Shown here: one piece after another, positions 1 through 28,609 of the stretch
How positions within the stretch are numbered: the first letter of the stretch is position 1
Layout of the letters: each line of letters begins with the position of its first letter
Source of the DNA: a virus
IMG/VR virus record: IMGVR_UViG_3300031234_000164
Coordinates: 1 to 28,609 of that record
DNA: 28,609 bases
Reading direction: 5' to 3' (one strand)
Program-made: the position numbers and the translations under genes
The notes under the pieces: generated by a model
The model's input: the letters and a program-made list of their open reading frames with translations, nothing else
Databases searched by the model: none
What the model was told of the DNA's origin: nothing

Positions 1-1060
1 GATTGTTTCCAGGGTTCTGCTCTGGACTCGTTGACCCGATGACCCCGAGGACGTTGGACTCTGGAGAGAGAGACCTCAATTGCCCGAGAGTTGGATCGTA
101 CCATTGCACGAAGTCAAGGATAGCGACCGAAGAGATAGCGTTGAAGTTGTTCGTTTGCTTCGAGGTGATTGCCGTTGCAGTTGACGTATTTTCTGGAAAC
201 GATGGACCGACCGCAATGCAATTGTTGGTCGTCGCAAACGAAGCCATCGTTGCAGCGATGGTCTGGTCAACGCATCCGCAGAGAACAAACTGACCACAGT
301 TGAGGTTGCCAGCAGCATACATGCCGGTGGCAGAGAGCCCAGGAATACCGACGTAGTTCGCGGAGGTAAGAGAGGCGGAACCGTTCGTTCCCGTACCGGA
401 CGAAGGGAACGCGGTTGACAAAAGCGGGACAACCGCGCTCTGCGTGGGAGGTGCCGACGCCACCCAATACTTCGACGGGCCTCGACTTAAATTCAAACCA
501 TAATTGATCGCACTCACTGCGTTGGCAACAAAGATTGCAGCGGTGTAGGCCGTACCGGTGTTCGCAATCACACCTTGGAATACTTCAGGAGACGCCCCGG
601 AGATAGTCAAGGTAATGTCGTAAATTGGTTTCGCGGTCGTCCACTGCGCGTTTTTCGTAACCGTCGCGGTCCCAGAATTTCCACGCGTCCCGGTGCATCG
701 AGCAGTAAGAACGAGGACCAATCCTGGAGTGGGAGTCGTCGTGTCAGTTACGGTAACCGTTGCGACAAAGTCCGTGCCATCGGTAACACGAATAGCGTAT
801 CCATTGCCTTGCGTACCCATAGCTGCACACGCAAGGATGTATTGCGTACAATGGGTCGCAAGATCGCTTGCCACTTGCTGAATCGCCCCGACCCCATCGT
901 ATAGGTCGCTCGTCGCTGTGAACGGAATGCCGACGTTCGGTTGCCCCCACGATCCGGTTCCGATGAGAACACTTGGAAGGTTCGGATTACCAACAGGCAC
1001 GGTCGGTTGAGGCGCGATCACATTTGTGACTACACCATCATAAAGAAACGGGACGCTCAT
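1..1060 (-). CDS. Contractile tail sheath protein, N-terminal part (runs off the window)
   Basis: The frame is open from ATG at 1060 to the left edge, giving about 353 residues with the C-terminus missing. A GAGAGG Shine-Dalgarno site lies 5 nt before the start. The protein begins MSVPFLYDGVV, continues with PSVLIGTGSWGQPN and has a GTRGNSGTATV stretch in the middle. Near the edge it reads SPESNVLGVIGST, which fits the conserved P-S-G-x-V-x-G-[VI]-x-x-x-D block of phage tail sheath proteins. Sheath subunits polymerise around the tail tube and contract to drive DNA injection. The gene follows a neck/tail-terminator-like gene, as is usual for myoviruses. An intrinsic terminator sits directly upstream, so the sheath probably has its own promoter or depends on readthrough. 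The family call rests on motif resemblance read by eye. Confidence 0.82.
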   Translation of the reverse strand, partial: MSVPFLYDGVVTNVIAPQPTVPVGNPNLPSVLIGTGSWGQPNVGIPFTATSDLYDGVGAIQQVASDLATHCTQYILACAAMGTQGNGYAIRVTDGTDFVATVTVTDTTTPTPGLVLVLTARCTGTRGNSGTATVTKNAQWTTAKPIYDITLTISGASPEVFQGVIANTGTAYTAAIFVANAVSAINYGLNLSRGPSKYWVASAPPTQSAVVPLLSTAFPSSGTGTNGSASLTSANYVGIPGLSATGMYAAGNLNCGQFVLCGCVDQTIAATMASFATTNNCIAVGPSFPENTSTATAITSKQTNNFNAISSVAILDFVQWYDPTLGQLRSLSPESNVLGVIGSTSPEQNPGNN

Positions 1061-1073
1061 AATGGCCTCTCAA

Positions 1074-1099
1074 TAAAAAAAGGCCGCATGATGCGACCT
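1074..1099 (-). terminator. Rho-independent terminator between lipoprotein and tail sheath genes
   Basis: On the minus strand a 7-bp stem AGGTCGC/GCGGCCT (one T-G wobble) with loop ATCAT is followed directly by seven T residues. It lies 25 nt past the stop of the lipoprotein gene and about 14 nt before the sheath start codon. It probably ends or attenuates the upstream tail transcript. Confidence 0.8.
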
Positions 1100-1123
1100 A
1101 GAGAAAGCGTGGCGCTCTAGGGG

Positions 1124-1441
1124 TTAGCGAGTCCAGACGGGGTACGGAGATGAAGTTTGAACAGGAGACGGTGACGGAGAGGAACTGCACTGGCAGTCGG
1201 TGGCTGTAGGTGATGGTGCTACCGTTGGCAGTAGCGTTGGGGTGGGTTCTGGGCTTTGCGTTGCGATTACAGTAGGACACGGGGTTGGGGTTAGCGTCCA
1301 ATTGCCAGGCAATGGCGTAACGCCATGCCCTCCAGAGGGGCTCACATATCCGATTGGAGAAGGCCCGCTAGCACTAGCGTTACAGCCAGCCAGAAGGGCC
1401 ATGCTGCTCAGGATGATCGTTGCGAAGAGAAAGCGCATCAT
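1124..1441 (-). CDS. Small Pro/Thr/Ser-rich lipoprotein
   Basis: A 105-residue protein begins MMRFLFATIILSSMALLAGC: a basic N-terminus, a hydrophobic core and the lipobox LLAG-C. Signal peptidase II would cleave before that Cys and anchor the protein by lipid. The mature part is low-complexity, rich in Pro, Thr and Ser, with several TPTP-type runs and a short CQC, and no recognisable domain. Its start codon overlaps the stop of the preceding 50-residue gene (ATGA), so translation is probably coupled. A lipoprotein inside a tail cluster could be a superinfection-exclusion or lysogenic-conversion factor, but nothing in the sequence proves this. Confidence 0.72.
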   Translation of the reverse strand: MMRFLFATIILSSMALLAGCNASASGPSPIGYVSPSGGHGVTPLPGNWTLTPTPCPTVIATQSPEPTPTLLPTVAPSPTATDCQCSSSPSPSPVQTSSPYPVWTR

Positions 1442-1590
1442 GGATGTGGGAACGACGCTGGAGCGATTCGCACAACGAATCGCTGGAAGAACGGATCATC
1501 CTGAATTGCTTGGTTGTCGGACTCTGCTACGAGATCACCGATATTGTAAGCGGTATCTCCTAGAGTGAAATTCCTGATAACTCGATACAC
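1438..1590 (-). CDS. Small phage protein, 50 aa, unknown function
   Basis: A short gene begins at GTG (1590). It has a strong GGAGG site 7 nt upstream that lies inside the last codons of the preceding gene. It ends in an ATGA overlap with the lipoprotein start. The product is acidic and begins MYRVIRNFTLGDTAYNIGDLV. That opening resembles the N-terminus of the gene at 8677-9189 (F-x-x-x-x-Y-N-[VI]-G-D), which suggests a small shared beta-rich module. Good ribosome-binding signals and tight packing between two genes make it a likely real gene. Function is not recognised. Confidence 0.65.
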   Translation of the reverse strand: MYRVIRNFTLGDTAYNIGDLVAESDNQAIQDDPFFQRFVVRIAPASFPHP

Positions 1591-1593
1591 TGG

Positions 1594-2505
1594 TCAACCT
1601 CCGACCGTTACGATAGGTGAAAGGGAGTCGATACTGGTGGTCTCGTCGATAACACCGACCTGCGTTCCCGAGATAACCGATTGCAAGACGTACTCTGCAA
1701 GGAAGATCATGTGCGCTTCGTAGACATTGTAATCAGACTGAGACTCGTCCTTCGGAGTTGGCAGAGCAAACAGACGCAAACGTACCGACGAGGTATCTGG
1801 CAGCGCGTACCACATGTCCATATCGGTTCCGACGTTGTTTATGATTGCATCGACCACCGATGCGCGGAGACTCACGGGAGTATCGACTAAGGGAACTCCG
1901 GTATTCTGGTACGCTGAAGGGGTCCAGACAGAGACTTGAATGCGCTGCTCAAACCGGGACTGAAACTGCGTCATCGTGCCAATGGTGCCGATGTTGCAAT
2001 GCACGTTGGTCAATCCATAGATAATGACCGTAGGACCACTCTCATAGACCACCACTGAGGGGTCTGGGTAGCCCCTCAAGGCAGAGGCGAGTTGCGAAGC
2101 AATCGTGACGAGCGTATCGTATCCAAGCGACTGGTAGCCAGCGGATTGAACGCCCCGCGTCGGGTGAGAGAAGATAACGTAAAAGTTATAGAGGCCAGGA
2201 GTGCCAGAGAAGGTAATTTGCGTTGCGAGACCATCGGGCATCAGCACCATCGCGACGCTAGACGTTACCGTAGGAGGGATCAGCACCGTTTGAGTAATGC
2301 GGTCCTTCCCGCGAGGAGGGAGCCTCCGACCACCGGGTAGCGGGAAGAACGAGACTGCATACTGGTTCTGCGAAAGGATTGTAGTCAGTTCTGGTCCGGT
2401 CGGAAATCCTTGATAGCCTTGACCGGGAACCGTGATCCCCGCACTGTTAATCGCCGCCGTACACGCAAGGCCGAGAACGTCAAGGACCTGCTCGATCCGT
2501 CCCAT
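1594..2505 (-). CDS. Neck / tail-terminator-like structural protein
   Basis: The ATG at 2505 has GGGGGA about 6 nt upstream and gives 303 residues starting MGRIEQVLDVLGLACTAAIN. An upstream in-frame GTG at 2529 is possible but lies deeper in the receiver gene and lacks a clear ribosome-binding site. In the second half the segment FEQRIQVSVWTPSAYQ resembles the R-x-Q-x-[FI]-x-V-x-[VI]-W-x-P signature of head-tail joining and tail-terminator proteins. It sits just before the sheath, where such proteins are normally encoded. The first half, including VPGQGYQGFPTGPELT and a GGRRLPPRGKDR loop, was not recognised. A baseplate or tube-associated role cannot be excluded. Confidence 0.5.
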   Translation of the reverse strand: MGRIEQVLDVLGLACTAAINSAGITVPGQGYQGFPTGPELTTILSQNQYAVSFFPLPGGRRLPPRGKDRITQTVLIPPTVTSSVAMVLMPDGLATQITFSGTPGLYNFYVIFSHPTRGVQSAGYQSLGYDTLVTIASQLASALRGYPDPSVVVYESGPTVIIYGLTNVHCNIGTIGTMTQFQSRFEQRIQVSVWTPSAYQNTGVPLVDTPVSLRASVVDAIINNVGTDMDMWYALPDTSSVRLRLFALPTPKDESQSDYNVYEAHMIFLAEYVLQSVISGTQVGVIDETTSIDSLSPIVTVGG

Positions 2506-2872
2506 TAGCGTCCCCCAGGGTGAGCCCACCCGTCAGCGCGGCGATTTTCTTTCGCATATCGCCCTGCATTACTGGCTTAATGAGCACCGCAAACCCCTTA
2601 GCCTCGAACGCCTCCTTTATCGACGCGCGTGAGGTAAAGAGGAGGATGTAAAGGGCAGTATGAGCTTCACGAATCCGATCAGCAGCAATGTCACCGCCAA
2701 TCGCTCCCATTGAAATATCAAGAATAGCAATATCTGGATGGAATTGCTCGCAGAAGGCAATGGCTTCCGTTCCATTGACAGCTTCTGCGACAATCTCATG
2801 TTTTAGATTGATAAGCATTGCGCGAAGTACTTGTCGAATCTTCAGTGAGTCGTCAGCAAGTACAACGCGCAT
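2480..2872 (-). CDS. Stand-alone response-regulator receiver (REC, CheY-like) domain protein
   Basis: A 130-residue protein is almost entirely one receiver domain. The acidic pair is Asp7-Asp8 (VVLADDS). The phosphoacceptor is Asp52 (AILDISM), the switch residue is Thr80 (LLFTSRA) and the conserved Lys99-Pro100 follows (VLIKP). All residues needed for phosphotransfer from a histidine kinase are present, so it should be active. No output domain is attached; the last ~25 residues are a short polar tail. An AGGAA site lies about 6 nt before the ATG. It overlaps the next gene by 26 nt and sits among tail genes. A separate NarL-type HTH protein is encoded at 16644-16961; the two could be halves of one regulator. 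No histidine kinase is visible in the window. Confidence 0.85.
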   Translation of the reverse strand: MRVVLADDSLKIRQVLRAMLINLKHEIVAEAVNGTEAIAFCEQFHPDIAILDISMGAIGGDIAADRIREAHTALYILLFTSRASIKEAFEAKGFAVLIKPVMQGDMRKKIAALTGGLTLGDANGTDRAGP

Positions 2873-2888
2873 AGCAGGTTCCTACTTC

Positions 2889-3344
2889 TTAGGCGATTAC
2901 GTCAAAGGCCCAGGTACCGGCCTGGACTCCATCAACGCGGACTGAGAGTTCCGCTGCACCAAGAATCGAATTGGTGTTCCAGAAAGGCAAAGCGAACGGC
3001 ACGGAAATCGTACCGTCGTAGCCAGCCTGGAAAGCGAAGTTTTGGACGAGAGTCTCAATCGGAGAGCCACTCTTGAACTTGTAGGCAAGCTCGACCTTAT
3101 GAGAGGGCTTCGTAAGGGCCACGTTGGCCCATGCGATATGGCTCGACGTTGGCGGTCCTATGATACTTTGCTGAACGGTCTTTACACTCGGACCAGCAGC
3201 AGTAGCAGAGACCCATACGGCTGGAGCGTCAGGACTTTGGGAAACGCTTGATACCGCCGACTGCAAGACAGCCGGAGACGGATGAAGAGCACCGTTGACG
3301 TGGTTCTGAGCGGCTTGGTGGTGAGAGACGGTGGAACTTGACAT
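2889..3344 (-). CDS. Phage protein of unknown function, 151 aa
   Basis: The start is ATG with AAGGAG upstream (TAAGGAGTTATCAGCC-ATG). The first ~60 residues are Ser/Ala/Val-rich with two His pairs and look flexible. The rest alternates hydrophobic and polar residues like a beta-sandwich and ends in ELSVRVDGVQAGTWAFDVIA. There are no Cys and no signal peptide. It lies between a 259-residue neck-region candidate and the receiver gene, so a small virion or tail-associated role is the obvious guess. I do not recognise the family. Confidence 0.6.
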   Translation of the reverse strand: MSSSTVSHHQAAQNHVNGALHPSPAVLQSAVSSVSQSPDAPAVWVSATAAGPSVKTVQQSIIGPPTSSHIAWANVALTKPSHKVELAYKFKSGSPIETLVQNFAFQAGYDGTISVPFALPFWNTNSILGAAELSVRVDGVQAGTWAFDVIA

Positions 3345-3368
3345 GGCTGATAACTCCTTAGAAAGTGA

Positions 3369-4148
3369 TTATGCGTTGATTTTCTCTAACGTACAGATGA
3401 AGCCTTGCAATCCGCAATCTGCACTACTGTACATCATAGAAACTTGGTAACTGTCAGCTTGAGACATTTTAACGACATCTAGTTCGTTAATAATGTATCC
3501 TGGCAATGGAGGTATGTAGCAGAGGAATTTCGTCCTTGGAAAGGTCATTGGGATTGGTGGCTTATGGCTATCGCTGACACGGTTAATCGGTTGCAAGCCA
3601 ATCGGTACAGAGGCTAATATCCCTTCTCCTTGAGCTTGCATCGAGTAGAGGCCACCCTGTAGCGTCAACTCAAACCGACCAGCAGGACGAACGCCACCGT
3701 ACTTTCCTTGAACGTAGACAAAGCCACTCGTAGGCTGGTCTTCCGAAGCTCCCGCGTCTGGATGTGGCTTCTCAAGCGTTGAGGGGCTCTCTACGCGAAC
3801 AAGGATGTTCTGAGACATCGGTCTTAACTGACCAACGCAGTATATCCCCGCATCGGATTCATACCCGTTCTCAACCAGGAAATCCCCGACTTGCAGCTTC
3901 GTTCCGTCACACATACCCTCAAATATCATCAGGTCAAAGACCGTGTTCTCGACATGCACCTTTGATGCTCGCTGATGGTTCTTGAAGTACATAGAGAAGG
4001 TCGGATACACAAGCGAGTTCGGAGAGATGACCGATCCGGACGTGTTGGGATTCATGCGGTATACGGAGTAGCTCTGACCAATGATGCGAGCGGCGGTTCC
4101 TCGACCGTACCTCTGGACAATTCGGTTGAGGGTTGCTATCCGCGTCAT
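3369..4148 (-). CDS. Phage structural-region protein, 259 aa, probable neck/tail component
   Basis: It starts MTRIATLNRIVQRYGRGTAARIIG, a basic amphipathic N-terminus followed by beta-rich sequence with many Gly, Pro and Tyr. The middle (ESDAGIYCVGQLRPM) and the segment KFLCYIPPLPGYIINELDVV resemble virion proteins more than enzymes, but no named family is recognised. No clear Shine-Dalgarno site is visible. The start is 1 nt after the stop of the small membrane-protein gene, so translational coupling is likely. Its place ahead of tail genes suggests a head-completion, neck or tail-connector role; this is inference from order only. Confidence 0.55.
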   Translation of the reverse strand: MTRIATLNRIVQRYGRGTAARIIGQSYSVYRMNPNTSGSVISPNSLVYPTFSMYFKNHQRASKVHVENTVFDLMIFEGMCDGTKLQVGDFLVENGYESDAGIYCVGQLRPMSQNILVRVESPSTLEKPHPDAGASEDQPTSGFVYVQGKYGGVRPAGRFELTLQGGLYSMQAQGEGILASVPIGLQPINRVSDSHKPPIPMTFPRTKFLCYIPPLPGYIINELDVVKMSQADSYQVSMMYSSADCGLQGFICTLEKINA

Positions 4149-4149
4149 G

Positions 4150-4323
4150 CTAAATCACATGGAGAAAAAACAGTATGATGAGGAGCACGACAAGACCGCC
4201 GAGGCCGTTAGGAGCGTATCGCGGCCAGTTAGAGCCGTAAGGGCTATATCCAAGAAAGCAACCAATGAGCGCAAGGACAATGATTATCCAAATAAGCGAA
4301 TGCAAGTTTGCAGTTAAGTACAT
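4150..4323 (-). CDS. DUF3309-like two-helix membrane protein, 57 aa
   Basis: A short gene starts at ATG 4323, overlapping the end of the preceding gene by 10 nt, and stops 1 nt before the next start. The product has two hydrophobic helices: about residues 9-25 (SLIWIIIVLALIGCFLG) and 42-57 (GGLVVLLIILFFLHVI). They are joined by a loop with WPRYAPNGLGG. This matches the layout of DUF3309, small bacterial membrane proteins with a W-P-Y...GLGG linker. The cellular role of that family is unknown. In a phage, two short helices could also suit a holin or a virion membrane protein, but no endolysin is nearby to support lysis. Confidence 0.6.
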   Translation of the reverse strand: MYLTANLHSLIWIIIVLALIGCFLGYSPYGSNWPRYAPNGLGGLVVLLIILFFLHVI

Positions 4324-4571
4324 ACGTCACCGTCCTCTAATTCATCGTAGAAGTGCGTTTCAATAATCTCAGCCTCTTCGGCCATGCGAGCTTGTGCCTC
4401 GTCAACGAGACGCTGATACGCCGCCGTATAGCAAACGAGACTAGGAATCCTTACATACGTTTGATTCTTTGCTTGGAGAGAGGCGAGAAGGGCACTCTTG
4501 TCCTTTTCGAGCTTCTCATTGATGCGGTCTTCCCAGGCCAGGATTGCTGAACGATATTCTTCAGGCGTCAC
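4314..4571 (-). CDS. Small helical phage protein, 85 aa, unknown function
   Basis: The frame could extend upstream, but that would overlap most of the end of the glycosidase-like gene. The best start is GTG at 4571, 2 nt after that gene's TAA. No Shine-Dalgarno site is visible, so coupling is assumed. The protein (MTPEEYRSAILAWEDRINEK...) is charged and helical: a possible coiled coil over residues ~5-35, then a helix RLVDEAQARMAEEAEII and an acidic tail. It resembles small chaperone or accessory proteins in phage tail clusters only in general character. No family is recognised. Confidence 0.55.
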   Translation of the reverse strand: MTPEEYRSAILAWEDRINEKLEKDKSALLASLQAKNQTYVRIPSLVCYTAAYQRLVDEAQARMAEEAEIIETHFYDELEDGDVCT

Positions 4572-4573
4572 AG

Positions 4574-5968
4574 TTACGAAGGAGGGGGAAGTGTCGGAAG
4601 TGGTGCTGGATACGCAGGACCATTGAACATTACGATGCTTGGAGCATCCGTTACTGTGACAGCATTCGGAGAAATGGGGCCGGAGTTTACCCACTGGCTC
4701 TCGAACGGGTAGGTCCATTCCGTAACCGTCGAAGGGCCGAAGCCAAGACTGTACGTGATGCGAGCGATGATAGGCGTCACGATGTCGTACGCCTTAGCAT
4801 TCGTATCCCATCCGACCACGGGTTGCCACACCACCAACGCATACTGACCATTGCTCATGCAGACTCCGAAGGAGGAAATCCCAGACGTTGCCACCGCCGC
4901 CGGAACCGTGCAATTCGAGCCGATTGGCGTCGTGTCTTTGAGGATGTTCATAAACCCGGCTATTTGATACGCAGCAGGTCTCGGAGTATCGTCGTTGGAG
5001 AAAATGCCATACGTCTGACCACCGGAATCGTAGAGTGAATATATGTATGACTTCGTGATGCCCTGAGACTGATGTTCGAATATCTGACGGAGAATGTACG
5101 ATCCTTGAGCCCCTGAATCAACGTCGTTTATCGTAGTCGATGATACTTGGTATCCGAACTCTGTCGCCGCGACAGGTCTTGACACGGACGCTTGCTTTGC
5201 ATTGCAAAGATTGTACGCTACATCCGCATAGACCTGACTGCAATATCCCTGAGATCCCCAACCCGCATTCTCTGGGAAGAAGCCCGCCTCGTAATCGTGC
5301 GTGTTTCCGTAGTTGATATACGGGGAGAGGTCTCCGATATTCGCGTACGTCGCTGTTCCGCCAATAGATGGCCCGATAGCAAGCAAGGCCGAATTGTTCG
5401 ACTGAATGTATGCGTAGATCGTTTGAGCGGTCGTGGCGTCGTTTGGTGCCCAAGCACCATTGCCCGTGAGGTCCGCTTCGTTTGGTCCCTCGATTGCATC
5501 GACATCCCCAGGATTGAGGTTGGAAAGATCGCTACCTATCGTCCCAGACGAGATGAGGTTCGTTGTAAGCAAGTCGAACTTAATACCGTTCGCGCCGAGT
5601 AGGTTCATCGCGCTGATGACAGGTGCGCTTCCGGGGATGATGCTCATTCCGTCTCGGACATGGTGGATGTTTAAGTACTGGAGATTCGCTAGCAGTTGAG
5701 GGGCGTTGCTGTACTCTGTATATGACGTATGCACATTGAATCCAATTTGATCCTCGAAAGCATAGGCCCAGAGACCGGCAGTTCCACCGATGACTGTGGT
5801 AGGGTTGGTAGATATCGGAGGGCAAAAATACGGGGCAAAGAAACTGTTCAGAGCCCACCAGCATATCTCCGTACTCGGGAGATATGAAGCAGTTGCTTGC
5901 TCGCGAAACCCAACAAGTCCGAGCAACATAATGAAAAAGCAGACGATTACTTTGAGCTTTTTCATCAT
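4574..5968 (-). CDS. Secreted clan GH-A glycoside-hydrolase-like protein (paralogue 2)
   Basis: The start at ATG 5968 (or the adjacent ATG at 5965) follows an AAGGGGGA site; the product is about 464 residues. The first ~28 residues (MMKKLKVIVCFFIMLLGLVG... ATA-SY) form a Sec signal peptide. The mature part looks like a TIM-barrel glycosidase: IHHVRDGM near residue 101, EGPNE with Asn163-Glu164 as candidate acid/base, and VAATEFGY with Glu270 as candidate nucleophile, as in clan GH-A. It ends in a short proline tail. The next gene upstream (5976-8120) is a clear paralogue with the same layout. The substrate is unknown, presumably a host or environmental polysaccharide. A phage virion protein would not normally carry a Sec signal, so it may be exported from the infected or lysogenic cell. 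Confidence 0.72.
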   Translation of the reverse strand: MMKKLKVIVCFFIMLLGLVGFREQATASYLPSTEICWWALNSFFAPYFCPPISTNPTTVIGGTAGLWAYAFEDQIGFNVHTSYTEYSNAPQLLANLQYLNIHHVRDGMSIIPGSAPVISAMNLLGANGIKFDLLTTNLISSGTIGSDLSNLNPGDVDAIEGPNEADLTGNGAWAPNDATTAQTIYAYIQSNNSALLAIGPSIGGTATYANIGDLSPYINYGNTHDYEAGFFPENAGWGSQGYCSQVYADVAYNLCNAKQASVSRPVAATEFGYQVSSTTINDVDSGAQGSYILRQIFEHQSQGITKSYIYSLYDSGGQTYGIFSNDDTPRPAAYQIAGFMNILKDTTPIGSNCTVPAAVATSGISSFGVCMSNGQYALVVWQPVVGWDTNAKAYDIVTPIIARITYSLGFGPSTVTEWTYPFESQWVNSGPISPNAVTVTDAPSIVMFNGPAYPAPLPTLPPPS

Positions 5969-5975
5969 TCCCCCT

Positions 5976-8120
5976 TCATAGTGGCGGTTGAATGACAATT
6001 GTCTCTGCCACCCAGGGGGCGTAGTTGGTATTTGATAACATCACGGAGAACGCCGGAATAATTTGATTGACCGTCGTCGTATTCGCCGCCAAGTGGAAGC
6101 CATAGAAGGAGTTGAACAACCCGACGCTATGAGCGTCCATAATCCAAGACGAGCCAAACCCTGAAGGAACGGCAATGCCGTTATTCGATGACGTGCCCTG
6201 CTTCGTTGCAATTCCACATATTACCATCGAACCGGGCCTTGGTACGGTCACGGTTGGGCACGTTGAGGACTTGAAGAAGTTCTCGCTCGCAGCGAAGGTG
6301 GCAATTGGATTTGAACTGTCCACTCCATTGAAGTCGTACGACCCCCACGCTCCGGTATCGCCGCCGCTTGCAATCCATTCAATGGATGGTCCGATACCTG
6401 CTTGATTGGTGACGTATCCCTGCCAGGTCGCAAGGCCAATCTCGTTTGAATTGACAGGTGGAGAAGCGGGATAGACCTCAAGCGGATCAATAACCGAAAA
6501 TCCACCTGGCGCAAGGATAACCCTCCGCGTCGCGGAGTACTGACTCAAGGCGAAGTAGGAGACGACGAGATCCCCGTAGGGAACGACCGAGGGGAACTGT
6601 TGCCACGTCTGAACCGTGTTGCTCGGGATTTGAGCCGTTGCAGTCTGAGCCAAGGAGACCGAAGTTGGCGTCAAAGTCGGAGCCGGAGTAGGAGTAGGAA
6701 CATAGACGGGGGTCGGCGTTGGGACGGGGGTCGGTGGCGCAGTGGGCAAAGCGGGCATTGGCGTTGGGGAAGGTGGCCCATTCATAGAGATGATCGTTGG
6801 AACATCGGTCACGGGTATGCCGCTCGTTGACGCTGGAGCGTTCGACCACGAACCGTTTGCAAAGCTCCACTGCGTTACGGAACTCGGAGAGAATCCAGCG
6901 TTGAGAGTGACGGGAGTCGATATCGGGCCGAACGTATTCTGAATGAGCGTGTTCGTGTTGTAGGAGACCGCCGGTTGCCAGAGGATGAGGTCGTACTCCC
7001 CGGTGGTCTTACAGACGCCCAACGCCATCACACCGCTCGTATTCACCGTCACCGGAACGACGCAGTTTGAGATCGGAGCCGTGTCGGCCAGGATGTTCTG
7101 GAACCCGGCGATCTGAGCATACGAGGGACGTTGTGAACCGTCACTCCGCAAGAGCCCATACGTCTGACCATTCGAGTCGTCTAGCTCATAGATGTAGGAC
7201 TTTGGAACGCCTAGGATCTGGTGATAGAGGATCTGGCGCAGAATGAATGTGCCCTGCACCGCCTCAATGGACCCGTTTTGCTGGTACGGGTTGATCTCAT
7301 ACCCGAACTCGGTTGCAATGATCGGTCTCGTTTTGCTTGCCTGTTGAGCATTGCAAATATCGGTGATGAGTTGGCCGTAAATGAATCCGCAATACGACGG
7401 CCCACCGAACCCCGTGTTCTCAGGCGGGAACCCGCCCTCATAATCGTGGACGTTTCCGAAGTCCTCATACGAAGAGAGGTCGCCAATCGACGCATACGAA
7501 CTGTTGCCGGTCGCGGGGCCATACGTGAGCGCTATCGGGAAGACAATATTTCGTACGGGCCACACGATATTCGATTGCTGCCACCTGTCGAGCGAAGCCC
7601 AATTTGCAAGGTTACAGCAAATGTCAAGCTCGTTGCTATTCTCAATTGCCTCGACAACACCGGGATTTATAAGGAGCATATCTTCGATTACTTCTCCGAT
7701 AGGCTCATTGTGATTGACAATAAGGTCGGCTTTGATCCCAGCGGCTCCTAGAGAGTTGTACTCATTCGTTTCCCAGACGGCAGTCTCAAATGGTTGCATC
7801 CCATCTCTAACGTGATGGATGCGAGCAGCAACGAGTACAGCCTGGATATACGGATAGTTGGCATAATTTCCATAGTTGAGATGGATGTTGATTCCGACCG
7901 ACTCCGTAAGGTTGTACGCGCCGACTCCCGTCATCCCATTGACAATCGGAGCAAACGTGGGAACCGGACAAGGGTACCCATACGGATTCCCGTTGGCCGC
8001 ATTGTATTTATAAATGCAGGTCGTCGAGCTTGTCGTTATCGCAAGCGCCTGCTCTCTTTTCTCTAAAGGAGACCCAAGCACGAAGAAAAGAACTACACAG
8101 AAAAAGAAAACATTTTTCAT
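5976..8120 (-). CDS. Secreted clan GH-A glycoside-hydrolase-like protein with Pro-rich linker and C-terminal beta domain (paralogue 1)
   Basis: A 714-residue protein starts at ATG 8120 with a GTAGGG site 5 nt upstream. Residues 1-27 form a signal peptide (MKNVFFFCVVLFFVLG...ALA). Residues ~55-345 match the paralogue at 4574-5968: IHHVRDGM at ~101, candidate acid/base Asn163-Glu164 (in ENSNELD, not GPNE) and candidate nucleophile Glu271 (IIATEFGY). Residues ~449-488 are a PTPTP-type linker. Residues ~495-714 form a Gly/Ser-rich beta domain (e.g. VPYGDLVVSYFA) absent from the paralogue, possibly for carbohydrate or particle binding. Its stop is 8 nt before the paralogue's likely ATG at 5968. 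The two probably arose by tandem duplication. Confidence 0.75.
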   Translation of the reverse strand: MKNVFFFCVVLFFVLGSPLEKREQALAITTSSTTCIYKYNAANGNPYGYPCPVPTFAPIVNGMTGVGAYNLTESVGINIHLNYGNYANYPYIQAVLVAARIHHVRDGMQPFETAVWETNEYNSLGAAGIKADLIVNHNEPIGEVIEDMLLINPGVVEAIENSNELDICCNLANWASLDRWQQSNIVWPVRNIVFPIALTYGPATGNSSYASIGDLSSYEDFGNVHDYEGGFPPENTGFGGPSYCGFIYGQLITDICNAQQASKTRPIIATEFGYEINPYQQNGSIEAVQGTFILRQILYHQILGVPKSYIYELDDSNGQTYGLLRSDGSQRPSYAQIAGFQNILADTAPISNCVVPVTVNTSGVMALGVCKTTGEYDLILWQPAVSYNTNTLIQNTFGPISTPVTLNAGFSPSSVTQWSFANGSWSNAPASTSGIPVTDVPTIISMNGPPSPTPMPALPTAPPTPVPTPTPVYVPTPTPAPTLTPTSVSLAQTATAQIPSNTVQTWQQFPSVVPYGDLVVSYFALSQYSATRRVILAPGGFSVIDPLEVYPASPPVNSNEIGLATWQGYVTNQAGIGPSIEWIASGGDTGAWGSYDFNGVDSSNPIATFAASENFFKSSTCPTVTVPRPGSMVICGIATKQGTSSNNGIAVPSGFGSSWIMDAHSVGLFNSFYGFHLAANTTTVNQIIPAFSVMLSNTNYAPWVAETIVIQPPL

Positions 8121-8126
8121 GTAGCC

Positions 8127-8735
8127 CTACATAAATCGAAAGACAGGTTTCCCTGAGATATACGTCGTTGCCGTGCCAGAGGTGTAGTTCGTCACCCAGA
8201 TATTCTGACCGTTCAACGGGATATTGACATCAAGGTTGTCAACGGACGAAGATGGATTGTTCCGCGTGAGAGAAACGAGAGCCGCCGCCGTCGAGTTCGC
8301 CGCTACCGTGGTCGCCACGTAAAAAGAGACCCCCGCGCCAGGCGGAAGGTGAATGACGACACCGCTCGCCCCTGTCGGCAATGTGCCCAACGTCGTCCCG
8401 ACCGCCAAGACCGTCGAAGGGAAGGCAGTGTCTGACCCGACTCCAGATGCGGAATACGTCTGGAGCGGAGATCCGAAGATAAGAGAAAACGGTGAGACGA
8501 CTAAGCGGCCTAACGAATCAACCTGGAACGGAGAGATTTGTCCGTTGGTAAGCGTTGGCGGAGTGGTATCATATTGCCCATAGAGCAGTCCAGGAGCCCC
8601 GCCAGTACCAACAGACTGGGCCAACGCCGCCCGGACAGGAAGGATCGCCAGGAAGACGATGAACGGGAGTAAGGGTCTAAACAGCCGCGTAATCAATGTC
8701 AATACCACCCGTTGAGTTGATCGCTGCTCCGCCAT
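8127..8735 (-). CDS. Exported beta-rich protein, unknown function
   Basis: The most likely start is ATG 8735 (MAEQRSTQRVVL), overlapping the previous gene by 59 nt. GTG/TTG codons around 8708-8696, close to a GGGTGG, are alternatives. After a basic stretch there is a hydrophobic segment (LLPFIVFLAILPVRAALA) ending at ALA-QS, a good signal-peptidase I site. The mature ~150 residues are Gly/Ser/Thr/Val-rich and beta-like, ending in GQNIWVTNYTSGTATTY. No enzyme motif is seen. It directly precedes the two secreted glycosidase-like genes, with 6 nt to the first, so it probably belongs to the same secreted set. Confidence 0.58.
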   Translation of the reverse strand: MAEQRSTQRVVLTLITRLFRPLLPFIVFLAILPVRAALAQSVGTGGAPGLLYGQYDTTPPTLTNGQISPFQVDSLGRLVVSPFSLIFGSPLQTYSASGVGSDTAFPSTVLAVGTTLGTLPTGASGVVIHLPPGAGVSFYVATTVAANSTAAALVSLTRNNPSSSVDNLDVNIPLNGQNIWVTNYTSGTATTYISGKPVFRFM

Positions 8736-9189
8736 CGACGCCACTTGTAATCGACCAACAGAGACCAACAGACGTAAGAACCTGCCTCGGAATTGATTGA
8801 CCTCCCCCAAGCTGCAAAGAGAAGATCCGATGCGCCGTTGAGATGTTTGCAACGAATCCCGTATCGTAGAGATTCAGAATTGCGCCCTGTGGAAGAGAAT
8901 CGGTATTCGTAATTGCCACGATACGCACCGGACTCGTAGAGAACGATCCGCTTGTATTTGCGCCTGCGGGGACTGAATAGTATCCCGTAACTAGTGGCAT
9001 ATCCAAATCCTCATCATACGTTTCATACGCAGGCGGGGCCGTACTGTCACTGACAGGGACGACAAAGAACGAATAATACGTGAAGTTGATATCCGCTTTA
9101 AGGGCCGCAAATACAACGTCGCGGAGCGTATCCCCGACGTTGTATTGTGTACCTCCATACGAGAAGGGCTCGACAGCAACGAAGTGCAT
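8677..9189 (-). CDS. Phage protein with small N-terminal beta module, 170 aa
   Basis: ATG 9189 has AGGAG 6 nt upstream. The N-terminus MHFVAVEPFSYGGTQYNVGD resembles the start of the 50-residue protein at 1438-1590 (F-x-x-x-x-Y-N-[VI]-G-D). After an acidic linker (ETYDEDLDMP) comes a beta-rich C-terminal domain with SPVRIVAITNTDSLPQGAIL, resembling small structural or decoration proteins. There is no signal peptide. It overlaps the exported protein gene that follows. Exact function is unknown; a particle-associated role is plausible from context. Confidence 0.58.
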   Translation of the reverse strand: MHFVAVEPFSYGGTQYNVGDTLRDVVFAALKADINFTYYSFFVVPVSDSTAPPAYETYDEDLDMPLVTGYYSVPAGANTSGSFSTSPVRIVAITNTDSLPQGAILNLYDTGFVANISTAHRIFSLQLGGGQSIPRQVLTSVGLCWSITSGVDGGAAINSTGGIDIDYAAV

Positions 9190-9198
9190 CGACGGCTC

Positions 9199-9393
9199 CT
9201 ATAGCGGCTTGATTACGACACTCCGACGACGCACGTCTCTTACCATAATCCATGCAATGACGAGGCCGATAAGCAAACCAATTGCAATGCCACCAACGAA
9301 GAACATCGACTCATTGCAGTGATAAGCGTATGCTCCGGCTGGATGGTGGATCATCAATGGTCGGTGAATCACTGTGCTGGTGCCATTAACCAT
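9199..9393 (-). CDS. Small single-pass membrane protein, 64 aa
   Basis: The likely start is ATG 9393, overlapping the preceding gene by 25 nt, with GGGGAG about 10 nt upstream. It has a His-containing N-terminus (IHRPLMIHHPAG), one transmembrane helix at ~33-51 (FFVGGIAIGLLIGLVIAWI) and a basic DVRRR stop-transfer tail, predicting N-out/C-in topology. No family is recognised. It lies among exported proteins, so it may be an envelope partner of theirs; a lysis role cannot be argued without an endolysin. Confidence 0.55.
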   Translation of the reverse strand: MVNGTSTVIHRPLMIHHPAGAYAYHCNESMFFVGGIAIGLLIGLVIAWIMVRDVRRRSVVIKPL

Positions 9394-10550
9394 TGGCCGT
9401 AAACTCCCCAATCAAGGTCATGTGAAATGTCAACCGTGTATCGACTGCCATCCCAATCTGGGTTTCCAATCGAGTTCTCATACGCGGTTAAAGGTGTGCA
9501 AGGAGCACCGTTTGTTGGGCACAACGGATTGGAGTATTTCGCGGCTGTGTACGTTGAATCTGCTTCTGTTTGAAATGAAAAACCCCAGTTACCACTTGTG
9601 TCTGCAATGTACGCGCCCCAATCCGCGAGAGCGAATAAGACAGGAAGATGTGTGGCAGGAACTCCGAGGGCCAGTATCTGGCTGTGGCTCATATTGAGCC
9701 GAAACCGTTCGCCATACGGCGCACCTTGATTACCAACGCATTGAGTGTCTGTACTGCTTCGGTACACGCTTGGATAAACTGTCGCATTATTGTTAGTGCA
9801 TGGCGCAACCAAAAATAAGGCATGCGAGACTTTATTCCCCACCCATTCCGCATCGCGGACAACGCCTGCCCACTGAGCAAACCCGGCTCCGGTCTGTCCG
9901 AAGACGAGGCCGGAGCCGGTAACGGGGCCGTAACCGCAGGCCTGAGCGGTGAGCGTACCGCCGATTCCGCTCAAGGGACTCGTGCTCCAGCAATCTAATT
10001 CGGTATTATTGGTCGTGTCAATCGAGGTGAGATGTGCGTCTGTGCCACCTGCTGGAATTGCATACGATGGAATCCGAAAGGTCTTACTTCCAAAGTCGCA
10101 ACTGGACCATGATGCGAGACAATGAACGGAATACTCTGGATCACCCGCCCGACCAAAGTATATGGGGTGTTGGTACTGGTTTGTCTGGTTTGAGTATCCA
10201 AAGGAGGCTGAGAACTTGAACCCTGGCGACGCGGCAGTATAGAATCTCTGGTACGTTGAGGAGTTCGGGTCTGGTTGAAAGTTCGATCCGATTGGCGTAT
10301 TCCAAACTGAATTGATAGCATAGGGCACCCAACTCAGGTTTGGATACGCATTCGGAGCTTGGAACTTGCTGATGAGCGAAGCTCCTGCGGGGAGCGCAAC
10401 GACTGGCGGTGGTATCGGCGTTGCAGTCGATACTGCTACGGGGGCAGACGTTGGCTGTGAGCGATGGCGGTGCCAACCTTGAGCCGTAGCAGGTAACGCA
10501 AGAGCGATCATCGCGACGACCGCCAGGAACGTGGATGTTAAGCGGCCCAT
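9369..10550 (-). CDS. Secreted protein of an uncharacterised bacterial family (WNTPI / GTDAHL motifs)
   Basis: A 393-residue protein has a signal peptide (MGRLTSTFLAVVAMIALALPATA-QG) and a Pro/Val-rich spacer to ~residue 55. The conserved body then follows: INSVWNTPIG, IPAGGTDAHLTSID, VSHALFLVAP, YGERFRLNM, and LADWGAYIAD. That order of motifs recalls an uncharacterised family of secreted proteins I associate mainly with actinobacteria and other soil bacteria (F-W-N-T-P-[IL], P-A-x-G-T-D-A-H-L, H-A-L, G-x-R-F-R-L, Y-G-x-x-V-x-D). Several Cys suggest disulfides, fitting export. The biochemical role is unknown. Such a gene in a phage tail region suggests acquired bacterial cargo. The ribosome-binding site is weak. 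Confidence 0.62.
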   Translation of the reverse strand: MGRLTSTFLAVVAMIALALPATAQGWHRHRSQPTSAPVAVSTATPIPPPVVALPAGASLISKFQAPNAYPNLSWVPYAINSVWNTPIGSNFQPDPNSSTYQRFYTAASPGFKFSASFGYSNQTNQYQHPIYFGRAGDPEYSVHCLASWSSCDFGSKTFRIPSYAIPAGGTDAHLTSIDTTNNTELDCWSTSPLSGIGGTLTAQACGYGPVTGSGLVFGQTGAGFAQWAGVVRDAEWVGNKVSHALFLVAPCTNNNATVYPSVYRSSTDTQCVGNQGAPYGERFRLNMSHSQILALGVPATHLPVLFALADWGAYIADTSGNWGFSFQTEADSTYTAAKYSNPLCPTNGAPCTPLTAYENSIGNPDWDGSRYTVDISHDLDWGVYGQWLMAPAQ

Positions 10551-10562
10551 AGTAACGCTCTG

Positions 10563-11141
10563 TTATTGAGTAACGGCTGAAGGAGGGGTAACCATGTTGG
10601 CGGTTTGGTCTCCGATAGTTGCTCCCGATCCAGGAGCAATGGGCATCCCAGGTGTGGTCTCTGGAGCGGCACCTGGCGTTACGGCAACGGGCTCAGCAGT
10701 AGCGGAATCGTCGGGAATGCTTGAGCCGGGAGCAGGGGCTCCAGTAGCGTCGGTTCCAGAAGCGGAGGCCACGGGTTGAGGAACTGATCCAGCAATCGGA
10801 TTCGCAATGACCGGATTCGCAGCGGCATCTGCCTGGGCCTGAAGGGCTTGAGCGCTTGTATCCATGTTCCCGAGGTCAGTTGCGACATTGGTAAGGCTTG
10901 CAATCTCTGGAGTAAAGTCTTGTCCGGTAGCGAGCTTCTGTTGTAGGTTTGCAATCTGTCCTAGGATATTTGCCGAAATTGCCTGTAACGCAGTTTGCAG
11001 AGTTGCATCCTGGCTTTGGAGTACGGTGATCTCAGTGTCTAGGTCTGCTTGATTCTCTGCCATTGTCTTCATCTCCGAAAGTAACTGAGTGAATTGAGAA
11101 GCGGTGTTGTTCGATGGCTGCGGACTCCAGGGAAATCTCAT
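10563..11141 (-). CDS. Coiled-coil protein with Pro/Ala/Thr-rich tail, 192 aa
   Basis: Start chosen at ATG 11141 because AAGGTGG lies 5 nt upstream and the ATG overlaps the preceding stop as ATGA; longer in-frame starts lack this. Residues ~15-95 form a long helix or coiled coil (QLLSEMKTMAENQADLDTEI, then ALQAISANILGQIANLQQKL) with heptad-like spacing. Residues ~110-192 are a disordered Pro/Ala/Gly/Thr tail. This is typical of many phage proteins with a trimeric stalk or scaffold-like part. It lies between a lectin-domain protein and exported proteins, so it may be a fibre-associated or assembly factor. No family is recognised. Confidence 0.6.
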   Translation of the reverse strand: MRFPWSPQPSNNTASQFTQLLSEMKTMAENQADLDTEITVLQSQDATLQTALQAISANILGQIANLQQKLATGQDFTPEIASLTNVATDLGNMDTSAQALQAQADAAANPVIANPIAGSVPQPVASASGTDATGAPAPGSSIPDDSATAEPVAVTPGAAPETTPGMPIAPGSGATIGDQTANMVTPPSAVTQ

Positions 11142-11926
11142 GCTGACCACCTTGGAGGAGCAAATGCGTATTGGTGAGTTGATGAAAGAAGATTCTGGAT
11201 ACCCCACTTCCATGCGAGGTGACCCTCTACTCTTGATACGATGTTGGGAGAAGCGGTTGATAGTATAATTAACTCGTAGAGAAGGCCCTGAAACCCGTTG
11301 GCGTCTCCAGCAAGATTAAATACATACAGTGTCCCAGACGTAGTGTTATACGTCATTGCACCAGAAAAAACTTGAGTCCCATTTCCATTGAAGATTACGT
11401 TCTGACCGGACGCTGCCATAGAAGTAAGTTGAGTAGTATTGGTTACGACAGGATACGATGCAGTCGAAGGACCGTAGTACGTTGCTCCATTGTAGCCGGA
11501 GTAATTAAGAGTGCTACCGCTCGTCGTGTTGAAACTGTATCCGAATCCGCTTCCACTAGACGTTGCACCCCAAAACGCAACTATCTGTCTAGTGCTTCTT
11601 CCACTATATGTCGATGACACGAAGATGATGCTCCGATCCGCCGTGCCTATTGGCAGATTCGGATTTGAGCTAGCACCGATAAGCTGACCAGAATTAGACT
11701 GTACCGCTGGAGGATTCAGGTTGAGAGGTTGATTTCCAGAAGTTCCTTGAGAAAGATTGTTCCCTCTTCCACTCTTGTCTCTCCACGCTGATATTTTCGT
11801 CCCACTGCTTGCCGTCGTAATCGAACTTGTGTCTCTAGAATCAAACCAAGCAGCTAACGTCGTTCCTAAATCACGAGGAGTCCATAGTCGTGATCGAGCC
11901 GCACGTCGAACCCCGATATATGACAT
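11138..11926 (-). CDS. LamG / concanavalin-A-like lectin-fold tail protein, 262 aa
   Basis: ATG 11926 has AGGA about 8 nt upstream. Around residue 25 it reads LAAWFDSRDTSSI and then ISAWRDKSGRGNNLSQ, the typical entry of phage and bacterial LamG-like lectin domains (W-x-D-x-S-G-x-G-N-x-x-x-Q). The end EGHLAWKWGIQNLL...H-x-Y-x-F-A-P-P is the usual closing signature of these proteins. They bind glycans or act as adhesion modules on tail fibres. It follows the repeat-rich fibre-like gene by 4 nt and overlaps the coiled-coil gene, consistent with a host-recognition cassette. The ligand is unknown. Confidence 0.75.
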   Translation of the reverse strand: MSYIGVRRAARSRLWTPRDLGTTLAAWFDSRDTSSITTASSGTKISAWRDKSGRGNNLSQGTSGNQPLNLNPPAVQSNSGQLIGASSNPNLPIGTADRSIIFVSSTYSGRSTRQIVAFWGATSSGSGFGYSFNTTSGSTLNYSGYNGATYYGPSTASYPVVTNTTQLTSMAASGQNVIFNGNGTQVFSGAMTYNTTSGTLYVFNLAGDANGFQGLLYELIILSTASPNIVSRVEGHLAWKWGIQNLLSSTHQYAFAPPRWSA

Positions 11927-11930
11927 AAGA

Positions 11931-13064
11931 CTAATCCTGTAAAATTCCGATTGATACAGTTACGTCCGAAGTGCTAGCGAATGTTGGGGCTCCTGTTGCG
12001 AAAAGGATTCCATACATCGTGGTACTGCCAGGAGTTAAGACCTTCCCGATTCCGTCATCCACGTACAGCGTATGCGTCCCAAGGCTAGAGTCTGGGCTCG
12101 CAAGAGTACGGACAGCCGTAAGGAAAGGAATGTCCGCTACATTGATAGCGGGAGTCGTCTTATCAGTCCAAGTGCTATTCGTTGGATTGGATTTGAAAAG
12201 ATATAGCTTGAATCCGGTCGTCTGAATACTCTTACACTTAATTACGATGGACTGAAGAATCCCTGTTCCTGCGGTAAGGAGCGCATTAGAAAAGGTGATC
12301 AGTCCTCCGACTATTTGGCCCGTGGCATACGCCGCTGCGGTGACAGTTAAAGCAACGTCCACCGTTGCTGTTTTGCCTCCGATTTGCCCAATTGCTGCCG
12401 TTGACGTAACAAGGGCAGGCATTGTGGCAATCGAGATCGGCTGCGTCGTCTGCCAAAAAACACCACTGACAGGAACCGGAACGCCGCCGGTAACACCTTG
12501 GATAGGGTTTGCAGTCGTGGCCGTAGTTCCAGCCGCCGTTGCGGCTACGGTATTGAATGACCCGCCCGATATAGAAACAGGAACCGGAACACCGCCAGTA
12601 ACACCTTGAATCGGGTTTGCGGTCGTGGCCGTGGTGCCAGCAGCTGTCGCGGCTACGGTATTAAATGACCCACCCGATATAGAGACGGGAACCGGAACAC
12701 CACCCGTAACGCCTTGGATCGGGTTCGCAGTCGTTGCAGAAGTGCCAGCAGCGGTGGCGGCAACCGTGTTGCTCGCTCCGCCGCCGGAAGTGATCGCGAC
12801 GTTGACCGGGACACCGCCAGTTACGCCCTGGATCGGGTTTGCGGTGGTTGCGGAAGTGCCAGCGTTAGTAGGGGCCACCGGGCCACCGCCGCCACCACCA
12901 GAGCCGCCTGAGACGATGGCAACTTGGAGAGCAACCGATCCGTCGCTCTGCGCTATTCCGTAAAGAGGCCTCTCTGTTGCTCCGTGAGGAAGAAGCCCAG
13001 TTAGGTCGATTACCGCAACTTGGATGATGCTACCCAAGCTGAAGGAGGACTCTTTTACAGCCAT
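11931..13064 (-). CDS. Repeat-containing fibre-like protein, 377 aa
   Basis: ATG 13064 follows a GGGGAA site. Residues 1-50 form a compact N-terminal part, followed by a Gly linker (SGGSGGGGGG). Residues ~64-200 hold four copies of a 36-residue repeat containing A-N-P-I-Q-G-V-T-G-G-V-P-V, each starting near A-G-T-[ST]-A-T-T. The C-terminal ~170 residues are a beta-rich domain with YLFKSNPTNSTWTDK and THTLYVDDGIG, resembling phage surface proteins. Repeats of this kind occur in trimeric fibres and other elongated virion proteins. The nearly identical DNA repeats invite copy-number change by recombination. It is upstream of the lectin protein and probably works with it in adsorption. Confidence 0.62.
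   Translation of the reverse strand: MAVKESSFSLGSIIQVAVIDLTGLLPHGATERPLYGIAQSDGSVALQVAIVSGGSGGGGGGPVAPTNAGTSATTANPIQGVTGGVPVNVAITSGGGASNTVAATAAGTSATTANPIQGVTGGVPVPVSISGGSFNTVAATAAGTTATTANPIQGVTGGVPVPVSISGGSFNTVAATAAGTTATTANPIQGVTGGVPVPVSGVFWQTTQPISIATMPALVTSTAAIGQIGGKTATVDVALTVTAAAYATGQIVGGLITFSNALLTAGTGILQSIVIKCKSIQTTGFKLYLFKSNPTNSTWTDKTTPAINVADIPFLTAVRTLASPDSSLGTHTLYVDDGIGKVLTPGSTTMYGILFATGAPTFASTSDVTVSIGILQD
12460..12880 (-). repeat. Four tandem 108-nt repeats inside the fibre-like gene
   Basis: The plus strand shows a recurring block containing CCGGTAACRCCTTGGATMGGG. Equivalent points fall at 12491, 12599, 12707 and 12821, so the period is 108, 108 and 114 nt. The extra 6 nt adds two residues in one copy. 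All periods are multiples of three, so the frame is kept. Confidence 0.85.
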
Positions 13065-13152
13065 GATTTCCCCGATTAAAGCCAGAAGAAAAGTCGATGA
13101 GCTTTGATAAACGGTCGTGCGAACGACTGCCGGATGAGTCTAAAAGCGAAGA

Positions 13153-13446
13153 CTAATTGCTTATGTCTATTTGATCGCCAACGGGCGAATCGTCTTCTGG
13201 CTCATACGTTGCCTTGAAAACGTCGTCAGCGATTGGGTATAGTTCGCCCTTGATTCCTTTTACGATCCAATGACCAATAGGACACCACAGAAAGCCTTCG
13301 AGCGTTGCGATTTGAATGCGGTTGTTACTGTCGAGGTAAAGGCTTCCGCGCCTTGCGTTTTTGTCTTGCATGAGAGGCAGGACGGTATCAGGATTACCGT
13401 CCCACTGAACGGCCTCAATGACGAGAGGCAGCTTTCGGTATCTCAT
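13153..13446 (-). CDS. Conserved small phage protein (KPxxIEAxQW / GDWIxKGxxGExYP type), 97 aa
   Basis: The protein begins MRYRKLPLVIEAVQWDGNPD and ends with IATLEGFLWCPIGHWIVKGIKGELYPIADDVFKATYEP. This layout is very common in small uncharacterised phage proteins (Y-R-K-x-P-x-x-I-E-A-x-Q-W ... G-D-W-I-x-x-G-x-x-G-E-x-Y-P-x-x-x-x-x-F-x-x-T-Y-E). Here the usual GDW is GHW. The gene overlaps the previous one by 32 nt; a GGAG lies 15 nt before the ATG, rather far. Function is unknown throughout the family. Confidence 0.7.
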   Translation of the reverse strand: MRYRKLPLVIEAVQWDGNPDTVLPLMQDKNARRGSLYLDSNNRIQIATLEGFLWCPIGHWIVKGIKGELYPIADDVFKATYEPEDDSPVGDQIDISN

Positions 13447-13798
13447 ACGGATCTGTCAATCTCCATCCAACGCGATTGAAAACGCACACATGACCATCGA
13501 CAATGGTGCGAACCTCGATGGGCTCTTCTCCGCGTGGGGACCATTGCTCATACCCAACACCGTGGAAGCACCGATACTCATACAGGGTGGGGTTATTTTC
13601 AGGCTTCTTCGCATCGAGCTTTTTCTGCTCTTCTCTCGCGGCGTCGAGATAAACCCAACCGTTGAGGCTATAGTACCGACGCATGCCGCAATCACGGAGG
13701 ATTATCCCTTCGGTTGATTCATATTCTGAAACGTCATCAGCAATGGCATTGATCCAAGCCTTCTCAGAGGGTTCTTTAGATGACTCGGGATCGACCAT
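13415..13798 (-). CDS. Phage protein of unknown function, 127 aa
   Basis: The start at ATG 13798 is preferred over the longer frame because an AGGAA and a GAGG lie just before it and it overlaps the preceding gene by only 23 nt. The product is acidic at the N-terminus (MVDPESSKEPSEKAWINAIA) with aromatic-rich beta sequence later (MRRYYSLNGWVYLDAA, CFHGVGYEQWSPRGEEP, FNRVGWRLTDPYE). No known motif is recognised. It overlaps genes on both sides, so it is part of one operon running from the capsid gene. Confidence 0.58.
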   Translation of the reverse strand: MVDPESSKEPSEKAWINAIADDVSEYESTEGIILRDCGMRRYYSLNGWVYLDAAREEQKKLDAKKPENNPTLYEYRCFHGVGYEQWSPRGEEPIEVRTIVDGHVCVFNRVGWRLTDPYEIPKAASRH

Positions 13799-14615
13799 AG
13801 CCTCGGTTCCTGCGGTTTCCCGCAATGTCAGGGTCAAGAGGGACGCTCAACGCGTCTGCGAGCTTGCGACGCATGACGTTGCACAACGCTGCTCGCTCGG
13901 GGACTTCCGTTGAGCGGAAAGTCACAACATCCGCCTTAGAGGCCAAAAGATCCTGTCGCGCGGCCAGGATGTCACTTTGTAGCGCTCGGATGATCGGCAG
14001 GTAACCCCATATCGGTTGGGTCAGTGTATCGTCCATGAGGTACTCACCGGGCGGGTCTGAGCCCATGCTCGTAGCCCCGACGCTCATTTGAGCCCCGTTG
14101 AGCAGGATCGAGGGATCGTTCGAGCCGACCATGATGGTTATGCCGTTGCCAGCCTTGCCAGGAACCGACGCATACGCAACGACGCTACCATTGAACGCGG
14201 ACGGAAGAAGCATGTTCGAGAGGCCCAGAGACGCGGCGATCTTGGTTCCGAGAGTGGTGGGGGTCTCTGATCCGCTTGTCGTGATCGTGCTCGACGAGCC
14301 ACCGTTGACGCTCACGCTCACCATGGCGTTGGCAGCGATGCTTATAGGCGTCGTGACGTTCAGACTCCAAGACGCCACGACGTAGAACGTAGGAAAAGCA
14401 GGGTGCTCGGCTCCGAAGATCCGCACTGCTTCCGTTGGAGCGTTGGCGAGATACGCTAACTTGTTCTGCAACATGGCATACGGTTGATAGACCGCAAGCT
14501 CAGAGTTGTAGAAGGGGTATCCCGATTGGAGCGATGCGCTTGACAGCGTATCAGGGAAGCCAAGAACGCGCACGATCTCCATTTGAAGCGTGTATGGAAT
14601 GATCCATTGGGTCAT
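13776..14615 (-). CDS. Head-completion / connector candidate, 279 aa
   Basis: ATG 14615 has GGAG about 9 nt upstream. Residues ~1-65 and ~200-279 look like one helical domain (MTQWIIPYTLQMEIVRVLGF ... LSVPLDPDIAGNRRNRGYGR). Between them sits a beta domain (ISIAANAMVSVSVNGGSSST, then PGKAGNGITIMVGSN) of a type often inserted in phage virion proteins (A-G-x-x-G-N-x-I). It lies two genes after the major capsid gene, where head-tail connectors are usual. Assignment is by position and general character, not by a family signature. Confidence 0.52.
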   Translation of the reverse strand: MTQWIIPYTLQMEIVRVLGFPDTLSSASLQSGYPFYNSELAVYQPYAMLQNKLAYLANAPTEAVRIFGAEHPAFPTFYVVASWSLNVTTPISIAANAMVSVSVNGGSSSTITTSGSETPTTLGTKIAASLGLSNMLLPSAFNGSVVAYASVPGKAGNGITIMVGSNDPSILLNGAQMSVGATSMGSDPPGEYLMDDTLTQPIWGYLPIIRALQSDILAARQDLLASKADVVTFRSTEVPERAALCNVMRRKLADALSVPLDPDIAGNRRNRGYGRSRVI

Positions 14616-14633
14616 AGCACGCGCTCCATATCG

Positions 14634-14954
14634 TTAGGCTTCTCTGGTAGCGATGTTATTGATACGTGCAAGCTCTATGAGGTGAGGAGATGCGAGGTGT
14701 TGACCGGGCCGGAAGATGACCGTTGTCGGACCAACCGAAGCCATAACCTCGTGACGTTCTGCAACGACGATGTACGGAGGCGGCGCGGGAGGCTTGGGAT
14801 CTTCAGGGACCGGAGGAGCGGGAGACGGTTCTTCCTGTTGCTGGTCAACAGGAAGAACCGCATCGCTCTGTGAATCCGCCACATCCTCAGAAGGCAACAC
14901 TTCATCTCCTGAATGAAACGGGGCCTTCTGAGAATGGTCTTTAGGGTTTATCAA
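14634..14954 (-). CDS. Small Pro/Glu-rich head-region protein, 106 aa
   Basis: The only sensible start is TTG at 14954, 15 nt after the capsid stop; its ribosome-binding site is weak. The first ~60 residues are disordered, acidic and proline-rich (QQQEEPSPAPPVPEDPKPPA). The last ~45 form a compact part (VASVGPTTVIFRPGQHLASP-like sequence, then LIELARINNI). This bipartite form is seen in small phage head proteins of unknown role. Placement right after the capsid suggests a decoration or head-completion factor; this is inference. Confidence 0.5.
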   Translation of the reverse strand: MINPKDHSQKAPFHSGDEVLPSEDVADSQSDAVLPVDQQQEEPSPAPPVPEDPKPPAPPPYIVVAERHEVMASVGPTTVIFRPGQHLASPHLIELARINNIATREA

Positions 14955-14969
14955 CGGAAGTCGCTTTCT

Positions 14970-16478
14970 TTAGAACGAAGCGTAGGTCCAGAGAACGACT
15001 GAACGCGCACGACGCGCACCATTGCCAGTCATAATAACCGTGGATCTGGTAACGTCAGTTGGGCAAACCATGTCTCTGATACTGAGCCAGTCGATGTGCA
15101 TGTTGCGACCCTGGCGGTCTTGGTACGCTGGCATCAGAATAAAGGCGACACCGCCGGAAATCGTGACGTATCCTGGGTTGTAGGAATTTGCGGCCCAATC
15201 TTCGAGGCCTTCGTACCAACGGTCAACGAGTGCGCCATCACCAGTGATGATGGTTGCATACGCATAACCGCTACCACCGTATGCAGCAAGCGAGATTCTC
15301 GGAGCATTCGTTGTCTTCAAGAACGTGACGCCGAGGTACTTACTGATCTCCCCAGACTTGTAAATGGCCGATTGCCCCAAGGTCTGGTTCGCTTGCTTGA
15401 AGTCTGGATCGTTGTAGAGAGACCGAAGGACGTTTGGAGCAATGTGCGCGATGTATGTTCCCTCGGAATCGCCATCGTTGTTACGCGCATGAGGAACCGC
15501 GTTGTTTTCAAGGACGTTCACGCAGTCCAGAATGTTCGTCGAAAGAAGGCTAGAACCAGTAGCCGGGAGTTTGCTGAAGTGCAAAACGCCAGTCGCTGTG
15601 ATCTGTGACGGAGCATCGCCAGCAACGATAACGTCCCCTGCAACGATAGCAGTGGTGACGTTCATGGTTAGCGTTCCAGAGACGCCGTTTGCGCGACAAT
15701 TGTTCGGAGCACCTTGAGCGCCATACGTGCCGAGACCGTATGGAACAAACTTGGAAGTGTTGGTTCCTGCTGGAGTGGCAAGAGTGACATTCGTCGTCCA
15801 CGCGCCAACCGTTGAACCTGCGGGATAGACGGTTACAGGCAAAGAGTTGGTGCTGTTCGTCGCGACGATAGAGCCGTTCGTTCCGCCAGTGCCAGTGGTG
15901 ATGACGGTTTGGAATGCTCGAATGTCATCGACTGCAACCGCCACGCCAGTTCCATTCGAATAGCCAGTGGTCGCGATGGTCGATCCAGTTGCATACGCTG
16001 CAAGGAACGTATCGCGAGCAAGCAAGTCGATGGACTGAACGCCTTGATGATATGCAACCACGAGTTGGTGCATGAAACGATCAACAATACTGAAGTTCGT
16101 GCCGATGAGGTCAAGGTCCATCCCGTCTTCGATCTCGAACGGTGTGAACGTATATTGCTCAATGGCAAAGTCAGTTGGCGTTATACCGTCGCTTGGTCCC
16201 GCCGCTGCCGTTGCAGGAGGAGTAACCGTAACGACAGGAGCCTTGAGCCCTGGTCTCGTTTCGGTGATCGTAGTACCGCGATGCTTCTCGTATTTTTGAC
16301 TGAAGATAGCCCCGTCGGAACTCTCGAAATATCCATTAGTCGCAGTAAGGAAGTCCTCAAGTTCGGTCTCAAGGTATCCTTGCTGGATCATAGGCTGAAG
16401 CTGACTCGGGAACTGTGCGATGTCAGTGCTGAAGAGATAAGGGTTGAACGTCGGAACCCATTGACCAAGAGTTTGCAT
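14970..16478 (-). CDS. Major capsid protein (HK97-fold, N4 gp56-like candidate)
   Basis: Start chosen at ATG 16478 (MQTLGQWVPTFNPYLFSTDI) with AAGGA about 10 nt upstream, giving 502 residues; an in-frame ATG at 16517 would add 13. The region YIAHIAPNVLRSLYNDPDFK, then GEISKYLGVTFLKTTNAPRI, matches the C-terminal half of N4-gp56-type capsid proteins (H-P-x-x-x-x-D-L ... G-x-[IL]-G-x-x-[FV]-x-[EK]-T-x-N-A). A Gly/Thr-rich insertion at ~195-310 (GTGGTNGS, PAGTNTSKF) may be a surface domain. The N-terminal QWVPTFNPYLF recurs in the scaffold protein and may be a protease-removed leader. Genes for scaffold and portal lie upstream in the usual order. Confidence 0.82.
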   Translation of the reverse strand: MQTLGQWVPTFNPYLFSTDIAQFPSQLQPMIQQGYLETELEDFLTATNGYFESSDGAIFSQKYEKHRGTTITETRPGLKAPVVTVTPPATAAAGPSDGITPTDFAIEQYTFTPFEIEDGMDLDLIGTNFSIVDRFMHQLVVAYHQGVQSIDLLARDTFLAAYATGSTIATTGYSNGTGVAVAVDDIRAFQTVITTGTGGTNGSIVATNSTNSLPVTVYPAGSTVGAWTTNVTLATPAGTNTSKFVPYGLGTYGAQGAPNNCRANGVSGTLTMNVTTAIVAGDVIVAGDAPSQITATGVLHFSKLPATGSSLLSTNILDCVNVLENNAVPHARNNDGDSEGTYIAHIAPNVLRSLYNDPDFKQANQTLGQSAIYKSGEISKYLGVTFLKTTNAPRISLAAYGGSGYAYATIITGDGALVDRWYEGLEDWAANSYNPGYVTISGGVAFILMPAYQDRQGRNMHIDWLSIRDMVCPTDVTRSTVIMTGNGARRARSVVLWTYASF

Positions 16479-16516
16479 TATCGTAATCCTTGTAGTGGAG
16501 TAATTCGCCGACCTCA

Positions 16517-16569
16517 TCGCATCACGCGACTAATCAAGCGTAGTAGCTCCAAAACAACTCATCACGAGT
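16517..16569 (-). promoter_or_regulatory. Two GUGAU-loop mini-hairpins upstream of the capsid gene
   Basis: On the minus strand, ACTC-GTGAT-GAGT (16557-16569) and TCGC-GTGAT-GCGA (16517-16529) are perfect 4-bp stems around an identical 5-nt loop. They lie in the 5' leader of the capsid gene, the second ending 38 nt before the chosen ATG. An equivalent pair precedes the scaffold gene. The stems differ in sequence and the loop is constant, which is what recognition as RNA would leave. Confidence 0.55.
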
Positions 16570-16580
16570 GCTATGGAATT

Positions 16581-16597
16581 AAAGGGTGAAACCACCC
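16581..16597 (-). terminator. Weak terminator-like hairpin between LuxR-type gene and capsid
   Basis: On the minus strand GGGTG-GTTT-CACCC is followed by TTTAATTCC. The stem is only 5 bp and the T tract is broken, so it would be an attenuator at best. It lies 47 nt past the LuxR-type gene. Confidence 0.3.
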
Positions 16598-16643
16598 AAA
16601 CCAAACACGCGCCCATCTCGGGATTGCGTGAATGAAATCTAGT

Positions 16644-16961
16644 TTACGTTGAACTTACGCAATTGTGCGATCTGGCATACGCGATAGGCTCTGCACAATG
16701 AGCACAGTTCAACGGATGATAGTCAGCCGGAAGGACGTTAATTTTGTCTACCGACTCGTCGGACATGAGCCCCTGTCTCCACGCGTATATCGCCACTTCA
16801 CAACGACTCTTCATTTCAAGTTTCACGAACACGGAAGAGATGTGGTTCTTTATGGTTTTCTCGGAAAGAACCAGCTTGCTTGCTATGTCCTTGTTAGCAA
16901 GTCCACTGCCGATGAGACAGATAACTTGAAGCTCTCGCGTCGTTAGGCACGCACTCCTCAA
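16644..16961 (-). CDS. Stand-alone LuxR/NarL-type HTH protein with C-terminal Cys/His cluster
   Basis: TTG at 16961 follows AGGTGAG at the end of the scaffold gene; another TTG at 16979 is possible but has no ribosome-binding site. The 105-residue product opens with a full LuxR/NarL DNA-binding domain (residues ~6-66): LTTRELQVICLIGSGLANKD, IASKLVLSEKTIKNHISSVF and AIYAWRQGLM. The recognition helix is about residues 33-48. No receiver domain precedes it. After a linker the end has Cys86-x2-Cys89 and His99-x-Cys101, possibly a small zinc site not usual for this family. It lies between scaffold and capsid, so it could regulate late genes or the host. The free receiver protein at 2480-2872 is a possible partner. 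Confidence 0.8.
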   Translation of the reverse strand: MRSACLTTRELQVICLIGSGLANKDIASKLVLSEKTIKNHISSVFVKLEMKSRCEVAIYAWRQGLMSDESVDKINVLPADYHPLNCAHCAEPIAYARSHNCVSST

Positions 16962-16962
16962 C

Positions 16963-17874
16963 TCACCTACCGCCGCCAAATCTCATTGACTGCTTGTAGG
17001 CAACCATCGCTTCCCGCCGCGCCTTCGGATCTAACGTACGAAGATCAGGAAGTCCGCCAGTTGCCTTAGAGCCAGAAGCTCCGCCAGCGGTTGACGCTCC
17101 GGTGGACGTAGCATTCTTTTTCGTAGCGTCATCGGTCTGCGTATCGGTAGTCGTCTGGGTTCCCTTGTCGGCAGTTTGAGTGCCCTTATCGGTCGCCTGA
17201 GTACCCTTGTCATCCGCATGAGTCTCAGTCGTTTTAACCTCAGTCTCGGTAGCTTGCACAGGTTGTTTGAAAAACTCCTTGTGCGCTTCTTTCCATTGAG
17301 CGAGGTTCTCTCGAATCCCGATAGCATCTCCCGTTTTTGGGTCGATCTTCGCTTTGTCTCCAACGTCAGATAAGAAGATGTCCACAATTCTCTTGTGGAT
17401 GACACCTTCGGCCTGCAATGCCTCAATGGCTTCAGCACGTATCACACGTCTGTCGGCAACATTGAGTCTGCCTTCCAACGTCTCCGCATCCTTGCGTCGC
17501 TTCTGGTTCTCTTTGTTGAGTTCTCCGATCCGCTCTTTTGCTGCTTCAGCAGCAGTTCGAGAATCTTCTAACTCGCGTCGCAGTTCGTAAATTTCCTCAA
17601 CGCCACTAACACCATTGGAGCTTCCATTGGTGTTAACGACATCGCGAGACTCTCGGCTTTCTCGGCTTTGAGTACGTGTCTGCGTCCGCTTTGGCGACGG
17701 TTTAGCGACCGTCGCAGTAGTCGTGCTTGATTCGCTAGAGGTTTCGCCATCGCTGGCAGAATCGCCATCGGTGCCACTAGCTTGAGTTGCACCATCTCCG
17801 GTGCCTTCCCCGTCAAACAAGTACATATTGAACGACGGAACCCATTGATTCGAGGTTGTGTAATCCGTAGACAA
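16963..17874 (-). CDS. Capsid scaffolding protein
   Basis: TTG at 17874 with GAGGAG 5 nt upstream gives 303 residues. The N-terminus (MSTDYTTSNQWVPSFNMYLF) shares QWVPxFNxYLF with the capsid protein. Then come an acidic Ser/Thr/Gly-rich region (to ~75), a long charged coiled coil at ~95-150 (EEIYELRRELEDSRTAAEAA), a conserved-looking middle (EALQAEGVIHKRIVDIFL) and tandem DKGTQ repeats at ~222-243. The basic C-terminus (DPKARREAMVAYKQSMRFGG) is as expected for a capsid-binding tail. Length, composition and position between portal and capsid fit a scaffold that directs shell assembly and then leaves or is cleaved. The call is from architecture, not from a sequence family. Confidence 0.75.
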   Translation of the reverse strand: MSTDYTTSNQWVPSFNMYLFDGEGTGDGATQASGTDGDSASDGETSSESSTTTATVAKPSPKRTQTRTQSRESRESRDVVNTNGSSNGVSGVEEIYELRRELEDSRTAAEAAKERIGELNKENQKRRKDAETLEGRLNVADRRVIRAEAIEALQAEGVIHKRIVDIFLSDVGDKAKIDPKTGDAIGIRENLAQWKEAHKEFFKQPVQATETEVKTTETHADDKGTQATDKGTQTADKGTQTTTDTQTDDATKKNATSTGASTAGGASGSKATGGLPDLRTLDPKARREAMVAYKQSMRFGGGR

Positions 17875-17885
17875 GGTATCTCCTC

Positions 17886-17916
17886 GCGCATCACGCGCTT
17901 TGCGGGCATCACGCCC
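17886..17916 (-). promoter_or_regulatory. Two GUGAU-loop mini-hairpins abutting the scaffold ribosome-binding site
   Basis: Minus-strand GGGC-GTGAT-GCCC (17904-17916) and GCGC-GTGAT-GCGC (17886-17898) are perfect 4-bp stems with the same loop. The second ends directly at the GAGGAG Shine-Dalgarno site (17880-17885) of the scaffold gene, so folding or protein binding there would affect initiation. The pair fills the short gap after the portal gene. Confidence 0.6.
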
Positions 17917-17919
17917 TTA

Positions 17920-19611
17920 CTACTTTGGTGGGCCAGCCGGTTTAGGATCATGCTTCGCTTGAATAGCGGCAGTCTGATCAACAGTGTCGAGTTCGGTCTG
18001 ACGTTTGTCTTCTTGCTCTTTTTGGATCTTTGCAAGTTCTTCTGTTGGCTCTAGCACGTCGAACAACGCAGAGGCATTGTCCACGGCGGTCTCCTGGCTA
18101 ATTAGGCCACCTTCAAGAGCCGTTGTCTCCGCTTGAACCTCTGCGAGCTTATCTGCCCCGACAAGTTGGTAGTAGTCCGGCCAATTCGCTTCGAGAATCG
18201 AATCAGGATTGGGCTTTACCTTCGTTTTAAGGGACGGTAACGCCACGTCAACTGCGTTAAAGAGCCGCATACCAAGACGCAACACGGCAAATCCAGCAGT
18301 CTCTCCAACGGTCATACGAAGGATGTCCGCAAGGCTTATCTGGCCTTGGTTGAGCATCTTCATCGCAACGCTGCTCATCGCTCCCATCGCCTTCACGTCA
18401 GGAACGATCCTCGACATTGCTCCAGTAGCACGAGCCTTGTCGCTTAGAACCGAGATGTACGTTTCAATCGCAATCTTAAGACCCTCGCCTTTGATTTCGA
18501 GAAACTTAGCATCTCCGCCAGCTTGAGTGATGACATCCGAAGCTGTTCCGCCAATTGCCGTATCGTCGTCATAGTCTCCAAACGCTCCACCGCCCGCTTG
18601 GGCCTTGTCGAGAATTTGGGCCATCTGTGGATCGCCCGTATAATCAAACGCACGTCCTGTCTGCGACAGAGTTCGATCAATGCGAAATTGATAGTTAATC
18701 AACTTCTCGTCAAAGATCGGCATTCCATCAGGATAGAGCTTGTTATCCAGGGGAAGTGGAACTTCCCAAACTGCCGGGACAAAGCCAAGAGAATGAGAGA
18801 ATGTCCGGTCTGGATCAACCTTCCACTTGTCTTCAGACCAATCCGCGCGTTCATAAATCCAACGAGGAGTCGGAAGAAACCAGGACTCACCATCCGCATC
18901 GAGGACAATGCGAAGCACCCAGTCGTTCGATGGGGTAATGGAGTATGCGTTAGACTTCACGCGATTGAGGCCGCGTCGTCCAGCCTTGTCAGCAGACCAT
19001 ATCGCCTTGAGGTCTTCAATGTCATAGCCGTCAGCGGCCAAGAAGTCCTCACCGATGAACCAAATCCGCTCGACCGACTTCAGTTCGCCAGGTGCAGTAC
19101 GATGGAATATCGGTTTGCATTCGTAAGAAGGCCAAACCTCGAAGTGGTACGTCCCCTTGCCCTTTGGCACGAAGCCGCCCTCTGCGTCGCCCTCTGATTC
19201 GCCCAACACGCGACCCACGATACACGTCGAGCCAATCGACGCCTCCCACGTTGACCGGATCATCAGAAGCCAGTAGCTGGCGTCCCGAATGAAAGCCGCG
19301 ATCCATTCGGTAGTAGCGTCGTCGTCACGAGCCTTCAGGTTCGGCCTACGAGCCTCACCGAAGAGCATGGAGCACATGTCGCGGGTTGCTTCAGCAGGAA
19401 GCCCGTCCTCGACCGCCGCCCGCCGGTCGTTCAAAAGGATGCGCTCACCGTCCATGCGGGCTCCGTGGCGCTCCTGCGAGAACCCAGAGCCAAGGTGAGA
19501 GTAGAGCTTCCCGGTCAGAGCCCTATTGAGTGCTTCGAGCCGCTTCTGTCGATGCGTCCAACGCGTAGATTGAGTCGAGGATATAGCCGATTGGAATGCT
19601 ACGAAATCCAT
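17920..19611 (-). CDS. Portal protein
   Basis: ATG 19611 has GAGG 7 nt upstream (TTG 19617 is an alternative), giving 563 residues, a usual portal length. It lies between the terminase and scaffold genes. The N-terminal half has long mixed segments (LEALNRALTGKLYSHLGSGF, EYFEVW-like strand WPSYECKPIF). The middle reads LINYQFRIDRTLSQTGRAFD. A helical stretch (ISVLSDKARATGAMSRIVPD, then SSVAMKMLNQGQISLADILR) corresponds to the stem and crown helices of SPP1/HK97-type portals. The C-terminus is a charged helix. Portals form the dodecameric vertex through which DNA is packaged. Identification rests on gene order plus overall layout. Confidence 0.75.
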   Translation of the reverse strand: MDFVAFQSAISSTQSTRWTHRQKRLEALNRALTGKLYSHLGSGFSQERHGARMDGERILLNDRRAAVEDGLPAEATRDMCSMLFGEARRPNLKARDDDATTEWIAAFIRDASYWLLMIRSTWEASIGSTCIVGRVLGESEGDAEGGFVPKGKGTYHFEVWPSYECKPIFHRTAPGELKSVERIWFIGEDFLAADGYDIEDLKAIWSADKAGRRGLNRVKSNAYSITPSNDWVLRIVLDADGESWFLPTPRWIYERADWSEDKWKVDPDRTFSHSLGFVPAVWEVPLPLDNKLYPDGMPIFDEKLINYQFRIDRTLSQTGRAFDYTGDPQMAQILDKAQAGGGAFGDYDDDTAIGGTASDVITQAGGDAKFLEIKGEGLKIAIETYISVLSDKARATGAMSRIVPDVKAMGAMSSVAMKMLNQGQISLADILRMTVGETAGFAVLRLGMRLFNAVDVALPSLKTKVKPNPDSILEANWPDYYQLVGADKLAEVQAETTALEGGLISQETAVDNASALFDVLEPTEELAKIQKEQEDKRQTELDTVDQTAAIQAKHDPKPAGPPK

Positions 19612-19626
19612 CAGCAATCCTCAGTT

Positions 19627-20352
19627 TCATGTAGATATGAATATGTTACGCACCTTATCAAAGATGCCAAGTTGAGTTCCTGCGGTAATCATATACCACT
19701 TCTTTCTATTACACGGCCCGCAGAGCGGCTGTATATTCCAGATATAGTCTGATCCGCCATGATGTTGGGATATGATATGATCCTTAGTTAGCTTTCGCTT
19801 TTGTTTGCAATTAGAACAAAGGTGCTTATGGGATTCCTTTAAAGTCTCCCATTCCTCGCTAGTATGCGACCCTAAAACTCCTGCCTTCCTGGCACGACGA
19901 AGTGCATAGTTTATAGCCGACTTCGCCTTACCTTCAGGAGTCCTCACCCAATTGTAACTATAAATACGCTTCTTCTCGATAGATTCTGGCTTATCGGCGT
20001 ACTTTCGCTTACGTGCTCTTTGGCGTTCTGGTTTTTCAAGCATCTCTCTCTTTTGACGCTTACGAGAATTTGATCGCGACTTCTCAATATCCAAACGATA
20101 ATGCTCGTGATTGTACTCTTTAGCCTCTTCTTTGTGGGAGACATAATACAGGCGATCCGCCACCCTTTTCTTATCCTTATTGTCTACAACCCATTTTCGA
20201 GTCTTAGCGCAAACACAAGGTTTACAGTCACTGGCGCGACCGAATCTGCCACTTTTATCAAGGTGAAAATCTTCAAGAGGTTTCGTTTCATTGCAAATTC
20301 CGCATTGCTTAGTACCGTCAAACGGCTTCAGTTTCGGAATATACTTCTTCTT
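19627..20352 (-). CDS. HNH homing endonuclease, reached by -1 frameshift from the upstream zinc-ribbon frame
   Basis: The frame runs from 20361 to 19627. Its only standard internal start is GTG 20163, which would cut off a domain, so entry by frameshift at 20352 is proposed. The first ~50 residues form a zinc ribbon (CGICNETKPLEDFH ... DCKPC) typical of phage HNH enzymes. A basic helical linker follows. The HNH core is CSNCKQKRKLTKDHIISQHH, then WNIQPLCGPCNRKKW, with catalytic His in DHI and two Cys pairs for zinc. With the upstream 43 codons the product would be 284 residues. The segment is visibly AT-richer than its neighbours, sits between terminase and portal genes, and seems to have its own promoter, all consistent with a mobile homing gene. 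GTG 20163 as a truncated start is the alternative. Confidence 0.75.
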   Translation of the reverse strand, partial: KKKYIPKLKPFDGTKQCGICNETKPLEDFHLDKSGRFGRASDCKPCVCAKTRKWVVDNKDKKRVADRLYYVSHKEEAKEYNHEHYRLDIEKSRSNSRKRQKREMLEKPERQRARKRKYADKPESIEKKRIYSYNWVRTPEGKAKSAINYALRRARKAGVLGSHTSEEWETLKESHKHLCSNCKQKRKLTKDHIISQHHGGSDYIWNIQPLCGPCNRKKWYMITAGTQLGIFDKVRNIFIST

Positions 20353-20480
20353 AAAAAAGCTTTATTATACGAAGAAGTGCATACCTTACAGTAAGTTTGC
20401 CTTCCGGTCTTGTTCCTTGAGTTTTTAGAAAAGAAAGACTCATCTTTCTCTTGTGAACACCTATGGCAATACAGTATCAT
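20328..20480 (-). CDS. Zinc-ribbon frame of the HNH gene (zero frame, 50 aa)
   Basis: ATG 20480 opens a 50-codon frame ending at TGA 20328-20330. It encodes MILYCHRCSQEKDESFFSKN..., with Cys5-x2-Cys8 and Cys31-x2-Cys34. That is a zinc ribbon of the same kind as the one at the start of the HNH frame (F-x-K-x-x-x-x-x-G-x-x-x-x-C-K-x-C). The two frames overlap at T-TTT-TTA. Read together they make a double zinc-ribbon plus HNH protein; read separately this is a short zinc-binding peptide. No Shine-Dalgarno site is visible. The predicted promoter leaves only a few bases before the ATG, suggesting a near-leaderless message. It could also be the 5' piece of a gene broken by a single-base indel. Confidence 0.65.
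   Translation of the reverse strand: MILYCHRCSQEKDESFFSKNSRNKTGRQTYCKVCTSSYNKAFLRRSIFRN
20352..20358 (-). promoter_or_regulatory. Candidate -1 ribosomal frameshift site (T TTT TTA)
   Basis: In the zero frame the codons read GCT TTT TTA, a textbook X-XXY-YYZ slippery heptamer. A one-base backward slip continues as AAG AAG AAG TAT in the HNH frame. Starting 11 nt downstream, ATTCCG pairs with CGGAAT and encloses CCGT-TTG-ACGG, a possible stimulatory structure. The spacer is slightly longer than usual. Confidence 0.5.
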
Positions 20481-20489
20481 AGTCCGTCA

Positions 20490-20518
20490 AGTATAGCACA
20501 CCCTGCGTCTACCGTGAA
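20490..20518 (-). promoter_or_regulatory. Predicted sigma-70-type promoter for the HNH insertion
   Basis: Minus strand: TTCACG (20518-20513), 17-nt spacer, TATACT (20495-20490) with an extended TG-C before the -10. It overlaps the 3' end of the large terminase gene. Transcription would start near 20483, leaving about 3 nt before ATG 20480. Confidence 0.4.
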
Positions 20519-21933
20519 GTATTCATACTAAAACGAAATCGCTCCTCAATGGCAGCTTCATAGCTGATTCCGTAACGAAGGCAGTCCCCGAGATGAGTAA
20601 GTTTTTTACTATTCGGAATGACCTCACCCGGCTTTGGCTTTGCAATATCGAAAATTGTTGTTCCGGGCTTCCACATCATTTTTTCAAGGTCAAGCGCAAG
20701 CCATATTGTGTTTTTATTTTTCACAATGACAACCCCGAGGTTCCCTTGCGAGTCCTCTAGTTGACGGTTTGCGTCTGCGGAGCTGTCTATGTGAAGTGGG
20801 TTTCCAGGATTGATTCGAGTCGTACCCTTGAAACCGAGTCGTGCCATCTCTGCTCGCAAAGCGGCCCAGTCTGACACGCCAGTTTGTCTGGATTGTTGAT
20901 TTCCAGCAGCGTCACCGTAGAGTATGATCTCGTTTCGCATTGCTATAGACGTAGCTTCCTTGCGATTCAACAATTCTTTAGGAGCGTCACTAATCAGCGC
21001 CGATTCAATACGAATGCAGTCGTGTATAAACATTACGACTTTTTGATAACCAGGAGCGTTAATACGTCTCCACTGGAAAAGAATAGAACACAAGGGGTCA
21101 AGGTTAAAATCGTGAGACCAACAAAGAGGCAGTTGTGGATCATATCTTAATCGCGGCAGGCCACGCTTCATTGCTTCCTTGTCGTCTATGCAATGCTTCT
21201 CACGATTAAAACGACGGAATACCTGCCCGCGACCTAAGTCGAGAAACTCACCCATTAACTCTGCGCGAGCGATGTCGGGGTCGTACGATTCTTCCATTGT
21301 CTGAATGTACTTGTCAGGCAAAAATGGATTGTCGTATGTCGTTGCGGTAAACAACTTAATTGGTATTTTGCTGCTTATTGGATCAGGTTCGTGAGTTTGT
21401 TCGTATAGCCAGTGTGAATGTGAATGCGGTGGGTTTGCTGTAATAAATATCTGTAATTTCATATCGGGGTAGACTTGACGTTGCAATGCAGTACCGCGTA
21501 GACGACCAATTACTTTGTCGTAAGATTCCTTTCCCCAGAACTGGCTTTCATCCAACCAGCATACCGCTATTTCGAGGGACTTCCAATTTATGTCTTGATC
21601 AACAGACCTGACACGTATCAATGTATTAAGTTTCGGGAACATTATAGTCTTATCGTAACGAACTCGATCAATATATTGGAATTGCGGATATTTCGGCAGC
21701 CAAACGTCATTAAGTCGCTCGAAAAACGTATGCAGCGTGCCGCTTTTTAATTGGTCATAAGTATTTGAAAATATGTAATGAGGTGCTTTTGGATACTTGG
21801 CAAGTGATGTGAGGATCTTGTCCGTAGCAACCATCGTCTTACCAGTTGCCAGGCCTCCTATAAAAGCAATTGGCGAATCTTCACAATGATAAAATTCGTC
21901 CTGTACGGGAAGATGTTCCAAAAGCACGGGCAT
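20509..21933 (-). CDS. terL: Terminase large subunit (packaging ATPase/nuclease)
   Basis: ATG 21933 has AGGA 8 nt upstream; 474 residues is a normal length. The N-terminal ATPase has a Walker A at 26-33 (GGLATGKT, a variant of G-x-x-G-x-G-K-[ST]), Walker B with Asp128-Glu129 (AVCWLDE) and a coupling motif FITANPP at ~163. The C-terminal RNase-H-like nuclease has candidate metal ligands Asp275 (CWSHDFN), Asp341 (ILYGDAAGN) and the Asp of HLGDCLRYG near residue 454. The enzyme cuts concatemeric DNA and pumps it through the portal. Unusually, the small-terminase candidate is about 6 kb away. The HNH insertion follows immediately, a common homing position. Confidence 0.93.
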   Translation of the reverse strand: MPVLLEHLPVQDEFYHCEDSPIAFIGGLATGKTMVATDKILTSLAKYPKAPHYIFSNTYDQLKSGTLHTFFERLNDVWLPKYPQFQYIDRVRYDKTIMFPKLNTLIRVRSVDQDINWKSLEIAVCWLDESQFWGKESYDKVIGRLRGTALQRQVYPDMKLQIFITANPPHSHSHWLYEQTHEPDPISSKIPIKLFTATTYDNPFLPDKYIQTMEESYDPDIARAELMGEFLDLGRGQVFRRFNREKHCIDDKEAMKRGLPRLRYDPQLPLCWSHDFNLDPLCSILFQWRRINAPGYQKVVMFIHDCIRIESALISDAPKELLNRKEATSIAMRNEIILYGDAAGNQQSRQTGVSDWAALRAEMARLGFKGTTRINPGNPLHIDSSADANRQLEDSQGNLGVVIVKNKNTIWLALDLEKMMWKPGTTIFDIAKPKPGEVIPNSKKLTHLGDCLRYGISYEAAIEERFRFSMNTSR

Positions 21934-21944
21934 GAAGTTTTCCT

Positions 21945-22178
21945 TTAAATCCCCTTGTCGATGTCCCTGTCAATAGAGTTCTCAGCAACAAAGAAAGCCA
22001 CAGCTTTGCTGAAGCCTTCAATTGCTTCAATCGTCTCAAAACCAAGTGAGATTTCGCTTATGCTGCCCTTGTTGAAAAGGATGATCGGATGTCCATTGAG
22101 GTTGCAACTAGCCTGCTCGCACTGTACTATCCCTATATCCGCAGAGACGCACTCAATAAATGTACTTACCTCTCCCAT
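21945..22178 (-). CDS. Small protein upstream of the large terminase, 77 aa, unknown
   Basis: ATG 22178 has GGGTGGT directly before it. The product (MGEVSTFIECVSADIGIVQC...) has three Cys in its first 25 residues. The rest is alternating beta or amphipathic sequence (HPIILFNKGSISEISLGFET, then GFSKAVAFFVAEN). It ends 11 nt before the terminase start and is in the same operon. It is not a small terminase by any visible motif. Function is unknown; the gene is plausible from spacing and ribosome-binding site. Confidence 0.55.
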   Translation of the reverse strand: MGEVSTFIECVSADIGIVQCEQASCNLNGHPIILFNKGSISEISLGFETIEAIEGFSKAVAFFVAENSIDRDIDKGI

Positions 22179-22198
22179 ACCACCCTCTGACTCAATTC

Positions 22199-22900
22199 CT
22201 TACAGCGCTCTCACTTCGACCCCTCACAACATCCTAACGGCAGGCCCACAGTATCCGCTCTCGCAGTCCTCGCTGATCCCTCGCCACGTCCACTATCGAC
22301 CACCTCGCAGCACACACGGGTCACTCGCTCGCAGAATATGTCATGCAACCAGCAGCTTCTTGACCGTCTCGCTCGTCCCGCAGCGATTGTCCTTGCAACG
22401 ACTTGATGCCGCCCTCACAGTACAGTTGAGTGGATCACCGTCTCACAGTGCTTCATTGCGCCTCGCAGTGGCCTTTCTTGCCCTCGCAACTCCGTGCCGA
22501 TCGGATCGCAGTACGCTCGGCACGCTCCCGCACGCTATGCCCGCCGCTCGCAGCATTCGGTGATCGTCTCGCAGTTGCACCGGGCTCTCCTCGCAGTCGT
22601 AGATCCCGCCTCACAGTACACATTTCGTCCCGCAATACCATTCGCACCGCGCCCCGCAGCATTGCAATCCAGCCGCGTTCCGACACGCTACTCGTAGCTT
22701 GACCTACGCACAGGGCCTGATCGCGCAGAGACTTCACGACATTCGCCATCCAGCAGCGACATAGTATCCATGGGCCTCGCAGTGACCGCACACGGGCTCT
22801 CGCAATGGCGGATCGTATCCCCGCAGGTCAAAACGCAACCGAGTTCCTTACAGCGGATAGCGAACGAGGGCGTGATCCACGATTGGTACCAGCCTCGCAG
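22199..22900. repeat. Phased array of a degenerate heptamer (CTCGCAG), about 21-bp spacing
   Basis: The plus-strand consensus CYCRCAR (often preceded by GY and followed by T) recurs at 22199, 22223, 22245, 22260, 22304, 22328, 22377, 22392, 22414, 22442, 22462, 22483, 22505, 22527, 22547, 22568, 22590, 22610, 22629, 22653, 22776, 22799, 22820, 22847 and 22894, with weaker copies between. In the tightest part (22442-22653) the steps are 20, 21, 22, 22, 20, 21, 22, 20, 19 and 24 nt, averaging about 21. The 12-15 nt between copies are unrelated. Steps are not multiples of three, so this is not a coding repeat. Spacing of two helical turns would put all copies on one face of the DNA. Confidence 0.75.
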
Positions 22901-22982
22901 ACCTCAAGGACTGCTTACCTCCGGTACCCGGCGCGGATCTCATCGGACTTAAATCGCGACCGACTCTGTCCCATTACTAGGC

Positions 22983-23168
22983 GACCTCTCGCGAGGTCCT
23001 TGTCGGTTCATGGGGTGTAACACCCCTTCCGCACGCCGCGATCTCTCAGGGCCTGCTCGACCTGGGGCACCTTGCGGTGCCTCGCGTGCGGAGTTCAATT
23101 TTCAAAGAGCGCAGGCGTTACGCCTGGAGCCGAGGGGCGGATGAGAGTGTACCCGTCCGCCCCTCGGC
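22983..23168. other. Cluster of GC-rich hairpins, possible structured RNA
   Basis: Perfect inverted repeats follow one another. They are GACCTC-TCGC-GAGGTC (22983-22998), GGGGTG-TAA-CACCCC (23012-23026), and CCGCACGC (23029-23036) with GCGTGCGG (23084-23091) enclosing GGCACC-TTGC-GGTGCC (23066-23081). Then come CAGGCG-TTA-CGCCTG (23112-23126) and a 13-bp stem at 23129-23141/23156-23168 with a 14-nt loop. The strand of any transcript cannot be told from pairing. No known RNA family is recognised. Confidence 0.6.
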
Positions 23169-23261
23169 GTTACTCCGCTTCACTCGTCGGATAACCCATT
23201 CCTCCCACACCTGAGAGATCGGTCGGACATTGAGGAAAACGGCCTATTTCACGTTACGTCC

Positions 23262-23296
23262 TAACCTTTAATAAGGAAACTGCTTATTAAAGGTTA
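23262..23296. repeat. Perfect 14-bp AT-rich inverted repeat at the end of the 115-aa gene
   Basis: TAACCTTTAATAAG and its exact complement CTTATTAAAGGTTA are separated by 7 nt. The right arm includes the stop codon of the gene at 23294-23641. It could act as a bidirectional terminator or mRNA-end stabiliser, although no T tract follows on the minus strand. Confidence 0.65.
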
Positions 23297-23641
23297 TCGA
23301 GGACCGACGACTACTCGCTTTTGCTTTGTAGCATTCACCGCCATTGGTTGTTGGGCTTCCCATAGAGCACGTCGCGCCTGACGCTCTGCTGCCGCCATCA
23401 CCGTAGTGACATGGGCCTCGCAGACGAGCTTCTCGGTAGCGAAGACGCGCTCGCCACTCTCTAGCTCAATCGTCTCCATTTGACGGCCTACCACCCGAAC
23501 CGGAACACCGTCCCATATCCTCGGCCATCGGTCAAGAAAGCGATTACTCGGCGCAACCAAGAAGCGTATGTGATTGCGGCCTTGCAACTTGGCCTCGTTG
23601 ACCATCGGGATTAGGTCGTTCGGACTAGGAGCCTGGCGCAT
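23294..23641 (-). CDS. Phage protein of unknown function, 115 aa
   Basis: ATG 23641 is chosen because GGAGG lies 6 nt upstream; the longer TTG start (23680) has none and would cover the putative operator. The product (MRQAPSPNDLIPMVNEAKLQ) is basic. It has a beta segment (WDGVPVRVVGRQMETIELES), a helix rich in Ala and Arg (MAAAERQARRALWEAQQPM) and a basic tail (KQKRVVVGPR). It has the general look of a small nucleic-acid-binding protein, but no family is recognised. It is the last gene before the 1.1-kb non-coding region and is divergent from the gene at 23765. Confidence 0.55.
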   Translation of the reverse strand: MRQAPSPNDLIPMVNEAKLQGRNHIRFLVAPSNRFLDRWPRIWDGVPVRVVGRQMETIELESGERVFATEKLVCEAHVTTVMAAAERQARRALWEAQQPMAVNATKQKRVVVGPR

Positions 23642-23670
23642 TCGGCCCTCCAGAGCATAGGTCGAAACTC

Positions 23671-23711
23671 TCTCACACAATTCTCACACAAAGAGATCGA
23701 ACTGTGATACT
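23671..23711 (+). promoter_or_regulatory. Divergent promoter region with tandem TCTCACACAA repeats
   Basis: TCTCACACAA occurs at 23671-23680 and again at 23682-23691, an 11-bp step. The second copy overlaps a candidate -35, CTCACA (23683-23688), which is 17 nt from GATACT (23706-23711) with an upstream TG (extended -10). Transcription would run rightward into the gene at 23765. The repeats are a plausible operator. Confidence 0.45.
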
Positions 23712-23764
23712 ATTCGTGGCGCGGCGCACACTCTTACTAGCGCCCGCTTACTTGGAGCACATAC

Positions 23765-24388
23765 TTGCAACTTCCACGCTCGATTCTTGCGATGAGCGCT
23801 CTCTTCGCATTGACCACATTAGCGGCCAACGCGGCTCCGCTCAACCCGCAACCGCCAGGCCAGCAACACGCGCCTACACAGCAAAACCCGGTCCACTTCA
23901 ACAATCCAAACCTAGGAGGAATGAACCAAGGATCTTCACAGTTCCACCCGGTTTCCTTGCCGGTGATGGCTCCTGGGGCCAATAGACATGAGCAACTTCC
24001 ACCTGACGTATCAGATTTTCGGAAGGAGCCATCGCATCTTCCTAACGCTCCCGTAGGACCGAAGCCACCGGAGCCGATCCATCTTCCGCTCCCGGCACCG
24101 ATCCACACAGCCGACCCGATTCGCAAGCCTGTTGACCCGATCCGAACACCAGAACCGACTCATTCACATGGTCCGGTTCGCGCACCAGAGCCAACGAAGA
24201 CATTCGAGCCAATTCATCATCCAGAGCCGGTTCGCACCCCAGAACCGATCCATTCACATGGTCCAGTCCGCGCACCAGAACCACAAAAGACCCCGGACCA
24301 CGGCGACCAGGGCAAAAACCATGGCGACCAAGGTAAGAATGCCGACAAGAACCAAGACCAGAACCAGGGAGACCACGACAAGAACTAA
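23765..24388 (+). CDS. Secreted proline-rich repeat protein (moron-like, opposite strand)
   Basis: This is the only convincing plus-strand gene. TTG 23765 has GGAG 8 nt upstream and yields a good signal peptide (MQLPRSILAMSALFALTTLAANA-AP); ATG 23792 would leave it too short. The mature protein is Pro/His-rich: about residues 97-175 repeat P-I-H/P-V-R-x-P-E-P units with two copies of HSHGPVRAPEP. The tail is a charged low-complexity region (GDQGKN repeats). No enzyme domain is present. It has its own promoter and a strong terminator and runs against the phage operons, the usual signature of an independently acquired moron gene, possibly altering the host surface. A cell-wall or envelope-associated role is only a guess. 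Confidence 0.72.
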   Translation: MQLPRSILAMSALFALTTLAANAAPLNPQPPGQQHAPTQQNPVHFNNPNLGGMNQGSSQFHPVSLPVMAPGANRHEQLPPDVSDFRKEPSHLPNAPVGPKPPEPIHLPLPAPIHTADPIRKPVDPIRTPEPTHSHGPVRAPEPTKTFEPIHHPEPVRTPEPIHSHGPVRAPEPQKTPDHGDQGKNHGDQGKNADKNQDQNQGDHDKN

Positions 24389-24421
24389 GGTCCAACCAGC
24401 CGTATCCAACCTCGAACGAGG

Positions 24422-24452
24422 AGAGAGGCCTGGAAGGGGCCTCTCTTTTTTT
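24422..24452 (+). terminator. Strong Rho-independent terminator after the proline-rich gene
   Basis: A 9-bp stem, AGAGAGGCC (24422-24430) with GGCCTCTCT (24438-24446), has loop TGGAAGG. Seven T residues (24446-24452) follow, the first also being the last base of the stem. The stem also lies just beyond the stop of the minus-strand gene at 24451, but without a T tract in that direction. Confidence 0.9.
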
Positions 24453-24888
24453 AGACTTCTGTCCTCAGTTGGCGACCATTCATGTCTCGAAGCCCACCTG
24501 GGCTCGGGACCATCGCTGCAAAGGATTCCACGTTAACTTCATCCTCTGGAGGCTCCATTTGCGGAGGCCTGTGGACCGCAACGGGCAAGTGGCGATTGTC
24601 AGAGACCTCGATCTCACCGGGGAACTCCCTAGCCAATCGCATTACCGTATCCAGGAACCCCGCCACTCCCTGACGAGCGCACTCGTGACCAAGGATCGCT
24701 GCGTCGAAGACGGGTGGGTTGGTCTCGTCGCCTTGGAATATCTCAACCGTGCGGGAAAGATACCCCTGCGCTCCAAGGATACGAGCAAAGGCTTGCGCCG
24801 CTACCGAAAGCGCTATGCAGACAGCCTTGTTTTCTGCATGGTCGGCGATGACGAGGCGGGAGTCGGTGACGACCACTTTCGCACTCAA
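24451..24888 (-). CDS. Prp-like cysteine protease candidate
   Basis: TTG 24888 has GAGGTG 5 nt upstream and overlaps the previous stop. The first ~95 of 145 residues match the layout of Prp (YsxB) proteases. A short strand (KVVVTDSRLVIA) is followed by the candidate catalytic pair His17 and Cys24 in ADHAENKAVCIALSVAAQAF (Prp: GHA...DIVCAAVSAL). A helix ending GFLDTVMRLAREFPGEIEV corresponds to the Prp terminal G-L-x-x-x-x-x-x-Y-P-x-x-[IV]-x-V. The His-Cys gap (7) is shorter than in S. aureus Prp (12). Prp trims ribosomal protein L27 and, in staphylococcal phages, the leaders of capsid and scaffold. Here both proteins carry a matching leader. The last ~50 residues are an extra polar tail. Confidence 0.6.
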   Translation of the reverse strand: MSAKVVVTDSRLVIADHAENKAVCIALSVAAQAFARILGAQGYLSRTVEIFQGDETNPPVFDAAILGHECARQGVAGFLDTVMRLAREFPGEIEVSDNRHLPVAVHRPPQMEPPEDEVNVESFAAMVPSPGGLRDMNGRQLRTEV

Positions 24889-25103
24889 AACAACACCTCG
24901 TCTATCTCATTAACGAGATACTTTGCAGGATCAAAAGAGTCTCGATGACGCTCGCATATCTCTTTGATTCGCTCAATTTGATTCATAAGGTTCCCGTAAT
25001 CAACAAGGAAATAGTCAGCTTGAGTTCTCGCTTGTGCTGATTGGATTCGCAGACTCGTCTCTTCAGTTAAATTGCGACCATCTACTCCTATGAGGTCAGT
25101 CAT
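24885..25103 (-). CDS. Small phage protein, 72 aa, unknown function
   Basis: The ATG at 25103 overlaps the preceding stop as TAATG, which suggests coupled translation and argues against the longer TTG start at 25121. The protein is mainly helical (RIQSAQARTQADYFLVDYGN, then NQIERIKEICERHRDS) with an acidic end. It overlaps the protease candidate by 4 nt, so it is in the same operon. No family is recognised. Confidence 0.58.
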   Translation of the reverse strand: MTDLIGVDGRNLTEETSLRIQSAQARTQADYFLVDYGNLMNQIERIKEICERHRDSFDPAKYLVNEIDEVLF

Positions 25104-25321
25104 TAACCGAGAACATACCAATCGTCAGCGTCCTTGTCTTCTTGAGATGGAACCCAACCGCCTTGAACATTCCCTTGAGGAGTTTGAAGGCTTAGATAAC
25201 CAGGAGTACCAGGAAGGGCGGAGTTCTTCGGATCTCGGAAGGCGTATTGGCCTGTACTCCACGAGACACGAGCAACCTTATGCGCTGCTCTGACTTCGAT
25301 GATGGCTGCTTCAAAGTTCAT
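25103..25321 (-). CDS. Tad2-like (DUF2829) protein, candidate anti-Thoeris factor
   Basis: ATG 25321 has AGGAG 6 nt upstream, giving 72 residues. It begins MNFEAAIIEVRAAHKVARVS and ends GGWVPSQEDKDADDWYVLG. This matches the DUF2829/Tad2 pattern: M-N-F-x-x-A-[LI]-x-x-[LV]-x-x-G-x-x-V-x-R-x-x-W at the start and G-W-x-P-S-Q-x-D-x-x-A-x-D-W at the end. Tad2 proteins are tetrameric sponges that bind the signal molecule made by the Thoeris ThsB TIR enzyme and so block that defence. Not every DUF2829 protein need do this. It lies between the SGNH tail gene and a small gene, where its operon neighbours give no further clue. Confidence 0.78.
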   Translation of the reverse strand: MNFEAAIIEVRAAHKVARVSWSTGQYAFRDPKNSALPGTPGYLSLQTPQGNVQGGWVPSQEDKDADDWYVLG

Positions 25322-25330
25322 CTTCAACTC

Positions 25331-27577
25331 CTATGGATGTGGCAAAAGTTTTACACCGCTAGCAAGCAACATTTTAGCGACGTTGTAGTCCGTAATGACG
25401 GTCCCCTTACTAACATTTACGGTACCGAATCCCGTTTGGACGCTAGTCGATACATCGACCGAGTAATTTGTCCCTTGTGCGATAGTAGTGGCATACGTTG
25501 CCGGGTAAACAGTCGGAGTGCTCCCGCTCCCGCCACCGCTACCGCTACCGCTACCGCTACCGCCAGAAGAAGACGTAACTCCAGCAGCGACGAAAACCGC
25601 AGGGATGAGGAGCGATGCAATCTCTCCAGTGGCCGTGGTTTGCATGTGGATACCGTCTCCCGAGAACGTGGTATTCGAGAAACGATTATCGGTAGCAAGG
25701 TCTATAATGAACGTATTCGTATCACCACTTGCCGCGATAAAAGCATTTATTCCAGCGATCTTCGCGGCCCTCACGTAGCCACCGAATGGGATTACTCCGA
25801 TGAGCGTTGCCAATGGAGCCGCCGCCCTAACGGCGGTGTAGAACCCTTGAACCGCCGTAGTGACCGTGCCGCTTGCAACGCTCTGTAAGCCGTCATTGGT
25901 ACCGTGCATATCAAGGATTAAGGTTGGCATAACCTTGAATTGACCGCTAGACAGGCGTGAGGTTGCAGACGAAACCTTATCCCAAGCACTATTTGAATCG
26001 TTTCCAGGTGTAAATAGCGGTGGAACACTGCTCGTACCAGCAATCGTGTATCCCTGACCGGAACATGCACTTATTGAATATTCATACCCGACAGACTTCA
26101 ATGCCTGCCCTAAATAGGACGAGTACTCGTACTGGTTTCCGTCAACTTCTGGACTATTGGAAAACGCACGAATGCCTTCTGAAATAGAATCGCCGTAGAG
26201 CAACATTCTCTTTGTTCCGGTAACGACGGCAGAAGGATTACCAGCAGCGCCTCCGCCAGTAAGCTGAATGCCCTTCAACCCAATGTAACCAGTACTCGCC
26301 CATCGTCCTGCGTCACCAGCGGGAAAGGTTGAAACATAGACAGTAAAGATGTGAGGCCCTGTATCTGGTAGAGCAATTCCTGATATGTTGCCACCTGAAG
26401 GAATCTGTACCGTATTCAGGATTGATCCATTGTCTATTTGCCAATTGATAGAGCCAAGAGTCTGGGTTCCATCAACGAGAATGTTTACCCCCGTCGCTCC
26501 GGTTACGTAAAACCGTGCATACGCACCAGCCCAAGACGATTGAACACTCGTTACTCCTGCCGATCCTTGCTCCCAATTGTTCCCAGAGAGAACGCATGAA
26601 GCATCGTTCATATAGAGAAGTGCTGGAGCCGTAGCAATCGTTTCAGACTGCGATCCATTCCCCGTCATCCCGCCGTTACCGCCGGTGTACGTCCACGTAA
26701 CCGTTGGCGTACCGGAGACCTGCGGTGTATATGTGAATCCTACTGAAGTTCCACCAGAAGGAATCGTCACGGGATTCGGAGAGAATGTACCGCTTGCACC
26801 GTCTGAGAGCGTAACCGCAAGCGTCGTCGTTAGGGTACTACCTCCAACGAGAGCAAGTGATCCACTCAACGGAGATAATGCCTGACCACTGTTCGGAAGG
26901 GTTATCGTGTATCCGGTAGAGGAGGCATTGTTTACGTCGGTAAACGTCTGGATATTCGAGAAGGTGCTTATTGTGCCGGTTCCGTTTATCGCCAACCCTG
27001 CGTAACCATTAGTGTTTTGGAGCCATGACGTTGTATCGGTGACCGTCGCAGTATTGATAACCGTAACGCCGTCTGAGGCGAACATAGTGGCCGTCAACGT
27101 CGTTGTCGTTGAGTTTGTTTGGACAGCGCTAAACTGACAGACGTAAGTGGTACCGCTCACTAACGCGGTCCCAAATGTTCCGGTCACTGTGCCATTAGGA
27201 GCGTAAACCGATGTTCCACTTACGTAATTAAACGTAAATGTTCCAGCAGCATTAAACGTCACCATGTAGCCAAGTGTATTTGCTACACCAATAGTTTTCG
27301 CACGAGCAAGTAACTGTAAAGTATCAGTGCCCTGCCAAAGTATCGTGGTTTTTATCTGGCTATCGACAATAAAGCTGCCAGCCGTAGAACTATTAAAAAG
27401 ACCGTTGCGAGCCCACGGGGTATTGTTTGTCGAGACCTGCTGAATCGTATTATTGGCGTTTATTGACCAGCTATTTCCGTTTGGATCGTTAAATCCAGGA
27501 ATGCTACCAGGAGCGGCACTGGCCGCAACAGCAGCACTCCCTGATGGAGTATAGTTTACAACGCTGAACCAAGTCAT
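25331..27577 (-). CDS. Multidomain SGNH-hydrolase (esterase/deacetylase-like) tail protein, 748 aa
   Basis: ATG 27577 follows AAGGG. Residues ~1-215 are a beta-rich domain with an entry like phage lectin-type modules. Residues ~220-315 resemble an Ig-like repeat, and ~320-445 a jelly-roll CBM-like part (SSWAGAYARFYVTG). Residues ~455-660 are an SGNH/GDSL esterase. Block I is YGDS with Ser464, block II is around Gly507/Gly509 (SGQGY), block III is GTND with Asn561, and block V is DGIH with Asp641 and His644. A GSGSGS linker (~671-687) leads to a ~60-residue C-terminal module. Such enzymes remove O-acetyl groups from surface polysaccharides, so this is probably a tail spike-like enzyme aiding adsorption. 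The substrate is unknown. Confidence 0.8.
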   Translation of the reverse strand: MTWFSVVNYTPSGSAAVAASAAPGSIPGFNDPNGNSWSINANNTIQQVSTNNTPWARNGLFNSSTAGSFIVDSQIKTTILWQGTDTLQLLARAKTIGVANTLGYMVTFNAAGTFTFNYVSGTSVYAPNGTVTGTFGTALVSGTTYVCQFSAVQTNSTTTTLTATMFASDGVTVINTATVTDTTSWLQNTNGYAGLAINGTGTISTFSNIQTFTDVNNASSTGYTITLPNSGQALSPLSGSLALVGGSTLTTTLAVTLSDGASGTFSPNPVTIPSGGTSVGFTYTPQVSGTPTVTWTYTGGNGGMTGNGSQSETIATAPALLYMNDASCVLSGNNWEQGSAGVTSVQSSWAGAYARFYVTGATGVNILVDGTQTLGSINWQIDNGSILNTVQIPSGGNISGIALPDTGPHIFTVYVSTFPAGDAGRWASTGYIGLKGIQLTGGGAAGNPSAVVTGTKRMLLYGDSISEGIRAFSNSPEVDGNQYEYSSYLGQALKSVGYEYSISACSGQGYTIAGTSSVPPLFTPGNDSNSAWDKVSSATSRLSSGQFKVMPTLILDMHGTNDGLQSVASGTVTTAVQGFYTAVRAAAPLATLIGVIPFGGYVRAAKIAGINAFIAASGDTNTFIIDLATDNRFSNTTFSGDGIHMQTTATGEIASLLIPAVFVAAGVTSSSGGSGSGSGSGGGSGSTPTVYPATYATTIAQGTNYSVDVSTSVQTGFGTVNVSKGTVITDYNVAKMLLASGVKLLPHP
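25535..25564. repeat. Hexanucleotide repeat (ACCGCT x4 + ACCGCC) encoding a Gly-Ser linker
   Basis: Four perfect copies plus one variant code for a run of Gly-Ser in the SGNH protein on the minus strand. Because the unit is 6 nt, slippage changes the linker length without breaking the frame. Confidence 0.85.
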
Positions 27578-27607
27578 ATTACTACCCTTTATCGGTGAGT
27601 TTTGCTA

Positions 27608-28300
27608 TTACGCTACATCTTCTTCGATCTTGCGACCGCGTTCGTTTACCTTGATCTCAACCGTCTCTAAGCGACGTTGCTCAATGACGATTGCCTGATC
27701 AATGTCAAAGCCCTTACCAGTGCTGACCTGGCCTGCGCGTAACCCGGCAATCTCGCGGCTTGAAGCAACCGCCCGAGTGACGCCGCTGATCACGGCGTTA
27801 AATACGTCGGCAACGCTCTGCTTCTCTCCAGGGATGAGGCGGTTTGCCAAGAGGTCATCCATCATCTTCCCTGCACACTTGAGCATCTTCTGGGCGATCC
27901 CGCCATGCTCTAGTAGGCAGTCAGCAATCAAGTCAGCCTGTGCCTTGACCGCTTCTGAATGGTTTTCTTGAATCTCTGTAACGGCCTGGCGCGTCGTCAT
28001 GTCGATGACTTCAGCGTAAGCGCGTGCCGTGGCTCGCTCCACTGCCGTCTTTGTCTGGTGACCAGTCAATTCGACGTTTGGGTTAGCAATCCAACCGTAA
28101 TGCTTTATCCAGTAGTGGATAGTCGCGCGACGAATTTCCATCTCGCGGGAAATGGACGCAATGCTCTCGCCATTCTCATACCGACGCTTGGCCTCTTGTC
28201 GCTTCTCCATCCCAGGACCAGTAGAAGCAGCGAAACCGGCAGGGATGGGAGGGCGCTCGGCAGGCTTCCGCTTTTTTCTCTCCTTGTCGCTCGGTTCCAT
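27608..28300 (-). CDS. Terminase small subunit-like HTH protein
   Basis: ATG 28300 has AGGAG about 9 nt upstream; the product has 230 residues. After a basic Pro-rich start, residues ~31-70 form a helix-turn-helix (KRRYENGESIASISREMEIR, then RATIHYWIKHYGW), the usual N-terminal DNA-binding part of phage small terminases. A central helical region (ARAYAEVIDMTTRQAVTEIQ) and a charged C-terminus follow, fitting the oligomerisation and large-subunit contact parts. Small terminase recognises packaging sites on phage DNA. It is separated from the large subunit by about 6 kb and seven genes, which is unusual, so another phage HTH role remains possible. Confidence 0.65.
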   Translation of the reverse strand: MEPSDKERKKRKPAERPPIPAGFAASTGPGMEKRQEAKRRYENGESIASISREMEIRRATIHYWIKHYGWIANPNVELTGHQTKTAVERATARAYAEVIDMTTRQAVTEIQENHSEAVKAQADLIADCLLEHGGIAQKMLKCAGKMMDDLLANRLIPGEKQSVADVFNAVISGVTRAVASSREIAGLRAGQVSTGKGFDIDQAIVIEQRRLETVEIKVNERGRKIEEDVA

Positions 28301-28328
28301 GATAAAAGTCTCCTGAATAAAAAAATCC

Positions 28329-28404
28329 GGGCGGGAGTCGGATTTGAACCGACGACCTTCAGTTTATGAGACTGACGAGCTAAACCAGACCGCTCCATCC
28401 CGCG
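28329..28404 (-). tRNA. tRNA-Met (CAT), initiator-like
   Basis: The minus-strand cloverleaf is complete. The acceptor is CGCGGGA with TCCCGCC (the first pair is C-C). The D arm is GAGC/GCTC, the anticodon loop CTCATAA has anticodon CAT, and the T arm is GTCGG-TTCAAAT-CCGAC. The mismatch at 1-72, A11-T24 and the overall sequence resemble bacterial initiator tRNA. The anticodon stem, however, has AGT/ACT at 29-31/39-41 in place of the initiator GGG/CCC. No CCA is encoded. A T tract follows a few bases later. Confidence 0.88.
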
Positions 28405-28414
28405 CACGAGATCA

Positions 28415-28609
28415 TTACAAACGACGAGCCAAGTACCGAGTCACCGATTCAAGCATGTCCCGAGCAACAGACCTCGACATAAATACGCCCGCTGTGCGTT
28501 GATCGCTATGCTCAAAACCTTCCATAGCAGCGGTGACCATCTCTTCTGAAACGCCCAGAAGGTTCTTCGAGTAGTTCGAGTTCTGTCGAAGCTCTTTCTC
28601 GAAAGCCTC
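28415..28609 (-). CDS. C-terminal end of an unknown protein (gene enters from the right edge)
   Basis: The frame is open from the right edge to TAA at 28415-28417, giving the last 64 residues: EAFEKELRQNSNYSKNLLGV ... MLESVTRYLARRL. It is helical and charged with no recognised motif. It ends 10 nt before the tRNA. An open frame of 64 codons, matching strand and close spacing make it a likely gene end. Confidence 0.55.
   Translation of the reverse strand, partial: EAFEKELRQNSNYSKNLLGVSEEMVTAAMEGFEHSDQRTAGVFMSRSVARDMLESVTRYLARRL

Follow-up and report, generated by a model that had tools for sequence, protein, structure and literature searches.

Does the HNH endonuclease gene of this virus make one protein from two reading frames by programmed −1 frameshifting, or are the two frames the pieces of a gene that was once intact? 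The stretch of DNA analysed here (the window) comprises 28,609 bases, which is one whole IMG/VR virus record, and its genes lie mostly on the minus strand. According to the original prediction, a −1 slip at T TTT TTA joins two overlapping frames into a full-length nuclease. We therefore consider the frames, the heptamer at their overlap, the relatives of the encoded protein and the other copies of the virus.

The two frames and their domains

Frame A is a 50-codon open frame on the minus strand (20331–20480; ATG at 20480, stop TGA at 20330–20328) that encodes the first Cys4 zinc ribbon (CHRC...CKVC), and PHROG endonuclease/HNH profiles match its residues 4–44. Frame B, also on the minus strand (19627–20361; stop at 19629–19627), runs for 244 codons without a stop and encodes the second Cys4 ribbon (CGIC...CKPC), a basic linker and a C-terminal HNH nuclease domain (19699–19818, minus strand; P0001 residues 182–221). 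This domain scores 35.5 bits against the Pfam HNH family (PF01844), above the curated cut-off of 21.4. The match to Recombination endonuclease VII (PF02945), at 18.2 bits, stays under the curated cut-off of 23.6. PHROG 1035, annotated as 'endonuclease VII', is matched at 3.1e-23, and among PDB chains the HNH endonuclease 4h9d matches the window HNH protein with an E-value of 2.7e-4. The frames, both on the minus strand, are thus present as originally described, each with its Cys4 ribbon, and a −1 slip would indeed join them, in the register and with the length of 284 residues that had been predicted.

In the split gene the two ribbons remain intact, as do the HNH residues. Within frame B, no ATG, GTG or TTG precedes the GTG at 20163, which itself lies downstream of the second ribbon, and this lack of an ordinary start suggests that the pieces were once one gene. 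At the end of frame A is a CTGA overlap (20328–20331, minus strand), in which a CTG of frame B (20331–20329) lies over the frame A stop TGA (20330–20328); as a point of reinitiation it is possible but weak.

Profiles from Pfam and PHROG place the gene between those of the terminase large subunit, its upstream neighbour (20509–21933, minus strand; Pfam Terminase_3, E = 4e-17; PHROG terminase large subunit, E = 9.2e-33), and of the portal protein downstream (17920–19617, minus strand; PHROG portal, E = 5.6e-8). It is free-standing and next to an essential phage gene, as homing endonuclease genes are. A sigma-70-like site with a TG before the −10 element (20518–20490, minus strand) ends 9 bases ahead of the ATG; judged by this match to consensus, the HNH gene may have its own promoter. 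By eye, no further obvious frame break is present among the larger window genes.

Elsewhere in the window, a lone response-regulator receiver domain (2480–2872, minus strand; PF00072, E = 2.4e-16) is found among the phage late genes, and a lone LuxR-type helix-turn-helix (16644–16979, minus strand; PF00196, E = 1e-17) adjoins the major head protein gene. Together they look like one response regulator divided over two distant genes. Two adjoining large proteins (4574–5998 and 5976–8120, minus strand) appear paralogous by eye, sharing for example HHVRDGM stretches; neither has a Pfam match, and their starts resemble signal peptides.

The heptamer and its surroundings

The heptamer TTTTTTA is present in the frame overlap at the predicted coordinates (20352–20358, minus strand); divided into the codons of frame A it is T TTT TTA, the correct −1 register, and a slip at this site enters frame B. 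Its T6 is the longest homopolymer in the gene. When the gene was shuffled with its dinucleotides preserved, 222 of 5000 shuffles carried an in-frame X_XXY_YYZ where both frames are open. Across the 14 larger window genes, 6 of 5918 codons begin such an in-frame heptamer, or about 1% for ten codons. For a break at a random position, the coincidence would therefore amount to 1–4%; this figure does not apply if homopolymers attract breaks. Indels do favour homopolymers. Moreover, a longer T run in the right register that loses one base leaves a remainder reading T TTT TTA, so that the heptamer may be a by-product of the break; in that case programming would be favoured by its register alone, a one-in-three chance in our own reckoning. 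Transcriptional slippage at the T6 run was set aside, as a run of this length is probably too short.

Downstream of the heptamer lies a possible but marginal nested stem (20297–20340, minus strand), with outer arms ATTCCG (20340–20335) and CGGAAT (20302–20297) and inner arms CCGT (20325–20322) and ACGG (20318–20315). The arms of the predicted stem are thus present, and ATTCCG begins 11 nt after the heptamer as had been noted, but the structure itself proved less firm. The 71 nt past the heptamer fold with −14.4 kcal/mol (z = −1.93), and 11 of 200 shuffles fold equally well; extending the stretch to 111 nt removes the signal (z = +0.16). In a re-run in which the target itself had z = −2.0, a value this low or lower was reached by 6 of the 87 stretches (71 nt each) taken along the gene. 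Inspection by eye of the 40 nt upstream of the heptamer revealed no Shine-Dalgarno-like stretch at a distance of 10–14 nt.

Relatives encode the protein in a single frame

IMG/VR, GTDB genomes and phage records were searched for loci with HNH similarity. In two of the searches for relatives the 80 matches with the best E-values were kept; as this selects for long matches without a break, a later search was run with the HNH part only. In total 207 loci entered the survey, and 60 collapsed as repeats to leave 147 distinct loci. The survey left out L001, L002, L105 and L178, which are the window or its near-identical contig, as well as L008–L012, L014, L016–L018, L023, L024 and L122–L125. Eight loci (L025, L035, L038, L052, L056, L060, L074 and L128) had been fetched twice and are counted under another number, and six (L235–L240) were fetched later and stand outside the 147. 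Ribbons were detected with a profile built on 22 ribbons, including the two of the window, at cuts of 15 bits (used for the count over the 147 loci) and 10 bits.

At 15 bits, the HNH frame holds at least two ribbons in 15 of the 147 loci, one in 33 and none in 99. All 15 multi-ribbon relatives consist of one open frame. The same is true of the 20 multi-ribbon loci listed at 10 bits (20/20). Of these, L108, L132 and L146 are duplicates; L176 drops below two ribbons at 15 bits, and so does L006, in which the Cys pair of the HNH accounts for the second match. In each of the six loci fetched later, the ribbon also lies within one open frame, of 176–217 codons. An off-frame ribbon match of 11.5 bits located 3′ of the HNH in L057 was taken as noise, and L120, considered as a lone relative of the first ribbon, was uninformative, with no HNH seen downstream in the frames printed. 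Between the first and second ribbon, an in-frame X_XXY_YYZ occurs in only two of the 15 multi-ribbon relatives, as TTTTTTT in L143 and CCCTTTA in L020, and the frames of both are unbroken. Conservation of the heptamer in homologous HNH genes, proposed as a check of the original prediction, is thus not borne out, nor is that of the split. Those multi-ribbon relatives that were aligned with the window protein are about 28–35% identical to it, and at this distance a heptamer private to the window virus is conceivable.

Closest in layout are the proteins of the Vibrio phages 501E54-1 (OX241455), vB_VibM_10AMN (OR472329) and vB_CoeS_P1 (PV206818) (loci L019, L020 and L021), which have the same order of parts as the joined window protein: two Cys4 ribbons whose first cysteines are 55 residues apart in all three and in the window, a basic linker and a C-terminal HNH-type domain, in a similar total length. 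In vB_CoeS_P1 the HNH gene adjoins that of the terminase large subunit, as it does in the window. Unlike the window gene, the three Vibrio phage genes are each one open frame. They are 28–30% identical to it, and the nuclease part at their C-terminus gives a poor alignment and resembles a different HNH subtype. The relative L056/L127, from IMG/VR virus contigs, is 35% identical and aligns over both ribbons, the linker and the HNH domain; its linker ahead of the second ribbon (DG.K.C) aligns with frame B of the window. These single-frame relatives indicate that the two frames of the window descend from one gene, and the view that they form one double-ribbon HNH protein is borne out by relatives of the same layout.

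Among the 99 loci without a ribbon in the HNH frame are two bacterial MAG contigs, one of Rubrobacteraceae (L168, 1082–1728) and one of Chthonomonas (L177, 1169–1686), in which ribbon and HNH lie in different frames. Neither has an in-frame X_XXY_YYZ in its upstream frame, so that frame breaks without slippery sites do occur among these ribbon-HNH genes. Among the loci seen, a split at a heptamer is private to the window. Programmed −1 frameshifting finds no support in these results, since the multi-ribbon homologues found are single-frame and mostly without an in-frame heptamer, the outcome that had been named as counting against the original prediction, and since both other split relatives lack such a heptamer. 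The mycobacteriophages ET08 and Perseus had been candidates for further broken HNH genes and were rejected; their HNH genes (L122, 692–1201; L124, 698–1192) are intact and merely unannotated.

As a separate observation, ribbon endonuclease genes recur adjoining terminase. In L235, L236 and L237, around positions 1426–2400, such a gene lies directly 5′ of a frame that by eye is terminase-like, as in L021.

Other copies of the virus

A virus contig of a different data set, IMGVR_UViG_3300030399_000208 (L002), is nearly identical to the window: over 3460 nt (window positions 20089–16630) it agrees at 99.97%, with 1 mismatch and no gap. It could not serve as a decisive second copy because it begins at window position 20089, inside the HNH gene and 263 nt downstream of the heptamer. 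That it ends there might reflect a mixed population at the site. No second sequence across the T run was found among the contigs searched: blastn of phage records with the gene region gave no match, a DNA pattern with variable run length gave 0 matches in IMG/VR, and the ribbon-1 search returned no other copy of the window virus. The search of genome contigs with P0001 returned no relative either. A terminase protein search of the IMG/VR viral contigs likewise yielded no relative, and hence no relative with an empty site.

Origin of the split

We consider it probable, at roughly 70%, that this was once an intact double-ribbon HNH gene, of the homing endonuclease type, and that an indel arising either in the virus or during assembly broke it; slight, incidental slippage may accompany the break. 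The ancestral gene would have been read in one frame. A one-base change in the length of the T run, either a real recent mutation in the virus or a slip of metagenome assembly, would then have parted the first ribbon from the remainder of the protein, and the slippery heptamer would be a leftover of that change. Full-length protein would then be made in small amounts at most, through incidental −1 slippage at U UUU UUA. 'Savior' indels with low compensatory frameshifting are described in an excerpt of PMC5009743, which makes a little leakage plausible without programming. The indel, like the homing role, is our inference; it agrees with the single-frame state of all 15 multi-ribbon relatives, the identical spacing in the Vibrio phages, the two relatives broken without a slippery site, the location of the break in the longest homopolymer of the gene, and a frame B without an ordinary start before its ribbon. 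Breaks of this kind have precedents. According to the portions of PMC10448857 consulted, frameshifts make the homing endonuclease genes of phage ICP1 unstable, and gp115-gp116 is an HNH homing endonuclease gene that a frameshift has split into two frames and that the authors treat as inactivated; such genes are also said to lie near terminase genes. Unlike in the window, the DNA-binding part of gp115-gp116 is a C-terminal AP2 domain, and those portions make no mention of a slippery heptamer. Among Skunavirus HNH genes, 56 of 268 are incomplete remnants according to an excerpt of PMC12724721. Against the indel stand the exact coincidence of the break with a heptamer whose register suits a −1 slip, as would result in one of three registers (our own reckoning), the intact ribbons and HNH residues with 244 codons free of stops, the lack by eye of other frame breaks in the larger genes, and the coverage of the T run by one sequence, L002 starting downstream of it.

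If the heptamer is instead a working signal, T TTT TTA aided by the stem would give the 284-residue HNH protein at low dose and otherwise the 50-residue single ribbon. We regard this as unlikely, even though the heptamer is in the right register, with a chance of 1–4% for such a site in the overlap, a stem (z = −1.93) follows about 7–11 nt downstream, and both halves are intact with frame B lacking an ordinary start. The single-frame relatives and the two split genes without a heptamer weigh against it, as do a stem that is not robust and the missing Shine-Dalgarno-like stretch. In E. coli, moreover, ribosomes shift far less readily on U_UUU_UUA than on A_AAA_AAG, as stated in the excerpt of PMC5009743. 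Like the −1 cassettes of dnaX, tail assembly chaperones and IS elements, the window has an X_XXY_YYZ at the overlap of two frames; unlike them, it has no conserved heptamer, no upstream stimulator that we could see, a weak stem and relatives in one frame. A switch private to this lineage, in which the 50-residue ribbon peptide is the default and few ribosomes make the nuclease so that a toxic cutter is kept low, strikes us as quite unlikely; under it, the zinc-ribbon peptide could bind the target DNA itself. We give very little credence to two separate polypeptides, one the ribbon peptide and the other an HNH protein with a single ribbon, started by termination-reinitiation at the CTGA, from the CTG at 20331. 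The stop of frame A and this CTG overlap by two bases, and single-ribbon HNH relatives are common (33 of 147 loci), but CTG is a poor start codon, no Shine-Dalgarno-like stretch is visible by eye ahead of it, and relatives with an aligned linker carry the first ribbon in the same frame.

A question compatible with any of these readings is whether the protein aids the terminase in DNA packaging, as do those Skunavirus HNH proteins whose genes lie between terminase and portal, rather than serving in homing. The window gene has exactly this place between the large terminase and portal genes, as have the HrdP/GVE2-like (PMC12724721) and HK97 (PMC10448857) packaging HNH genes, and all 89 GVE2-like Skunavirus HNH genes are located there and read as packaging proteins (excerpt of PMC12724721). 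We nevertheless hold a packaging role to be improbable. Unlike the packaging HNH proteins, that of the window has two N-terminal zinc ribbons and homing-type endonuclease VII/HNH profiles in PHROG; related ribbon-HNH genes adjoin many different genes; breakage of a packaging gene would carry a cost; and phmmer (E up to 10) returned 4h9d as the one match among PDB sequences, with no GVE2 HNH chain.

Judged by titles and the beginnings of abstracts, none of the papers retrieved in literature searches reports frameshifting in homing or HNH endonuclease genes, and in the part of PMC10885494 considered, homing endonucleases come up only as a source of inteins. Programmed frameshifting, if true, would be a way of controlling the dose of a selfish nuclease that has no report in the literature so surveyed. 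If the gene was broken by an indel, as we favour, it would be one more example of how such HNH genes break. A homopolymer in the right register needs only to be shortened by one base to read X_XXY_YYZ automatically, and heptamers at frame junctions in contigs should therefore be treated with caution, as they can be by-products of changes in homopolymer length.

Follow-up and report, generated by a model that had tools for sequence, protein, structure and literature searches.

Introduction

Iteron and centromere (parC-type) arrays are non-coding direct repeats, set about two helical turns apart, that present many copies of one protein site. Phage pac sites lie between terS and terL and contain repeated sites that are read by an oligomeric HTH protein, while the large phage RNAs GOLLD and ROOL come from non-coding regions with several hairpins. 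CRISPR arrays are built from near-identical repeats of 25–36 nt. BoxA elements have also been found ahead of these long untranslated arrays (PMC7862264). TIGR-Tas systems, which may be phage-borne and combine short conserved with variable parts at a period near 20, have two alternating repeats of 8–12 nt (edge and loop), fixed spacers of 9 nt (up to 12), and a Tas protein with a Nop domain (PMC12045711).

The array described here resembles each of these systems in part. Its source is an IMG/VR virus record, linear and 28,609 bases long, all of which was analysed and is referred to below as the window. Like iteron and parC-type arrays, it consists of non-coding direct repeats of one site at about two helical turns; unlike them, it conserves only 9 of about 21 bp, has ~32 copies with several bp of jitter, and sits beside terL. 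No Rep3 initiator (PF01051) was found in this partial record. The position between terS and terL recalls pac sites, yet the array is 5 kb from terS, and its 32 copies are far more than the few sites that known pac sites hold, to our knowledge. A TIGR-like array, mentioned as a distant prospect in an earlier note made from the letters of this DNA, is ruled out by the single kind of motif and by variable spacers, mostly 10–15 nt long; a search for the Tas Nop domain (PF01798), in which the controls were positive, gave no match in the partial 28.6-kb record. CRISPR, which the same note had already set aside, is ruled out as well: TRF detected no tandem repeat in 22199–22900, only 9 nt are conserved, and in place of long, near-identical repeats with cas genes there is a degenerate motif of 7–9 nt and no cas genes. 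The hairpins next to the array are reminiscent of GOLLD and ROOL, although the array itself is poorly folded and Rfam models gave no match to known structured RNA families. We would group it with multi-site binding arrays, as a new form whose mechanism is putative.

Results

Nearly all convincing genes in the window are on the minus strand. Its portal and capsid proteins are distantly related (about 29%) to those of the Komagataeibacter phages phiKX1 and phiKX2. Record L066 matches the window at 99.9% identity over 7.5 kb and ends before the array, and the next relatives (L068, L069, L070, L143 and the fragment L145) encode TerL proteins about 45–52% identical to that of the window, with capsids 52–58% identical in L068–L070. 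No terL relatives were found in genome_contigs. Between terL and the gene for a 128-aa protein, the window has an insertion of ~1.36 kb (21934–23293) that the relatives lack, containing a 14-bp hairpin, a structured leader, the array and a 77-aa ORF (Table 1), for which we found no relatives and no usable model. Relatives encode a homologue of the 128-aa protein (34% over 88 aa; single-comparison E 8e-7), whose gene stops 5 nt short of terL in L143 and extends into terL in L070. No gene lies between terL and this upstream homologue in either relative, and the steps of the array are not multiples of three, which rules out a decayed gene or a coding repeat, as the earlier note had argued for the latter. 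The related phages in which that note suggested looking for the array did not contain it: both the array pattern and the boxA-like string were absent from six related records, some of which are short fragments. In L068, the region ahead of terL has a promoter-like site and then about 500 non-coding bases (1890–2397); this stretch is weakly structured (z -1.7) and has no array and no Rfam match.

Table 1. Features of the insertion and its surroundings in the window.
Feature	Coordinates	Strand	Basis or remark
terL, terminase large subunit	20509..21933	minus	Pfam Terminase_3, Terminase_6N; PHROG 2
77-aa ORF	21945..22178	minus	start about 20 nt after last unit
Array, ~32 units RYTGYGRGR (CTGCGAG core)	22197..22901	minus	motif counts and EM model
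Structured leader	22930..23262	minus	directly upstream of array; fold prediction
Hairpin GACCTC-GCGA-GAGGTC, GNRA loop	22983..22998	minus	fold prediction
Perfect 9-bp helix TCCGCACGC/GCGTGCGGA	23028..23092 (23084–23092 with 23028–23036)	minus	predicted
Perfect 12-bp helix, 5' arm CGATCTCTCAGG	23210..23221; 3' arm 23039–23050	minus	predicted
Hairpin GGCACC-GCAA-GGTGCC, GNRA loop	23066..23081	minus	fold prediction
BoxA-like antitermination element GCTCTTTGAAAATTGAAC	23093..23110	minus	between hairpins
14-bp A+T-rich hairpin at 128-aa ORF stop codon	23262..23296		terminator-like, without T run
128-aa ORF (115 aa from ATG)	23294..23680	minus	homologue of gene abutting terL in L143/L070
Probable terminase small subunit, N-terminal HTH	27608..28300	minus	Terminase_5 E 4e-7, several TerS PHROGs; candidate binder

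The probable TerS shares its C-terminal tail with a protein of L070 that is named terminase small subunit by PHROGs (E 7e-5, in a single comparison), whereas the N-terminal DNA-binding parts of the two do not align. At the end of the contig, a tRNA-Met gene (28328–28405) adjoins that for the probable TerS. Elsewhere in the window, a 74-aa protein (25103–25327) has a Tad2-like domain (Thoeris anti-defence 2-like, E 6e-15), and a response-regulator receiver domain and a LuxR-type (GerE) HTH protein occur within the structural block (2480–2872 and 16644–16979). A plus-strand ORF of 207 aa (23765–24388), with a signal-peptide-like start and proline-rich repeats, runs opposite to the other genes and is a possible late insertion.

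The array is real and unusual. At least 25 near-copies of CYCRCAR in one orientation had been reported in the earlier note, and our counts bear this out: 20 exact matches fall in 22190–22920, compared with 1.04±1.0 expected (2000 dinucleotide shuffles, maximum 6), and 28 in the whole window. A semi-Markov EM model, seeded with the CYCRCAR motif but leaving every position free to change, placed 32 units from 22205 to 22900. The motif it converged on is a 9-mer with a preference for purines at both ends, R-Y-T-G-Y-G-R-G-R on the minus strand; its strict positions are T (92%), G (95%), G (80%) and G (95%), and variation at the other five consists mostly of transitions. With a 6-bit cut, the EM matrix recovered 28 units on the minus strand and 0 on the plus strand. 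Outside the 9-mer there is almost no information per position, and the spacers are mutually unrelated and do not clearly match other parts of the window more often than expected by chance. A conserved 9-mer amid free spacers looks to be under selection. One 14-mer, CATGGGCCTCGCAG, occurs exactly in both an array unit (22769–22782) and the 128-aa gene (23410–23423).

Steps of 19–24 bp, as previously described, hold in the core (22442–22653), but elsewhere the spacing is looser: 20 of the 31 steps are in this range, the remainder being 15, 16, 26–28 and one of 47, with a median of 22. The densest and most regular stretch is 22442–22659. Pairs of CYCRCAR matches 19–24 bp apart number 11, versus 3.05 under random placement (p=2.5e-4). 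The autocorrelation proposed in the earlier note, for which the lack of a peak near 21 was to count as refutation, gave no peak at 21 at the base level because of the step jitter; at the motif level, and there only, the spacing is visible and the observation stands.

The further proposal that every copy lies on one face of the DNA is partly supported, by the strong units and weakly over all units. Restricting the analysis to the strong units (8 bits, N=21) gives coherence at 10.5 bp (S=7.21, Rayleigh 7e-4, step-permutation p<0.001), which is their top period between 5 and 14; the probability is about 0.001 when the period is pre-specified and 0.048 after the period search. Including weaker units gives p values of 0.004–0.06 at 10.5 bp, along with an about equally strong peak at 7.0 bp that has no obvious meaning. 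The 10.5-bp phasing is suggestive support for an array that acts at the DNA level.

The leader that adjoins the array on the minus strand had been overlooked in the earlier note. Its region (22930–23310) folds more stably than shuffles, with z of -6.1 on the minus strand and -6.5 on the plus strand, and with such similar values folding energy alone does not pick the strand. Of the hairpins, the two whose loops are four bases long read as GNRA (GCAA, GCGA) when taken on the minus strand, and not on the plus strand. The predicted 12-bp and 9-bp helices interleave, and could form a pseudoknot if both are present simultaneously. Between the hairpins is the boxA-like element, of the rrn type, of which GCTCTTTNAAA has its single occurrence in the window. 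Its start, GCTCTTTGAAA, has 1 mismatch from the gamma-proteobacterial boxA consensus GYTCTTTAANA (PMC5725501), which may not be that of the host. An exact search of viral_contigs for the boxA-like string gave one match in a coding gene and one in the leader of a large phage, with no array at either. No sigma-70-type promoter was found near the leader, and hairpins like the A+T-rich one at its upstream end occur in cyanophages. With this structured, boxA-bearing leader next to it on the minus strand, the array probably belongs to a transcript in which it forms part of an untranslated leader (~1 kb) of the 77-aa ORF and terL. On the minus strand, the leader has a 13-mer, GACCTCGCGAGAG, and an 11-mer in common with E. 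coli 16S rRNA, within 22983–23161 and in 16S order, and the array has a 12-mer (22873–22884); the 9- and 10-mers common to leader and 16S have p about 0.01. A 16S rRNA remnant is nevertheless unproven, as the best local alignment scores no higher than the best of 60 shuffles.

Both viral_contigs (IMG/VR) and genome_contigs (GTDB) were searched with three-unit patterns, exact and degenerate, and the matches were scored as chains. The window ranks first among the matches listed, with 225 bits and 31 units. Most other high scorers listed have either step lengths divisible by three, as coding genes do, or tandem repeats with recurring spacers, for example in Pseudonocardia lacus and Streptomyces rimosus. 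In this search, limited to the one motif, no comparable array was found in IMG/VR or among the GTDB matches listed. Tandem arrays of ~20-bp units with a CTGCGAG core occur in both orientations in L173 and L208 (both Pseudonocardia lacus) and L245, with spacers that are repeated in some and vary in others.

Discussion

We tentatively favour the view that the array is a DNA-level multivalent binding platform for one protein, over an array acting as RNA, a minisatellite or a set of pause sites. The insertion would carry ~32 degenerate copies of a 9-bp protein site, RYTGYGRGR, in the same orientation and about two helical turns apart, such that many copies of one protein, encoded by the phage or the host, could align along the DNA or wrap it. 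The upstream boxA and hairpins would stop RNA polymerase from terminating within the array. The single orientation, the spacing of about two turns, the confinement of conservation to the 9-mer, the spacers without common sequence, and a 10.5-bp coherence that is clearest in the strongest units all agree with such a platform, as does the location, between terS and terL, in a gap that relatives lack. Counting against it, strict phasing is interrupted by steps of 15, 16, 26–28 and 47, and over all units the 10.5-bp coherence is weak and equalled by the 7.0-bp peak. The copy number far above that of known pac sites, the lack of a Rep3 match in the record, and the boxA and GNRA features, which suggest RNA, also speak against it, and no relative has the array. 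The binder may be TerS, in which case the array would be a packaging-recognition site; TerS is a candidate because the array is located between terS and terL and because its DNA-binding part differs from that of L070. An altered DNA-binding part together with a new array fits a role in packaging recognition, on circumstantial evidence from a single case in which array and terS are 5 kb apart. Alternatively, a replication or partition protein encoded beyond this partial record may be the binder, and the LuxR-type HTH protein is a further candidate.

An array that works as RNA is the main rival, although we consider it rather unlikely. In this reading the ~32 RYUGYGRGR copies in the minus-strand leader RNA would serve as a sponge or guide array, whose partner would be either one constant RNA of the form 5'-UCUCGCAGU-3', bound by base pairing, or an RNA-binding protein; boxA would guard the long untranslated RNA from early termination, as in CRISPR arrays (PMC7862264). 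Consistent with this, the minus strand has a boxA-like element, GNRA hairpins and a strong fold immediately before the array, and step jitter would be no obstacle. Also in its favour, the array is less folded than shuffles (z +3.9 and +3.5) and forms less structure than arrays whose spacers had been shuffled or rotated (z +2.1 to +2.5), but the low folding is found on both strands rather than on the minus strand alone. The degenerate positions vary mostly by transitions and the strict ones are T or G on the minus strand, a pattern compatible with G-U-tolerant pairing with one partner; this wobble pattern is modest evidence, since transitions are common in protein sites too. No partner RNA was found (CTCGCAG is absent from E. 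coli rrnB, although the host may differ), there is no associated effector protein, and an RNA array does not predict 10.5-bp phasing. A more specific version, which we regard as unlikely, is an undescribed phage RNA element, in which a boxA-protected, pseudoknotted leader would precede an open array of ~32 wobble-tolerant 9-nt sites that titrate or recruit one host or phage RNA or RNA-binding protein.

It is improbable that the array is an old minisatellite, a decayed 21-bp tandem repeat with no present function whose motif is a remnant. The steps do cluster near 21, and in Pseudonocardia and Streptomyces there are tandem repeats of the CTGCGAG type, about 20 bp long, whose spacers are conserved; however, decay would not spare nine positions while erasing the other twelve, and a few positions are still at 92–95%. 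Very improbable, in our judgement, is an array of RNA-polymerase pause sites in the leader, which would delay transcription on its way into terL. In bacteria, the elemental pause consensus has a core that matches TGYG and an upstream part, G-10/G-11. The strict T, G, Y and G of the motif coincide with that core, but G-10/G-11 shows no enrichment at the corresponding upstream offset, and the RG that the motif strongly conserves downstream is outside the pause consensus.

On either the DNA or the RNA reading, the array is a discrete unit that is missing from relatives. If its sites bind TerS, it would be an unusually long packaging-recognition platform, and would make it possible to test directly how a TerS oligomer recognises repeated DNA. 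Were the array to act as RNA, it would represent a new multivalent RNA element, a module inserted into a phage packaging operon.
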